A DNA stretch of 64,000 nt, taken from Pseudomonas asplenii (GTDB lineage Bacteria > Pseudomonadota > Gammaproteobacteria > Pseudomonadales > Pseudomonadaceae). Position numbers and translations under genes: made by a program. How positions within the stretch are numbered: position 1 is the first letter of the stretch; the number at the start of each line of letters is the position of its first letter. The DNA lies in the NCBI RefSeq assembly GCF_900105475.1, contig NZ_LT629777.1:5890001-5954000 (forward strand), written 5' to 3'. The notes below the pieces were generated by a model. The model searched no databases. It had not been told where the DNA came from and saw only the letters and a program-made list of their open reading frames with translations. Below are positions 1 to 64,000 of this stretch, piece after piece.

Positions 1-155
1 TTGAACAGCTTGAACCCGGCGTTCTCCTCCAGGGCCTGGACGGCACGGGTTACAGAGCTTGGCGAGCGCCCCAGGGTCCGCGCCGCGGCGATGAAGCTGC
101 GCTTGCGCGCCACCGTCGTGAATGCTTCAAGTTCAGCCAACATGTCCAGTGCCAT
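1..155 (-). CDS. LysR-family transcriptional regulator, N-terminal fragment
   Basis: Only the first 51 codons lie in the window; the gene continues beyond the left edge. Reading leftward from the ATG at 155 gives a typical LysR winged-helix start, with a conserved Ala-Ala-Ala-Arg-x-Leu turn and Ser-Pro-Ser-Ser-Val-Thr-Arg recognition helix at about residues 25-40. A second in-frame ATG lies four codons downstream. It is divergent from the oxygenase gene at 264, the usual layout for a LysR regulator and its target. The effector-binding domain is not visible, so the inducer cannot be inferred. Confidence 0.85.
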   Translation of the reverse strand, partial: MALDMLAELEAFTTVARKRSFIAAARTLGRSPSSVTRAVQALEENAGFKLF

Positions 156-165
156 CCCTCACCTC

Positions 166-195
166 ATTGCACTTTTTGCAATGTGGTATTGCAAC
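166..195. promoter_or_regulatory. Candidate LysR operator: ATTGCA inverted repeat plus third half-site
   Basis: ATTGCA (166-171) and TGCAAT (177-182) form a perfect palindrome around CTTTT, and a third ATTGCA begins at 188. The palindrome also fits the T-N11-A pattern of LysR binding sites. It lies between the divergent LysR start (155) and the oxygenase start (264), where such a regulator would bind. Binding is inferred. Confidence 0.5.
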
Positions 196-263
196 ACAAA
201 AAGGTCCCTTCCGTTAGCCTTCGCGCTTAACCCACAGGGACGTAGGAATAGAGGAGCAAGGAC

Positions 264-1349
264 GTGTCAAAACTGGATGAAACAGTCAGGAATTCGGCCA
301 GCCGAGTCAACGAAACAAGCGCGCATTGGTTGATCCGAAATCCACCGACTACTCCGTTGCAGGCCTTGCCCGAAATCCATGTGTCGTTCAACGAGCAACA
401 ACAATGGCATGAAGCACTCAGCCACCTCGCCATCACCGATAGCGCCTCGGGTATCGAGCAGATGCCGGCGCTGGCCTGCCTGCTGGAGAAGGTGTTGAGT
501 GCCGAGAAATACCAGGCCCTGCGCGACTTCCCCCGGTCCGACGCAGTGGCCCTGATCGTGCGCGGACTCCCGGTCGACCGGCAATTGCCGGCAACGCCCT
601 ATGACCTCGAGCCCGGCATCGAAGAACTGCCGGTCCTGGCGGGCGCGATCCTCTCCGTTCTGGCGACACTGGGCACCCGCCCCGTGGGCTACGAGGGAGA
701 AAGCCACGACACGGTATTCCGCCACGTCTCGCCCAAGCAGGAACGCGAGACCGAAACCAGTTCCTTTGGCTCGCGCCTGGGCCTGGGCATGCATGTCGAC
801 AACCCACACCTGCCCTTGACCTGCGAACCGGTCACCGGACTTTCAGCCTGTCCCGAGTACCTGAGCCTGACCGGCCTGCGCTGTGAACTGGATGTCCCCA
901 CGCGCATCGTCGCGATCCGCGATGTGCTCGATACCCTGCCCGAATTCGTCGAGCAGGAACTGCTGCGCCCGAACTTCAGCATTCGCCGGCCGGACTCGTT
1001 CGGCACGCAAGGTAATGTGCTGGAAAACGTGCCGCTGCTCTACAAACCGCAAGCCGGCGGCCTGCACTGCCGCTACAACAAGGCCGCCGTCACCGCGACC
1101 AGCGCCAACGCCGACTTCGCCATGCAATTGTTCGCGGCCACCGCCAACCACCCCGATGTCACCCGCCATATCCTGCTCCAGCCCGGCGACATGTTGATCT
1201 TCAAGAACCAGCAGACCCTGCACGCCCGGGATGGTTTCGCCCCCCGCTACGATGGTCGCGATCGCTGGATGATCCGGGTGTTCGGGGTCGATGACCCGGC
1301 GCGCGTGGTGCCACTGGACCCGACCCAACCCTTTATTGTCAGAGCCTGA
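264..1349 (+). CDS. TauD/clavaminate-synthase-like Fe(II)/2-oxoglutarate oxygenase
   Basis: This 361-residue protein looks like a TauD/clavaminate-synthase-type non-haem iron oxygenase, the superfamily that includes free amino-acid hydroxylases such as AsnO and VioC. The iron-binding facial triad is visible as His177-Val-Asp179 and His320 (in Gln-Thr-Leu-His-Ala-Arg), with Arg338 positioned to hold 2-oxoglutarate. The GTG start at 264 is chosen because GAGGAG lies just upstream. It is followed after 4 bp by a TSUP transporter and then a YbaK-like tRNA deacylase, and is divergent from a LysR gene. An amino acid is the likeliest substrate class, but the exact substrate cannot be read from the sequence. 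Confidence 0.75.
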   Translation: MSKLDETVRNSASRVNETSAHWLIRNPPTTPLQALPEIHVSFNEQQQWHEALSHLAITDSASGIEQMPALACLLEKVLSAEKYQALRDFPRSDAVALIVRGLPVDRQLPATPYDLEPGIEELPVLAGAILSVLATLGTRPVGYEGESHDTVFRHVSPKQERETETSSFGSRLGLGMHVDNPHLPLTCEPVTGLSACPEYLSLTGLRCELDVPTRIVAIRDVLDTLPEFVEQELLRPNFSIRRPDSFGTQGNVLENVPLLYKPQAGGLHCRYNKAAVTATSANADFAMQLFAATANHPDVTRHILLQPGDMLIFKNQQTLHARDGFAPRYDGRDRWMIRVFGVDDPARVVPLDPTQPFIVRA

Positions 1350-1353
1350 TTGA

Positions 1354-2118
1354 ATGTTTGATATCACCCTGCTGTGTCTCTTCGCCTTCGCTGCCGGTCT
1401 CATCGACGCCGCAGTCGGCGGAGGCGGATTGATCCAGATCCCCGCGCTGTTCAACATACTGCCCAGCGCGCCGCCGGCGGCCTTGCTGGGTACCAACAAG
1501 GTCGCGGCCGCCTGCGGCACGACCTTCGCGGCCCGCTCGTTCGTGCGCAAGGTGGTGATCGACTGGGGGCTGGTGATCCCCGCAGCCAGCGCGGCGTTTG
1601 TCATGTCGTTCTTCGGTGCGGCCACCGTGTCGGCCGTGCCGCAATCGGTGGTGCGCCCGGCGGTGCTGGTGCTGATCGTGCTGATGGCGCTCTACACCTT
1701 CTGGAAAAAGGACTTCGGTGCGCTGCACAAGCCACTGCGTATCGGCACCCGGGAAAAACTGCTGGCGGTGCTGATCGGCGGCGCCATTGGTTTCTATGAT
1801 GGCCTGTTCGGTCCCGGCACCGGCAGCTTTCTGATTTTCCTGTTCATCCGCTGCTTCGCCTTCGACTTCCTGCACGCCTCGGCCTCGGCCAAGCTGGTGA
1901 ACATCGCCACCAACGTCGCCGCGCTGGTGTTCTTCATTCCCACCGGCAACGTCATGTACCTGGTGGCCCTGCCCATGGCGCTGTTCAATATCCTCGGCGC
2001 CCTGACCGGCACCTGGCTGGCGGTGCACAAGGGTGTGCCCTTCGTCCGGGCGCTGTTCCTGGTGCTGCTGGTGATTCTGATCAGCAAGCTCTCCTATGAC
2101 CTGATCACGCAAATCTGA
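1354..2118 (+). CDS. TSUP (TauE/SafE) family membrane transporter
   Basis: A 254-residue polytopic membrane protein with the two-fold architecture of the TSUP/DUF81 family. A glycine-rich motif (Ala-Val-Gly-Gly-Gly-Gly-Leu) sits at about residues 19-25, and the second half repeats it as Gly-Leu-Phe-Gly-Pro-Gly-Thr-Gly. Family members export sulfite, sulfoacetate or other small organic anions. The ATG lies 4 bp after the oxygenase stop, with no strong Shine-Dalgarno sequence of its own, so translational coupling is likely. In this operon it may export the oxygenase product or a related acid; that role is inferred. Confidence 0.85.
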   Translation: MFDITLLCLFAFAAGLIDAAVGGGGLIQIPALFNILPSAPPAALLGTNKVAAACGTTFAARSFVRKVVIDWGLVIPAASAAFVMSFFGAATVSAVPQSVVRPAVLVLIVLMALYTFWKKDFGALHKPLRIGTREKLLAVLIGGAIGFYDGLFGPGTGSFLIFLFIRCFAFDFLHASASAKLVNIATNVAALVFFIPTGNVMYLVALPMALFNILGALTGTWLAVHKGVPFVRALFLVLLVILISKLSYDLITQI

Positions 2119-2127
2119 GGAAAGCCC

Positions 2128-2607
2128 ATGTACCCCGTCTTCGATCAACTGATCAGCCTGCTCGACAGCCATAAGGCCAACTACCGCGTGCTGCAGCACG
2201 ATGCCGAAGGGCAGTCGGCGCGGGTCGCCGAAATCCGTGGCACCGAACCGGGCCAGGGCGCCAAGGCGATGCTCTGCTCGCTCAAGGGCCAAGCCGAACG
2301 TTATGCCCTGGCCATTCTGCCGGGCGACCAGAAGCTCGACATGAAAAAGCTCGGCGCCGCCCTCGGCGGGAAAAAGGCCGAGCTGGTGAAAGCCGAGACG
2401 GCCATGGAACTGACCGGCTGCCGGATCGGCGCGATTCCGCCGTTCGTCTTCGATGAGCGGATCGAACTGATCGTCGACCCGAGCCTGACCCGCCGCTATG
2501 CCGAGATCGCCTTCAATGCCGGGCGGCTGGACGCCTCGATGGTGCTCGCCAGCGACGATTACCTGGCGATTGCCCGGCCACGCTTGCTCGATATCAGCCA
2601 GGAATAG
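2128..2607 (+). CDS. YbaK/ProXp-type aminoacyl-tRNA deacylase
   Basis: This 159-residue protein matches the YbaK/EbsC editing-domain family, which hydrolyses misacylated tRNAs (Cys-tRNAPro, Ala-tRNAPro and relatives) in trans. The conserved Gly-Ala-Lys-Ala segment near residue 50 holds the lysine equivalent to the catalytic Lys of YbaK, and a Gly-x-Ile-Pro-Pro-Phe segment follows near residue 97. A GAGGAAAG ribosome site precedes the ATG. It is the third gene of the oxygenase set, suggesting it clears tRNAs charged with a non-standard amino acid, but it could be a stand-alone housekeeping editor. Confidence 0.75.
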   Translation: MYPVFDQLISLLDSHKANYRVLQHDAEGQSARVAEIRGTEPGQGAKAMLCSLKGQAERYALAILPGDQKLDMKKLGAALGGKKAELVKAETAMELTGCRIGAIPPFVFDERIELIVDPSLTRRYAEIAFNAGRLDASMVLASDDYLAIARPRLLDISQE

Positions 2608-2757
2608 GCCTGGCTCCGGCACGCCGCTTCTCACCGGGGACGTAATCCTCCCACCTGGAACAACGGTCCCCCGCCCCGCCCAAAAAACTCCCGGGAGCAA
2701 ATGGCCTTCAGTTCGGTCTGATGAGAATCCAGGCAAAACCGAGCAGCAGGCATCAGC

Positions 2758-3093
2758 ATGAAAAAATCGTTATGGGCACTGGTCGCCCTTCCCCTGTTCA
2801 TCGAGGGCGCCCAGGCCGCCAGCTTCGACTGCGGACGGGCCAAGCAACCGACTGAAATCGCCATCTGCAGCGACCGCTCGCTGAACGATCTCGACGTCGA
2901 GATGGCTACCACCTACCGCCTGTTACGCGGCCTGTTCGCCATGGGAAACCGGGGCGCAATGCAGGATGAGCAGGTGGCCTGGCTGCAGGACCGTAACGCT
3001 TGCGGCAGCGACAAGGACTGCATCCAGCGCCAGTACCAGAAGCGTCTGAGCCAGTTGAAGGAACGCTACGACCATATCGAAAAACCGCTCTGA
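2758..3093 (+). CDS. LprI-like (DUF1311) periplasmic protein
   Basis: A 111-residue exported protein. Residues 1-20 form a signal peptide (Met-Lys-Lys, hydrophobic core, Ala-Gln-Ala cleavage site). The mature part has the DUF1311/LprI pattern: Phe-Asp-Cys near its start, Glu-x-x-Ile-Cys, a Leu-Asn-x-Leu-Asp helix and a final Arg-x-x-Cys-x-x-x-x-x-Cys pair, giving four cysteines for two disulfides. LprI-type proteins include a lysozyme inhibitor, but most members have no assigned role. It is monocistronic, 150 bp after the deacylase gene and followed by a clear terminator. Confidence 0.75.
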   Translation: MKKSLWALVALPLFIEGAQAASFDCGRAKQPTEIAICSDRSLNDLDVEMATTYRLLRGLFAMGNRGAMQDEQVAWLQDRNACGSDKDCIQRQYQKRLSQLKERYDHIEKPL

Positions 3094-3193
3094 AGCCTTG
3101 CCGGACATGACTTTGAGGTAAAACATCTTTCACTGTGCCCAGGCGCCGGGCTGCTTATATTGAAACGGCTCCTTTGATGAACCTCCCATTCAA

Positions 3194-3219
3194 GCCCGCC
3201 CGCATGCGGGCTTTTTTTT
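3194..3219 (+). terminator. Rho-independent terminator after LprI-like gene
   Basis: GCCCGC (3194-3199) pairs with GCGGGC (3206-3211), directly followed by eight T residues. It lies about 100 bp downstream of the LprI-like stop codon. Confidence 0.85.
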
Positions 3220-3313
3220 ACGCCGGCCTGGCTGTAAAAACACACCGCCAAGACGAAACCAATCCGCCAGCCAAACGCTCCAACGCCCATATCCCTGCCA
3301 GAGAGCGTGCCCC

Positions 3314-4504
3314 TTGAAACCACCCCGCCCCAGCCAGCGCTCCGCCATCCTGTCCAACCTGCGCAACGAGAAAATGGCCCGCTCCGCCCATGCCTATGTT
3401 CGCGGCAACACTGCGCAATTCTACGAATGGCTGCACAGCCAGCGCGGCCGGCGCCTGCCCCACGGCCCGAACGTGTGGATCTGCGGCGACTGCCATGTCG
3501 GCAACCTCGGGCCGACCGGCGACGTCAACGGTGATATCGACATCCACATCCGTGACCTCGACCAGACCGTGATCGGCAACCCCGTGCACGACCTGGTGCG
3601 CCTGGCCCTCTCGCTGGCGACCGCCGCGCGCGGCTCGGACCTGCCCGGTGTGACCACCGCGCGTATGCTCGAGGAAATGATGGTCGGCTACGAGCAGGCC
3701 CTGCAGGACGCAACCGACCACATCCCGCATCGGCCATCACAGGTCAAGGCCGGCCTGCGCGACGCGGTCAAGCGCACCTGGAAACACCTGGCCCGCGAAC
3801 GCATGGAACACACCCAGCCGACCTTGCCCATCGGCCGCCACTTCTGGCCGACCTCACGCAGCGAGAAAAGCGCGATCAAGGCGCTCTGCGAAGGACCGGA
3901 GATCCACGCCCTGGTCACCGCCCTCAAGGGCCGGCCACAGGATGCGCAGGTGCAATTGCTCGACAGCGCCTATTGGGTCAAGGGCTGCAGTTCGCTGGGG
4001 CTGATGCGCTACGCGGTGCTGCTCGGGGTCGGCGAGAAGGACGAACAGGACTACTGTCTGCTCGACCTCAAGGAAGCGGTGGCGGCCCTGGCCCCCCGCG
4101 GCGCCCACGTACACATGCCACGCGACAACGCCCGCCGGGTGGTCGAAGGCGCGCGCCAACTGTCGCCGAGCCTGGGCGAACGGATGATGGCGACGCGTTT
4201 TCTCGATCACGGGGTGTTCATTCGGGAATTGCTGCCCCAGGACCTCAAGCTCGAACTCGACATCCTCGACAACACCGACGCCAAGCATGCCGCCGGTTAT
4301 CTGGCACGCGTGGTCGGCATTGCCCATGCCCGGCAGATGGATGAAGCGACCCGCAAGAGCTGGCTGGCGGAACTGCGCCTGAACCGCTCCAAAACCCTCG
4401 ACGCGCCGTCCTGGCTATGGACCAGCGTGGTGCAATTGGTGGGGGATTACGAACAGGGTTATCTGGAACATTGCCGGCGCTATGCGCTGGGAACCGACAA
4501 GTGA
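3314..4504 (+). CDS. DUF2252 family protein
   Basis: A 396-residue soluble protein of the DUF2252 family. Diagnostic segments are an N-terminal Lys-Met-Ala-Arg-Ser followed by Tyr-Val-Arg-Gly, the Cys-Gly-Asp-Cys-His-Val-Gly-Asn-Leu-Gly block near residue 60, and Asp-Leu-Asp-Gln-Thr with Asp-Leu-Val-Arg-Leu downstream. The His-x-Gly-Asn and Asp-x-Asp elements recall the catalytic loops of kinase-like phosphotransferases, but no function is established. The start at 3314 is TTG; a GTG at 3308 is in frame and equally possible. It is convergent with uppP. Confidence 0.75.
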   Translation: MKPPRPSQRSAILSNLRNEKMARSAHAYVRGNTAQFYEWLHSQRGRRLPHGPNVWICGDCHVGNLGPTGDVNGDIDIHIRDLDQTVIGNPVHDLVRLALSLATAARGSDLPGVTTARMLEEMMVGYEQALQDATDHIPHRPSQVKAGLRDAVKRTWKHLARERMEHTQPTLPIGRHFWPTSRSEKSAIKALCEGPEIHALVTALKGRPQDAQVQLLDSAYWVKGCSSLGLMRYAVLLGVGEKDEQDYCLLDLKEAVAALAPRGAHVHMPRDNARRVVEGARQLSPSLGERMMATRFLDHGVFIRELLPQDLKLELDILDNTDAKHAAGYLARVVGIAHARQMDEATRKSWLAELRLNRSKTLDAPSWLWTSVVQLVGDYEQGYLEHCRRYALGTDK

Positions 4505-4541
4505 CAGTACGCAGCCTCGCGGCTGCGCCCCGGGCGCGGCC

Positions 4542-5414
4542 TCAGGAGAGGAAACCGCGCTGCACGGCGACGATCAGGAAAATCCCGAGCGCGGCGCGGT
4601 AGATCACGAACGGCCAGGTGGAGAAACGCTCGAGGAAGCGCATCAGGCCCCAGATCGCGGCGAAGGCCGAAACGCTGGCTACCGCGATACCGAACAGCAG
4701 ATGGCTCCAGGCCTCAGCCGGAATCTGCGCGTGGTGCAGCACCCACAGTTCCTTCAGCCCCGCCAGGGCAATCGCCGGCAAACCGAGCAGGAACGAGAAA
4801 CGCGCCGCCTCTTCACGCTTGAAGTTGAGGAACAGCGCCGCCGTCAGCGTCGAGCCGGAGCGCGAGACACCGGGAATCAGCGCGCCGATCTGGGCAATAC
4901 CGACGATCAACGCATCGCGCAGACGCATTTCACCGACCACCCGTTGATGCCGACAGGTGAACTCCGACACCGCCAGCAGCACTGCCATCACCAGGCAGGA
5001 CACGCCAATCACGGTCAGACCGCGCAGGGGCGAATCGCAGCTGTTGAGTGTCGAGGACAAGGCCAGGCCGGCAATACCGATCGGGATGGTCGCCAGGATG
5101 ATTGCCACCGCCAGTTTGAACCACCGGCTGTCGAAGTCGCGCTGGCGCACCGCATCGATACTGCCGCCGACCACATCACGCACATCGCGCCAGAAATAAC
5201 TGACCACCGCCGCCAGCGCCGCCAACTGCATGGCCGCCGAAAATGCCGAGCCCGGGTCCTGCCAGCCGAGCACGGCCGGCACGACGCGCATGTGGGCCGT
5301 GGAGGAAATCGGCAGCAATTCGGTGATGCCCTGGATGATCCCGAGAATGCCGATCTGGAGGTAGTTCAAGGAAGCGAAGCCAATATCGAGGCCGCTGGAG
5401 CAGACGTTAGACAA
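4542..5414 (-). CDS. uppP: Undecaprenyl-diphosphatase (BacA/UppP type)
   Basis: This 290-residue integral membrane protein dephosphorylates undecaprenyl diphosphate, recycling the lipid carrier of peptidoglycan and O-antigen synthesis; overproduction gives bacitracin resistance. Both catalytic motifs are visible: Gly-Ile-Thr-Glu-Leu-Leu-Pro-Ile-Ser-Ser-Thr-Ala-His near the N-terminus and Pro-Gly-Val-Ser-Arg-Ser-Gly-Ser in the middle. About eight hydrophobic segments are present. The reading frame starts at TTG (5414-5412), preceded on the minus strand by AGGAA at suitable spacing. Ala replaces the usual Gly before His in motif 1. Confidence 0.88.
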   Translation of the reverse strand: MSNVCSSGLDIGFASLNYLQIGILGIIQGITELLPISSTAHMRVVPAVLGWQDPGSAFSAAMQLAALAAVVSYFWRDVRDVVGGSIDAVRQRDFDSRWFKLAVAIILATIPIGIAGLALSSTLNSCDSPLRGLTVIGVSCLVMAVLLAVSEFTCRHQRVVGEMRLRDALIVGIAQIGALIPGVSRSGSTLTAALFLNFKREEAARFSFLLGLPAIALAGLKELWVLHHAQIPAEAWSHLLFGIAVASVSAFAAIWGLMRFLERFSTWPFVIYRAALGIFLIVAVQRGFLS

Positions 5415-5774
5415 AATGAGTTCCTGAAAAATGGCGAGTGGTTCACGGTCTTCGAGCCGTCGCGCCGCAGTCCCCTGGCGCGCAGACAGCGCGGCGAATG
5501 ATGGGCCGGTTTTTGCCGAATTTCCAGTTAAAACAAAAGCAAAAATGCAAGCAGTAAAATAATTCCATTTATGACAACGGTTCTATTTCTGACCATCGCT
5601 CCCCCCGTCAGCGCTGCCGCCGGGCCGGAGTATGTCGCTGCAATATTCGGCCTTCGCGAAACACCCGGTATCGATCCTCTGCGCCTCATGCGCCGATGAT
5701 CAGGATTGAGCCCTACGAAGCTGCTTCATTCCCCAAGCGGTATCGATACCTCTTAATCCAGCAACGGGATACGC
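5415..5774. other. Intergenic region between uppP and brnT with two CGGTATCGAT sites
   Basis: This 360-bp stretch has no convincing gene. It holds the divergent control regions of uppP and brnTA. CGGTATCGAT occurs at about 5666-5675 and again at 5738-5747, the second extending into the perfect palindrome GGTATCGATACC (5739-5750) just before brnT. The middle is A/T-rich (about 5520-5580). Confidence 0.5.
5739..5750. promoter_or_regulatory. Palindrome GGTATCGATACC upstream of brnT, candidate BrnA operator
   Basis: A perfect 12-bp palindrome ends 24 bp before the brnT ATG. Its first ten bases, with the preceding C, recur about 70 bp upstream. BrnA-type ribbon-helix-helix antitoxins autorepress by binding palindromes at their own promoter, so this is the likely operator, inferred from position and symmetry. 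Confidence 0.45.
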
Positions 5775-6059
5775 ATGATGAATACCTTCCGAATTCAATA
5801 CGATGAAACCAGCAACGTCGCAAACCTGCAGCAACACGCGGGGATCAGTCTCGCCGACGCCGAGGCGGTGTTCTACGATGAAGGCGCGCTCAGGCTCCAC
5901 GACCACGATCATGACCAACAACCCTGGATCATCATGGGGCTGGATGCGACCCGACGCCTGCTGGTGGCTGCCTACACCCATGCCGGGCCAGGCGTTGTGC
6001 AAGTCACTGGCGCACGCATCGCCTCCAGCCATGAAGCTCGCCAGTATCTGGAGAATTGA
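5775..6059 (+). CDS. brnT: BrnT family toxin of a type II toxin-antitoxin system
   Basis: A 94-residue protein with the BrnT (RelE-fold ribonuclease) pattern: an N-terminal Phe-x-x-x-Tyr-Asp strand, a Gly-Ile-Ser-Leu-Ala-Asp-Ala-Glu-Ala helix, then a Trp-Ile-Ile-Met-Gly-Leu-Asp strand and Arg-Leu-Leu-Val-Ala-Ala-Tyr-Thr. It carries an unusual run of alternating His and Asp near residue 43. The ribbon-helix-helix antitoxin follows after 3 bp. Toxin-first order is normal for brnTA. Two consecutive ATGs begin the frame (5775, 5778). Growth inhibition by RNA cleavage is inferred from the family. Confidence 0.8.
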   Translation: MMNTFRIQYDETSNVANLQQHAGISLADAEAVFYDEGALRLHDHDHDQQPWIIMGLDATRRLLVAAYTHAGPGVVQVTGARIASSHEARQYLEN

Positions 6060-6062
6060 TCG

Positions 6063-6260
6063 ATGAAAGCACACTACGATTTCGCCAGGGCAAAGCGCGG
6101 CGCCGTGGCCAGCAACGAGGGCAAAATGCGCATCACCCTGCTGCTCGACCCCGAGATCATCGAGGCCGCGCAGGTCCGCGCGCAACGCCACGGAACCGGC
6201 AGCCAGACGCTCATCAACGACCTGTTGCGTCTGGCCCTGATCGCGCAAGCGACACAATGA
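6063..6260 (+). CDS. brnA: BrnA family ribbon-helix-helix antitoxin
   Basis: A 65-residue protein whose C-terminal two-thirds form a ribbon-helix-helix: the Met-Arg-Ile-Thr-Leu-Leu-Leu-Asp strand is followed by two helices (Glu-Ile-Ile-Glu-Ala-Ala and Gln-Thr-Leu-Ile-Asn-Asp-Leu-Leu). BrnA neutralises BrnT and represses the shared promoter. It starts 3 bp after the brnT stop, so the genes are co-transcribed. The basic N-terminal segment (about 20 residues, Lys/Arg-rich) probably contacts the toxin. Confidence 0.8.
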   Translation: MKAHYDFARAKRGAVASNEGKMRITLLLDPEIIEAAQVRAQRHGTGSQTLINDLLRLALIAQATQ

Positions 6261-6305
6261 CGCTCACCCCGGCACCGTCCTGTCATCAGGGGCCGGGATG
6301 ACCGA

Positions 6306-6449
6306 TCAGGCAGTTGCATCCTGCGTCGAACTGGCGACAGCGCCGTAGTAGCGCCAGCAGCAATGATCCCTGTGCCCCGGCAGAATCACACAGCCACTGA
6401 GGCTCAACAGCAGGACAGCGGCAACAAGCAGCGAGAGACGACGAGACAT
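6306..6449 (-). CDS. Small lipoprotein
   Basis: A 47-residue protein beginning Met-Ser-Arg-Arg with a hydrophobic stretch ending Leu-Ser-Gly-Cys, a clear lipobox for signal peptidase II. The mature peptide is about 28 residues and contains two adjacent cysteines and several aromatic residues. The ATG at 6449 is chosen because GAGGAA lies about 8 nt upstream on the minus strand; an upstream in-frame ATG would put extra residues before the Arg-Arg. It is monocistronic and convergent with brnA. No function is recognised. Confidence 0.6.
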   Translation of the reverse strand: MSRRLSLLVAAVLLLSLSGCVILPGHRDHCCWRYYGAVASSTQDATA

Positions 6450-6721
6450 GGTGGGGTTCCTCATGGTGCGGTGGTTAAGGCTGGTCAAGGGCCGACACCT
6501 GGGTGCCTGCCGATGGCCAACGGTTACCGGTTAAACGCAACCACCTGACAGAATCCGTCGCAGGATTTCATCAACACCTCGTGACGCCTGCGTAATACTT
6601 CATGGCGACAGCGCTGAAGGGCCTCGCAAAAAGAATCGAATTTTCTGCGACGGATTTTTCAACGCCCTACGTTCAACCCATCAGCAGCGTTCATTTTCGT
6701 CCGCCGCATGAAGGAGTTGTC

Positions 6722-7042
6722 ATGAGACCTGCACGACCTCTGGCCAAATTTCGCCTTGCCCTGCTCATTCCACTGGCATTCGCAGCCCTGACCAGTACCC
6801 CGACCTTCGCCCAACCCGAAATCATCATCCGCGAGGCGCCGCCACCCATGCGCGTCGAAACCATCCCTGTCGAACGCCCCGGTTATGCCTGGGACCGCGG
6901 TCACTGGCGTTGGGACGGTCGTGGTTACGTCTGGGAGCCGGGCCATTGGCAACGGGTGATGCGCAATGCCCGCTGGGAACCGGGCCACTGGGCACCGCGC
7001 GGGCCGAACTGGGTCTGGATCGAAGGCCACTGGATACGCTGA
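6722..7042 (+). CDS. Secreted YXWGXW-repeat-like protein
   Basis: A 106-residue exported protein with a signal peptide of about 30 residues (basic start, hydrophobic core, Phe-Ala-Gln). The mature part is a tandem of aromatic repeats of the form Trp-x-x-Gly-His-Trp: five copies between about residue 57 and the C-terminus (Asp-Arg-Gly-His-Trp, Glu-Pro-Gly-His-Trp twice, and similar). YXWGXW proteins are common in Pseudomonas and Burkholderia next to envelope-stress regulators. The ATG follows AAGGAG at 6711-6716. The ECF sigma gene lies about 70 bp downstream; whether it controls this gene is unknown. Confidence 0.75.
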   Translation: MRPARPLAKFRLALLIPLAFAALTSTPTFAQPEIIIREAPPPMRVETIPVERPGYAWDRGHWRWDGRGYVWEPGHWQRVMRNARWEPGHWAPRGPNWVWIEGHWIR

Positions 7043-7114
7043 GTACAGGTGCCCGGCGGCGTGCCCCGCCGCCGGGACATCCGAGGCTGAACCACCGGAG
7101 CGGGATTTGCCATA

Positions 7115-7696
7115 TTGAAAGAAACTGATCCGGACGTTGAATTGCTGGTTCGCATCGGCAACAACGAACCGGCGGCCGTCAACGAGATGGTGTCGCGCAA
7201 GCTGCCGCGTCTGTTGGCGCTCGCCGCACGGATTCTTGGCGACGCCGAAGAGGCCAGGGATGTGGCGCAGGAGAGCTTCCTGCGTATCTGGAAGCAGGCG
7301 GCGAACTGGCGCAGCGGCGAGGCACGTTTCGACACCTGGCTGCACCGGGTCGCCTTGAACCTCTGTCATGATCGGCTGCGTCGGCGCAGGGAGCGCCCGC
7401 TGGCCGATGACGAGGAGCCGGTCGAGGTGCCCGACAGCACGCCGGCGCCCGACGAACAACTGGAGGCGACGGTCCGCAGCAAACAGATCGCCGCAGCCTT
7501 GGCAGCATTGCCCGAACGGCAGCGCGAGGCCATCGTGCTGCAGTACTACCAGGAACTGTCGAACATCGAAGCCGCGGCATTGATGAACATCAGCGTCGAA
7601 GCACTGGAGAGTCTGCTGTCGCGGGCCCGGCGCAATCTGCGCAGCTACCTTGCCGAAACGCTCGGCGAGGCCGGACTAGGGAGGGAAAAACCATGA
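7115..7696 (+). CDS. ECF-family RNA polymerase sigma factor
   Basis: A 193-residue ECF sigma factor. Region 2 covers about residues 25-90 (Ala-Arg-Asp-Val-Ala-Gln-Glu-Ser-Phe-Leu-Arg-Ile-Trp, then Phe-Asp-Thr-Trp-Leu-His-Arg-Val-Ala), and region 4 about 125-180 (Leu-Pro-Glu-Arg-Gln-Arg-Glu-Ala-Ile-Val-Leu, then an HTH ending Leu-Leu-Ser-Arg-Ala-Arg). The start is a TTG at 7115. The gene overlaps the following membrane protein by 4 bp (ATGA), the standard coupling of an ECF sigma to its anti-sigma. Confidence 0.88.
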   Translation: MKETDPDVELLVRIGNNEPAAVNEMVSRKLPRLLALAARILGDAEEARDVAQESFLRIWKQAANWRSGEARFDTWLHRVALNLCHDRLRRRRERPLADDEEPVEVPDSTPAPDEQLEATVRSKQIAAALAALPERQREAIVLQYYQELSNIEAAALMNISVEALESLLSRARRNLRSYLAETLGEAGLGREKP

Positions 7697-8124
7697 CGCC
7701 CGAACGATTTGCCCAACTGGCCGAGATTTATGGCGCGGACCTGCGACGCTGGCCGGCCACCGAGCGGGCCGGCGCCGAACTACGGCTCAAGCATGGCGAC
7801 GGCGCGGCCCTCGCCGCCCTGGACCATGCCCGCGCCCTCGACAGCCTGCTGGATGGCTATCAGTTGCCGGCACCGGACCTGGCGCTGGTCCGACAGATTC
7901 GCCTGGCCGCCGGACCGGTGCGCACGCCCTCGTTCTGGCAGCGTTATGCCGGCTGGCTGTCCCCAGCCGGCTTTGTCGGCGTGGGTGTGGCCGGGATCGC
8001 TGCCGGCATTCTGGTGGCCTCCCTGAGCCTGCCGCTGCATTCCGCCGAAGTGCTGCCCAGCGTCTTCGACCACGGCGATGCCGACATCGTCTTTACCGTC
8101 AACGCCGAGGACGCCGAGCAATGA
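7693..8124 (+). CDS. Membrane-anchored probable anti-sigma factor
   Basis: A 143-residue protein with a cytoplasmic N-terminal part (about 90 residues, starting Met-Thr-Pro-Glu-Arg-Phe and containing Arg-Arg-Trp-Pro), one transmembrane helix at about residues 94-116, and a short acidic periplasmic tail. It overlaps the sigma gene upstream and the CnrX-like gene downstream by 4 bp each. Size, topology and position fit a single-pass anti-sigma factor holding the ECF sigma at the membrane. No zinc-binding His-x3-Cys-x2-Cys motif is present, so it is not a classical ZAS-type anti-sigma. Confidence 0.6.
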   Translation: MTPERFAQLAEIYGADLRRWPATERAGAELRLKHGDGAALAALDHARALDSLLDGYQLPAPDLALVRQIRLAAGPVRTPSFWQRYAGWLSPAGFVGVGVAGIAAGILVASLSLPLHSAEVLPSVFDHGDADIVFTVNAEDAEQ

Positions 8125-8594
8125 CTCCCCCCAAGTACCTGAAACCGCTGCTGGTCGTGTCGTTGCTGCTCAATGTGTTCCTGATCGGCGGCGTCGGCGG
8201 CGGCCTCTATCACTGGCTGGTCAATAACCGGCCAGCCGAGGCCATGGTCAACCAGCACGGCCTGCGCCTGGCGCTGATGCAGTTGCCTGAGCCTCGGCGC
8301 AAGCAACTACGCCAGTTGCTCAGGCAGAACCAGGCGAACAGCCAGCCGCTGGTGATGGCCGGCCGTGAAGCCCGTCTGGACGTGATCCACCAACTGGAAG
8401 CGCCAACCCTGGATCGCAATGCCCTGCTGGCCGACCTGGGCCGAGCCCGGGAAGCGGACAATTCGCTACGGGTACTGGTCGACAACACCCTGGCGGACTT
8501 CGCCGGCGGCTTGCCGCAGGAGGAGCGCCAGAAACTGGGCAAGGCCTTGTACCAGCATGGGCAGGGCAAGGCGAAAATCGCCAGGAAAGAGTGA
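8121..8594 (+). CDS. Periplasmic heavy-metal-sensor-like protein (CnrX/ZraP-like)
   Basis: A 157-residue protein anchored by one N-terminal membrane helix (about residues 10-30), with an all-helical periplasmic domain rich in Arg, Gln and Leu. It resembles the periplasmic metal-sensor/Spy-ZraP-CnrX group, whose members sit in operons with ECF sigma factors and anti-sigmas and gate sigma release. Here the order is sigma, anti-sigma, sensor, with 4-bp overlaps. Few His/Met ligand residues are visible, so a metal signal is not guaranteed; envelope stress is an alternative. Confidence 0.65.
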   Translation: MTPPKYLKPLLVVSLLLNVFLIGGVGGGLYHWLVNNRPAEAMVNQHGLRLALMQLPEPRRKQLRQLLRQNQANSQPLVMAGREARLDVIHQLEAPTLDRNALLADLGRAREADNSLRVLVDNTLADFAGGLPQEERQKLGKALYQHGQGKAKIARKE

Positions 8595-8769
8595 GATCGC
8601 GACGGATCAGGCGCCTATGAATCAGCTTGATACACTCTGATTCTCTAACGAACTACCTGTTTTTCAGGCGCCCTCCCCGCACCCAAGACAAAGTTACATT
8701 TCCAAGAATGAACGCCATTTAAAGCTGAATTAGCATTGCCTGATAGTAAGCCAATGGCGTACATTTATA

Positions 8770-9090
8770 ATGATCTTTATTGAGACTCCGGTTTTTACCC
8801 GGCGCGTGAAAGAGCTGGTGGATGATGACACCTATACGAGCTTTCAGAAGTCACTGGTGCTCAATCCATCGGCCGGTGTGGTAATCGAAGGCACTGGCGG
8901 GATTCGAAAAATCCGTATCGCAGCCAATGGACACGGCAAAAGAGGCGGAGCCAGAGTGATCTACTTCCACTTCGTCTCAGCCTCTCAAATCGCCCTGCTG
9001 ATGATCTACCCCAAAAACGAACAGCAAGACCTGACTACCGATGAGCGCAAAGCATTGAAAGCGATCATCGAACACTGGAGGAAACCATGA
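8770..9090 (+). CDS. RelE/HigB-type toxin
   Basis: A 106-residue protein of the RelE/HigB toxin family (mRNA interferases). It shows the usual layout: N-terminal strand and helix with Phe-x-x-x-Val-Lys-Glu-Leu, a central Gly-Thr-Gly-Gly-Ile-Arg-Lys-Ile-Arg strand, then Gly-Lys-Arg-Gly-Gly-Ala-Arg-Val-Ile-Tyr and a C-terminal Leu-Met-Ile-Tyr-Pro-Lys strand. It overlaps the XRE antitoxin gene by 4 bp. No Shine-Dalgarno sequence is evident, and a TATAAT hexamer overlaps the start codon, which is unusual for a promoter-proximal gene. Confidence 0.82.
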   Translation: MIFIETPVFTRRVKELVDDDTYTSFQKSLVLNPSAGVVIEGTGGIRKIRIAANGHGKRGGARVIYFHFVSASQIALLMIYPKNEQQDLTTDERKALKAIIEHWRKP

Positions 9091-9374
9091 GCAAGTTTTT
9101 TGATGAGCTGATGGAAAGCGTGCAACAAATGGACGAAATCGTACGGGGCGAACGCCAGCCTTCCCGGGAGTTCAAGGTTGACGCCCTGCAAGTCAAGGAA
9201 ATCCGCAAGTCCACGGGACTGACACAGGCCAAGTTCGCCGCCATGATCGACGTCCAACTGGCGACACTACGCAACTGGGAGCAAGGTCGCCGTGAACCGA
9301 CGGGGCCGGCCAAGGCTCTGCTGCGTGCCATTCACAACGATCCAGTGCACGTGCTGGGCGCACTGGCGATGTAA
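9087..9374 (+). CDS. XRE-family antitoxin (HigA/NadS-like)
   Basis: A 95-residue protein with a Cro/CI helix-turn-helix at about residues 30-85 (Val-Lys-Glu-Ile-Arg, Thr-Gly-Leu-Thr-Gln-Ala-Lys-Phe-Ala, Leu-Arg-Asn-Trp-Glu-Gln-Gly-Arg). Size and arrangement match the HigA/NadS antitoxins that follow RelE/HigB toxins, neutralise them and repress the operon. It overlaps the toxin gene by 4 bp (ATGA) and has a GGAGG ribosome site inside the toxin gene's end. Confidence 0.85.
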   Translation: MSKFFDELMESVQQMDEIVRGERQPSREFKVDALQVKEIRKSTGLTQAKFAAMIDVQLATLRNWEQGRREPTGPAKALLRAIHNDPVHVLGALAM

Positions 9375-9416
9375 CCAGCCACTGCACTTGAGAAAACAGC
9401 CGAATGGGCCTGCCCG

Positions 9417-9683
9417 CTACAGGTTGCTCTGGACCTCGTCATTGTGTGAGGCCTCCCGGCCAGCCATCTCTTCTGCCCGGTCGATCTCACTGCGCAACAC
9501 GTCGCACAGATCCTCACAGCAACGGAAATAGGCGCGCTCGGCGATCTTGACCGCCTTGAAGCCCTCCTCCAGCGTTTGCGGGGGCTTCTTGCTCAAAGAG
9601 GCCACCGTCAACCGCCAGGCCGCACGGGCGTTGTCCCTGGCTGCCAGGTAAGGTGCCAAGAGTTCCGAGTCGATCATCGTCAT
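9417..9683 (-). CDS. Hypothetical protein, 88 aa
   Basis: A small, mostly helical protein beginning Met-Thr-Met-Ile-Asp-Ser, with two Cys-Cys residues near position 54 and an acidic C-terminus. The start at 9683 is preferred over a longer frame from 9770 because CAGGAG lies 6 nt upstream. It is convergent with the antitoxin gene and divergent from the ABM-domain gene. No family was recognised; it resembles small orphan proteins common in Pseudomonas accessory regions. Confidence 0.5.
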   Translation of the reverse strand: MTMIDSELLAPYLAARDNARAAWRLTVASLSKKPPQTLEEGFKAVKIAERAYFRCCEDLCDVLRSEIDRAEEMAGREASHNDEVQSNL

Positions 9684-9836
9684 GGGTGGCTCCTGCCGGT
9701 GGTGCTCAACTATTCGTTTGTCTGAAATCAATGTAGTGCGGATCGGGATTATTGCCTCATTTTCGCGCACTTCATCCAGGCGTTCAGCCTGCGCCTTGAA
9801 GAATGTGAACGAATCATCCTGGAAAGAGACCGATAC

Positions 9837-9863
9837 GGCTGAAATCAGCCTTCAGACGTCTGA
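9837..9863. promoter_or_regulatory. Two adjoining palindromes upstream of the ABM operon
   Basis: GGCTGA-AA-TCAGCC (9837-9850) is followed one base later by the perfect palindrome TCAGACGTCTGA (9852-9863), with GATACGG on either side (beginning 9832 and 9862). They lie about 95 bp before the start of the ABM / VOC / porin operon and look like a regulator-binding region. No regulator gene is directly adjacent. Confidence 0.4.
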
Positions 9864-9959
9864 TACGGAGAATCGGGAAAACAGCACATCAGTCCAATCT
9901 CGCCGAAGGCTCACTCTCTATCCTCGGGCTCATGTTCTTTTTCTCTGCGAGATCCCGTG

Positions 9960-10526
9960 ATGCCAACCCCGACCGCTCCCAATGACATCGTGACACTCGT
10001 GGTCCGCCACCGTGTACGCATGGCCTATCTGGCCGAGTACGAGGCCTGGCTCAAGACTTCGGTACGCGCGGCCATGTCGCAGGAGGGCCACCTGGGGGTC
10101 AATGTGATTCGCCCGGGCGAAGCCGACAACACCTTCACCACCATCGTCCGCTTCAGCGACGCCGTGCACCTGCAAACCTGGATCAACTCACCGTTGCGCG
10201 AACGCTTGATCGCCGAAGTCGCACCGATGCTGCAAGAGGAAGATCACCCGCAGATCGACAGCCAGGCGGAGTTCTGGTTCACCCCCAATCACACCGACTC
10301 CAGACAGCCGCCCAAGTGGAAACAGGCGCTGCTCAGCTACGTAGTGATCGCGCCCCTGTCGATGGTCATTCCACAGCTCTGGAGCCCGCTGTTCCAGGCG
10401 CACCCAGCGCTGGGTGGCATCATCCCGAGCAACCTCATCATCACGGCCTGCATCGTCGGTCTCGTCACCTACCTGATCATGCCCAAGGTCACCCGCTGGC
10501 TGGCCGGCTGGCTCGCGGCCGACTGA
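9960..10526 (+). CDS. Membrane-anchored antibiotic-biosynthesis-monooxygenase (ABM) domain protein
   Basis: A 188-residue protein. Residues 10-100 form an ABM-type ferredoxin-like domain (Val-Thr-Leu-Val-Val-Arg-His start, Gly-His-Leu-Gly-Val-Asn-Val strand, Phe-x-Thr-Ile-Val-Arg-Phe strand). The C-terminal part has two hydrophobic segments (about 123-145 and 155-175), so it is membrane-attached. ABM domains occur in small quinone-forming or haem-degrading oxygenases, but many are non-catalytic. A GTG lies directly before the ATG used here. It heads a likely operon with a secreted VOC-like protein and a porin. Confidence 0.75.
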   Translation: MPTPTAPNDIVTLVVRHRVRMAYLAEYEAWLKTSVRAAMSQEGHLGVNVIRPGEADNTFTTIVRFSDAVHLQTWINSPLRERLIAEVAPMLQEEDHPQIDSQAEFWFTPNHTDSRQPPKWKQALLSYVVIAPLSMVIPQLWSPLFQAHPALGGIIPSNLIITACIVGLVTYLIMPKVTRWLAGWLAAD

Positions 10527-10700
10527 AAGAACACCCCATGTGCAACTGTGCCCTATCGACGGATGGAGCTCTCCATGCTCTACCCCGCCGCCGAACTACC
10601 GCAACCCGATAGCCCTGACTCTCAAGCCATCCGGAACGCCATGGCGCCCGATATCCGCAGTGGGCGCTCTCACTTCTCACTTCCAATGAAAGGGTATTCA

Positions 10701-11597
10701 ATGAAACAGTCACTCAAACCCATCTCCCTGGCCCTGGCCCTGGGACTCACCGCCTCGCTGCCGGCACACGCCGCCACGTCCTCCAGCGTTGCCGTCGCAC
10801 CGCAATACGACACCAGCCACGTCTATGTTGCCCCGGGCGAAGTGGATGCCTTCGTCAAGAGCTTCCTCGCCACCTTCGGCGGCAAGAGCACCGCGCAGGT
10901 CGTGGTCAACGTGCTGCCGGTGCCGAGCAGCACCACCTCGCAGTTGCTGCAGACGCCGGTCGGCACCGTGTCGCTGTTCGGCTTCACCACGCCGGTACCG
11001 TATCCGTTCGGCGCCGAGCGTAACGGCTACCTGGTCAAGGACCTCGACAAGGCCCTGGCCGAAGCGAAGAAAAATGGTGCCGACGTGATCGTCCATGACT
11101 TCCCCGATCCGATCGGTCGCGATGCCGTGGTGCAATGGCCGGGTGGTGTGAACATGCAGCTCTACTGGCACACCAAGACCCCGGACTACGCGGCCTTCCA
11201 GACCGTTCCGGAGAACCGCGTGTACCTCTCCGAGCAGCGCGCCGATGCCTTCATCAAAGGCTTCGTCGGCTTCTCCCACGGCAAGGTGATCGCCGATGAA
11301 AAACGCCTGGACGGCGCCGTGGTCGGCGAGCCGGGCAAGCCCATCCGCCGGGTCAAGCTGGAGTCCGACTTCGGCAAGATGGTCGTGTTCGTCACCGACG
11401 GCCACCTGCCTTACCCGTACGGTCGGGAAACCACCGGCTACGAGGTCAGCGACCTGGCAGCCACGGTGGCCAAGGCCGAAAGCTCGGGCGCACGCCTGGT
11501 CGTCGAGCCCAAGGCCGAGCCGGGTCGGCAGTCGGCCATCGTCGAATTTCCTGGCGGCTACGTCGCCGAGATCCACCAGCCCGTTGCGGCAAAGTGA
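10701..11597 (+). CDS. Secreted glyoxalase/VOC-like protein
   Basis: A 298-residue exported protein. Residues 1-25 form a signal peptide ending Ala-His-Ala-Ala. Two halves share a pattern: Val-Tyr-x-x-x-x-Glu-x-x-Asp-Ala-Phe-x-Lys-x-Phe (about residues 43-58 and 173-188) and Pro-Tyr-Pro-Phe/Tyr-Gly-x-Glu/Arg (about 98-104 and 233-239), as in vicinal-oxygen-chelate proteins made of duplicated modules. The second Pro-Tyr-Pro-Tyr-Gly block makes the internal repeat clear. An in-frame ATG five codons earlier is less likely. Its enzymatic activity is not known. Confidence 0.65.
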   Translation: MKQSLKPISLALALGLTASLPAHAATSSSVAVAPQYDTSHVYVAPGEVDAFVKSFLATFGGKSTAQVVVNVLPVPSSTTSQLLQTPVGTVSLFGFTTPVPYPFGAERNGYLVKDLDKALAEAKKNGADVIVHDFPDPIGRDAVVQWPGGVNMQLYWHTKTPDYAAFQTVPENRVYLSEQRADAFIKGFVGFSHGKVIADEKRLDGAVVGEPGKPIRRVKLESDFGKMVVFVTDGHLPYPYGRETTGYEVSDLAATVAKAESSGARLVVEPKAEPGRQSAIVEFPGGYVAEIHQPVAAK

Positions 11598-11615
11598 CTT
11601 GAAGAGAGGTGCACC

Positions 11616-13022
11616 ATGAGCCGACGCCCTTCGCATAGCGTCTATGCCTGGGCTCTGGCCGTGCTGTGGCCGCTGGGAGTTTCCAGCGGCCATGCCGCCG
11701 AACCCGCCGAACGTCCGGTACTGAAAACCAACCGCTGGCAGGAAGACTGGTCAGTGTTGCAGAACCCGGCCCTGAAAACCGCCCCGCTCGATGACCTCAA
11801 GTACATCCCCTTGTCTGCAGACGATCCGGCCAGCTACCTGTCGTTCGGGGCGACCTTGCGTGAACGTTTCGAACTCAACGATGCCAACGGCTTCGGCATC
11901 GGTGGGCGCTCGCGCGACTCCTGGTTGATCCAGCGCCTGCAGGCGCATGCCGACTTGCACCTGAACGAGCACTGGCGCGTCTTCACCCAACTGGAAGACG
12001 CCCGCGCCTTCGGCAAGGACAGCATTGGCGGCGCCGACCAGAACCACCTCGACCTGCGCCTGGCGTTCGCCGAGTACGTCGACCAGACCGCCGACCACAC
12101 CTTCAAGGCCCGGGTCGGCCGCCAGGATTTTGCCTTCGACCTGCAGCGCTTCATCTCCTCGCGCGACGGCCCGAACGTGCGCCAGTCGTTCGATGCCGTG
12201 TGGGGCGATTGGGAAACCGAGAACTGGCGCTTCATCGGCCTGGCCAGCCATCCGGTGCAATACCTGGACGAACAGCATTTTGACGACAAGTCCAACTCGG
12301 ACGTGGCGTTCCACATGCTCCGGGTCGAACGGCTGCTCGACGGCAAGAACGAGCTGTCCGCCTACTACGGTCTTTATGAGGAACGTGATGCACGCTTCCT
12401 CGACGCCCAGGGCGACGAGCATCGCAACCTCTTCGATGTACGCCTCGGTGGTGCGTCAGGCCCTTACGACTGGGATGTGGAAGCCATGGTCCAGAGCGGC
12501 TCGGTCGGCGCCAAGGACATTCGTGCCTGGGGTGGCGGCAGTCGGCTGGGCTACACGTGGCAAACGACGCCGTGGAAACCGCGCCTGGGCCTGCAACTCG
12601 ATGCTGCTTCGGGTGACCGGCATCCTGGCGACGGCACGCTGAACACCTTCAACCCGCTGTTCCCGAACGGCTACTATTTTTCGCTGGCGGGCTATACCGG
12701 CTACAGCAACCTGATTCACGTCAAACCGTCGATCACCTTCAAGCCGGTCACCGACCTGTCGATCCAGACGGCGGTCGGCCTGCTCTGGCGCCAGACCACC
12801 GAGGATGCCGTCTACACCCAGCCGAACCTGCCGGTGGCCGGCACGGCCGGGCATGGCGGTCGCTGGACCGGTTACTACGATCAGCTACGGATGGATTATG
12901 CGTTCAACCGCAACCTGTCGGGAGCCATCGAGGCGGTCCATTACGAAGTCGGCCAGGCCCTGCGCGATGCGGGCGGGGATGACAGCAATTATCTGGGGGT
13001 TGAGCTGAAGTTCATGTGGTAG
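11616..13022 (+). CDS. Alginate-export-family outer-membrane porin
   Basis: A 468-residue outer-membrane beta-barrel protein. A signal peptide covers about residues 1-27 (ending His-Ala-Ala). The N-terminal part has the alginate-export signature Tyr-Leu-Ser-Phe-Gly-Ala-x-Leu-Arg-Glu-Arg-Phe-Glu, and the protein ends in the strand Leu-Gly-Val-Glu-Leu-Lys-Phe-Met-Trp with a terminal aromatic residue, as expected for barrel insertion. AlgE is the family prototype, but paralogues outside alginate operons probably import or export other solutes. It lies 18 bp after the VOC-like gene with AGAGAGG upstream, as the last gene of the operon. Confidence 0.82.
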   Translation: MSRRPSHSVYAWALAVLWPLGVSSGHAAEPAERPVLKTNRWQEDWSVLQNPALKTAPLDDLKYIPLSADDPASYLSFGATLRERFELNDANGFGIGGRSRDSWLIQRLQAHADLHLNEHWRVFTQLEDARAFGKDSIGGADQNHLDLRLAFAEYVDQTADHTFKARVGRQDFAFDLQRFISSRDGPNVRQSFDAVWGDWETENWRFIGLASHPVQYLDEQHFDDKSNSDVAFHMLRVERLLDGKNELSAYYGLYEERDARFLDAQGDEHRNLFDVRLGGASGPYDWDVEAMVQSGSVGAKDIRAWGGGSRLGYTWQTTPWKPRLGLQLDAASGDRHPGDGTLNTFNPLFPNGYYFSLAGYTGYSNLIHVKPSITFKPVTDLSIQTAVGLLWRQTTEDAVYTQPNLPVAGTAGHGGRWTGYYDQLRMDYAFNRNLSGAIEAVHYEVGQALRDAGGDDSNYLGVELKFMW

Positions 13023-13333
13023 GTCGCGAGGGCAGCAGCCGGGCTCAGCAGAGTCCGGCTATTGGCCTGCTGTCAGCAGGACTCGAACATGACGAGGGGT
13101 TGGCGCTCCGAGAGAGTCATTTCAACCCTGCTTTTTCGCTTCATGAGCGCGGTAGGCAACACTCCAGACTCTATCCCAGGGGCTCCCAGGCTGACAGGTA
13201 TAGGCTGCCTGGCGATCACCGACCTGCAACCGATACCGTCCGGATCAATGCCCCGTATACTTATCTCCAACCGATACCGTCAACCTGCGTATTCGCCGGC
13301 GCCAGCCACGCGGTCGCGTACCCGGACCCCACC
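13023..13333. other. Intergenic region with a 14-bp direct repeat upstream of the XRE gene
   Basis: No gene was recognised in these 311 bp. CAACCGATACCGTC occurs at 13227-13240 and again at 13268-13281. The 41-bp spacing is close to four helical turns, so both copies face the same side of the DNA. They lie 50-110 bp before the XRE-type start and may be its operator. Confidence 0.45.
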
Positions 13334-13591
13334 ATGCCCTGCGAAACTCCCCTCACCGATGAATCCCCACGCCGTTCGGTCGAAGGTGCTTCCCCTGCCC
13401 GCCTGCGGTTCGCCCAGAAATTCAAGCAGGCCCGCCAAGCCGCCGGTTTGACCCAGGCGGACGTGATGAGCCGCAGCGGCGTACAGCGCACCACGCTCTC
13501 GGACATCGAGCAAGGCAAGCACAACGTCACCATCGACATGATGGACCGCCTGGCGAACGCGGTGGGCTACCCGCTGGCCGAACTGCTCTAA
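13334..13591 (+). CDS. XRE-family transcriptional regulator
   Basis: An 85-residue protein with a Cro/CI helix-turn-helix at about residues 24-82 (Phe-Lys-Gln-Ala-Arg, Gly-Leu-Thr-Gln-Ala-Asp-Val, Thr-Leu-Ser-Asp-Ile-Glu-Gln-Gly-Lys). It lacks any sensor domain. An open frame extends further upstream, but the ATG at 13334 gives the normal length. It lies 195 bp before the N-hydroxylase gene in the same orientation, with a near-perfect 20-bp palindrome between them, so it is a plausible regulator of the N-N operon and possibly autoregulated through the repeats upstream. Confidence 0.75.
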   Translation: MPCETPLTDESPRRSVEGASPARLRFAQKFKQARQAAGLTQADVMSRSGVQRTTLSDIEQGKHNVTIDMMDRLANAVGYPLAELL

Positions 13592-13644
13592 CCCCGCCCC
13601 GCCCCCTGCCGTGAAATGTGCGGCCCGAGGCTTGCAACGCCAAA

Positions 13645-13664
13645 ATGTCGGATATATCCTACAT
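13645..13664. promoter_or_regulatory. 20-bp near-perfect palindrome upstream of the N-hydroxylase operon
   Basis: ATGTCGGATATATCCTACAT is symmetric at 18 of 20 positions (core GGATATATCC). It lies about 120 bp before the N-hydroxylase ATG and 53 bp after the XRE stop. It is a strong operator candidate for the XRE protein or another regulator. No convincing -35/-10 pair was identified; TATAGG at 13700-13705 is a possible -10. Confidence 0.5.
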
Positions 13665-13785
13665 TGCAGTTGGCCAATCCTCCTGGGTCAACCGCAGCGT
13701 ATAGGTGCGTCATGCCGATCGGCAGCCCGTCAGGACAAGACGGCCAGACGCACTCACCATTGATTCGCAGGGCGGCGGGCAATTA

Positions 13786-15102
13786 ATGAAAACATACGAC
13801 CTCATCGGTATTGGCATCGGTCCATTCAACCTCAGTCTTGCGGCATTGGCAGAACCCACCGGCCTGCAAACGCTGTTCCTGGACAAGCGGGACACGTTCG
13901 CCTGGCACCCCGGAATGCTGTTATCCAATGGTCAGTTGCAGGTTTCCCCGCTCAAGGATTGCGTCACCCTGGCCTCTCCGACCAGCCGCTATTCCTTTCT
14001 GAATTACCTCGCCGAGCATCGCCGCCTGTACAGCTTCATCAACAAGGGCGGCGCGTCGACCTCGCGCAAGGAGTTCGCCGACTATTACGGCTGGGTGGCG
14101 CGGCAACTCTCCAACCTGCGCTTCGCCCAGGAAGTGCTGGATGTGGTCGAGTCCGCCGAGGGCTACACGATCATCACCGCCGAGCAGAGCTACCAGGCCA
14201 GAGCAGTCGTCATCGGTGTCGGAATCACCCCCCGGGTTCCCGAGTGCGCGCGGCCCTGGCTGGGCAACGCCATCTACCACGTGGCGGACTTTCTCCACCG
14301 CGAAGCCATCCAGCCCGGCGAGCAGGTGCTGGTGGTCGGCGGCGGCCAAAGCGGCGCCGAAGCCGTCGAGCAACTGCTGGGCAACCCATCGATGGGGGCG
14401 CTCACCTGGGTCACTTCGCGCTCGAACCTGTTCGCCATGGATGACAATGCGTTCGTCAACGAGGCCTTCTGCCCCGCCTACAACCAGCGCTTCCAGACCC
14501 TGCCCATGGCCCAGCGCAGTCACGCGGTGCAGCAGGAGCGGCTGACCAGCGACGGCATCTCGGCGGACCTGTGCAACCGGCTCTATGAACAACTGTATGA
14601 GCGCCATGTCGGCCACGAGCAGCGCCAGGCCATCGATATCCTGCAATCGGCCGTGCTCGATGGGCTCGAACCGGAGGGTCGGCGCTGGCGCGCACGGCTC
14701 AGATCGTTGAGCAGCGGACGCCAGCGCACCGTCGTGGTCGACCGGGTGATTCTCGCCACCGGTTTTCAGCCCTGCCCCCAACCCTATGTCGATACCCTGC
14801 TCGCCAACGCGCAGCGCGACGGCGGGCAACCGCTGATCGACGGCAGCTACCGCGTGCAGTTCGCCACGCCCATGCCGGGCCCGGTGTATCTGCAGAACCG
14901 CAGCATCGTCCAGCACGGACTGCAGTCGGTGAACCTGTCGATGGTCGCCTACCGCAACAGCCGCATCCTCAACGACCTGCTCGGCTACGAATACTTTCAG
15001 GCCGAGCCGGACACACCGATGTTCAGCCATATCGACGCGCTGACCGACACGCCGGCCCGACAGATGGAACCCCGGCACGCCCTCAGCCTCGTGCAGTTCT
15101 GA
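13786..15102 (+). CDS. Lysine/ornithine N-monooxygenase (SidA/IucD/PvdA family)
   Basis: A 438-residue flavin N-hydroxylase that probably converts L-lysine to N6-hydroxylysine (or ornithine to N5-hydroxyornithine) with FAD, NADPH and O2. The FAD motif Gly8-Ile-Gly-Ile-Gly12-Pro-Phe-Asn15, the NADPH motif Gly185-Gly-Gly-Gln-Ser-Gly190 and the late Ala324-Thr-Gly-Phe motif are all present. The start at 13786 puts the FAD motif at the normal position; the frame is open 27 codons upstream. Such genes usually sit with siderophore NRPSs, but none is present. Five further genes follow, including a cupin and a MetRS-like gene, so a role in N-N bond formation is inferred. Confidence 0.85.
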   Translation: MKTYDLIGIGIGPFNLSLAALAEPTGLQTLFLDKRDTFAWHPGMLLSNGQLQVSPLKDCVTLASPTSRYSFLNYLAEHRRLYSFINKGGASTSRKEFADYYGWVARQLSNLRFAQEVLDVVESAEGYTIITAEQSYQARAVVIGVGITPRVPECARPWLGNAIYHVADFLHREAIQPGEQVLVVGGGQSGAEAVEQLLGNPSMGALTWVTSRSNLFAMDDNAFVNEAFCPAYNQRFQTLPMAQRSHAVQQERLTSDGISADLCNRLYEQLYERHVGHEQRQAIDILQSAVLDGLEPEGRRWRARLRSLSSGRQRTVVVDRVILATGFQPCPQPYVDTLLANAQRDGGQPLIDGSYRVQFATPMPGPVYLQNRSIVQHGLQSVNLSMVAYRNSRILNDLLGYEYFQAEPDTPMFSHIDALTDTPARQMEPRHALSLVQF

Positions 15103-15134
15103 CTTTGCCGCCCACACCGCCGGAGCACCGCGCC

Positions 15135-16337
15135 ATGCCCGACACACCCGAGCCACTGCCTGACCGGCTGCCGCCCTCCGCGTTTCTGCCGTTCCTGATC
15201 GCGGGCGTCATCATCGCCGGCGCCTACGGCTCAAGCTTCCTGTTGCCGGAGTACCTGCAGGTGATAGGGTTCGATAACGCCACGGTCGGTCGCGTGATCT
15301 CCACCGGGATGATCAGCACCATCCTGTGCTGTTGTCTGGCCGGCTGGACAGCACAACGCATCGGGGTCATGGGCAGCATCACCGTCGCCTGCCTCGCCAT
15401 GGCCCTGGCCATGTTCGCCTTCGCCTGCGTGGCGCAGGTGCCGGGCGCGGCGTATCCGGGAGGGCTGTTGCTGGGGGTGGGCTGGTCGGTGTTCTACATC
15501 CTCGCGCCGCTGCAGATCATCCACCACCTGCGCCCCGCTGCCCGCCTGCAGTACTTCACGATCATGTCCGGGGCGCAGATGGCAGGACTGGGCCTGACCA
15601 CGCCGCTGGGACACCTGGTCGTCAAGGCAAGCGCCAGCTACGGCTTGTTCTACGCACTGCTGGGCGCGGCCTGCCTGGTATCGGCCCTGTGCGTGATGCT
15701 CGCACGGCGCGCCATGACCCACCTGCCCACGTCCGCTATCCGGCAAGTGTCGCTGCGGCTCGTCGATCTCAAGGCACTGCTCGGCAGCCGGGCCGCCTTG
15801 CCGATCGCGATGATCGTGCTGGGCGCCTGCATCTTCTCGGGCCTGTCCACCTACCAGGCCAGCTATGCACAGATGCGCCAACTGAAAGCCGACAACTTTT
15901 TCGTCACCTTTACCCTCACCAGCGTGCTGCTGCGGTTCTCGGTGGCCCGCTCGATCGGCCGCCTGCCGCTGCAACGCCTGGCAATCGGCCTGTTCCTGTT
16001 CACCAGCCTGTCGCTGGGGATGTTTCTGCTCAACGATGACAGCACGCTGGTCTACCTCTCGGCGACGGTGATTTTCGCCATCGGCTATGGCCTGAGCTAC
16101 TCCACGCTCAACAGTCTGGCGGTCAATCAGGCGGAAGCGAACGGCCTTTCGCCTGCGGTCACTTCGCAAGTCTTCACTCTGGGCTACTTCATTGGCCTGT
16201 TCGGTTTTCCCTCGATTGGCGGCGCGATCATGAGTCGCTGGGGCGTCGATTGGGTGTTGGCGTGTCTGCTCGTCGCCGCACTGACCAACCTGGCACTGAT
16301 GGCGAGTACCCGCAGCAGCAAGATGCTGACGGTTTGA
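15135..16337 (+). CDS. MFS transporter
   Basis: A 400-residue, 12-helix major facilitator protein. The first hydrophobic segment starts near residue 17, and the loop after helix 2 carries a shortened form of the MFS motif. ATG 15135 is chosen because GGAG lies 10 nt upstream; a TTG at 15105 is also in frame. It is the second gene of the N-hydroxylase operon, only 32 bp after it. Export of the pathway product (self-protection) is the simplest role, but precursor uptake cannot be excluded. Confidence 0.8.
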   Translation: MPDTPEPLPDRLPPSAFLPFLIAGVIIAGAYGSSFLLPEYLQVIGFDNATVGRVISTGMISTILCCCLAGWTAQRIGVMGSITVACLAMALAMFAFACVAQVPGAAYPGGLLLGVGWSVFYILAPLQIIHHLRPAARLQYFTIMSGAQMAGLGLTTPLGHLVVKASASYGLFYALLGAACLVSALCVMLARRAMTHLPTSAIRQVSLRLVDLKALLGSRAALPIAMIVLGACIFSGLSTYQASYAQMRQLKADNFFVTFTLTSVLLRFSVARSIGRLPLQRLAIGLFLFTSLSLGMFLLNDDSTLVYLSATVIFAIGYGLSYSTLNSLAVNQAEANGLSPAVTSQVFTLGYFIGLFGFPSIGGAIMSRWGVDWVLACLLVAALTNLALMASTRSSKMLTV

Positions 16338-16370
16338 AACTGGTTAATCACCCGTAAAGGAGTAGCGTTG

Positions 16371-17150
16371 ATGTTGTCTGAAGCTCAGAAAACCCAGTGG
16401 CACGACGAAGGCTACATCCGGCTGGAAGGCTTTTTCCCACCGGAAGATCTGGCGCGACTGTCCGAGTTCACCCAGGAAATCGGGCGCTGGAACATCAGCG
16501 ACGATCGCTGGATGATGTGGTTCGAAAAGACCGACCAGGGCGAGAAGATCACCTCCAAGGTCGAGAACTTCATCGAATTTCACCCAGGCCTGCAAGAGGT
16601 GCTGCTGCAGGACGAGCGCATCACCCGCACGGTCGAATACCTGCTCGACGAAAAGACCCGTCGCCTGAAGGAACTGCTGATCTTCAAGTACCCGGACAGC
16701 GGTGGTTTCCGCCCCCACCAGGACATCTACCACATCCCGCACAAGCTCAAGGAGCGGATGGTCCATGCGGTGGTCGCCGTGGCCATCGACGACGCGGACG
16801 CCAGCAACGGCGGTCTGTTCTTCAGTCCCGGCCAGCACAAAAAGGGCGTGTTCCCCATGGACGAGGGCGGCGTGATCCTACCGGAAGTCGCCGAGCAGTT
16901 CAGCTGGACGGAAGTGCCGTGGCGCGCCGGCGACATCTTCATCTTCGACGACTACGCCCCGCATTACTCCTTGCCGAACAAGAGCGACCGCTCGCGCCGC
17001 ACCTTGTACCTGGTCTATCAACGCGCCTCGACGGGGGGCCCGACCCGCGATGAGTACAACGCCATGAAACGCGCCTACAACCCGCCGGAAGGCCGGGTGG
17101 CCGACCTGGAAAACCTCAAGCCGTCCAACGGCATCTTCTACCGCGACTGA
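16371..17150 (+). CDS. PhyH-type Fe(II)/2-oxoglutarate oxygenase
   Basis: A 259-residue phytanoyl-CoA-dioxygenase-family oxygenase. The iron triad is visible as His116-Gln-Asp118 (in Arg-Pro-His-Gln-Asp-Ile-Tyr-His) and His198 (in Tyr-Ala-Pro-His-Tyr-Ser), with Arg residues of Ser-Arg-Arg-Thr-Leu-Tyr about ten residues later for 2-oxoglutarate. The start follows AAGGAG at 8 nt; a TTG lies one codon upstream. Bacterial PhyH enzymes hydroxylate, desaturate or halogenate small metabolites; the Asp of the triad indicates hydroxylation or desaturation rather than halogenation. It probably tailors the operon's product. Confidence 0.82.
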   Translation: MLSEAQKTQWHDEGYIRLEGFFPPEDLARLSEFTQEIGRWNISDDRWMMWFEKTDQGEKITSKVENFIEFHPGLQEVLLQDERITRTVEYLLDEKTRRLKELLIFKYPDSGGFRPHQDIYHIPHKLKERMVHAVVAVAIDDADASNGGLFFSPGQHKKGVFPMDEGGVILPEVAEQFSWTEVPWRAGDIFIFDDYAPHYSLPNKSDRSRRTLYLVYQRASTGGPTRDEYNAMKRAYNPPEGRVADLENLKPSNGIFYRD

Positions 17151-17169
17151 GCGACTGGGTGAGATCGAC

Positions 17170-17499
17170 ATGCATGTAAAGCCTATTGAGCCGCAGATGA
17201 TGCGCCCGGAGTACGGCGTGCTGGTTTGCCGCTTGCTGGATCATCTGCCCGCCAGCCTGAGCCCGAAGTTCGGCATGTCGATTGTCGAAGTCGAACCCGG
17301 TGGGGCGGTCGATCTGCACTCGCATCACGAACATGAAGTGTGGGTATTGATGGAGGGCGAAGGCATTTTCCAGGAGCAGGAACGGCAAATGCCGGTGACC
17401 GGCTCGATGCTGTTCTACATGCAGCCGCATAGCCCACACGCCATTCACAACACACATTCACAACAGCCGCTGAAATTCCTGGCAGTTTGGTGGGACTAA
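17170..17499 (+). CDS. Small metal-binding cupin, probable N-N bond-forming partner
   Basis: A 109-residue single-domain cupin. Motif 1 is complete: His50-x-His52-x3-Glu56 followed by Glu-Gly. Motif 2 is Pro-His-Ser-Pro-His90-Ala-Ile-His-Asn94, supplying the fourth ligand. In hydrazine synthetases a zinc-binding cupin domain rearranges an O-aminoacyl N6-hydroxylysine ester into an N-N bond, and is fused to a MetRS-like domain. Here the MetRS-like gene starts 1 bp after the cupin stop, so the two are a split version and probably form a complex. The activity is inferred from context; the cupin alone could have other roles. Confidence 0.75.
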   Translation: MHVKPIEPQMMRPEYGVLVCRLLDHLPASLSPKFGMSIVEVEPGGAVDLHSHHEHEVWVLMEGEGIFQEQERQMPVTGSMLFYMQPHSPHAIHNTHSQQPLKFLAVWWD

Positions 17500-17500
17500 C

Positions 17501-19081
17501 ATGACTGACACACAAAAAACCTACTTCATCTGTCCTGCGCCGCCCTGCCCCAATGGCAAATTGCACCTGGGGCACATCGCCGGCGTTTACCTGCTGGCCG
17601 ATATCTACGCAAGGTTCCAGCGCCTGGCCGGGCATCGTGCTTTCTACGTCACCGGCTCCGACGAACATGGCACCTACACACTGGTCAAGGCGCAAAAGCT
17701 GCAACGCCCGGTCGATGACGTGGCCCAGATGCACAATCGGGAAATCCTCGCCTGCCTGGGCGCCCTCGGCATCGAACCGGATGAGTTCGTGCGCACCACC
17801 AGCGCTGATCATGTCGAGAACAGCCTGGCCATCTACCAGACGCTCAAGGACAACGGTTTCATCACCGTCAAGGACGGCGTGCAGCTGTATTGCGAAACCT
17901 GCGCCGAATTCGCCGCCGACTCGCTGGCCAGCGGGCTCTGCCCGGACTGCTCGGCACCGACCGACAGCAACCTGTGCGAAAACTGCGGGCTGGCCGTCCC
18001 CCATGCCCGCCTGAAACAACCGCGGCATGCGCCCTGCTCGGGGCCGCTGAGCCTGAGGCCGATCCGTCAGGCCCACCTGGATATCGAAAAGCTTGCGCCG
18101 ACCCTGCAGCAGGCAATCGTCGACAGCCAGTGGCCCGAGCCCATCAAACACCTGGAGTTGAGCTGGCTGCGCGAGTCGCTGCGCTCGCTGCCGATGTCCC
18201 GGCACTTCGACCGGGGCGTCGTTCTGGACGACCCCGAGGACGTCGCCGGGCAAACCCTGCTGACCTGGTTCGAGGGCCTGTGGTGCTTCGACACCGGCAT
18301 CCGCCGGCTGTGTGCCCGCGAGGCGAGCGACTACCAGCAGGTGCTCGCCAGCCCGGACAGCCGGGTGGTGTTCTTCATGGGCCAGGACAACCGTTTCTAC
18401 TACACCGTGGGCGTCACCGCGAGCCTGCTGGGCAGGGGCTTCGCCGCGCCGTTCAACCAGAGTATCCAGGACTTCTCGACACTCGAAGGCTCGAAGTTCT
18501 CCACCAGCCGCGATCACGTCATCTGGGCCGATGAAGTGGCCAAGGTCGTCGACCAGAACGTCTTGCGGCTGTACCTGGCGAGCATCGCCAAACCCTTCGG
18601 CAACCAGGACAACGAGTTCGAACTCGAAGGCCTGATGGCCGCCGCGCAGCAGTTGCATGACTGGGAGGCAAGGCTGCGCGCTCATGCCCGACAGGCACGG
18701 CAGGTCGTCAACGAACCCTTGCCGGCGCGACTGGCCGAGCAGGTCGAACGCTACACACACGCAATGGACGGACTGGCGTTCTGGGATGCCCTGCAGGCGA
18801 TCGAGGACTTCCTCGACAACGCCGACATCACCGACACCGCATCACAGTGGCAAGCGACCCAGGTGTCGGCCTTGCTGGGCATGCTAGCGCCCTTCATCCC
18901 GCAGTGGACCCAGCGCTATGCCGCGCTGTACTTCGGCGCGGATTGGGCAGCGGCCAGCCAGCCGCTGTCAGTGCCCGCGTGGCCGTTACCGCAGGCCTCC
19001 TTCCCGATGATCGATGCGCATCTGCCCGATGCCTACATTCGCGCGTACAAGCAACGTTTCCGCGCCGCCGCCATCGCCTGA
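17501..19081 (+). CDS. Methionyl-tRNA-synthetase-like amino-acid activating protein
   Basis: A 526-residue class I synthetase homologue, most like MetRS without its C-terminal dimer domain. The HIGH motif is His22-Leu-Gly-His25. Three Cys-x2-Cys pairs (131/134, 147/150, 159/162) match the zinc insert. The KMSKS loop is altered to Lys332-Phe-Ser-Thr-Ser336, so the second lysine is lost. A reduced helical C-terminal domain follows. Housekeeping MetRS is essential and would not sit in this operon. In known hydrazine pathways the MetRS-like domain adenylates an amino acid and esterifies N6-hydroxylysine. Start ATG follows the cupin stop by 1 bp. Confidence 0.85.
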   Translation: MTDTQKTYFICPAPPCPNGKLHLGHIAGVYLLADIYARFQRLAGHRAFYVTGSDEHGTYTLVKAQKLQRPVDDVAQMHNREILACLGALGIEPDEFVRTTSADHVENSLAIYQTLKDNGFITVKDGVQLYCETCAEFAADSLASGLCPDCSAPTDSNLCENCGLAVPHARLKQPRHAPCSGPLSLRPIRQAHLDIEKLAPTLQQAIVDSQWPEPIKHLELSWLRESLRSLPMSRHFDRGVVLDDPEDVAGQTLLTWFEGLWCFDTGIRRLCAREASDYQQVLASPDSRVVFFMGQDNRFYYTVGVTASLLGRGFAAPFNQSIQDFSTLEGSKFSTSRDHVIWADEVAKVVDQNVLRLYLASIAKPFGNQDNEFELEGLMAAAQQLHDWEARLRAHARQARQVVNEPLPARLAEQVERYTHAMDGLAFWDALQAIEDFLDNADITDTASQWQATQVSALLGMLAPFIPQWTQRYAALYFGADWAAASQPLSVPAWPLPQASFPMIDAHLPDAYIRAYKQRFRAAAIA

Positions 19082-19097
19082 GACCGAGGAGAAGCCC

Positions 19098-20279
19098 ATG
19101 TACTCGTTACGCAGTCAGCGCGCCAGCGGCTTTGGTGCCTTCGATTACTCATCGACCAAACAGACCCTCAACCTGGCCATCGGGATGCCCGATCCGGTGA
19201 CCTTTGCCGGCCTCCCCCTGGCGAGTTCATCATTGCCGGAGACGGGCATCGGCATCGGCGACTTGCTCCAGTACACCGACTCCCAGGGCCTGCCCGAGCT
19301 GCGCCAGGCCCTTGCCCAGCGCCACAAGGTGGCGCTGGAGAATATCCAGGTGACCGCCGGGGCCTCGCAGGCGTTGACGTTGCTGGCGGACCTGCTGATC
19401 GATCCGGGCGACATCGTCCTGACCGAAGACCCCAGCTACCTCGGCGCGCTGCGGATCTTTTCCGTGGCGGGCGCACAGATCATTCAACTGGGGATGGATC
19501 GCGACGGGGTCGATCTCGATCAGTTGGCCCACACGTTGACGAGCACCACCGGCAAGGTAGCGCTCTACTACACCTCGCCGGTCTTCCATAACCCGACCGG
19601 ATGCTGTTTTTCCATCGAGCGCATGCAGGCCGTGGCACAGTTGCTGAGCCGTCACGGGGTACCGCTGATCCAGGACCTGGTCTACTCGGAACTGCCGTAC
19701 CAGGCCCAGCGTCCGAACGTCCTGCCGGCCGGCCAAGGCGTGATCAACGTGCACAGCAGCTCGAAGATTGCCGGCGCCGGCTTGCGGCTCGGCTGGGTGA
19801 TCGCCGAGCCCCGGCTCATCCAGGGCCTGGCACAACTCAAGCTCGACGGCGGTGTCAGCCCCCTGGTCAGCAACCTGGTGCTCAGCCTGCTGCGCAACGA
19901 GGCTTTCGATTCGCACATCGACGACCTGCGCGAACACTACCGGACCAAACGCGACCTGATGGCCGATCTGCTCAAGTCCTGCACATTCTGCGCGCAGGAT
20001 TACCTGCTGCCGACCGGCGGTTTCTCGTTCTGGGTCAGGATCGCCGACGGGGTCGAGCCGGCGGCGCTCATCGACAAGGCCCGGGAGCTGGGCAACGTGC
20101 GCCTGTCCAACGGCCTCCACAATGGCCCGCAGTCGCGACGCTACGTGCGCCTGTGCTTCAGTTACCTGTCGCCTGCGCAGATCCGGCATGGCCTGCAGAT
20201 CATCGAAGAAGCCTATCGCTCGCTGATTCCCCGGGTACATCGCCCCGATGCCGAGCGCGTGCGGCAGCCAGACGCTTGA
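19098..20279 (+). CDS. PLP-dependent class I/II aminotransferase (LysN/2-aminoadipate type)
   Basis: A 393-residue fold-type I aminotransferase. The PLP-binding lysine is Lys223 in Ser-Ser-Ser-Lys-Ile-Ala-Gly-Ala-Gly-Leu-Arg-Leu-Gly-Trp. His-Asn-Pro-Thr-Gly (near residue 170) and the C-terminal Arg-Leu-Cys-Phe-Ser substrate-binding arginine are also present. Sequence style resembles the LysN / MocR-aminotransferase branch. It is the last operon gene, 16 bp after the MetRS-like stop with GAGGAG upstream. It may process the amino-adipate-type product released when the lysine scaffold is cleaved, or modify the final amino acid. Its 3' end overlaps the convergent MocR gene by 80 bp. Confidence 0.83.
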   Translation: MYSLRSQRASGFGAFDYSSTKQTLNLAIGMPDPVTFAGLPLASSSLPETGIGIGDLLQYTDSQGLPELRQALAQRHKVALENIQVTAGASQALTLLADLLIDPGDIVLTEDPSYLGALRIFSVAGAQIIQLGMDRDGVDLDQLAHTLTSTTGKVALYYTSPVFHNPTGCCFSIERMQAVAQLLSRHGVPLIQDLVYSELPYQAQRPNVLPAGQGVINVHSSSKIAGAGLRLGWVIAEPRLIQGLAQLKLDGGVSPLVSNLVLSLLRNEAFDSHIDDLREHYRTKRDLMADLLKSCTFCAQDYLLPTGGFSFWVRIADGVEPAALIDKARELGNVRLSNGLHNGPQSRRYVRLCFSYLSPAQIRHGLQIIEEAYRSLIPRVHRPDAERVRQPDA

Positions 20280-21633
20280 AAAACTCCGTTGCACGCGGAT
20301 CGCCAGCGTAGGCGACATTGATGCGTATCCAGTCACTACGCTGGCCGTCCAGGTAATAGGCATCGCCACTGGACAGCATGACGTCACAGGCCGCGGCAAC
20401 GGCATTGAGCTGGGCAAAATCGAACGGCGCGCAACGCGCCCAGACGAACATGCCACCGACCGGTTCGGCGAAGGTTTCCCAGCCATAGTCTTCCAGGCGC
20501 TTGAGGGTCTGGGCCATGGCCTTGTCCAGGCGATCACGCAAGCGTTGCACCAGCTTGCGATAGGCACCGTTGCCGAGCAGCGTGGCAACCACGCTCTCGA
20601 CGAACCGCGAAGTGCCCATGCTCGTCACCGACTTGAGCTGGGCCAGACCACGTACCCTTTCGGCGCTGGAGACCAGGTAGCCGACCCGTAACGATCCGCT
20701 CAAGGTCTTGGAAAAGCTGGCGACGTAGATGACCCGGTTCTGCGAATCCAGACTGGCCAGGCGTGTTCCGGAGCCGTTGTACAAGTCGGCGTAGGTGTCG
20801 TCCTCGACGATCTGAAAATCGTGGATCTCGGCCAACTGCAACAGCCGGTGCGCGATCGCCGGGCGCAGCGAGGTGCCAGTGGGATTGTGGTACATGCTGT
20901 TGATGAAAAGGCATTGCGGCCGATGGTCTTGCAGCAAGACTTCCAGCTTACGGATATCAGGTCCGTCCTGCTCCCTGGGTACGCTCAGCATGCGGATGCC
21001 ACTGGCCTGCAGCAGATTGAACAGATTGGGGTAGCCCGGGGACTCGACCACGACGCAATCGCCCGGCTTCAACAGGCTCCTGACCAGCAGGTCCATGGCA
21101 TGGCTCACCCCCTGGGTGGTCAGGATCTGCTGATGATCGACCCGGACATCCATTCGCTCGAGGCGCTTGTGAATCTGCTGGCGCAGGAGCGGCGAACCCA
21201 GCGGCGTACCATAGCTGAACAGGCTGTCGGGATCGGTGCGGGTCACCTGGCGAATGGCAAAGCCGATGGCCTGCGTCTCCCGCCAGTCCTCGGGCACCCA
21301 GCCACAGCACAGGTTCAGCCGAGTCTTGCAGAACTGGGTCAACGGCTGCCACTGCGCATCGTTGATCTCCTGCGCATCTGGCTGACTGCCCACCTCTGCG
21401 GCGACCTGTTCGGCCAGGAAAAACCCCTTGCCCTGGCGGGACTCCAGAATCCCCATCGACACCAGTCGATCATAGGCTTCGATGACCCGCGAATGACTGA
21501 CCTGTTTCTCCCGGGCCAACTGCCGGATCGACGGCAAGCGCGTGCCGGGACGAATCCGCTGCACCTCGATCCACTGACAGAGGCCATTGACCAGTTGCTG
21601 CGTCAGGGAAAGGTCATCGTCCTTGCTTACCAT
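20200..21633 (-). CDS. MocR/PdxR-type GntR regulator with aminotransferase-like domain
   Basis: About 477 residues. An N-terminal GntR winged helix (Gly-Thr-Arg-Leu-Pro-Ser-Ile-Arg-Gln-Leu-Ala, within the first 80 residues) is joined by a linker to a complete aminotransferase-like domain with a PLP lysine in Ser-Phe-Ser-Lys-Thr-Leu. MocR proteins sense PLP or PLP-amino-acid adducts and control vitamin B6 or amino-acid genes. Possible starts are ATG 21633 (used), GTG 21645 or GTG 21657. It converges on and overlaps the aminotransferase gene by 80 bp and is divergent from the DUF7673-like gene. Regulation of the neighbouring operon is likely but inferred. Confidence 0.85.
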   Translation of the reverse strand: MVSKDDDLSLTQQLVNGLCQWIEVQRIRPGTRLPSIRQLAREKQVSHSRVIEAYDRLVSMGILESRQGKGFFLAEQVAAEVGSQPDAQEINDAQWQPLTQFCKTRLNLCCGWVPEDWRETQAIGFAIRQVTRTDPDSLFSYGTPLGSPLLRQQIHKRLERMDVRVDHQQILTTQGVSHAMDLLVRSLLKPGDCVVVESPGYPNLFNLLQASGIRMLSVPREQDGPDIRKLEVLLQDHRPQCLFINSMYHNPTGTSLRPAIAHRLLQLAEIHDFQIVEDDTYADLYNGSGTRLASLDSQNRVIYVASFSKTLSGSLRVGYLVSSAERVRGLAQLKSVTSMGTSRFVESVVATLLGNGAYRKLVQRLRDRLDKAMAQTLKRLEDYGWETFAEPVGGMFVWARCAPFDFAQLNAVAAACDVMLSSGDAYYLDGQRSDWIRINVAYAGDPRATEFFKRLAAARARHRGDVPGESASDRLLR

Positions 21634-21655
21634 GAAGTCTTTCACTGAAACATCC

Positions 21656-21707
21656 ACTGTTCGGGTTTATCAGGAGAACAGTTAAGCATAAAAGGCAGAG
21701 AACTGTT
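21656..21707. promoter_or_regulatory. ACTGTTC/GAACAGT repeats between MocR gene and DUF7673-like gene
   Basis: ACTGTTC (21656-21662) and GAACAGT (21676-21682) form an inverted repeat; AACAGTT (21678-21684) also pairs with AACTGTT (21701-21707). Mixed inverted and direct half-sites close to the start of a divergent gene are typical of MocR operators. The first copy lies at the upstream GTG start candidate, supporting the downstream ATG at 21633. Confidence 0.5.
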
Positions 21708-21826
21708 ACTTGTTGTGTCAGGAAACAACCTCGATAGTGGGCTACGTCACAGCGTCCCAAGCGCTTGCACCTGAACAGGAAACAGGGAGTGTTCCGCGTG
21801 AAATGCCAGATATCGCAGAGGTTTCC

Positions 21827-22417
21827 ATGCTTGAAGTGAGCGCAGAACAGTTGAGCAGAACACCGGTGAACCTGGCCACGATCGAGGCCGGCAGACATTG
21901 GGGGGAGCAACTGGAAGCACTGGATCGTCTATTTACGGTGGCGCACGGCCTGACCCTCGAAGCCTCGCGCTGTGCGGTATTTCTGCTGGGCTGGTTCTAC
22001 CCTGGCGAGGTCGGCGGCATCGACCTGTCGCTGGTGGGCTGGAAAGTCTCCCCACGCGTGGGCGCCGACATGTCCCAGGTGTTTCAACTGATGGTGCAAC
22101 TGCAACAGCGCGGCGTGGGTGCCTCGCAGCTCGGCTTTGACGCGCGTGCCCGCTCCTTGCTGGCGACCTGGTTTCCCGAAGTACTCGGCATGGCCCCCAA
22201 GCCCCCGGCCGGACCTGAACTGAAAGCCTTCCGCCGCCGTCACGACCTGACCCCACAGGCCTGCGCCGAACTGATTCGGGTGCCGACCGCCCTCTACAAG
22301 GAATGGGAGCAGGACTGCCACCCGATCCCCATGACGCTGTGGATCGAACTGCGCACCTTGATGGGCGAACGGCGGCTGCGTTCGACTTCACGGAGTGGGC
22401 CATGCGTGAGGGGCTGA
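21827..22417 (+). CDS. DUF7673-like protein with C-terminal HTH-like segment
   Basis: A 196-residue protein. Residues about 25-115 resemble a domain common on Pseudomonas integrative elements (Ala-Leu-Asp-Arg-Leu-Phe, Phe-Leu-Leu-Gly-Trp-Phe-Tyr, Gly-Gly-Ile-Asp-Leu). Residues about 135-185 look like a Cro-type helix-turn-helix (Leu-Lys-Ala-Phe-Arg-Arg-Arg-His-Asp-Leu-Thr-Pro-Gln-Ala-Cys, Tyr-Lys-Glu-Trp-Glu-Gln). The start at 21827 has GAGG 6 nt upstream; the frame is open further 5'. It is divergent from the MocR gene and shares its control region. The domain name is from memory and the function is unknown. Confidence 0.6.
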   Translation: MLEVSAEQLSRTPVNLATIEAGRHWGEQLEALDRLFTVAHGLTLEASRCAVFLLGWFYPGEVGGIDLSLVGWKVSPRVGADMSQVFQLMVQLQQRGVGASQLGFDARARSLLATWFPEVLGMAPKPPAGPELKAFRRRHDLTPQACAELIRVPTALYKEWEQDCHPIPMTLWIELRTLMGERRLRSTSRSGPCVRG

Positions 22418-22570
22418 TGCCCAGAGCCCACAGCCGCAAGGTGCCAGCGCTGACTGGCACCGATGCGACGCAGTCCCCTGGGTAACTGGGCAGTTTTATT
22501 CTGACCATTGGACCCCAACACACCGCGCATGCCGACGCCCTGCTCCACTCCAGCGAATGCCGTTCCACAG

Positions 22571-22888
22571 CTATCGTCGAACGCAACCTCCAGCTGCCGT
22601 CGAGACCACCGCCTCACACAACATGGCCTGTGTCAGATCATCGATCACCGCCTTGCCCATCTCGCTCAAGTAGTGAGATGCCCAGGCATAACGGGAGCCA
22701 TCTGCGTCCATTGCAGCCTCCAGGGAAAGCGTCTTGGCGCAATGAAGCAGCAAGGAGGCATGCTCCAGCGCTTCCTGAATGGGGACACCGGGATTGACTC
22801 GGAACAATTCACGGCCTTGAGAACCGCACGTCGCGAAAGTGACGGCGCCCACGGTTTTGTTCGTTTTGTTCGAAGGGGGATTGTTCAT
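22571..22888 (-). CDS. DUF3077-like protein
   Basis: A 105-residue protein resembling the Pseudomonas DUF3077 group: Pro-Gly-Val-Pro-Ile-Gln-Glu-Ala-Leu-Glu-His-Ala-Ser helix near residue 33, then Ala-x-Ala-Met-Asp-Ala-Asp-Gly, Tyr-Leu-Ser-Glu-Met-Gly-Lys-Ala and Asp-Asp-Leu. The start at 22888 is supported by a strong AGGAGGTG. It lies alone between the regulator genes and the duplicated dusA fragment. The family has no known function; these proteins are often present in several copies per Pseudomonas genome. Confidence 0.75.
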   Translation of the reverse strand: MNNPPSNKTNKTVGAVTFATCGSQGRELFRVNPGVPIQEALEHASLLLHCAKTLSLEAAMDADGSRYAWASHYLSEMGKAVIDDLTQAMLCEAVVSTAAGGCVRR

Positions 22889-23196
22889 TGAGCACCTCCT
22901 GCAATGGCAAGGGTGTCGGGGTTTGGACGCGGAAAACGTAACTCAGTGAAAACCAACATGCGCGTAGCTCCTATGTACGCCTATTGTTTCCACGGATTCT
23001 CAGGTCCGACCGCTGAATTGGCAGCGGCAGTTCAAGCATAGAGAAGTGACGGGGGCGCTCAAGGTGACATTTGAGGCAAGACGTTTCGAGACAACATGGC
23101 AAAAAGAGGAATGCATTTATTTTCGTCAGTACAACAGATTGTGAAAATAAATCTGAGAATCATCTAGCCGGCTACGCCCACAGCGACCGATTTTTC
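22889..23196. other. Intergenic region left of the dusA duplicate
   Basis: No gene is supported in this 308-bp stretch. A perfect 10-bp inverted repeat, ATTTATTTTC (23115-23124) and GAAAATAAAT (23143-23152), flanks 18 bp and lies 15 bp before the dusA-homologous repeat. It marks the change from GC-rich to AT-rich DNA. Confidence 0.4.
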
Positions 23197-23274
23197 ATGC
23201 CCTTGAACGACGTTAAGCCCATCCGCTCCGAGCCGTCCCGCCGCCTCAGTGTTGCGCCGATGATGGGTTGGACC
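23167..23274 (+). repeat. Left copy of dusA 5'-end direct repeat (candidate attL)
   Basis: This aligns without gaps to 24849-24956 at the start of the real dusA, with about 86 percent identity. Similarity starts 30 bp before the start codon and stops abruptly after the codons for Met-Met-Gly-Trp-Thr. Confidence 0.8.
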
Positions 23275-23286
23275 TATTTTTCCTGA
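23197..23286 (+). pseudogene. dusA': Truncated duplicate of dusA 5' end
   Basis: A 29-codon frame starting Met-Pro-Leu-Asn-Asp-Val and continuing to Ser-Val-Ala-Pro-Met-Met matches the first 26 residues of the full dusA downstream, then ends in unrelated codons and a stop. It lacks all of the flavin-binding barrel and the catalytic Cys, so it cannot be an enzyme. It is best read as the att-site copy left by an integration event. Confidence 0.8.
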
Positions 23287-23412
23287 AACCCTTGCGCAGT
23301 AATTCTCACAGACGATAATCCTAGAGTCCGTACCATTTTCGAACCACTGACTCACCGAGAAAGCTAGAGAACTCTTATCAACGGCCCCAAAAATCAGAAA
23401 AGGATTTTAAAA

Positions 23413-23637
23413 ATGGAGTATTACGTTGACGTCGCTCCTGTGCCATCGCCTTCAATGTTTTATACATCGCAAGCTCCATTGAGAGCTGACCCTCCGGCGA
23501 GCAATTCTATTTTTGGTGCAACTCAATTTTTAGCGACGGAATTTCTTGGATCAAACTCGACCAGGAAAAATATTCAGTCTCCTCAACATCTCGCGAAAAG
23601 CTCTCGCCAAAGCATGTGTGATATTCAACTCCAATAA
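23413..23637 (+). CDS. Hypothetical protein, 74 aa
   Basis: A small Ser/Pro/Ala-rich frame starting Met-Glu-Tyr-Tyr-Val-Asp with AAGGA 8 nt upstream. It has no signal peptide, membrane helix or recognisable motif. Its base composition is AT-richer than the surrounding chromosome, as for the whole segment between the dusA repeats. It may be a real cargo gene or a chance frame. Confidence 0.4.
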   Translation: MEYYVDVAPVPSPSMFYTSQAPLRADPPASNSIFGATQFLATEFLGSNSTRKNIQSPQHLAKSSRQSMCDIQLQ

Positions 23638-23701
23638 TACAGGATCAAAACTTAAATATCATTGCCGGGGGATATCACACAGCATTCGACGGATTCCAGC
23701 C

Positions 23702-24133
23702 TTACTGGTTCGCGCAGGTCGCGCCCTGGTAAACCATCAAATATGTGAAATGCCTATCCCAAGACAGAGGCAGAGAACCCGGAGAAGACCACTCCGCATA
23801 GTTACCCGACATAGTCGTAGGATTAACAACTTGTCCCATTCCCGCCGTTGCTACGTTGAATGTGTTGCCTCCTTGCGTAATTGGGACGCTACCATACCAC
23901 TGAAAATTATTTACATCGCCAAACCAACCACCTGTCCACTGTAATTGCGATGAAGACGTCCAAGTATTATCGGCATTAAAGCAGACCATTTGAGTGGTGG
24001 CAGGCAAACCGCTTGGCACTTGGAATGTTGACAGTTTCCAATATCCAACCGGCGATACTGCCGGCCAAGTGGCTCCAAAACAATTTAACGCAATACAAAA
24101 GCCGAAAACCAGCCCCGCTAATATTTTTTTCAT
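23702..24133 (-). CDS. Secreted hypothetical protein
   Basis: A 143-residue exported protein. Residues 1-20 form a signal peptide (Met-Lys-Lys, hydrophobic, ending Cys-Phe-Gly before Ala-Thr-Trp). The mature part is rich in Trp, Thr, Ser and Gly (Gly-Tyr-Trp-Lys-Leu, Trp-Thr-Gly-Gly-Trp-Phe-Gly) and holds two cysteines, one near the C-terminus. The composition suggests a small beta-sandwich or lipocalin-like extracellular protein; no family was recognised. It is AT-rich, lies between the dusA repeats on the opposite strand, and appears foreign. Confidence 0.6.
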   Translation of the reverse strand: MKKILAGLVFGFCIALNCFGATWPAVSPVGYWKLSTFQVPSGLPATTQMVCFNADNTWTSSSQLQWTGGWFGDVNNFQWYGSVPITQGGNTFNVATAGMGQVVNPTTMSGNYAEWSSPGSLPLSWDRHFTYLMVYQGATCANQ

Positions 24134-24392
24134 TGCAATTTTACCAAAAGTAATAGTTGAGACCCATGATAAGAATTAATAACTATCTAGTCAACTCATA
24201 ACCGTGACCTTCGTCAATGTAAGCTGCCTCAGTCAAAACATATATTTTCCAAGGAAACTATGAAAAAATCTCTGGAAAAACTGGGACGGATTTATTTTTT
24301 ATCAATACGGCAGGTGTAAAAGTAAGCCTTTTCCCATATTCCAAAGACATGCTACGCCGCGCTCTGAAAGTGTGCGCAGGAGATGACCTGTA

Positions 24393-24743
24393 ATGAACTC
24401 TTCCATCATCACTGGCAATCACGATGGGGTATCCGCTGGCACGCTCACCACACGAGAGGTCTGCCAGCTGCTGCGCGATGTCGTTCTTGGACGACGTACG
24501 ATGGTGAAAGCCGACAGACAAACCAGGAACGGGGCCTACGCCGGCCACTTTGCGGTCGACGTCGAGGGATGGCGAATCACGGTTTGCAACGATGGCGATA
24601 AGCTCGACTACTGCGAGCAGGCTGAAAGCCCGAATGGGAGGGTCTGGCAGCTCGCCCCTGGAGATCGATACGGGACTGATCCAATCGCCCTGCTCAGCAC
24701 TTGGGAGCACAAGGTGTTGGAAGGACTGCTGAGAGCGCTTTGA
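24393..24743 (+). CDS. Hypothetical protein (DUF7693-like)
   Basis: A 116-residue soluble protein with the N-terminal pattern Leu-Thr-Thr-Arg-Glu-Val-Cys-Gln-Leu-Leu-Arg-Asp-Val-Val-Leu-Gly, then Gly-His-Phe-Ala-Val-Asp-Val-Glu-Gly-Trp, Leu-Asp-Tyr-Cys and a C-terminal Leu-Leu-x-x-Trp-Glu-His. It resembles small Pseudomonas proteins that I associate with DUF7693; this name is from memory. AGGAGATG precedes the ATG. It sits just before the right dusA repeat and has more chromosome-like composition than the other two genes of the segment. Confidence 0.6.
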   Translation: MNSSIITGNHDGVSAGTLTTREVCQLLRDVVLGRRTMVKADRQTRNGAYAGHFAVDVEGWRITVCNDGDKLDYCEQAESPNGRVWQLAPGDRYGTDPIALLSTWEHKVLEGLLRAL

Positions 24744-24848
24744 TCGCAATCATGCTCTCTTGCCCCCATCGTCTGAGCCACCCCACATTCTGGTAAACTC
24801 CCCCCATTCAGCCCCACGCCCATCAAGCCCGCGCCCTGCTCCATTCGC

Positions 24849-24956
24849 GCCGGCTGCGCCCATAGCGACCGATTTTCCATGCCCTTGAACGACGTTACCC
24901 CTCCCCGCTCCGAGCCCTCTCGCCGCTTCAGCGTTGCGCCCATGATGGACTGGACC
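24849..24956 (+). repeat. Right copy of dusA 5'-end direct repeat (candidate attR)
   Basis: This covers the 30-bp leader and first 26 codons of the intact dusA and aligns without gaps to 23167-23274. The 5' end of the functional gene was probably supplied by the element when it integrated. Confidence 0.8.
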
Positions 24957-25880
24957 GATCGCCATTGTCGGTACTTCCTGCGCCTGCTCTCCAAGCACAC
25001 CCTGCTTTACACCGAGATGGTCACCACCGGTGCCATTCTCCATGGTGACCGTGAGCGGTTCCTGCGCTACAACGCCTCCGAGCATCCGCTGGCGTTGCAA
25101 TTGGGCGGCAGCGTGCCGGCCGACCTGGCGGCTTGCGCGCGTCTGGCCGAGGACGCCGGGTATGACGAGGTGAACCTCAATGTCGGCTGCCCCAGCGATC
25201 GGGTGCAGAACAACATGATCGGCGCCTGCCTCATGGGCCATCCGCAAGTGGTCGCCGACTGTGTGAAGGCGATGCGCGATGCGGTGTCGATTCCGGTGAC
25301 GGTCAAGCACCGCATCGGCATCAATGGCCGGGACAGCTACGAAGCACTCTGTGACTTCGTCGGCCAGGTGCGTGAGGCCGGTTGCGGCAGCTTTACCGTG
25401 CATGCGCGGATCGCGATTCTGGAGGGCTTGTCGCCCAAGGAGAACCGCGAGATTCCACCGCTGCGTTATGACGTGGCGGCGCGCTTGAAGCAGGACTTCC
25501 CGGAACTGGAGATCGTCCTCAACGGCGGGATCAAGACGCTGGAACAATGCCAGGAGCACCTGCAGACCTTCGACGGGGTGATGCTGGGGCGCGAGGCTTA
25601 CCACAACCCGTATCTGCTGGCGCAAGTCGACCAGCAGTTGTTCGGCAGCACGGCCCCGGTGCTTTCCCGGGCCGAGGCGCTGACGCTCCTACGGCCTTAT
25701 GTGGCCGAGCATATTGCCAGTGGCGGAGCGATGCATCATGTGACCCGCCATGTGCTGGGGCTGGGTACCGGGTTTCCGGGAGCGCGGCGGTTCCGGCAGT
25801 TGCTGTCGGTGGATATTCACAAGGCGCAGGACCCGCTGGCGCTGCTGGATCAGGCCGGGGAGTTGCTGGAGGGGCGGTGA
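24879..25880 (+). CDS. dusA: tRNA-dihydrouridine(20/20a) synthase
   Basis: A 333-residue FMN enzyme reducing U20/U20a in the D-loop of tRNAs with NADPH. The TIM-barrel start Phe-Ser-Val-Ala-Pro-Met-Met-Asp-Trp-Thr is at residues 17-26, the catalytic Cys104 lies in Asn-Val-Gly-Cys-Pro-Ser, and the DusA-specific Lys-Glu-Asn-Arg-Glu-Ile-Pro-Pro-Leu follows near residue 187. The gene is intact although its first codons are duplicated 1.7 kb upstream. It is convergent with hsbA. Confidence 0.95.
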   Translation: MPLNDVTPPRSEPSRRFSVAPMMDWTDRHCRYFLRLLSKHTLLYTEMVTTGAILHGDRERFLRYNASEHPLALQLGGSVPADLAACARLAEDAGYDEVNLNVGCPSDRVQNNMIGACLMGHPQVVADCVKAMRDAVSIPVTVKHRIGINGRDSYEALCDFVGQVREAGCGSFTVHARIAILEGLSPKENREIPPLRYDVAARLKQDFPELEIVLNGGIKTLEQCQEHLQTFDGVMLGREAYHNPYLLAQVDQQLFGSTAPVLSRAEALTLLRPYVAEHIASGGAMHHVTRHVLGLGTGFPGARRFRQLLSVDIHKAQDPLALLDQAGELLEGR

Positions 25881-25994
25881 TTGTTGGGTCTGGAGTCAGC
25901 TGGGGCGGTGTTATCGTTCATCGCCAGCCAGCCCGCTTCCACCAGAGATCCCCGTTGCGCAGGAAACCATGACTGAGCGCTGAGAGCGCCAGCG

Positions 25995-26032
25995 CAAAAA
26001 GGGCGGCACCCGGCAAGGTGTCGCCCTTTTTT
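25995..26032. terminator. Bidirectional terminator between dusA and hsbA
   Basis: GGGCGGCACC (26001-26010) pairs with GGTGTCGCCC (26017-26026) with one mismatch. It is preceded by a run of A and followed by six T, so it can serve both convergent genes. Confidence 0.8.
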
Positions 26033-26055
26033 GTACGCCTCGGGGCGTCAGTGGT

Positions 26056-26538
26056 TCAACTGCGTTCCAGCGCGTTCACCAGGTCGTGAAACGCTTCGCG
26101 GTTGGACTCGTTCAAGCCCATGAGGATCTTGTGCGCTTCCAGCACCTTGACCCGCACCACTTCTTCCGACTGGTCCTGCGATGGCAGGTCGGTCAGGCAT
26201 TCCGGGCACGGAATCGGGCGATTGACGATGTTGAACACCTGGTCGAAGCCCATGGACTGCAGCAGGCGGGTGATGTCGTCGTGGACGGTCACCACCGTCG
26301 GCAACAGGCCGACTTTCTGCCGCGACAGGATCGAGAGCTTGGCCAGCAAGCCCAGCGTGGTGCTGTCGATACTGCGGGTTTCGGTCAGGTCGATCACGAT
26401 CGCCGTGAAGTTCAGCGCCGTGAAGATCTTCTCGATCGTGGCATCCAACGCTGAACAGAGGGTCAGGCGCACTTCACCCACGAACTTCAGAACGAAGGTG
26501 CCATCCTGCTCGGCGAATTGGATTCTACCGGTACTCAT
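26056..26538 (-). CDS. hsbA: Anti-anti-sigma factor HsbA (STAS domain)
   Basis: A 160-residue STAS-domain protein. The phosphorylatable Ser56 lies in Glu-Thr-Arg-Ser-Ile-Asp-Ser-Thr. In P. aeruginosa HsbA is phosphorylated and dephosphorylated by HsbR and partitions between the anti-sigma FlgM and the diguanylate cyclase HsbD, linking the HptB pathway to motility and biofilm. The C-terminal half carries a Cys-Pro-Glu-Cys segment. The ATG at 26538 overlaps the hsbR stop by one base, so translation is coupled. Confidence 0.88.
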   Translation of the reverse strand: MSTGRIQFAEQDGTFVLKFVGEVRLTLCSALDATIEKIFTALNFTAIVIDLTETRSIDSTTLGLLAKLSILSRQKVGLLPTVVTVHDDITRLLQSMGFDQVFNIVNRPIPCPECLTDLPSQDQSEEVVRVKVLEAHKILMGLNESNREAFHDLVNALERS

Positions 26539-27719
26539 CAAAGGTTCCTGCTCAACACTAACAGGGCGATATCATCCGGCATCTCCCCTAGCGTGGCCAA
26601 TCCAAAAACCTGGCGCAAGCCATCCAGGCTGCCCCCGGCTGCTTTCACCCGTTCAGGTAAGGCAGCCTCTTTCTCTTTGAGTGTATCTTGTTGCAAAAGA
26701 TCCAGAATGCCATCGGACATAAGTGTAAGACTGAATGTCGGCGGCAGCTCCAGAATATGGTCTTCGTAGGTGGCCTCGTTGAACAGGCCCACCGGCAGAC
26801 CACGCCCTTCCAGGTAACGCACGCTGTCCGGGGTATACAGCACCGGCAACGGCAGATGACCGCCAATGCTGTAGGTCAACAGCCCGGTGTCTTCGTCGAT
26901 CACACCACCCACCATGGTCACGTGCTTGCCCAGCTTGCAGTTGATCAACCCACGGTTGATATGACCGAGCACCTGCGACGGCTTGAACTCCGGCAGGGTG
27001 CCATTGCGCTTGGATTCGAAAAGCAGACGCGTGGTCATGAATTTCAGCAGGACGGTGACAAAGGCCGACGAAGCGCCATGGCCGGAAACATCCGCCAGAT
27101 AAAACGCCACCCGCCGCTCGTCGACCCGGAAATAGTCAACGAAGTCACCGGACAGGTAGAGCGAGGGAATGATCTGGTGGGCGAAATGGAAGTCATCGAT
27201 GCGCCACGGACTGACCGGCAGCATGTTCATCTGCACCTGGCGCCCGGCGTTCTGGTCTTCCTGCAACAGATGAAGGCTGGCTTCCAGCTCGCGATTGGCC
27301 GCTTCGAGCTTGTCGCGGTAGCGCTGGTTTTCCTGCAGCAGACGCGCTCGATCCAGGGCCCGGCGCACGGAGTGCTCCAGCACGGCGAGGTCTTCGAGGG
27401 GCTTGATCAGGTAATCCGCCGCGCCCAGGCGCAGGGCCTCGACGGCATCGTTCATGACTCCGGCGCCCGAAACCACGATCACCGGCGTCTGCGAAGACAG
27501 CTCGGAGACCTGGCGGATCAACTCCAGGCCGCCCATTTGAGGCATGCGCAGGTCGCAAATCACCAAGTCAGGCTGTGCTTGCTCGAATACCTGAAGTCCC
27601 TGCTGGCCGTTGCTGGCTTGCAGGATGCTGAATCCGCTGTCTTCCAAATAGGCTGCAAGGCTTGCGCGCACTACTTCGTCGTCATCTATTATCAGCAGCG
27701 TGGCACTGGTTTTCTGCAT
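26538..27719 (-). CDS. hsbR: Response regulator / PP2C-type phosphatase HsbR
   Basis: A 393-residue protein with a receiver domain (residues 1-120; Asp56 in Val-Ile-Cys-Asp-Leu-Arg-Met-Pro is the phospho-acceptor, Lys in Ile-Lys-Pro-Leu), a helical coiled-coil linker (about 125-165) and a SpoIIE-type PP2C phosphatase domain (about 185-390; Ala-Asp-Val-Ser-Gly-His-Gly metal-binding motif). It receives phosphate from HptB and controls the state of HsbA. It is transcribed first, with hsbA directly downstream. Confidence 0.88.
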   Translation of the reverse strand: MQKTSATLLIIDDDEVVRASLAAYLEDSGFSILQASNGQQGLQVFEQAQPDLVICDLRMPQMGGLELIRQVSELSSQTPVIVVSGAGVMNDAVEALRLGAADYLIKPLEDLAVLEHSVRRALDRARLLQENQRYRDKLEAANRELEASLHLLQEDQNAGRQVQMNMLPVSPWRIDDFHFAHQIIPSLYLSGDFVDYFRVDERRVAFYLADVSGHGASSAFVTVLLKFMTTRLLFESKRNGTLPEFKPSQVLGHINRGLINCKLGKHVTMVGGVIDEDTGLLTYSIGGHLPLPVLYTPDSVRYLEGRGLPVGLFNEATYEDHILELPPTFSLTLMSDGILDLLQQDTLKEKEAALPERVKAAGGSLDGLRQVFGLATLGEMPDDIALLVLSRNL

Positions 27720-27917
27720 GTGGGCAAACGGCGCCAGAATTAGGTTGGCGTAGACAGCTGGGCCTGGGCCCTGCTCGTACTACTGGATTCGCTTTCTAGC
27801 CTCTCTGGTTTTCGCAGCCAAACGATCAGGTCCGGTGCATCGGTATCAGAGGTGCCCTTCTAAGGCGCAGACGGTACTCCCATCCGCCGGGCGTTTCAAG
27901 CTCATGCCGATGGTCGC

Positions 27918-27937
27918 TTGAGGTCTTTACACCTCAA
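27918..27937. promoter_or_regulatory. Perfect inverted repeat TTGAGGT-N6-ACCTCAA upstream of PilZ gene
   Basis: TTGAGGT (27918-27924) and ACCTCAA (27931-27937) are exact complements around CTTTAC, 57 bp before the PilZ ATG. No T-run follows, so it is more likely an operator or RNA hairpin in the leader than a terminator. Confidence 0.4.
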
Positions 27938-27993
27938 ATCGCCGGGAGTTATAAGAAGCGTGAAAACCACAACGGAATCGAAGGACAGAGTCC

Positions 27994-28290
27994 ATGAGCC
28001 AAACCGATCGTGACTACACCGAAAAGCGTGATTACATCCGGATGCGTGTCGATGCCGACGTGACTCTGATCCATGCCGGGCTGGAGATTTCGGCGGTGTG
28101 CCTGGACCTGTCCAGCAGCGGCATGCAGGTCGCCGCGCCTCGCGCCTTTGAGGCGGGCGACCAGTTGCTGGTACGCATCGATTCCGACCATCCGTCATTG
28201 AAAGGGCTGGAGGCCGAGACCGAGGTGGTCTGGGTACGCGATCAGGATGGCGGACAACGCCTGGGGCTGCATATCCTCAAGATGAGCTGA
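27994..28290 (+). CDS. PilZ-domain protein
   Basis: A 98-residue single-domain PilZ protein, the usual c-di-GMP receptor fold. The N-terminal Lys-Arg-Asp-Tyr-Ile-Arg-Met-Arg corresponds to the RxxxR arm and Asp-Leu-Ser-Ser-Ser-Gly-Met to the (D/N)xSxxG motif, near residue 48, so ligand binding is likely. It is monocistronic between hsbR (divergent) and aat. It may act downstream of c-di-GMP signalling influenced by the HsbA pathway, but nothing beyond location shows this. Confidence 0.85.
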
Positions 28291-28412
28291 GGCTTGCTTG
28301 CAGGAACGGGTTTCACTGCCCCATGCCTGATGGCCAAACGGCCAGGACGGCTCTCGCCAGCAGGCAATGCCTATACACTGCCCCTCCCTCTTCCCTTCAA
28401 GCCAAGAATGCC

Positions 28413-29099
28413 ATGCTGACCTGGTTACAACGCGACAACCTGAGCTTTCCACCCCTGGCCAAGGCCATGCGCGAACCCAATGGCCTGCTGGCCGCCGGCG
28501 GCGACCTCAGCGCCGAGCGTTTGGTCCAGGCTTACCGCCACGGCTGTTTCCCATGGTTTTCCGAAGGCCAGCCAATCCTCTGGTGGTCGCCGGACCCACG
28601 CACCGTGCTGTTTCCCGATGAACTGCACGTTTCCCGCAGCTTGGCCAAGCTGCTGCGCCAGCAGCGCTATCAGGTCACCTTCGATCGCGATTTTGCCGCC
28701 GTGATCCGTGCCTGCGCGGCGCCACGTGCCTATGCCGACGGCACCTGGATCACCGAGGCGATGCAGAACGCCTATCTGCAACTGCATGAGCGCGGTTTTG
28801 CCCATTCGGTCGAAGTCTGGGACCAGGAGCAACTGGTCGGCGGCCTCTATGGCCTGGCGATGGGTCAGTTGTTCTTTGGCGAATCGATGTTCAGCCGCGC
28901 CGACAATGCCTCGAAAGTCGGTTTTGCGACGCTGGTCCGCCACCTGAAGAACGCAGGCTTCGTGCTGATCGACTGCCAGATGCCCACCGAGCACTTGCAC
29001 AGCCTGGGTGCCCGGTCGATTCCTCGCAGCGAATTTGCCCGTTACCTGCACGAGCACCTGGACCAGCCCAGCAATGCGGCGTGGCAGAAGCCGCTGTAG
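28413..29099 (+). CDS. aat: Leucyl/phenylalanyl-tRNA--protein transferase
   Basis: A 228-residue cytoplasmic enzyme that adds Leu or Phe from aminoacyl-tRNA to N-terminal Arg/Lys of proteins, marking them for ClpS-ClpAP. Diagnostic segments are Pro-x-[10 protein letters not shown]-x-Phe-Pro-Trp-Phe and Trp-Trp-Ser-Pro-Asp-Pro-Arg, all in the first 70 residues, and Gly-Glu-Ser-Met-Phe-Ser further on. The neighbouring bpt, clpS and clpA complete the N-end-rule pathway. The frame is open upstream, but ATG 28413 gives the family start. Confidence 0.94.
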
Positions 29100-29220
29100 C
29101 AGCGGCAAGCCGGAAAATCACACGATGATCAAGTAACCTTCGTACAGCGCCCAGGCGTCTTTTCCCAGGCTGGCTTACACTTGATCCCAAGCAATTCAAA
29201 GTTTATCCCGAGGGTTGATC

Positions 29221-29928
29221 ATGACCGAGCTGGCGCGTTTGAAGTTTTATGCCACTCAACCCCACTCTTGCAGCTATCTGCCCGAGGAACAGGCCACCAC
29301 GTTGTTCCTCGACCCTAGCCAGCCCATGGACGTGCATGTCTACGCAGACCTGTCGGAGATGGGTTTTCGTCGTAGCGGCGACCATCTCTACCGGCCCCAT
29401 TGCCAGAACTGCAATGCCTGCGTGCCCGCGCGCATCCCGGCGGCGCAATTCATGCCCAATCGCCAGCAAAAACGTATTCTCAAGCGCAACATGGACCTGG
29501 AGGTCAGCGCCGCCAAACCCCAATTCAGCGAGGAATATTTCGACCTGTACCAGCGCTACATCGAGCAGCGTCATGCCGATGGCGACATGTACCCGCCCAG
29601 CCGGGACCAGTTCTCGACTTTCCTGGTACGTGACCTGCCCTTCTCGCGCTTCTACGAGTTTCGCCTGCAGGGCCGCCTGCTGGCCGTGGCGGTTACGGAC
29701 CTGCTGCCAAACGGCCTGTCAGCGGTGTACACTTTCTACGAGCCGCAAGAAGAACGTCGCAGCCTGGGGCGTCACGCCATTCTCTGGCAGATCAGCGAAA
29801 GCCTGCGCCTGGGCCTGGATGCGCTCTACCTGGGGTACTGGATCAAGAACTGCAAGAAGATGAACTACAAGACCCAGTATCGACCGATCGAACTGCTGAT
29901 CAATCAGCGCTGGGTCACTCTCAACTGA
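29221..29928 (+). CDS. bpt: Aspartate/glutamate leucyltransferase (Bpt)
   Basis: A 235-residue protein of the ATE1-like family. In gamma-proteobacteria Bpt transfers Leu from tRNA to N-terminal Asp/Glu, feeding substrates to ClpS; it is often annotated as arginyltransferase. The N-terminal Cys-x2-Cys-x2-Cys motif (His-Cys-Gln-Asn-Cys-Asn-Ala-Cys, near residue 61) and the C-terminal Tyr-Trp-Ile-Lys-Asn-Cys-Lys-Lys-Met-x-Tyr-Lys are diagnostic. A TTG lies two codons upstream; ATG 29221 is used. Confidence 0.9.
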
Positions 29929-30108
29929 GCATTTCCCCAGCCTGAAACACCTCCATTGCAGCGGCAAAGCACGCTGGAATCAGACAGTTATTTTCGTCCA
30001 AAGGCACTAACCACTTGGCGTGAAGGTGCTTTTTCGGGCACAATGCACGCCGCTTTTGCCTGGCGCAGTTGCACCGGGCCATTCACTGGACACCGAGGGC
30101 TTTACTGC

Positions 30109-30327
30109 ATGTCGAAAGAAGACAGCTTCGAAATGGAAGGCACTGTCGTCGACACCCTGCCAAACACCATGTTTCGCGTGGAATTGGAAAATGGGCACGT
30201 CGTAACCGCGCATATCTCCGGCAAGATGCGCAAGAACTACATTCGTATTCTTACCGGTGACAAAGTGCGCGTCGAACTGACGCCCTACGACTTGAGCAAA
30301 GGGCGCATCACCTACCGCGCTCGCTAA
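30109..30327 (+). CDS. infA: Translation initiation factor IF-1
   Basis: A 72-residue S1/OB-fold protein with the standard IF-1 sequence (Lys-Glu-Asp-x-[21 protein letters not shown]). It occupies the ribosomal A site during initiation. The length equals the family norm. It follows bpt at 180 bp and is closed by a strong terminator, so it is probably monocistronic with its own promoter. Confidence 0.97.
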
Positions 30328-30343
30328 TCAGGTCGATACAAGA

Positions 30344-30367
30344 CGCCCGGCACTGCCGGGCGTTTTT
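30344..30367 (+). terminator. infA terminator
   Basis: CGCCCGGC (30344-30351) pairs with GCCGGGCG (30355-30362) around ACT, followed by five T. Confidence 0.88.
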
Positions 30368-30399
30368 GTTTGTGCGCTTTTCGGGAATTGTCTTGATAA

Positions 30400-30495
30400 C
30401 CCCTTCGCGGGCAAGCCGCGCTCCTACGGGGATATGCGTCATGCGATGGCGTGCACGGCGATAAACTGCAGGAGCGCGGCTTGCCCGCGAAGGGG
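30400..30495. repeat. REP doublet (REPIN) between infA and clpA
   Basis: Two inverted Pseudomonas REP units: the left starts CCCCTTCGCGGGCAAGCC at 30400 and ends CTCCTAC at 30427; the right runs 30471-30495 in the opposite orientation, ending GCCCGCGAAGGGG. About 43 bp lies between. Similar units occur at 37.9, 43.5 and 46.4 kb. Confidence 0.85.
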
Positions 30496-30545
30496 CCATT
30501 GAATACAACACCAAACCCACAGACGGGTCACCCCGCCCACAAACA

Positions 30546-30572
30546 AAAACGCCCGGCTAAACCGGGCGTTTT
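30546..30572. terminator. Terminator of the clpA side (bidirectional)
   Basis: AACGCCCGG (30546-30554) pairs with CCGGGCGTT (30560-30568) around CTAAA. A residues precede and T residues follow the stem, so it can end clpA transcription from the right. Confidence 0.8.
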
Positions 30573-30589
30573 TGCATGACAGGCTTACA

Positions 30590-32860
30590 TCAAGCCATTT
30601 CGGCCGTGGTCTCGAACTCGAAGGTCAGTTCGCCATCCTTGATGTCGATGTGTACCACACCGCCATGTTCGGACAACTCGCCAAACAGGATCTCCTCCGC
30701 CAACGGACGCTTGATCTTGTCCTGGATCAGGCGCGCCATCGGGCGTGCACCCATGGCCGAATCGTAACCGCCCTCGGCCAGCCAGCTGCGGGCCGCGTCG
30801 GTGACTTCCAGCTGTACGCGTTTGTCTTCCAGTTGCGCCTGCAGCTCGGTGAGGAACTTGTCCACCACGCTCTTGATCACCTCGTGGCTGAGGCGACCAA
30901 ACTGGATGATGGTGTCCAGGCGGTTGCGGAACTCCGGCGTGAAGCTCTTCTTGATCACTTCCATGGCATCGGACGAGTGGTCCTGATGGGTAAAACCAAT
31001 CGACGCCCGCGACGCGGTTTCGGCACCGGCGTTGGTGGTCATGATCAGGATCACATTGCGGAAGTCGGCCTTGCGCCCGTTGTTGTCGGTCAGGGTACCG
31101 TGGTCCATGACCTGCAGCAGCAGGTTGAAGACTTCCGGGTGGGCCTTCTCGATCTCATCGAGCAACAGCACGCAATGCGGCTGCTTGGTAATGGCCTCGG
31201 TCAGCAGGCCACCCTGGTCGAAACCGACATAACCCGGAGGCGCACCGATCAGGCGCGACACCGTGTGGCGCTCCATATACTCGGACATGTCGAAACGCAC
31301 CAGCTCGATGCCCATGGCCTTGGCCAACTGCCGCGCCGCCTCGGTCTTGCCGACGCCGGTAGGACCTGCAAACAGGAACGAACCGACCGGTTTGTCGGGA
31401 GACTTCAGCCCGGCACGGGACAGCTTGATGGCGGTCGACAGCGAATCGATCGCCGCGTCCTGACCAAACACCGTCAGCTTGAGGTCGCGCTCAAGATTAC
31501 GCAGCAATTCCTTGTCGGAACTGGTGACATGTTTCGGCGGAATCCGGGCGATTTTCGCAACGATGTCCTCGACCTGCGGCACTTCGATGCGCTTGACGCG
31601 CTTGTCGGCCGGCTGCAGGCGCTGGAACGCACCAGCCTCGTCGATGACGTCGATGGCCTTGTCCGGCATATGCCGGTCATTGATGTAACGCGACGCCAGC
31701 TCGGCAGCCGCACGCAGCGCCTCATCGCTGTACTCGATATTGTGGTGCTGCTCGAAGCGCCCTTTCAGGCCACGCAGGATACCGATGGTGTCCTCGACCG
31801 AAGGTTCGGACACATCGACTTTCTGGAAGCGTCGGGCCAGGGCCCGATCTTTCTCGAAGATGCCGCGAAATTCCTGGAAGGTGGTCGAGCCGATGCAACG
31901 GATATCACCCGAGGAAAGCAGCGGCTTGAGCAGGTTCGAGGCATCCATGACGCCGCCGGAAGCGGCACCGGCACCAATGATGGTGTGGATTTCGTCGATG
32001 AACAGGATCGCCTGCGGGCGTTTTTTCAGCTCGCCGAGCAGCGCCTTGAAACGCTTCTCGAAGTCGCCGCGGTATTTGGTACCGGCCAGCAAGGCACCCA
32101 GGTCGAGGGAGTAGACCACACTGTTGGACAGCAGGTCCGGCACCTGGTTATCGACGATGCGCTTGGCCAGGCCTTCGGCGATGGCGGTCTTGCCGACACC
32201 GGCCTCACCCACCAGCAACGGGTTGTTCTTGCGGCGGCGGGCGAGGATCTGCGCCACGCGCTCGACCTCCTGCTCCCGCCCGACCAGCGGATCGATACGC
32301 CCCTGACGCGCCAGCTCGTTGAGATTGCTGGCATACGCATCCAGTGGGTTGCCTGAAGATGAAGACTCACCGCCCTCTTCGTCCTGCATATCCTGCTCGC
32401 CTTCAGAGTGATCGCCATGCCCGGGCACCTTGGAAATGCCATGGGCGATGTAGTTGACGACATCGATACGCGCAACACTTTGCTGCTTGAGCAGGAATAC
32501 CGCCTGGCTTTCCTGCTCGCTGAAGATCGCGACGAGCACGTTGGCACCCGTCACCTCGCGTTTACCGGAGCTCTGCACATGGAACACGGCCCGCTGCAGG
32601 ACACGCTGGAAGCCCAGAGTCGGCTGGGTTTCACGATCTTCGTCATGCACGGGAATCAACGGCGTGGTGGAGTCGATGAACTCCTGCAGGTCGTGTTTGA
32701 GTTTGTCGAGGTTCGCACCGCAGGCCCGTAAAACGGTCGCAGCGGCTTCGTTATCCAAAAGGGCCAGCAAGAGATGCTCGACCGTCATGAACTCATGACG
32801 CTTCGAACGGGCCTCCTTGAAGGCAAGATTGAGGGTGACTTCGAGCTCGCGGTTTAACAT
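30590..32860 (-). CDS. clpA: ATP-dependent Clp protease ATP-binding subunit ClpA
   Basis: A 756-residue AAA+ unfoldase that feeds substrates into ClpP. The N-domain (about 1-145) binds ClpS. It is followed by an acidic serine-rich linker and two AAA modules with Walker A motifs Gly-Glu-Ala-Gly-Val-Gly-Lys-Thr (near residue 215) and Gly-Pro-Thr-Gly-Val-Gly-Lys-Thr (near 495). The C-terminal AAA domain has an Ile-Gly-Phe-like segment for ClpP docking. The length matches E. coli ClpA (758). It is 28 bp downstream of clpS in the same orientation. Confidence 0.96.
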
Positions 32861-32888
32861 GGTTCACCTCATACCCAACTGGTCGGCG

Positions 32889-33251
32889 TTAACCGTCCTT
32901 CTCGATTTCACAGAGTAGCGGATGCTGGCTTTCCCTGGCGTACTGGTTGACCTGCATGGCCTTGGTCTCGGCGATGTCGCGGGTAAACACTCCGCATACT
33001 GCCCGTCCTTCCGTGTGAACCGCCAGCATGACCTTCGTGGCCAACTCGCGATTCAAATTAAAAAACACTTCAAGCACTTCGACGACGAAATCCATCGGCG
33101 TGTAGTCATCATTGAACAAAACCACCTTGTACATCGGCGGCGCCTGCAACGCAGGCTTCGCCTCCTGCATGGCAACGCCCGAGGAGTCGTCGTCGTGGAA
33201 ATCCGGGCGATCCTGATTGAATGTTAGTCGAATCTGGCTGATTGCATGCAT
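32889..33251 (-). CDS. clpS: ATP-dependent Clp protease adaptor ClpS
   Basis: A 120-residue adaptor that binds N-degron residues (Leu, Phe, Trp, Tyr) and delivers proteins to ClpA. After a flexible N-terminus (about 38 residues), the core has [15 protein letters not shown] and a downstream His-Thr-Glu-Gly residue set forming the pocket. It is slightly longer than E. coli ClpS (106) at the N-terminus. It is divergent from cspD and followed by clpA. Confidence 0.95.
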
Positions 33252-33477
33252 GGAAAGAAAGGTTCGTCAGTTGAGCAGTTACAGTGATGGGGACGATTCG
33301 GCACATTTCAATACTGACCTGACGGCCACCTTGACTATCGGCAAATCGGTGTTACAACCAATAGAGACCAGATTGGGTAATAAAGGTCCATATCGTCAAC
33401 CATTTTTCTGGTTCACGCAGTGAAGGATGAACTGGATGATACTCCAGTGATGGGGTCGTTTGCAGAGGGATATGAGC

Positions 33478-33747
33478 ATGCCGAGCGGTAAGGTCAAGTG
33501 GTTCAACAACGCCAAGGGCTATGGTTTCGTCCTGGAAGAAGGCAAGGATGAAGACTTGTTTGCCCACTATTCAGCCATCCAGATGGATGGCTACAAAACC
33601 CTCAAGGCTGGTCAGGCAGTCAGCTTTGAGATCATCCAGGGCCCCAAAGGTCTGCATGCGGTCAATATCCAGAGCGCTGCCGTCGTGACCCCAACCGATG
33701 AGAAAGCAGTGGTTTCCAAGAGTAAGGCAAGCAACGTCGGCGCCTGA
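33478..33747 (+). CDS. cspD: Cold-shock-domain protein CspD
   Basis: An 89-residue protein: a cold-shock domain with RNP1 Lys-Gly-Tyr-Gly-Phe-Val and RNP2 Asp-Leu-Phe-Ala-His-Tyr within the first 35 residues, then a variable C-terminal tail of about 22 residues. CspD binds single-stranded DNA/RNA and inhibits replication in stationary phase in E. coli. Start 33478 is preferred over the ATG at 33472 because GAGGG is 8 nt upstream of the former and too close to the latter. It is divergent from clpS, the conserved arrangement. Confidence 0.92.
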   Translation: MPSGKVKWFNNAKGYGFVLEEGKDEDLFAHYSAIQMDGYKTLKAGQAVSFEIIQGPKGLHAVNIQSAAVVTPTDEKAVVSKSKASNVGA

Positions 33748-33777
33748 ATCACTCGCAGAAACATCCAGGTATAAAAA

Positions 33778-33812
33778 ACGCCCGATTCAGTGAGCTGAGC
33801 CGGGCGTTTCTC
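33778..33812. terminator. Convergent terminator between cspD and icd
   Basis: ACGCCCG (about 33778-33784) pairs with CGGGCGT (about 33802-33808) with an interrupted stem, A residues before and TTT after. It lies between two converging genes. Confidence 0.65.
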
Positions 33813-33827
33813 TTGCCAGCCCTCTCT

Positions 33828-35084
33828 CTACATATGCGCAATCAGCGCATCGCCGAACCCGGATGACGACACCAGTTTGGCGCCGTCCATCAGGCGCTCG
33901 AAGTCATAGGTCACGGTCTTGGCACCGATGGCGCCGTTGGTGCCCTTGATGATCAGGTCGGCCGCTTCGGTCCACCCCAGATGGCGCAGCATCATTTCTG
34001 CGGACAGGATCAACGAACCGGGGTTGACCTGGTCCTTGCCGGCATACTTGGGCGCGGTGCCATGGGTCGCCTCGAACATCGCCACGGTGTCGGACAGGTT
34101 GGCGCCCGGCGCGATACCGATACCACCCACCTCGGCCGCCAGGGCATCGGACAGATAGTCACCATTGAGGTTAAGCGTGGCGATCACGTCATACTCGGCC
34201 GGACGCAGGAGGATCTGCTGGAGCATGGCATCGGCAATGGCGTCCTTGACCACCACATTGCGGCCGGTCCTGGGGTTTTTGAACTGCATCCAGGGGCCGC
34301 CGTCGAGCAGGGTCGCGCCGAACTCCTCGGCCGCCACCTCATAGGCCCACTCCTTGAAGGCACCTTCGGTGAACTTCATGATGTTGCCCTTGTGGACGAT
34401 GGTCAGCGACTTGCGATCGTTGTCGACCACATACTGCAGGGCCTTGCGCGCCAGGCGCTTGGTGCCTTCCTTCGATACCGGTTTGACGCCGATACCGCAG
34501 TCCTGGTCGAAACGGATCTTGGTCACGCCCATTTCTTCCTTGAGGAACTTGATGACCTTGTTCGCTTCCGGCGAACCGGCCTTCCACTCGATCCCGGCAT
34601 AGATGTCTTCGGAGTTCTCACGGAAGATCGTCATGTCGACGTCGCCAGGCTTTTTCACCGGGCTCGGCACGCCTTCGAACCAGCGCACCGGGCGCAGGCA
34701 GACATACAGGTCGAGCTGTTGGCGCAGGGCCACGTTGAGGGAGCGGATACCGCCGCCCACCGGCGTGGTCAGCGGGCCCTTGATGGACACCACGTAATCC
34801 TTGACCGCATCCAGGGTTTCCTGGGGCAGCCAGGTGTCCTGGTCATACACTTGAGTCGCCTTTTCGCCGGCATAAACCTCCATCCATGAGATCTTGCGTT
34901 TGCCGCCGTAAGCCTTTTCGACAGCAGCATCGACGACCTTGATCATCACCGGGCTGATGTCGATGCCAATCCCGTCACCTTCGATGAAAGGGATGATCGG
35001 GTGATCAGGAACATTGAGAGAGTGGTCTGCATTGACGGTGATTTTGTCTCCGACAGCTGGAACCTGAATCTTCTTGTATCCCAT
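33828..35084 (-). CDS. icd: NADP-dependent isocitrate dehydrogenase, dimeric type
   Basis: A 418-residue TCA-cycle enzyme oxidising isocitrate to 2-oxoglutarate. The substrate site Ser115-x-Asn117-x3-Arg121 and Arg131 are present; Ser115 corresponds to the residue phosphorylated by AceK in E. coli. The start at 35084 has GGAG 7 nt upstream; an ATG four codons earlier (35096) is less well placed. It is divergent from the unrelated monomeric isozyme idh. Together with aceA (11 kb away) this is the isocitrate branch point. Confidence 0.95.
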
Positions 35085-37810
<2,726 letters not shown>

Positions 37811-37826
37811 GCTCTCCGGCAGTACC

Positions 37827-37858
37827 ACAAGCCCCGGCCCCGTGCCGGGGTTTGTGTT
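37827..37858 (+). terminator. idh terminator
   Basis: CCCCGGC (37832-37838) pairs with GCCGGGG (37844-37850), extended by flanking ACAA / TTTGT, followed by a T-rich stretch. Confidence 0.8.
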
Positions 37859-37881
37859 TGCACAAAAACAAAATACACCCC

Positions 37882-37979
37882 CCCCCTGTAGGAGCCGGGC
37901 TTGTCGGGGCGCAGAACCGCCGCGAAAGCGATCTCAAGACCGCCAAAAGCTTCGCGGGCGAGCCCGGCGCCTACAGGGG
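37882..37979. repeat. REP doublet (REPIN) between idh and the NUDIX gene
   Basis: Inverted pair: TGTAGGAGCCGGGCTTG from 37887 and a complementary unit ending CGCCTACAGGGG at about 37979. The core differs slightly from the units at 30.4 and 46.4 kb (GTCGG instead of CCCGCG). The right unit ends about 35 bp before the NUDIX start. Confidence 0.75.
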
Positions 37980-38012
37980 CGGCGTTTCCACACTCGAGGA
38001 GAAGCTCACTCT

Positions 38013-38459
38013 ATGGAATGGCAACCCCACATCACCGTCGCCACCGTCATCGAGGACCAGGGCCGCTTCCTGTTCGTCGAGGAACTGCAGGACGGCCAGG
38101 TCGTCTTCAACCAACCCGCCGGTCACCTCGACCCGAACGAAAGTCTGATCGAAGCCGCCCTGCGCGAAACCCTGGAAGAGACCGGTTGGGATGTCGAACT
38201 GACCGGCGTGATCGGCCTCTATCTGTACACTGCCCCGAGCAATGGCGTGACCTACCAGCGCGTGTGTTTCGCTGGCAAACCGTTGCGCCAGCGGCCCGAC
38301 TACTCGCTGGACCACGGCATCATCGGCCCGCGCTGGCTGACTCGCGACGAATTGCTGGCCTTGCGCCCGCAATGGCGCAGCGAGCTGATCATCCGCTGCC
38401 TGGACGATTTTCTGGCCGGTCCGCTACACAGCCTCGAACTGATCCGCCCTTCCCTTTAG
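38013..38459 (+). CDS. nudJ: NUDIX hydrolase (NudJ-like)
   Basis: A 148-residue NUDIX hydrolase. The box is complete: Gly37-x5-Glu43-x7-Arg51-Glu52-x2-Glu55-Glu56-x-Gly58. The N-terminal Trp-x-Pro-His-Ile-Thr-Val-Ala and position directly before mnmA match NudJ, which hydrolyses HMP-pyrophosphate and nucleoside di/triphosphates in E. coli. It starts ATG 38013 with GAGGAG about 12 nt upstream and lies 60 bp before mnmA. The exact substrate here is not determined. Confidence 0.85.
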   Translation: MEWQPHITVATVIEDQGRFLFVEELQDGQVVFNQPAGHLDPNESLIEAALRETLEETGWDVELTGVIGLYLYTAPSNGVTYQRVCFAGKPLRQRPDYSLDHGIIGPRWLTRDELLALRPQWRSELIIRCLDDFLAGPLHSLELIRPSL

Positions 38460-38519
38460 CCTTGAAGGCCAGGGCCTGTTAGAATCGCGTCCTTTTTCGA
38501 AGACACTCATTGAATCCCT

Positions 38520-39646
38520 ATGCGTGATCCAGCTGCCACCGCCCCAGAAAACCTGCGCGTCATCGTCGGCATGTCCGGCGGCGTGGACTCTTCCGTTTCC
38601 GCTGTCCTGCTCATGGAGCAGGGCTATCAGGTGGAAGGCTTGTTCATGAAGAACTGGGAGGAAGACGACGGAACGGAGTACTGCACCGCCATGGACGACC
38701 TGGCGGACGCCCAGGCCGTGTGCGACAAGATCGGCATCAAGCTGCACACCGCCAACTTCGCCGCCGAATACTGGGATAACGTGTTCGAGCACTTCCTGGC
38801 CGAGTACAAGGCCGGACGCACGCCGAATCCAGACATCCTCTGCAACCGCGAAATCAAGTTCAAGGCGTTCCTCGACTACGCCCTGAGCCTGGGCGCCGAC
38901 CTGATTGCCACCGGCCACTACGTGCGCCGCCGCGATATCGACGGCCGCACCGAGCTGCTCAAGGGCCTGGACCCGAACAAGGACCAGAGTTACTTCCTGC
39001 ACGCGGTGGGCGGCGAACAGATCGCCAAGACCCTGTTCCCGGTCGGCGAGCTGGAAAAACCGCAAGTGCGCGCCATTGCCGAGAAACACGACCTGGCCAC
39101 CGCGAAGAAAAAGGATTCCACCGGCATCTGCTTCATCGGCGAGCGGCGCTTCAGCGACTTCCTCAAGCAATACCTGCCGGCCCAGCCCGGTGAGATCAAG
39201 ACCACGGACGGCGAAGTCATCGGCCGCCACCACGGTTTGATGTACCACACTATCGGCCAGCGCCAGGGCCTGGGCATCGGCGGCCTGAAGGACGCCGGTG
39301 ACGAGCCGTGGTACGTGCTGCGCAAGGACCTGGAGCATAACGAGCTGATCGTCGGCCAGGGTAACGAACACCCCTGGCTGTTCTCCGGCGCCCTGCTCGC
39401 CTCGGACATCTACTGGGTCAACCCGATCGACCTGAGCAGCCCGCGCCAGCTGACGGCAAAAGTCCGCTACCGCCAGGGCGACCAGCACTGCACCCTGGAA
39501 AAGACCGTCGACGGCTACCGCGCAGTGTTCGATGAACCTCAGCGCGCGGTCACACCCGGCCAGTCCGTGGTGTTCTACGATGGCGAAGTCTGCCTGGGCG
39601 GCGGCGTCATCGAAGTCGCCGAACCCTCGATTGGCGGAGCACGCCC

Positions 39647-39650
<4 letters not shown>
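38520..39650 (+). CDS. mnmA: tRNA-specific 2-thiouridylase MnmA
   Basis: A 376-residue enzyme that thiolates U34 of tRNA-Lys, -Glu and -Gln. The PP-loop Ser-Gly-Gly-Val-Asp-Ser-Ser is at residues 19-25. The two catalytic cysteines lie in Pro-Asp-Ile-Leu-Cys-Asn (near residue 106) and Thr-Gly-Ile-Cys-Phe-Ile-Gly (near 203). The stop overlaps the hflD start by 4 bp (ATGA), a conserved mnmA-hflD pairing. Confidence 0.96.
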
Positions 39651-41756
<2,106 letters not shown>

Positions 41757-41775
41757 TCGTACGGCACCCGCTCTG

Positions 41776-41803
41776 AACGCCCGGCTGAGCCGGGCGTTTT
41801 TAT
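41776..41803 (+). terminator. purB terminator
   Basis: AACGCCCGGCT and AGCCGGGCGTT form an 11-bp stem around a 2-nt loop, followed by TTTA. Confidence 0.85.
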
Positions 41804-41840
41804 TCCAGTCTGAAAAATACGTTTTTTCAATAGGTTACAC

Positions 41841-43007
41841 ATGAATCCTGATACTCCTCTGCAACTTCTGGGCGGGCTGACCGCTCGGGAATTCCTGCGC
41901 GACTACTGGCAAAAGAAACCGCTGCTGATCCGTCAGGCGATTCCGGACTTCGAAAGCCCGATCGACGCCGACGAACTGGCCGGTCTCGCGCTGGAAGAAG
42001 AAGTCGAATCGCGGGTGATCATCGAACACGGCGAGCGCCCATGGGAGCTGCGTCGCGGCCCCTTCTCCGAAGACTCCTTCAGCCAACTGCCGGAGCGTGA
42101 GTGGACCCTGCTGGTGCAGGCGGTCGACCAGTTCGTCCCGGAAGTCGCCGAGTTGCTGGAGCACTTCCGCTTCCTGCCAAGCTGGCGGATCGACGATGTG
42201 ATGATCAGCTTTGCCGCTCCGGGCGGCAGCGTCGGCCCGCACTTCGACAACTACGACGTGTTCCTGCTGCAGGGCAAGGGCAAGCGCCACTGGAAGATCG
42301 GCCAGATGTGCGATTCCGACAGCGCCCTGCTGGAGCACGCCGACCTGCGCATCCTCGCCGACTTCGAGGAAAGCGAAGGCTGGGTCCTGGAACCGGGCGA
42401 CATGCTGTACCTGCCGCCACGTCTGGCCCACTGCGGCGTCGCCCTGGATGACTGCATGACCTACTCGGTGGGTTTCCGGGCGCCGAGCGCGGCTGAAGTG
42501 CTGACCCACTTCACCGATTTCCTCAGCCAGTTCCTGCCGGACGAGGATCGCTACACCGACGCCGACGCTCAACCGGTGACCGACCCGCACCAGATCCAGC
42601 ACGACGCCCTCGATCGCCTCAAGAGCCTGCTGGCCGAGCACATGAGCGACGAACGCCTGCTACTGACCTGGTTCGGCCAGTTCATGACCGAACCCCGCTA
42701 CCCGGAACTGGTGGTCGGCCCGGAACTGGAAGAAGAAGACCTGCTCGCTGGTCTGCAACACGGTGCCATACTGATTCGTAACCCGAGCGCACGCCTGGCC
42801 TGGTCTGAAGTCGATGACGACCTGCTGCTGTTCGCCAGCGGCCAGAGCCGTTACCTGCCGGGCAAGCTGCGTGAGCTGCTGAAAATGATCTGCGCGGCCG
42901 AAGCCCTGCACATCGACAACCTCGGCCCATGGCTCGAGGACGAAGACGGACGCGGCCTGCTGTGCGAGCTGGTCAAACAAGGAAGCGTGGGATTTGCCGA
43001 TGAATAG
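41841..43007 (+). CDS. roxA: Ribosomal protein uL16 arginine 3-hydroxylase (JmjC/cupin oxygenase)
   Basis: A 388-residue YcfD/RoxA-type oxygenase that hydroxylates an arginine of ribosomal protein L16 using O2 and 2-oxoglutarate. The iron triad is His134-x-Asp136 (Gly-Pro-His-Phe-Asp-Asn-Tyr-Asp) and His197 (Leu-Ala-His-Cys-Gly-Val). A C-terminal winged-helix-like region (about 240-388) serves dimerisation. It lies directly after purB, the conserved location, and overlaps the following GNAT gene by 8 bp. Confidence 0.92.
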   Translation: MNPDTPLQLLGGLTAREFLRDYWQKKPLLIRQAIPDFESPIDADELAGLALEEEVESRVIIEHGERPWELRRGPFSEDSFSQLPEREWTLLVQAVDQFVPEVAELLEHFRFLPSWRIDDVMISFAAPGGSVGPHFDNYDVFLLQGKGKRHWKIGQMCDSDSALLEHADLRILADFEESEGWVLEPGDMLYLPPRLAHCGVALDDCMTYSVGFRAPSAAEVLTHFTDFLSQFLPDEDRYTDADAQPVTDPHQIQHDALDRLKSLLAEHMSDERLLLTWFGQFMTEPRYPELVVGPELEEEDLLAGLQHGAILIRNPSARLAWSEVDDDLLLFASGQSRYLPGKLRELLKMICAAEALHIDNLGPWLEDEDGRGLLCELVKQGSVGFADE

Positions 43008-43425
43008 AATTCACGTACGTGTCGCGGACTGGCGAAAGGATAACGCCGAGATTCGGCGCATTCGTGAGTCGGTGTTCATTGCCGAACAAGCTGTACCTCC
43101 GGAGCTTGAGTGGGATTCGGAGGACGACGGAGCCGTGCATTTCCTGGCGTACGAAAGCGACTTCCCGATCGGCACCGCCCGCCTGCTGCCGGACGGGCAG
43201 ATCGGCCGGGTTTCGGTGTTGCGTGACTGGCGCGGTTTGAAAGTCGGCGACGCGCTGCTACAAGCGGTGATCGGCGAAGCGGAGAAACGCGGCCTGCAGC
43301 AACAGATGCTCAGCGCCCAGGTGCAGGCCACGGCGTTCTATGAACGGCATGGCTTCAGCATCGTCAGCGAGGAGTTTCTCGAGGCTGGGATTCCCCACGT
43401 CGACATGGTCCGCGGCGCAGCCTGA
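43000..43425 (+). CDS. GNAT-family N-acetyltransferase
   Basis: A 141-residue acetyltransferase. The acetyl-CoA loop region is Ile-Gly-Arg-Val-Ser-Val-Leu-Arg-Asp-Trp-Arg-Gly-Leu-Lys-Val-Gly-Asp-Ala-Leu-Leu (about 67-86), and Ala-x-x-Phe-Tyr-Glu-Arg-His-Gly-Phe is near residue 111, as in the ElaA/YjcF-like group. The start overlaps the end of roxA by 8 bp, so the two are co-translated; the pair is conserved in Pseudomonas. The acceptor substrate is unknown. Confidence 0.88.
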   Translation: MNRIHVRVADWRKDNAEIRRIRESVFIAEQAVPPELEWDSEDDGAVHFLAYESDFPIGTARLLPDGQIGRVSVLRDWRGLKVGDALLQAVIGEAEKRGLQQQMLSAQVQATAFYERHGFSIVSEEFLEAGIPHVDMVRGAA

Positions 43426-43463
43426 AAGGGGCCGACGGACCTGTGGTGATCGGCTGTTGTGGT

Positions 43464-43481
43464 GAGCGGGCTTGCCCGCGC
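43464..43481. repeat. Solitary degenerate REP core
   Basis: GAGCGGGCTTGCCCGCGC is the palindromic core of the Pseudomonas REP seen elsewhere in the window, here without a partner unit. Confidence 0.6.
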
Positions 43482-43542
43482 GCCGCAGAGAGTCGCCCTC
43501 CAGCCACCAGGCCAATAGCGTCCCCTGCATTGCTCCACCCAC

Positions 43543-43570
43543 AAAACGCCCCGATGACGGGGCGTTTTGC
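43543..43570. terminator. Terminator after roxA-GNAT pair
   Basis: AAAACGCCCC (43543-43552) and GGGGCGTTTT (43559-43568) form a perfect 10-bp stem around GATGAC. Confidence 0.85.
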
Positions 43571-43669
43571 TGTCTGCCATTCAATTTGCCTCCCCCGCCG
43601 CCGAGAAACTGTCAAACTCAATGCATCACACTCAAGTGCATTGCCCAGTCATACGCGGAGATAACGGAC

Positions 43670-44431
43670 ATGTCCCTACGCACCCTCTTTGCCGGCCTGC
43701 TGCTGACCTGCGCCTTCAGTGCCCAGGCGGCCACCGAGATCATTCCCCTGAACTACCGCACCAGCAACGACCTGCTGCCGGTTGCACAGAACTTTCTTGG
43801 CCAGGACGGCAAGGTCAGCGCCTACCAGAACCAGCTGATCGTCAATGCCGAACCGCGCAAGATCGGCGAACTGCGGGAATTCATCGGGCAATTGGACAAA
43901 CCGGCCCGGCGCCTGCTGATCAGCGTCGACACCAGCGAAAACAACGACCAGGGCGCCCAGGGCTATTCGATCAACGGCCAGGGCCAGACCCGCATTATCA
44001 GCCGCAGCACCGACAGCCGTGATGGCGGCATCCAGCAAGTGCAGGCCAGCGAAGGCACGCCGGCGCTGATCCAGGTCGGCCAAAGCGTGCCGCTGACCAG
44101 CAGCACCGGCCAGTTCGATGCCTACGGCCGCCCGCAAACCCAAACGCAATATCGTAACGTCACCCAGGGTTTCTACGTCACTGCCAGCGTCACCGGCAAC
44201 ATCGTTCACCTGGCCATCAGTACCAATCGTGACCGGATGAGCCAGGAGCGTCAGGATGTAGTGAACGTACAAAGTACCGACACAACCGTCAGCGGCCCCC
44301 TCGGCGAATGGATCACCCTGGCCGGTGTCAATGGTCAGAGCCAAGCCGACCGTCAGGCGCTAACCCGCAGCTACTCTACCTCCAGCCGCAATGACATGAC
44401 GTTGCGGGTGAAAGTCGACAGCCTGGACTGA
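43670..44431 (+). CDS. Periplasmic secretin-N-domain-like protein
   Basis: A 253-residue exported protein with a signal peptide of about 20 residues (ending Ala-Gln-Ala-Ala). Residues 23-85 look like a secretin N1-type module (Ile-Ile-Pro-Leu-Asn-Tyr-Arg, Leu-Leu-Pro-Val-Ala, Val-Asn-Ala-Glu-Pro-Arg-Lys-Ile-Gly-Glu-Leu, Phe-Ile-Gly-Gln-Leu-Asp). The rest resembles the start of a secretin homology region (Gly-Thr-Pro-Ala-Leu-Ile-Gln-Val-Gly-Gln-Ser-Val-Pro-Leu) but the outer-membrane barrel is missing. GGAG lies 9 nt before the ATG. Not linked to any secretion genes here; role unknown. Confidence 0.75.
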   Translation: MSLRTLFAGLLLTCAFSAQAATEIIPLNYRTSNDLLPVAQNFLGQDGKVSAYQNQLIVNAEPRKIGELREFIGQLDKPARRLLISVDTSENNDQGAQGYSINGQGQTRIISRSTDSRDGGIQQVQASEGTPALIQVGQSVPLTSSTGQFDAYGRPQTQTQYRNVTQGFYVTASVTGNIVHLAISTNRDRMSQERQDVVNVQSTDTTVSGPLGEWITLAGVNGQSQADRQALTRSYSTSSRNDMTLRVKVDSLD

Positions 44432-44947
44432 ACCACCAAAAATTGACTGGTCAGTCGTATTAGACCAAAGATGTAGTGCCTTTAAAAAAGCACTACAAAA
44501 CGTTTGACGCGCTCAAGAACCGAAGGCATGATGGCCTCGCTCCCGCTAATCAGGGGCCCTGGCAAGGGCCTTCGGATCGCCGCTCTAACTCACCCACCTG
44601 AGCCGATTCGTGTCTGTACCGCCCACAAGGCGTGTTTGACGAGATTGCGACTGGAACGAAGTTGTCCCGAGGGACGGAAGCGTAATCAGGTAGAACGGCA
44701 ACACCCCGACGCCAGCATGAGGCCCACGACGCCCCGCTGAGCCCAAGGATCGCCCTCGCCTAGCTCACTTCCTCCGTCGAGCCCATCGTTCACCCGTCGC
44801 ATTTCCCGTCAGACCCGACTCGCATACCTGAGCTTCTGGTCAGCGAGCAGCCTCTGCCCAAGCCCCTCCAGGCCCCGGCATGCAGTGGAGCACGGAACTT
44901 TCCACCCAAGATCGACTTTTGATAAAGACGCGACGAGGTTTATGTCC
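44432..44947. other. aceA upstream region and long leader
   Basis: This 516-bp region has no supported gene. It holds the TGTAGT/ACTACA operator candidate, a sigma-70-like promoter (TTGACG 44504-44509, 17-bp gap, CATGAT 44527-44532), and then about 410 bp of leader. Within the leader CCGAAGGC (44520-44527) can pair with GCCTTCGG (44568-44575). The long leader suggests further control after transcription starts. Confidence 0.5.
44472..44497. promoter_or_regulatory. TGTAGT-N14-ACTACA inverted repeat upstream of aceA
   Basis: TGTAGT (44472-44477) and ACTACA (44492-44497) are exact complements; the pairing extends to GTAGTGC/GCACTAC. The half-sites match those reported for RccR, the RpiR-family regulator of the glyoxylate shunt in Pseudomonas, as I recall them, although the spacing here seems longer. 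It ends 6 bp before the likely -35. Confidence 0.5.
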
Positions 44948-46273
44948 ATGGCACTGACACGCGAACAGCAAATTGCAGCCCTTGAAAAAGACTGGGCTGA
45001 GAACCCGCGCTGGAAAGGCGTGACTCGCACCTACACCGCCGCTGACGTGGTTCGTCTGCGTGGCTCGGTCCAGCCTGAGCACACCCTGGCCCGCCTGGGT
45101 GCCGAGAAGCTCTGGAAGCTGGTCACCCAAGGTGCCAAGCCGTCCTTCCGTCCGGATAAAGATTTCGTCAACTGCATGGGCGCTCTGACGGGCGGTCAGG
45201 CCGTGCAACAGGTCAAGGCCGGTATCCAGGCGATCTACCTGTCGGGCTGGCAAGTGGCTGCGGACAACAACTCCGCAGAGTCCATGTACCCCGACCAGTC
45301 GCTGTACCCGGTCGACTCCGTGCCGACCGTGGTCAAGCGCATCAACAACTCGTTCCGTCGTGCCGACCAGATCCAGTGGAAAGCCGGCAAGAACCCGGGC
45401 GATGACGGCTACATCGACTATTTCGCACCCATCGTGGCCGATGCCGAAGCCGGTTTTGGCGGCGTCTTGAACGCCTACGAACTGATGAAGAACATGATCG
45501 AAGCGGGCGCTGCCGGCGTGCACTTCGAAGACCAGCTGGCCTCGGTGAAAAAATGCGGCCACATGGGCGGCAAGGTACTGGTTCCCACCCAGGAAGCCGT
45601 CCAGAAGCTGGTCGCTGCCCGCCTGGCCGCCGACGTCGCCGGTGTACCGACCATCATCCTGGCCCGTACCGACGCCAACGCTGCCGACCTGTTGACCTCT
45701 GACTGCGACCCGTACGACCAGCCGTTCGTCACCGGTACCCGTACCCCGGAAGGCTTCTACAAGGTTCGCGCCGGCCTCGACCAGGCTATCGCCCGTGGCC
45801 TGGCCTACGCGCCATATGCCGACCTGATCTGGTGCGAAACCGCCAAGCCGGACCTGGACGAAGCGCGCCGCTTTGCCGAAGCGATCAAGAAGGAATACCC
45901 GGACCAACTGCTGTCCTACAACTGCTCGCCTTCCTTCAACTGGAAGAAAAACCTGGACGACGCGACTATCGCCAAGTTCCAGCGCGAGCTGTCGGCGATG
46001 GGCTACAAGCACCAGTTCATCACCCTGGCCGGCATTCACAACATGTGGCACAGCATGTTCAACCTGGCGCACGACTACGCCCGCAACGACATGACTGCCT
46101 ACGTGAAGCTGCAGGAGCAGGAGTTCGCCGACGCCGCCAAGGGCTACACCTTCGTTGCGCACCAGCAGGAAGTGGGCACCGGCTACTTCGACGACATGAC
46201 CACCGTGATCCAGGGCGGCGCCTCCTCGGTGACCGCACTGACCGGTTCGACCGAAGAAGAGCAGTTCCACTGA
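44948..46273 (+). CDS. aceA: Isocitrate lyase
   Basis: A 441-residue glyoxylate-shunt enzyme splitting isocitrate into succinate and glyoxylate. The catalytic signature is Lys201-Lys-Cys203-Gly-His205. Met-Ala-Leu-Thr at 44948 gives the family's usual N-terminus; an ATG two codons upstream (44942) is also in frame and closer to GAGG. It competes with Icd and Idh, both encoded in this window, for isocitrate. It is monocistronic with a long leader and a strong terminator. Confidence 0.95.
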
Positions 46274-46335
46274 GTCACCCGAGCAAGCGGCCATTCCAGA
46301 CCGTGTAAGACCTAACTGGAATGCCTGACACACTG

Positions 46336-46365
46336 ATGCCCCGACTGGTTCGGGGCATTTTTTTG
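46336..46365 (+). terminator. aceA terminator
   Basis: ATGCCCCGA (46336-46344) pairs with TCGGGGCAT (46350-46358), followed by seven T. Confidence 0.9.
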
Positions 46366-46392
46366 CCTGGATGGCGGTGCAGGACTGGCGAG

Positions 46393-46493
46393 CCCCTTCG
46401 CGGGCAAGCCCGGCTCCTACAGGGACGGGGTCGCCTGCGGGATTGATGCACGACACAAATCCTGCAGGAGCAGGGCTTGCCCGCGAAGGGGCC
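46393..46493. repeat. REP doublet (REPIN) between aceA and nuoA
   Basis: The left unit CCCCTTCGCGGGCAAGCC begins at 46393 and ends CTCCTAC at 46420; the inverted right unit runs 46464-46493, ending GCCCGCGAAGGGGCC. Same family as the doublet at 30.4 kb. Confidence 0.85.
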
Positions 46494-46499
46494 GGAATG

Positions 46500-46921
46500 A
46501 CCGACACAACGCCCAAACATTGACCCAGCGCAGCGTCCGCTCACGACAAATCCGTTAAAACGTCTCCCCTTCCTGCAACTTTCAACTAACCTCCCTGTAT
46601 CGCAACTAGAACAGCCACCCTGACGAGAGCTGTTACAGCCAAAGACAAACAATATTGATTATCATTTAGAAAAAGCTTTATTCGTTACAGCCCGGATAAA
46701 ACATAATTAACAGAAACCCGGCTAATGCCCGCAGTACATGGCCTGCGGGCCCTCCAGAGGTCCTTATGTCCTTATTCCATTAAATAATTTCGCTATAGAA
46801 AATTTACTTGCCTGGTGTTTACCCATAAAATCACCAGATTGATGGCTCTGCGACATATCGTCACTGCCTTGTTACTTTTTTCAAGCTCAGAGAACCTTGC
46901 TCTCTGTTAAGGATTACCCGC
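46500..46921. promoter_or_regulatory. nuo operon upstream region
   Basis: This AT-rich 420-bp stretch has no gene. It contains TTGATTATCATTT (about 46655-46667), which partly resembles both Fur and ANR/FNR sites, a hairpin GCCCGCAG (46727-46734) / CTGCGGGC (46743-46750) without a T-run, and several AT-rich hexamers that could be -10 elements (e.g. TATAGA near 46794). The true promoter cannot be fixed by eye. Confidence 0.4.
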
Positions 46922-47335
46922 ATGACCGAAGCGACCGGACTCATGGCCCACAACTGGGGCTTTGCCATTTTCCTGCTCGGCGTCGTCGGCCTGTGTGCCT
47001 TCATGCTCGGTCTTTCCAGCCTTCTTGGGTCAAAAGCCTGGGGACGCAGCAAGAACGAACCGTTCGAATCCGGCATGCTGCCCACCGGCAGCGCCCGTCT
47101 GCGGCTCTCCGCCAAATTCTATCTGGTCGCGATGCTGTTCGTGATCTTCGATATCGAAGCCCTCTTTCTCTTTGCCTGGTCTGTGTCCGTCCGCGAAAGC
47201 GGCTGGACCGGATTCGTCGAAGCTCTCGTTTTCATAGCAATTCTGTTGGCAGGTCTTGTCTACCTTTACCGAGTGGGAGCGCTTGATTGGGCTCCGCAAG
47301 CTCGTCAGAAGAGGCAAGCGAAGCTGAAACAATGA
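46922..47335 (+). CDS. nuoA: NADH-quinone oxidoreductase subunit A
   Basis: A 137-residue membrane subunit of complex I with three transmembrane helices. The conserved loop Pro-Phe-Glu-Ser-Gly-Met near residue 49, and [13 protein letters not shown] with its acidic residues, are typical. It is the first gene of the 13-gene nuo operon and follows a long AT-rich control region; nuoB follows after 10 bp. Confidence 0.95.
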
Positions 47336-47345
47336 GGCTTTGGCA

Positions 47346-48020
47346 ATGCAATACAATCTCACCAGAATCGACCCGGACGCTCCTAACGAGCAATATCCGA
47401 TTGGCCAACGGGAAACCGTTGCCGATCCGTTAGAGGATCAAGTCCACAAGAACATTTTCATGGGCAAGCTGGAAGACGTGCTGAGTGGCGCGGTCAACTG
47501 GGGGCGCAAGAACTCCCTGTGGCCGTACAACTTTGGTCTGTCCTGCTGCTACGTGGAGATGACCACCGCCTTCACCGCACCTCACGACATCGCACGCTTC
47601 GGCGCTGAAGTTATCCGGGCGTCACCGCGCCAGGCCGACTTCATGGTTATTGCCGGCACCTGCTTCGTCAAGATGGCGCCGATCATCCAGCGCCTGTACG
47701 AGCAGATGCTCGAACCGAAGTGGGTGATTTCCATGGGTTCGTGCGCCAACTCCGGTGGCATGTACGACATCTACTCCGTCGTTCAGGGGGTGGACAAGTT
47801 CCTGCCCGTGGACGTCTACGTGCCAGGCTGCCCGCCCCGCCCCGAGGCTTTCCTGCAGGGCTTGATGCTCTTGCAAGAGTCGATTGGCCAGGAGCGTCGC
47901 CCACTTTCCTGGGTCGTCGGTGATCAAGGCATTTACCGTGCCGAGATGCCGTCGCAAAAGGAACAGCGCCGCGAACAGCGTATCCAGGTCACCAACCTGC
48001 GCAGCCCCGACGAAGTCTGA
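47346..48020 (+). CDS. nuoB: NADH-quinone oxidoreductase subunit B
   Basis: A 224-residue peripheral-arm subunit carrying cluster N2, the last electron donor to ubiquinone. The tandem cysteines of Leu-Ser-Cys-Cys, Gly-Thr-Cys and Gly-Cys-Pro-Pro-Arg-Pro are the ligands. A TTG two codons upstream is in frame, but the ATG at 47346 is used. It forms the quinone site with NuoCD. Confidence 0.96.
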
Positions 48021-48087
48021 TCCAGTTCTGCTTCTTCCAAAGAAACGTGTACCTGGCTTCATTCTTTACGTTGACCGAAAGCGATAA

Positions 48088-49875
<1,788 letters not shown>

Positions 49876-49877
49876 GC

Positions 49878-50375
49878 ATGAACAGCACGCTCATCCAGAC
49901 AGACCGTTTCGTTCTCAGCGAAACCGAGCGCTCGGCCATCGAGCACGAGTTGCACCACTACGAGGACCCGCGCGCGGCGTCCATCGAAGCCCTGAAGATC
50001 GTTCAGAAGGAACGTGGCTGGGTGCCTGATGGCGCGCTCTACGCCATCGGCGAGATCCTCGGCATACCGGCCAGCGACGTCGAAGGCGTGGCCACCTTCT
50101 ACAGCCAGATCTTCCGCCAGCCGGTCGGTCGCCACATCATTCGCGTCTGCGACAGCATGGTCTGCTACATCGGTGGCCACGAGTCGATGGTCAGCGAAAT
50201 CCAGAGCAAGCTGGGCATCGGCCTGGGTCAGACCACCGCCGACGGCCGCTTCACCCTGCTGCCAGTGTGCTGCCTGGGCAACTGCGACAAGGCCCCGGCC
50301 CTGATGATCGACGACGACACCTTCGGCGATGTGACCGCCGCCGGCGTCGACAAACTGCTGGAGGGCTACGTATGA
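49878..50375 (+). CDS. nuoE: NADH-quinone oxidoreductase subunit E
   Basis: A 165-residue thioredoxin-like [2Fe-2S] subunit (cluster N1a) of the NADH-dehydrogenase module. Ligands are in Cys-Asp-Ser-Met-Val-Cys and Cys-Cys-Leu-Gly-Asn-Cys. It starts 2 bp after the nuoCD stop and overlaps nuoF by 4 bp. Confidence 0.96.
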
Positions 50376-51727
50376 CCCTGACTTCCTTCGGCCCTGCCAA
50401 CCGCATCGCGCGCACGGCAGAAACCCACCCGCTGACCTGGCGTCTACGTGACGACGCCGAGCCCGTGTGGCTCGACGAGTACCAGGCGAAGAACGGCTAT
50501 GCCGCCGCCCGCAAGGCCTTCGCCGACATGGCTGCCGACGATATCGTCCAGACCGTGAAGGATTCCGGCCTCAAGGGTCGTGGCGGTGCGGGCTTCCCCA
50601 CCGGGGTCAAGTGGGGCCTGATGCCCAAAGACGAATCCATGAACATCCGCTACCTGCTGTGCAACGCGGATGAAATGGAGCCCAACACCTGGAAAGACCG
50701 CATGCTGATGGAGCAACTGCCCCATCAACTGATCGAAGGCATGCTGATCAGCGCCCGTGCGCTGAAAACCTACCGGGGCTACATCTTCCTGCGCGGTGAG
50801 TACGTGACTGCCGCCAAGCACCTCAACCGTGCCGTGGAAGAAGCCAAGGCCGCCGGCCTGTTGGGCAAGAACATCCTCGGCAGCGGCTTCGACTTCGAGC
50901 TGTTCGTCCACACCGGTGCCGGGCGCTACATCTGCGGCGAAGAAACCGCGCTGATCAACTCCCTCGAAGGCCGCCGCGCCAACCCGCGCTCCAAGCCGCC
51001 CTTCCCTGCCGCCGTTGGCGTGTGGGGCAAGCCGACTTGCGTGAACAACGTCGAGACGCTGTGCAACGTGCCGGCGATCATCGGCAACGGTGTCGACTGG
51101 TACAAGTCCCTCGCCCGCGAAGGCAGTGAAGACCACGGCACCAAGCTGATGGGCTTCTCCGGCAAGGTGAAGAACCCTGGCCTGTGGGAACTGCCGTTCG
51201 GCGTGACCGCACGCGAACTGTTCGAAGACTACGCCGGTGGCATGCGCGACGGCTTCAAGCTCAAGTGCTGGCAGCCTGGCGGCGCCGGTACCGGTTTCCT
51301 GCTGCCCGAGCACCTGGATGCGCAGATGTACGCCGGCGGCATCGCCAAGGTCGGCACCCGGATGGGTACCGGCCTGGCCATGGCGGTCGACGACAGCATC
51401 AACATGGTTTCGCTGCTGCGCAACATGGAAGAGTTCTTCGCCCGTGAGTCGTGCGGTTTCTGCACCCCTTGCCGCGACGGGTTGCCGTGGAGCGTCAAGC
51501 TGCTGCGCGCCCTCGAGAAAGGCGAAGGCCAGGCCGGCGATATCGAGACCCTGCTGGGTCTGGTCGGTTTCCTAGGCCCGGGCAAGACCTTCTGTGCTCA
51601 CGCACCGGGCGCCGTGGAGCCATTGGGCAGCGCAATCAAATATTTCCGTCCGGAGTTCGAGGCCGGCATCGCCCCCGCAGGTGCTGCCGTCCCGCCTTTG
51701 GCACGGCCGATCGTAGTCGGCGCATAA
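50372..51727 (+). CDS. nuoF: NADH-quinone oxidoreductase subunit F
   Basis: A 451-residue flavoprotein binding NADH, FMN and the [4Fe-4S] cluster N3. The nucleotide site [10 protein letters not shown] is near residue 66; the cluster ligands are Glu-Ser-Cys-Gly-Phe-Cys-Thr-Pro-Cys and a later Cys-Ala-His. The start at 50372 overlaps the nuoE stop (ATGA). It is the electron entry point of complex I. Confidence 0.97.
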
Positions 51728-51854
51728 CACGTATCGAAGGGGGGCGGTCCGTGCCGCCCTCTTCCTCGTCTGCAGCCGCACGTTGATGCGCCAGGCGAGA
51801 ACAGGATTCCATTAGCCACGCCCGCAGACGCGGGCCAACGAAGAACTTTGAACC

Positions 51855-54569
51855 ATGGCCACTATCCACGTAGACGGCAAGGCGCTCGAAGTCAACGGTG
51901 CAGACAACCTGTTACAGGCATGTCTGTCGCTAGGCCTCGACATTCCTTATTTCTGCTGGCACCCCGCTCTTGGCAGCGTCGGTGCCTGTCGCCAGTGCGC
52001 GGTCAAGCAGTACAACGACGAGAACGACACCCGCGGTCGTATCGTCATGTCCTGCATGACGCCCGCCACCGACAACACCTGGATCTCCATCGACGATGAC
52101 GAATCCAAGGCGTTCCGCGCCAGCGTCGTCGAATGGCTGATGACCAACCACCCACACGACTGCCCGGTCTGTGAGGAAGGCGGTCACTGCCACCTGCAAG
52201 ACATGACGGTGATGACCGGCCACAACGAGCGCCGTTATCGTTTCACCAAGCGTACCCACCAGAACCAGGACCTCGGCCCGTTCATTTCCCACGAGATGAA
52301 CCGCTGCATCGCCTGCTATCGCTGTGTGCGTTTCTACAAGGACTACGCCGGCGGTACCGACCTGGGCGTATTCGGTGCCCACGACAACGTGTACTTCGGT
52401 CGCGTTGAAGACGGCGTGCTCGAAAGCGAGTTCTCCGGCAACCTCACCGAGGTCTGCCCGACCGGCGTGTTCACCGACAAGACCCACTCCGAGCGCTACA
52501 ACCGCAAATGGGACATGCAGTTCGCCCCGAGCATCTGCCATGGCTGCTCCAGCGGTTGCAACATCAGCCCAGGTGAACGCTACGGCGAACTGCGTCGTAT
52601 CGAAAACCGTTTCAACGGTTCGGTGAACCAGTACTTCCTGTGCGACCGTGGCCGTTTCGGCTACGGCTACGTCAACCGCGCCGACCGTCCACGCCAGCCG
52701 CTGCTGGCCGACGGCACCAAGCTGAGCCTGGACAGCGCCCTGGACAAGGCCGCCGACCTGCTGCGCGGTCGCAACATCGTCGGTATCGGTTCGCCCCGCG
52801 CCAGCCTGGAAAGCAACTACGCGTTGCAGGAACTGGTCGGTGCCGAGCACTTCTACTCCGGGATCGAAGCCACCGAGCTGGAGCGTATCCGCCTGGTACT
52901 GCAAGTTCTCAAGGACAGCCCGCTGCCCGTGCCGAACCTGCGCGACATCGAAGACCACGACGCCGTGTTCGTCCTCGGTGAAGACCTGACCCAGACCGCC
53001 GCCCGCCTGGCCCTGGCCCTGCGCCAGTCGGTCAAGGGCAAGGCCGAGGAAATGGCCGACGCAATGCGCGTACAGCCATGGCTCAACGCCGCAGTGAAAA
53101 ACATCGGCCAGAACGCACTGAACCCGCTGTTCATCGCCAGTCTCGCCGAAACCAAGCTCGACGACGTTGCCGAAGAATGCGTGCACGCCGCTCCGGATGA
53201 CCTGGCCCGTATCGGTTTCGCCGTGGCCCACGCCCTGGACGCCAGCGCGCCAGCGGTCGAAGGCCTGGACAGCGAAGCCCGCGAACTGGCCCAGCGCATC
53301 GCCGATGCCCTGCTCGCGGCCAAGCGTCCACTGATCATCGCCGGCACCTCGCTGGGTTCCAAGGCGCTGATCGAGGCCGCGGCGAACATCGCCAAGGCCC
53401 TCAAGCTGCGCGAGAAGGACGGTTCCATCAGCCTGGTCGTGCCTGAGGCCAACAGCCTCGGCCTGGCCATGTTCGGTGGCGAGTCCGTCGATGCCGCGCT
53501 GGACGCGGTGATCGCTGGCCGTGCCGACGCCATCGTCGTACTGGAAAACGATCTGTTCACCCGTACCGATGCCGCCAAGGTCGACGCCGCCCTCAAGGCT
53601 GCCAAGGTGGTGATCGTTGCCGACCACCAGAAGACCGCCACCACCGACCGCGCCCACCTGGTGCTGCCGGCGGCGAGCTTCGCCGAAGGCGACGGTACCC
53701 TGGTCAGCCAGGAAGGCCGCGCCCAGCGCTTCTTCCAGGTCTTCGACCCGCAATACATGGACGCCAGCATCCTGGTTCACGAAGGCTGGCGCTGGCTGCA
53801 TGCCCTGCGCGCGACCCTGCTGAACAAGCCGGTCGACTGGACCCAACTGGACCACGTCACCGCAGCCTGCGCCGCCAGCGCGTCGCAACTGGCCGGCATC
53901 GTCGACGCCGCGCCATCGGCCGCGTTCCGCATCAAGGGCATGAAACTGGCGCGCGAACCGCTGCGCTACTCCGGTCGTACCGCCATGCGCGCCAACATCA
54001 GCGTGCACGAGCCACGGACCCCGCAGGACCAGGACACCGCGTTCGCCTTCTCCATGGAAGGTTATTCGGGCTCCGCCGAACCGCGCCAGCAGGTGCCGTT
54101 CGCCTGGTCGCCGGGCTGGAACTCGCCACAGGCCTGGAACAAGTTCCAGGACGAAGTCGGCGGGCATATCCGTGCCGGTGACCCGGGCGTGCGCCTGATC
54201 GAAAGCCGTGGCGACAATCTGGGCTGGTTCGCCAGCGTACCGGCGGCGTTCTCGCCATCGCGTGGCACCTGGCAGGCGGTACCGTTCTATCATCTGTTCG
54301 GCAGCGAGGAAAACTCGTCGAAAGCCGCCCCGGTGCAGGAACGTATCCCGGCCGCCTATGTGGCGCTGGCCAAGTCCGAAGCGGACCGCCTGGGTGTCAA
54401 CGACGGTGCCCTGCTGAGCCTCAATGTGGCCGGCACCACCCTGCGTCTGCCGCTGCGGGTCAATGAACAACTGGGCGCTGGCCTGGTGGCCCTGCCGGCT
54501 GGCCTGGCCGGTATCCCGCCGGCGATTTTCGGCAAATCCGTTGACGGTCTGCAGGAGGCGGCTCAATGA
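51855..54569 (+). CDS. nuoG: NADH-quinone oxidoreductase subunit G
   Basis: A 904-residue iron-sulfur subunit. The N-terminal ferredoxin-like part has Cys-x10-Cys-x2-Cys (N1b) and further ligand sets for N4 and N5. The extra N7 cluster set Cys-His-Gly-Cys-Ser-Ser-Gly-Cys is present near residue 227 with a fourth Cys further on, as in E. coli. The molybdopterin-oxidoreductase-like C-terminal domain follows. The stop overlaps the nuoH start by 4 bp. The 127-bp gap before it is the largest in the operon. Confidence 0.96.
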
Positions 54570-55573
54570 CCTGGTTCACACCTGAAGTGATTGACGTGAT
54601 CCTCACGGTCATCAAGGCCATCGTGATCCTGCTGGCCGTGGTGGTCTGCGGCGCACTGCTGAGCTTCGTCGAACGTCGTCTGCTGGGCTGGTGGCAGGAC
54701 CGCTACGGTCCGAACCGCGTCGGCCCGTTCGGCATGTTCCAGATCGCTGCGGACATGCTGAAGATGTTCTTCAAGGAAGACTGGACGCCTCCGTTTGCCG
54801 ACAAGGTGATCTTCACCCTGGCACCGGTCGTGGCCATGAGCGCCCTGCTGATCGCCTTCGCGATCATCCCGATCACCCCGACCTGGGGTGTCGCGGACCT
54901 GAACATCGGCCTGCTGTTCTTCTTCGCCATGGCTGGTCTGTCGGTGTACGCGGTGCTGTTCGCCGGCTGGTCGAGCAGCAACAAGTACGCTCTGCTCGGC
55001 AGCCTGCGGGCATCGGCTCAGACCGTGTCGTACGAAGTGTTCATGGGCCTGTCGCTGATGGGCATCGTGATCCAGGTCGGCTCGTTCAACATGCGCGACA
55101 TCGTCGACTATCAGGCTCAACACCTGTGGTTCATCATCCCGCAGATCTTCGGTTTCCTGACCTTCTTCATCGCTGGCGTGGCCGTGACTCACCGTCACCC
55201 CTTCGACCAGCCGGAAGCGGAACAAGAGCTGGCCGACGGTTACCACATTGAATATGCGGGCATGAAATGGGGCATGTTCTTCGTTGGCGAATACATCGGC
55301 ATCATCCTGATCTCGGCACTGCTGGTCACCCTGTTCTTCGGCGGCTGGCATGGTCCGTTCGGCATCCTGCCGCAACTGTCGTTCGTCTGGTTCGCTCTGA
55401 AGACCGCGTTCTTCATCATGCTGTTCATCCTGTTGCGCGCTTCTATTCCGCGCCCACGGTATGACCAGGTGATGGACTTCAGCTGGAAGTTCTGCCTGCC
55501 ACTGACCCTGATCAATATGCTGGTGACCGCTGCGGTCGTGTTGTTGAACACGCCTGCCGGCGCGGTTCAGTGA
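54566..55573 (+). CDS. nuoH: NADH-quinone oxidoreductase subunit H
   Basis: A 335-residue membrane subunit with about eight helices that joins the peripheral and membrane arms and forms the quinone tunnel. Conserved blocks are [19 protein letters not shown] near residue 37 and a Phe-Asp-x-Pro-Glu-Ala-Glu-Gln-Glu-Leu acidic loop near residue 213. It overlaps nuoG by 4 bp. Confidence 0.96.
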
Positions 55574-55584
55574 GGATTTGACCC

Positions 55585-56133
55585 ATGTTCAAATATATTG
55601 GCGACATCGTTAAGGGTACCGGTACCCAGTTGCGAAGCCTGGTGATGGTTTTCGGCCATGGCTTTCGCAAGCGTGACACCCTGCAATATCCGGAGGAGCA
55701 GGTCTACCTGCCGCCGCGCTACCGCGGCCGTATCGTCCTGACCCGCGATCCCGATGGCGAAGAGCGCTGCGTGGCGTGCAACCTGTGTGCCGTGGCCTGC
55801 CCGGTCGGGTGCATCTCGCTGCAGAAGGCCGAAACCGACGACGGTCGTTGGTACCCGGAGTTCTTCCGCATCAACTTCTCGCGCTGCATTTTCTGCGGTC
55901 TCTGCGAGGAAGCCTGCCCGACCACCGCGATCCAGCTGACACCGGATTTCGAAATGGCCGAGTTCAAACGTCAGGACCTGGTGTACGAGAAAGAAGATCT
56001 GCTGATCTCCGGCCCCGGCAAGAACCCTGACTACAACTTCTATCGTGTTGCCGGTATGGCCGTCGCCGGGAAGCCGAAAGGCGCTGCCCAGAACGAAGCC
56101 GAGCCGATCAACGTGAAGAGCTTGCTGCCTTAA
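55585..56133 (+). CDS. nuoI: NADH-quinone oxidoreductase subunit I
   Basis: A 182-residue ferredoxin-type subunit with two [4Fe-4S] clusters, N6a and N6b. Both Cys-x2-Cys-x2-Cys-x3-Cys-Pro motifs are intact (Cys-Val-Ala-Cys-Asn-Leu-Cys and Cys-Ile-Phe-Cys-Gly-Leu-Cys). It relays electrons from NuoG to NuoB. It lies 11 bp after nuoH. Confidence 0.96.
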
Positions 56134-56142
56134 GGAAGAACG

Positions 56143-56643
56143 ATGGAATTCGCTTTCTATTTCGCATCGGGTATCGCGGTTGTGTCCACGCTTCGCGTGA
56201 TCACCAACACCAACCCCGTGCACGCCCTGCTCTACCTGATCATTTCGCTGATCGCCGTGGCGATGACCTTCTTCAGCCTCGGCGCACCGTTCGCCGGGGC
56301 CCTGGAAGTGATCGCCTACGCTGGTGCCATCATGGTGCTGTTCGTCTTCGTGGTGATGATGCTCAACCTGGGACCGGCTTCGGTGCGCCAGGAGCGCGAC
56401 TGGCTCAAGCCCGGCATCTGGATCGGGCCGGTGATTCTCGCCGCCCTGCTGCTGGCCGAACTGCTCTACGTGCTGTTCAGCCACAGCAGCGGTGTGGGCA
56501 TCGGTCAAACCACCGTGGGTGCCAAGGCCGTGGGCATCAGCCTGTTCGGTCCGTACCTGCTGGTTGTCGAACTGGCCTCGATGCTGCTGCTCGCTGCAGC
56601 CATCACGGCTTTCCACCTGGGCCGCAACGAGGCGAAGGAGTAA
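56143..56643 (+). CDS. nuoJ: NADH-quinone oxidoreductase subunit J
   Basis: A 166-residue membrane subunit with five predicted helices. The conserved [17 protein letters not shown] segment near residue 58 contains the pi-bulge helix involved in coupling. It is slightly shorter than E. coli NuoJ (184). nuoK begins 4 bp later. Confidence 0.95.
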
Positions 56644-56647
56644 TACG

Positions 56648-56952
56648 ATGCCTGCTATCCCTCTTGAGCATGGTCTGGCCGTCGCCGGCATCCTGTTCTG
56701 CCTCGGCCTGGTCGGCCTGATGGTCCGCCGCAACATTCTCTTCGTGCTGATGAGCCTGGAAGTGATGATGAACGCCGCCGCTCTGGCGTTCGTCGTCGCG
56801 GGCGCTCGCTGGGCGCAGCCGGATGGACAGATCATGTTCATCCTGGTGATCAGCCTCGCAGCCGCCGAGGCCAGTATCGGCCTGGCGATCCTGCTGCAAC
56901 TGTATCGCCGCTTCCACACGCTCGATATCGACGCTGCCAGTGAGATGCGCGG

Positions 56953-56956
<4 letters not shown>
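56648..56956 (+). CDS. nuoK: NADH-quinone oxidoreductase subunit K
   Basis: A 102-residue three-helix membrane subunit related to MrpC. The membrane glutamates of Leu-Met-Ser-Leu-Glu-Val-Met-Met-Asn near residue 36 and Ala-Ala-Ala-Glu-Ala-Ser near residue 72 are proton-path residues. The frame is open upstream through nuoJ, but ATG 56648 gives the family length. The stop overlaps nuoL by 4 bp. Confidence 0.95.
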
Positions 56957-58806
<1,850 letters not shown>

Positions 58807-58846
58807 CTATGAACCTTGCGACATTGCGAAAGGAATTGAGCCCGTC

Positions 58847-60379
58847 ATGATTCTGCCTTGGCTAATCCTGATCCCCTTCATCGGCGGCCTGCTGTGCTGG
58901 CTGGGTGAGCGTACCAGCGCCACCCTCCCCCGCTGGATTGCGCTGCTGACCATGACCCTCGAACTCGCCCTCGGCCTCTGGCTGTGGGCGCACGGGGACT
59001 ACCACCTGGCACCGGCGCCTGGCGCCGATCCGACCTGGGCCATCGAGTTCAAGCACGTCTGGATCCAGCGCTTCGGCATCAACGTGCACCTGGCCCTCGA
59101 CGGCCTGTCGCTGCTGATGATCCTGCTGACCGGCCTGCTGGGTATCCTCTCGGTACTCTGCTCGTGGAAAGAGATCCAGCGCCACGTGGGCTTCTTCCAC
59201 CTGAACCTGATGTGGATCCTGGGCGGTGTCGTCGGCGTGTTCCTCGCCCTCGACCTGTTCATGTTCTTCTTCTTCTGGGAAATGATGCTGGTGCCGATGT
59301 ATTTCCTCATCGCGCTCTGGGGTCACAGCTCCTCCGATGGCAAGAAGACCCGGATCTACGCGGCGACCAAGTTCTTCATCTTCACCCAGGCTTCCGGCCT
59401 GATCATGCTGGTGGCGATCCTCGGCCTGGTACTGGTGAACTTCAACAACACCGGCGTGATCACCTTCAACTACGCCGACCTGCTGAAGACCAAGATGTCG
59501 CACGGCGTCGAGTACCTGCTGATGCTCGGCTTCTTCATCGCCTTCGCGGTGAAGCTGCCGGTGGTGCCGTTCCACTCCTGGCTGCCGGATGCCCACGCCC
59601 AGGCGCCTACCGCCGGTTCCGTCGACCTCGCCGGTATCCTGCTGAAGACCGCTGCCTACGGCCTGCTGCGTTTCGCCCTGCCACTGTTCCCGAATGCCTC
59701 GGCCGAGTTCGCGCCGATCGCCATGACCCTGGGTCTGATCGGGATTTTCTACGGTGCCTTCCTGGCCTTCGCACAGACCGACATCAAGCGCCTGATCGCC
59801 TTCTCCAGCGTTTCGCACATGGGCTTCGTGCTGATCGGTATCTACTCCGGCAGCCAGCAGGCCCTGCAAGGCGCGGTGATCCAGATGCTGGCCCACGGCG
59901 TCTCGGCAGCAGCCCTGTTTATCCTCAGCGGCCAGTTGTACGAGCGCACCCACACCCGCGACATGCGTGAAATGGGTGGCCTGTGGTCGAAGATCGCCTA
60001 CCTGCCGGCCATCAGCCTGTTCTTTGCCGCCGCCTCCCTAGGGCTGCCGGGGACCGGCAACTTCGTCGGCGAGTTCCTGATCCTGATCGGCACCTTCGTC
60101 AGCGCACCGTGGATTACCGCCATTGCCACTTCCGGCCTGGTGTTCGGCTCGGTCTACTCGCTGATCATGATCCACCGTGCCTACTTCGGCCCGGCCAAGT
60201 CCGATGAAGTGCTGCACGGCATGGACGGTCGCGAACTGACCATGGTGCTCGGCCTTGCGGCACTGCTGATCTACCTCGGCGTGTACCCGCAACCATTCCT
60301 CGACACCTCTGCCGCCACCATGCATGGCGTGCAGCAGTGGCTCGGCACCGCCTTCACTCAACTCGCTTCGGCCCGGTAA
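58847..60379 (+). CDS. nuoM: NADH-quinone oxidoreductase subunit M
   Basis: A 510-residue antiporter-like membrane subunit, about 14 helices. [10 protein letters not shown] near residue 143 carries the key Glu, and [15 protein letters not shown] the conserved discontinuous helix. The length matches E. coli NuoM (509). nuoN follows after 7 bp. Confidence 0.96.
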
Positions 60380-60386
60380 GAGCGCT

Positions 60387-61850
60387 ATGGAATTCACGAT
60401 TCAACACTTTATCGCGCTGGCGCCGCTGTTGATCACCAGCCTCACCATTATCGTGGTGATGCTGGCGATCGCCTGGCGCCGTAACCACTCACAGACTTTC
60501 CTGCTGTCCTGTGCCGGCCTCAACCTGGCGTTGCTGTCGATCTTCCCGGTGCTGAAAGTCGCTCCGCTGGCGGTCACCCCGCTGATCCAGATCGACGATT
60601 TCGCCTGCCTGTACATGGCGCTGATCCTGGTCGCGACCCTGGCCTGCGTCACCCTCGCCCACGCCTACCTCGGCGAAGGCGGCAGCGGCTACCCGGGCAA
60701 CCGTGAAGAACTGTACCTGCTGATCCTGATGGCCGCCGCCGGCGGCCTGGTACTGGTCAGCGCGCAACACCTGGCCAGCCTGTTCATCGGCCTGGAGCTG
60801 CTGTCGGTACCGGTCTACGGTCTGGTGGCCTATGCCTTCTTCAACAAGCGTTCGCTGGAAGCCGGCATCAAGTACATGGTGTTGTCGGCCGCCGGTTCCG
60901 CGTTCCTGTTGTTCGGCATGGCCCTGCTGTACGCCGAAGCCGGTACCCTGAGCTTCAGCGGGATCGGCCACGCATTGGCGGCCACCGGCCTGCCAAGCCC
61001 GATCGCCCAGTTGGGCCTGGGCATGATGCTGGTCGGCCTGGGGTTCAAGCTGTCGCTGGTACCCTTCCACCTCTGGACCCCGGACGTCTACGAAGGGGCT
61101 CCGGCACCGGTAGCGGCCTTCCTGGCCACCGCCAGCAAGGTGGCGGTGTTTGCCGTGATGATTCGCCTGTTCCAGATCTCGCCGGTCGCCAGCAGTGGTG
61201 TACTGAGCAACGTCCTGGCGGTCATCGCCGTGGCATCGATCCTGGTTGGTAACCTGCTGGCGCTGACCCAGAGCAACCTCAAGCGTCTGCTCGGTTACTC
61301 GTCCATCGCCCACTTCGGTTACCTGCTGATTGCCCTGGTGGCGAGCAAGGGCCTGGCGCTGGAAGCCATGGGCGTGTACCTGGTCACCTACGTGGTCACC
61401 AGCCTCGGCGCCTTCGGTGTGATCACTCTGATGTCCTCGCCATACAACGGCCGCGACATGGATGCCCTGTACGAATACCGCGGCCTGTTCTGGCGTCGTC
61501 CGTACCTGACCGCCGTGCTGACCGTGATGATGCTGTCCCTGGCCGGTATCCCGCTGACCGCCGGCTTCATCGGCAAGTTCTACATCATCGCGACCGGTGT
61601 CGAGTCTCAGCACTGGTGGCTGATCGGTTCCCTGGTGATCGGTAGTGCCATCGGCGTCTTCTACTACCTGCGCGTGATGGTCACCCTGTACCTGATGGAG
61701 CCGAACCTGCGTCGTCACGATGCCCAACTGCACTGGGAACAACGTGCGGGCGGCGTGATGCTGCTGGCAATCGCGATCCTGGCCTTCTTCCTCGGCGTGT
61801 ACCCACAACCGCTGCTGGAGCTGGTGCAACACGCGGTACTGGCCAGCTAA
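60387..61850 (+). CDS. nuoN: NADH-quinone oxidoreductase subunit N
   Basis: A 487-residue antiporter-like membrane subunit, last gene of the operon. The conserved Leu-Glu-Leu-Leu-Ser-Val-Pro-Val-Tyr segment near residue 134 and [15 protein letters not shown] near residue 225 are diagnostic. The start at 60387 gives the family length; the frame is open upstream into nuoM. A terminator follows 22 bp after the stop. Confidence 0.96.
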
Positions 61851-61872
61851 GCAAACGGCCAGCCGTACCCGA

Positions 61873-61910
61873 CACCCCGCCCGAGGCAACTCTGGCGGGG
61901 TGTTTTGTTT
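61873..61910 (+). terminator. nuo operon terminator
   Basis: CACCCCGCC (61873-61881) pairs with GGCGGGGTG (61894-61902), followed by TTTTGTTTT. Confidence 0.9.
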
Positions 61911-61988
61911 TCAGCGCCCCTCGAATCCGTTGTGAACCATTCTCGACTTCTATAGGCTGGCCCGCCCTGTTCCGCCGAGCCCCTGTCG

Positions 61989-64000
61989 ATGCGTACCGCC
62001 CTCCCCTCGCTGCTTCCCCTCGCCCTGTTGTGCGCCACCCCCTTGCAAACCACCGCTGCCGACTTGGAGTTGGGTGAAATGCAAGTGCGCGGTGAAGAAG
62101 TCAGCGAGATCGAGGACGCCCGCGAGCGCTTGAATGAAGTTCCCGGTGCCAGCAACCTGATCGATCTGACCCAGGTGGAGAATGGTCGTGTCGCCAGCAA
62201 CCAGGATGTGCTCGCCTACCAGCCGGGAGTCTATGCCCAGTCGGCCGGCAATGACGGCACCAAGGTGTCGATTCGCGGCTCCGGCATCAACCGCGCACCT
62301 GGCGCCCACGGCTCGGGTGTCTACACGATGTTCGACGGCCTGCCCCTGACCGGTCCCGGCGGCACGCCCTACGAACTGTTCGAACCGCTGTGGCTGAGCC
62401 GTGCCGAAGTGCTGCGCGGCGCCAACGGTTTCGACCGCGGCTCGCTGGCCCTGGGGGGCGCCATCGACTACATCACCCATACCGGGCGGGATGCCGCGCC
62501 CTTGCAGGTACGCTATGAGACCGGCAGCTACGGCTACCGCAAGCGCCAGATCAGTTCCGGCCAGGTGCTGGGCGACCTGGATTACTACGTGTCGCTGACC
62601 GACTCGGACTACGACGGCTATCAGGACCACACTCAAGGCAGCAGCAAGGGCATCGCGGCGAATGTCGGCTATCGCTTCAGCCCGGAACTGGAGACGCGTC
62701 TCTACCTGCGCTATCGCGAGACCGACAACGAACTGGCCGGGCGGGTGACCCAGGACCAGATCAAGCACCATCCGCGCTCGGCCAACGCGGCCTATCTCAG
62801 TCGCGACGCGAGCCGTCCACAACCGGGCAGCACCTGGTTGGGCAGCAAGACCACGATGTACCTGGACGACGACTCGAAGCTTGAGGTGGGGCTGGTCTAT
62901 CACGACTATCCGATGGACCTGCGCGAAGGCCCCAACCGCCTCAAGGTGGCCTACACCGATGTCAGCGGTACTCTGAACTATCTCCGCCGCGATACGCTGT
63001 TCGGCCTGGAGAGCAAGACCACCCTGGGTTGGCGCAGCACCCAGCACCTGCCCAACAGTGGCGCCTCGGAATATGTACGTACGCCTACACCGACAACCGT
63101 CGGCTATCCGGTCGGAACCAAGACTCGAGATTTCACCTACCAGGGCTCGGACAATGTGCTGCACGTCAGCAATGATCTGGAGCTGATGCCTGATCTCTGG
63201 CTGACTACCGGCCTGGCGATGATCCATACCCGTCGTGAAAGCGAGGTGACTTACCCGGCCAGCGGCGGCAAGGTCAGCCAGCAGGACTGGGACTACGCGC
63301 CGCGCGTGGGCCTGCGCTATGAGTTCAGTCCACAGTTGCAGGTTTACGGCAATATCAGCCGCTCGGTCGAGCCGCCACATCCGTGGTCGTTGATCTGGAG
63401 TTCGGGGACCCGTTTCGGTCCAGGCAATGGTGCTTCTACCGGCCTGCAAAGCACACCGATCAAACTGCATAACCAGACCGCCACCACCCTTGAGCTGGGC
63501 AGTCGCGGCGAGTCGTGGCTCGGCAAGTGGGACCTTGCCTGGTACTACTCGGCGGTACGTCACGAATTGCTGACCGTGGAGATGCAGGCCGCCACGCAGA
63601 GCCAGAACCAGATCACCGGTGAAGTGAATGCCAGCCCCACCGTACACCAGGGTATCGAAGCCGGCCTCGACAGCCTGCTGTGGGAGCGACCGACCCTGGG
63701 CAAGGTCAGCCTGCGCCAGGCCTACACCTTCAGCGATTTCCATTACCACGATGACCAGGCTTTCGGTGACAATCGCCTGCCCGGAATCCCACAGCATTAC
63801 TATCAGGCAGAGATCCGCTACGACCACCCCACCGGCGTCTATGTCGGCCTGAATACTCAGGTGGCCTCACGCATGGCCGTGGACTACGCCAACTCCCGTT
63901 ATGCGTCGTCCTATGCCTTGTTCGGCGCCACCCTGGGCTACGCCTCGCCCAAGCAGGACTGGCAGACCTGGCTGGACCTGCGCAACCTGACCAACCAGCA
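61989..64000 (+). CDS. TonB-dependent outer-membrane receptor, 3'-truncated by window
   Basis: The frame is open from ATG 61989 to the window edge (670 codons). Residues 1-23 form a signal peptide ending Thr-Ala-Ala. A short TonB-box-like Glu-Met-Gln-Val-Arg-Gly follows, then the plug domain (Gln-Pro-Gly-Val-Tyr-Ala-Gln, Val-Ser-Ile-Arg-Gly-Ser-Gly, Val-Leu-Arg-Gly-Ala-Asn-Gly, Gly-Gly-Ala-Ile-Asp-Tyr-Ile) and alternating barrel strands; the end Trp-Leu-Asp-Leu-Arg-Asn-Leu-Thr-Asn is typical of the last strands. It probably imports a ferric siderophore or another large ligand. No Fur box is evident within the 140-bp upstream gap. Confidence 0.9.
   Translation, partial: MRTALPSLLPLALLCATPLQTTAADLELGEMQVRGEEVSEIEDARERLNEVPGASNLIDLTQVENGRVASNQDVLAYQPGVYAQSAGNDGTKVSIRGSGINRAPGAHGSGVYTMFDGLPLTGPGGTPYELFEPLWLSRAEVLRGANGFDRGSLALGGAIDYITHTGRDAAPLQVRYETGSYGYRKRQISSGQVLGDLDYYVSLTDSDYDGYQDHTQGSSKGIAANVGYRFSPELETRLYLRYRETDNELAGRVTQDQIKHHPRSANAAYLSRDASRPQPGSTWLGSKTTMYLDDDSKLEVGLVYHDYPMDLREGPNRLKVAYTDVSGTLNYLRRDTLFGLESKTTLGWRSTQHLPNSGASEYVRTPTPTTVGYPVGTKTRDFTYQGSDNVLHVSNDLELMPDLWLTTGLAMIHTRRESEVTYPASGGKVSQQDWDYAPRVGLRYEFSPQLQVYGNISRSVEPPHPWSLIWSSGTRFGPGNGASTGLQSTPIKLHNQTATTLELGSRGESWLGKWDLAWYYSAVRHELLTVEMQAATQSQNQITGEVNASPTVHQGIEAGLDSLLWERPTLGKVSLRQAYTFSDFHYHDDQAFGDNRLPGIPQHYYQAEIRYDHPTGVYVGLNTQVASRMAVDYANSRYASSYALFGATLGYASPKQDWQTWLDLRNLTNQ

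What the first reader, a model, noticed from the sequence alone, without database searches (positions are those of the whole stretch)
13786..20279. Compact operon predicted to make an N-N bond (hydrazine-type) natural product in Pseudomonas
Seen: six co-directional genes with short gaps encode an N-hydroxylase with intact FAD and NADPH motifs, an MFS transporter, a PhyH oxygenase, a cupin, a MetRS-like protein and an aminotransferase. Known: N6-lysine hydroxylase plus cupin plus MetRS-like protein is the hydrazine-forming set described in Streptomyces pathways such as s56-p1 and triacsin, where N6-hydroxylysine is joined to an amino acid and rearranged to an N-N bond. Inferred: this operon makes a small hydrazine, hydrazone or diazo amino-acid derivative. 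The absence of any NRPS or PKS, and the added PhyH and aminotransferase, suggest a product not yet described.
Basis: partly seen in the sequence, partly recalled or inferred. Interest (0 to 1): 0.92.

Follow-up and report, generated by a model that had tools for sequence, protein, structure and literature searches.

The report
Shared hydrazine-making operon of plant bacteria
This Pseudomonas operon very probably builds and exports a small molecule with a rare nitrogen-nitrogen bond; close copies sit among the nodulation and nitrogen-fixation genes of legume-root bacteria, and a related gene set was already shown to be switched on in nodules, so a hydrazine-type compound may be made during that symbiosis.

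Summary
The six-gene operon is real (NMO, MFS, PhyH, cupin, MetRS-like, aminotransferase; gaps 1-33 bp; dN/dS 0.08-0.22 against P. fuscovaginae). It is a split cupin/MetRS hydrazine synthetase with its N-hydroxylase. The cupin keeps PyrN's four tested residues at the same numbers (H50, H52, E56, H90). The NMO keeps carboxylate-binding residues that diamine hydroxylases lack and matches the RHA1 hydrazine-cluster NMO. The MetRS-like protein is a deep sister lineage of the other cupin-linked ones. The family is known, also in Pseudomonas (Por11).

New here: (1) the cassette is conserved in rhizobia, Paraburkholderia and Ralstonia; in three rhizobial genera 63 of 63 PhyH-positive genomes carry nodA (274 of 489 overall). 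(2) Some Bradyrhizobium copies have a predicted NifA/sigma54 promoter. The Lotus-symbiont version corresponds to R7A msi280, published as NifA2-dependent in nodules. (3) In two Mesorhizobium clusters an intact PhyH gene sits in the wreck of the FAD oxidase that normally follows hydrazine formation (wreck dN/dS 0.89, PhyH 0.23), so PhyH probably replaces it.

Product, second amino acid and PhyH reaction are inferred. New variant of a known kind; interest 0.8.

The parts
13646..13663 (.). Conserved palindrome TGTCGGATATATCCTACA, candidate operator of the operon
   Evidence: Unchanged in the window, L005 and L006 inside a diverged spacer; only match in the window, 0 in 100 shuffles. Function not tested.
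13220..13591 (+). XRE-type HTH regulator just upstream (start codon uncertain)
   Evidence: HTH_31 7e-13; also upstream of the operon in L005/L006.
13786..15102 (+). Flavin N-hydroxylase (NMO), predicted to act on an alpha-amino acid, most likely L-lysine N6
   Evidence: PF13434 342 bits; K57, N225, SDGIS 255-259 and N383-L-S385 shared with the NMO of the Rhodococcus RHA1 hydrazine cluster.
15132..16337 (+). MFS transporter, predicted exporter (ATG at 15135)
   Evidence: PF07690; found in 34 of 38 related loci.
16371..17150 (+). PhyH-type Fe(II)/2-oxoglutarate oxygenase, predicted to act on the hydrazine intermediate
   Evidence: PF05721 121 bits; H116, D118, H198 and R209 invariant in 17 of 17 aligned PhyH; 93% identical to L005, 65-73% to the 15 copies from other genera.
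17170..17499 (+). Stand-alone Zn cupin half of the hydrazine synthetase
   Evidence: H50, H52, E56, H90 at PyrN numbering (PMC8664883); matches RHS1 structure 5uqp, E=2.5e-7.
17501..19081 (+). MetRS-like ATP-dependent ligase half of the hydrazine synthetase
   Evidence: HLGH 22-25 and KFSTSR 332-337; groups with cupin-linked MetRS-like proteins apart from canonical MetRS, SH-aLRT 100; the only close copy in the genome, the next match being 26% identical.
19098..20279 (+). Fold-type I PLP aminotransferase, accessory
   Evidence: PF00155; nearest families MppQ and MocR aminotransferase domains, solved relatives include 2-aminoadipate aminotransferase; in 24 of 38 loci.
20200..21657 (-). Convergent MocR-like (GntR + aminotransferase domain) regulator, overlapping the operon end by 80 bp
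   Evidence: PF00392 + PF00155; below the PdxR cut-off, 259 of 320 bits; conserved next to the operon in L005/L006.

Best explanation
The operon is a compact, exported hydrazine pathway built on a split cupin/MetRS hydrazine synthetase. Steps: (1) NMO makes an N-hydroxy amino acid, most likely N6-hydroxy-L-lysine. (2) The MetRS-like protein activates a second amino acid with ATP and forms an O-aminoacyl ester with the hydroxylamine. (3) The zinc cupin rearranges this ester to an N-N bond. (4) PhyH, an Fe/2-oxoglutarate oxygenase, oxidises the hydrazine conjugate in the slot that a Spb39-type FAD oxidase fills in related clusters; hydroxylation next to nitrogen would free an alpha-hydrazino acid and an aldehyde. 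(5) The aminotransferase, where present, handles the carbonyl or alpha-amino side product, and the MFS protein exports the product. Steps 1-3 follow from family membership and conserved catalytic residues; step 4 is inferred from a natural gene replacement (about 50% for this reaction type); step 5 is a guess from the families. The same cassette is a symbiosis-island trait of rhizobia and in part probably NifA-controlled there.
For: Cupin H50/H52/E56/H90 equal PyrN's tested residues (PMC8664883). Match to RHS1 5uqp. NMO keeps K57/N225/S385, which diamine hydroxylases lack, and shares SDGIS and N-L-S with the NMO beside RHS1. MetRS tree: 36 MetRS-like rows apart from 3 canonical, SH-aLRT 100. 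NMO, PhyH, cupin and MetRS are all present in 34 of 38 related loci, in that order in all 34. PhyH 70% identical in the Lotus-symbiont cluster although its NMO and MetRS are 34% and 27%. FAD oxidase remnant beside intact PhyH in L008 and L057, in L057 with an oxidase C-terminal piece on the far side of PhyH; dN/dS 0.89 for the remnant against 0.23 for PhyH. 63 of 63 PhyH+ rhizobial genomes are nodA+. R7A msi280 promoter sequence found upstream of the L057 NMO; msi280::lacZ 371.6 Miller units in wild-type nodules, 7.3 without nifA2 (PMC3538637, passages).
Against: No biochemistry on any member of this exact MetRS clade was seen. By PDB bit score the NMO is nearest to diamine hydroxylases (6xbb 224 bits), and the residue aligned with PvdA's equivalent of SidA N323 is Ser, so the substrate is not proven to be lysine. 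The MetRS clade sits on a long branch (1.18) as sister to, not inside, the other lineages, and its pocket is unlike those of the others, so the second amino acid is open. Loss of the oxidase in two related clusters does not prove that PhyH does its job. The window's own promoter region has no NifA-type site. Disrupting msi280 left the R7A symbiosis scored '+'.
Confidence: 0.8

Rival explanations
1. The N-N conjugate is made but not cleaved: PhyH hydroxylates or desaturates its carbon chain, or makes a hydrazone, and the aminotransferase then closes a ring, giving an intact N-N amino acid or heterocycle.
For: Nearest NCBIfam model of PhyH is a hydroxylase (methylphosphonate hydroxylase, 178 of 500 bits); the aminotransferase is related to MppQ, an enduracididine biosynthesis enzyme.
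Against: In L008/L057 PhyH stands in the place of a FAD oxidase whose relatives cleave the conjugate and which is left as a remnant; the aminotransferase is missing from 13 of the 37 related loci whose contig reaches the place, three of these being decayed copies.
Confidence: 0.35
2. The operon makes a hydroxamate or other siderophore, the NMO being a siderophore hydroxylase.
For: PF13434 includes siderophore NMOs; best solved matches are desferrioxamine-type and putrescine hydroxylases.
Against: No NRPS seen in the window and no acyltransferase among the six operon proteins; K57/N225 kept and SDGIS shared with hydrazine-cluster NMOs; pairing with cupin and MetRS in 34 of 38 loci.
Confidence: 0.05
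3. The MetRS-like protein is a peptide ligase or a spare MetRS giving resistance, and no N-N bond is formed (the 2010 prediction was a modified Met-Lys dipeptide).
For: PMC2922099 predicted a peptide ligase (passages); distant plasmid-borne MetRS copies exist.
Against: Homologous pairs were later shown to make hydrazines without tRNA (PMC8664883); tested cupin residues intact.
Confidence: 0.06
4. The N-hydroxylated partner is a diamine such as cadaverine or putrescine rather than lysine.
For: NMO bit scores are highest against diamine hydroxylases; hydrazine synthetases taking N-hydroxyputrescine and N-hydroxydiaminopropane are reported.
Against: K57 and N225, whose equivalents SsDesB lacks, are present in 13 of 13 NMOs aligned, the window's included.
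Confidence: 0.12

Closest known systems
Spb38/Spb39/Spb40 (s56-p1) and related hydrazinoacetate pathways (triacsin, azaserine, N-nitroglycine)
   Same: NMO plus cupin/MetRS hydrazine synthetase (papers PMC11705231 and PMC13274452).
   Different: Fused di-domain enzyme and FAD oxidase there; here split enzyme, PhyH in the oxidase's place, added MFS and aminotransferase, no NRPS or PKS seen in the window.
RHS1 cluster of Rhodococcus jostii RHA1 (pRHL1) and PyrN
   Same: RHA1: stand-alone cupin (its ORF on pRHL1 matches 5uqp end to end), MetRS-like and NMO; shared catalytic residues.
   Different: RHA1/PyrN join N6-OH-Lys to Glu and are linked to a saccharopine dehydrogenase (PMC8664883); identities to the window are NMO 38%, cupin 29%, MetRS 29%.
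Por9/Por11 of Pseudomonas orientalis
   Same: Characterised hydrazine synthetase system in the same genus (read in a review).
   Different: Sequences not available here; the review reports compound 28 or N4-hydroxy-DABA joined to glycine. Same clade or not: not tested.
NMO-PhyH-fused cupin/MetRS cluster of Lotus mesorhizobia (R7A msi280 region; Q8KGM6 of R7A listed among identified hydrazine synthetases)
   Same: Shares the PhyH (70%) and the NMO/cupin/MetRS logic.
   Different: NMO 34% and MetRS 27% identical; enzyme fused; PhyH acquired by recombination within an FAD oxidase gene. That Q8KGM6 is this fused protein is inferred, not checked by sequence.

Membership tests
cupin/MetRS hydrazine synthetase | MetRS-like protein fused to or next to a small cupin | tested here: met
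   1 bp apart in the window; cupin hit in 38 of 38 related loci, only partial in L016 and L019.
cupin/MetRS hydrazine synthetase | Metal/catalytic residues H(or D)50, H52, E56, H90 of the cupin | tested here: met
   Identical residues and numbers against PyrN in PMC8664883; also in the 7 other split and 3 fused cupins aligned; the RHA1 cupin did not align cleanly at position 50.
cupin/MetRS hydrazine synthetase | Adjacent flavin N-hydroxylase | tested here: met
   Present in the window and in 34 of 38 related loci.
cupin/MetRS hydrazine synthetase | Intact ATP-site motifs of the MetRS-like domain | tested here: met
   HLGH at 22 and KFSTSR at 332.
cupin/MetRS hydrazine synthetase | Groups with other cupin-linked MetRS-like proteins, not with canonical MetRS | tested here: met
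   SH-aLRT 100, but as a separate deep lineage; only 3 canonical rows used, and the set includes stand-alone rows of unknown function.
cupin/MetRS hydrazine synthetase | tRNA-independent N-N bond formation, zinc | not testable with these tools
   Needs enzyme assay.
Spb39-type hydrazinoacetate pathway | FAD oxidase that cleaves the conjugate | tested here: not met
   None among the six genes. No match of the R. rhizogenes oxidase in the own genome (the tool warns there was no positive control). By tblastn the same query found the S. meliloti homologue at 38%.
NRPS-type siderophore cluster | NRPS beside the NMO | tested here: not met
   Longest of 55 picked ORFs in 64 kb is 904 aa; 29 proteins scanned with Pfam, no NRPS.
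NifA/RpoN regulon (window operon) | TGT-N10-ACA plus -24/-12 element upstream | tested here: not met
   No TGT-N10-ACA and no TGGCAC-type element in 700 bp upstream of the NMO, one loose match only.
NifA/RpoN regulon (rhizobial relatives) | TGT-N10-ACA plus -24/-12 element upstream | tested here: inconclusive
   Both, spaced 100 bp, in 5 of 14 Bradyrhizobium loci with an upstream region; -24/-12 alone in 3 more; one shared ancestry. Both also upstream of the L057 NMO.

The most novel reading that the evidence does not exclude
Legume-nodule bacteria and plant-associated Pseudomonas share a transferable cassette that makes an exported alpha-hydrazino acid. It would be freed by a new class of hydrazine-releasing enzyme (Fe/2-oxoglutarate PhyH), would be made in nitrogen-fixing nodules under NifA, and would act on the host by trapping PLP enzymes such as ACC synthase, a hydrazine counterpart of rhizobitoxine.
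Probability: 0.15. Interest if true: 0.95.

Novelty: new variant of a known kind. Interest (0 to 1): 0.8.

Why it matters
No hydrazine or other N-N metabolite of legume symbiosis turned up in the listings of the paper searches made here. The genes are in well-studied symbiosis plasmids and islands, one related operon already has nodule expression data and a mutant, and the PhyH replacement gives a clean enzymological question, so all three claims are directly testable with existing strains.

Tried and rejected
AlphaFold model of PhyH from 15 close sequences: mean pLDDT 40.6, unusable, so no fold search was run. Nod-box search with a recalled consensus upstream of 25 operons: best 15 of 25 bases, which I do not count as a site; a recalled tts-box pattern gave no match. 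GC profile: operon 0.60-0.67, neighbours mostly 0.57-0.64 with a dip to 0.47-0.53 at 23-25 kb, no clear foreign signal. Pocket reading of the MetRS-like protein against RHA1 (Glu) and others did not settle the second amino acid; glycine is only a guess. Nodule transcriptome paper PMC3973600, passages only: nothing relevant. PMC13061610 and PMC13274452, passages only: terms for rhizobia and Pseudomonas do not occur. The diamine-substrate idea from PDB scores was weakened by the active-site residues.

Results against the reading: L016, L019 and R. etli CFN42 p42d keep the MetRS gene but show no PhyH or NMO hit. Two Mesorhizobium-type PhyH copies are truncated with a stop. In G811 PhyH lies 3.2 Mb from nodA. 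Six of 14 Bradyrhizobium loci show no TGGCAC-type -24/-12 element. The pattern for a full NifA promoter also matched 8 other places in the 924 kb of loci (13 in all). In one search, with composition statistics, the oxidase remnant scored 4e-5 in L008 and was not found in L057 at 1e-3; the stronger values (9e-15 and 8e-11 with the S. meliloti query) and used short target stretches and no composition correction. The NMO tail in L057 is weak (24 residues, 2e-4).
Full report
OBSERVATION. Pfam confirms each family. The genome is a single 6.53 Mb contig, and the nearest named loci are P. fuscovaginae (83-93% protein identity). All six genes are under purifying selection against P. fuscovaginae L005, dN/dS 0.08-0.22. 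A MocR-like regulator gene converges on the operon and overlaps it by 80 bp. An XRE regulator lies upstream, and an 18-bp palindrome at 13646-13663 is unchanged in three Pseudomonas copies although the spacer around it has diverged.

HYDRAZINE SYNTHETASE. Published work (PMC8664883; abstract, introduction, first results and sections 10, 11, 12 and 24 read, other parts as passages) defines the family: a MetRS-like part makes an unstable ester between an amino acid and N6-hydroxylysine, and a zinc cupin turns it into an N-N bond, without tRNA; in some bacteria the two parts are separate proteins. In PyrN the residues H50, H52, E56 and H90 were mutated, and the E56A variant made no product. The window cupin has H50, H52, E56 and H90 and matches the solved RHS1 cupin 5uqp at E=2.5e-7, 8th of 29 matches. 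The MetRS-like protein has HLGH and KFSTSR. It is the only close copy in its genome; the next match, which I take as the true MetRS, is 26% identical. In a 39-row tree, 36 MetRS-like rows separate from 3 rows that I take as canonical MetRS with SH-aLRT 100. The window clade (12 rows, 100) is sister to the other 24, which include the RHA1 partner of RHS1, the fused enzymes and some stand-alone proteins of unknown function (quick tree, long branches).

N-HYDROXYLASE. By PDB score the NMO is closest to diamine hydroxylases. However, the passages of PMC8009421 that I read name K107, N293, N323 and S469 of SidA as ornithine contacts, conserved in PvdA and KtzI, and say that SsDesB lacks the equivalents. 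By the PvdA alignment the window NMO has K57, N225 and S385 at three of these positions and Ser at the fourth. It shares SDGIS and N-L-S with the NMO of the RHA1 cluster, whose product is a lysine-glutamate conjugate; the cupin ORF in that RHA1 stretch matches 5uqp end to end. An amino acid substrate, most likely lysine, is therefore favoured.

CONSERVATION. One scan of 84,980 species genomes gave 48 loci; 38 encode this MetRS type (45% identity or more). NMO was found in 34, MFS in 34, PhyH in 36, cupin in 38 and the aminotransferase in 24. All six were found in 22: 20 in the window order and 2 with MFS first. The order NMO-PhyH-cupin-MetRS holds in 34 of the 34 loci that have all four. Carriers are Pseudomonas, Ralstonia, Paraburkholderia, Rhizobium, Mesorhizobium and Bradyrhizobium; Collimonas proteins of the MetRS and PhyH types appear in the protein searches, their gene order was not looked at. 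Among 398 sampled Pseudomonas genomes only the window's own had PhyH at E<=1e-40. A search of 5.8 billion proteins (515 candidates scored) returned 26 relatives of PhyH at E<=1e-15, all 61-93% identical, so this PhyH looks like a compact family, perhaps bound to the cassette.

SYMBIOSIS. In the plasmid collection all 34 records with this PhyH (E<=1e-30) are Rhizobium (32) or Mesorhizobium (2), and 29 list Phaseolus as source. In R. etli p42d the MetRS gene lies between nodA/nifHDK and nodD2/nodD3, although PhyH and NMO are not found there. In whole genomes, PhyH-positive counts (E<=1e-60) are 19 of 195, 30 of 146 and 14 of 148 in three genera; I take these as Bradyrhizobium, Mesorhizobium and Rhizobium because match positions equal those of named loci. 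All 63 carry nodA, against 274 of 489 overall (Fisher 6e-6, 3e-6 and 4e-6; genomes are related, so these are not true probabilities). Where both genes are on one contig, PhyH lies 61-363 kb from nodA in 9 of 10 cases of the first genus and 3.2 Mb away in the tenth; in the 22 such cases of the other two genera the distance is 6-419 kb.

NIFA. Of 14 Bradyrhizobium loci with an upstream region, 5 have TGT-N10-ACA whose start lies exactly 100 bp before a TGGCAC-N5-TTGC element, the latter 174-308 bp upstream of the NMO match, and 3 more have the second element. These regions are homologous, so this is one promoter seen several times. The Lotus symbiont Mesorhizobium 131-3-5 has NMO-PhyH-fused cupin/MetRS next to fdxB and acdS. 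The exact -24/-12 string that PMC3538637 gives for R7A gene msi280 (L-lysine 6-monooxygenase) lies upstream of its NMO, with a NifA-type site before it. That paper (passages and parts of its tables seen) reports msi280::lacZ at 371.6 units in nodules, 268.9 without nifA1 and 7.3 without nifA2; the disrupted strain is scored '+'. Thus a cluster with this PhyH is very probably expressed in nodules, but is not needed for fixation under the conditions used. The window's own upstream region shows no such site.

PHYH REPLACES AN FAD OXIDASE. In R. rhizogenes and S. meliloti SM11 the order is NMO - FAD oxidase - fused cupin/MetRS, like Spb38/39/40. In L008 and L057 the stretch between NMO and PhyH holds the N-terminal 145-200 residues of such an oxidase, then the tail of a window-type NMO (clear in L008, faint in L057), then an intact PhyH. 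In L057 a piece of the oxidase's C-terminal end (residues 280-349, 39% identity, E=5e-6 on a short target) lies on the far side of PhyH, so the block sits inside the old oxidase gene. DNA homology to L007 runs from the NMO tail through PhyH, and in the L008/L057 comparison on into a piece of cupin. Between L008 and L057 dN/dS is 0.17 for NMO, 0.89 for the oxidase remnant and 0.23 for PhyH. PhyH is 70% identical to the window's, while the L057 NMO and MetRS are only 34% and 27% identical. A recombination thus brought in one intact gene, PhyH, and cost the oxidase. The simplest reading is that PhyH takes over the oxidation of the hydrazine conjugate. Whether it cleaves next to nitrogen or only hydroxylates is not shown.

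KNOWN AND NEW. Known: the trio since 2010 (PMC2922099, passages), with PhyH-type enzymes mentioned among associated oxygenases; many members since, including Pseudomonas, Mesorhizobium and Ralstonia enzymes listed as identified hydrazine synthetases (PMC11705231, section 15). Not seen in the listings of my paper searches: this six-gene cassette, its tie to nodulation, or PhyH as a substitute for the oxidase. Only open-licence papers were searched, so it may be in print elsewhere. The idea that an alpha-hydrazino acid would trap plant PLP enzymes rests on general knowledge of hydrazino acids, not on any call.

Noticed in passing
window 13646-13663: Near-perfect palindrome TGTCGGATATATCCTACA, unchanged in three Pseudomonas copies, beside an XRE regulator gene; likely operator.
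   Followed up: partly
window 20200-21657 (-); L007, L009, L055, L056: A MocR-type regulator adjoins the cassette in Pseudomonas (convergent) and in some Mesorhizobium/Rhizobium (divergent from MFS), but the two types are only 26-27% identical.
   Followed up: partly
L059 (S. meliloti SM11 plasmid pSmeSM11b): NMO - FAD oxidase - MetRS-like protein - NRPS cluster on a plasmid of an alfalfa symbiont; reminds of azaserine-type clusters.
   Followed up: no
one search hits H118-H122 (Klebsiella variicola, Pantoea agglomerans and P. ananatis plasmids): Adjacent cupin and class I tRNA ligase genes on plasmids, probably further split hydrazine synthetases.
   Followed up: no
Escherichia and Salmonella plasmid records: Many plasmids carry a distant metG-like MetRS (about 24% identity over full length); why is unclear.
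   Followed up: no
L054 (R. etli CFN42 p42d), L016, L019: MetRS gene kept near nodA and nodD2 although NMO and PhyH are not found: decay of the cassette in some bean symbionts.
   Followed up: partly
window 33831-37807: Divergent genes for two unrelated isocitrate dehydrogenases (Iso_dh type and monomeric IDH) side by side.
   Followed up: no
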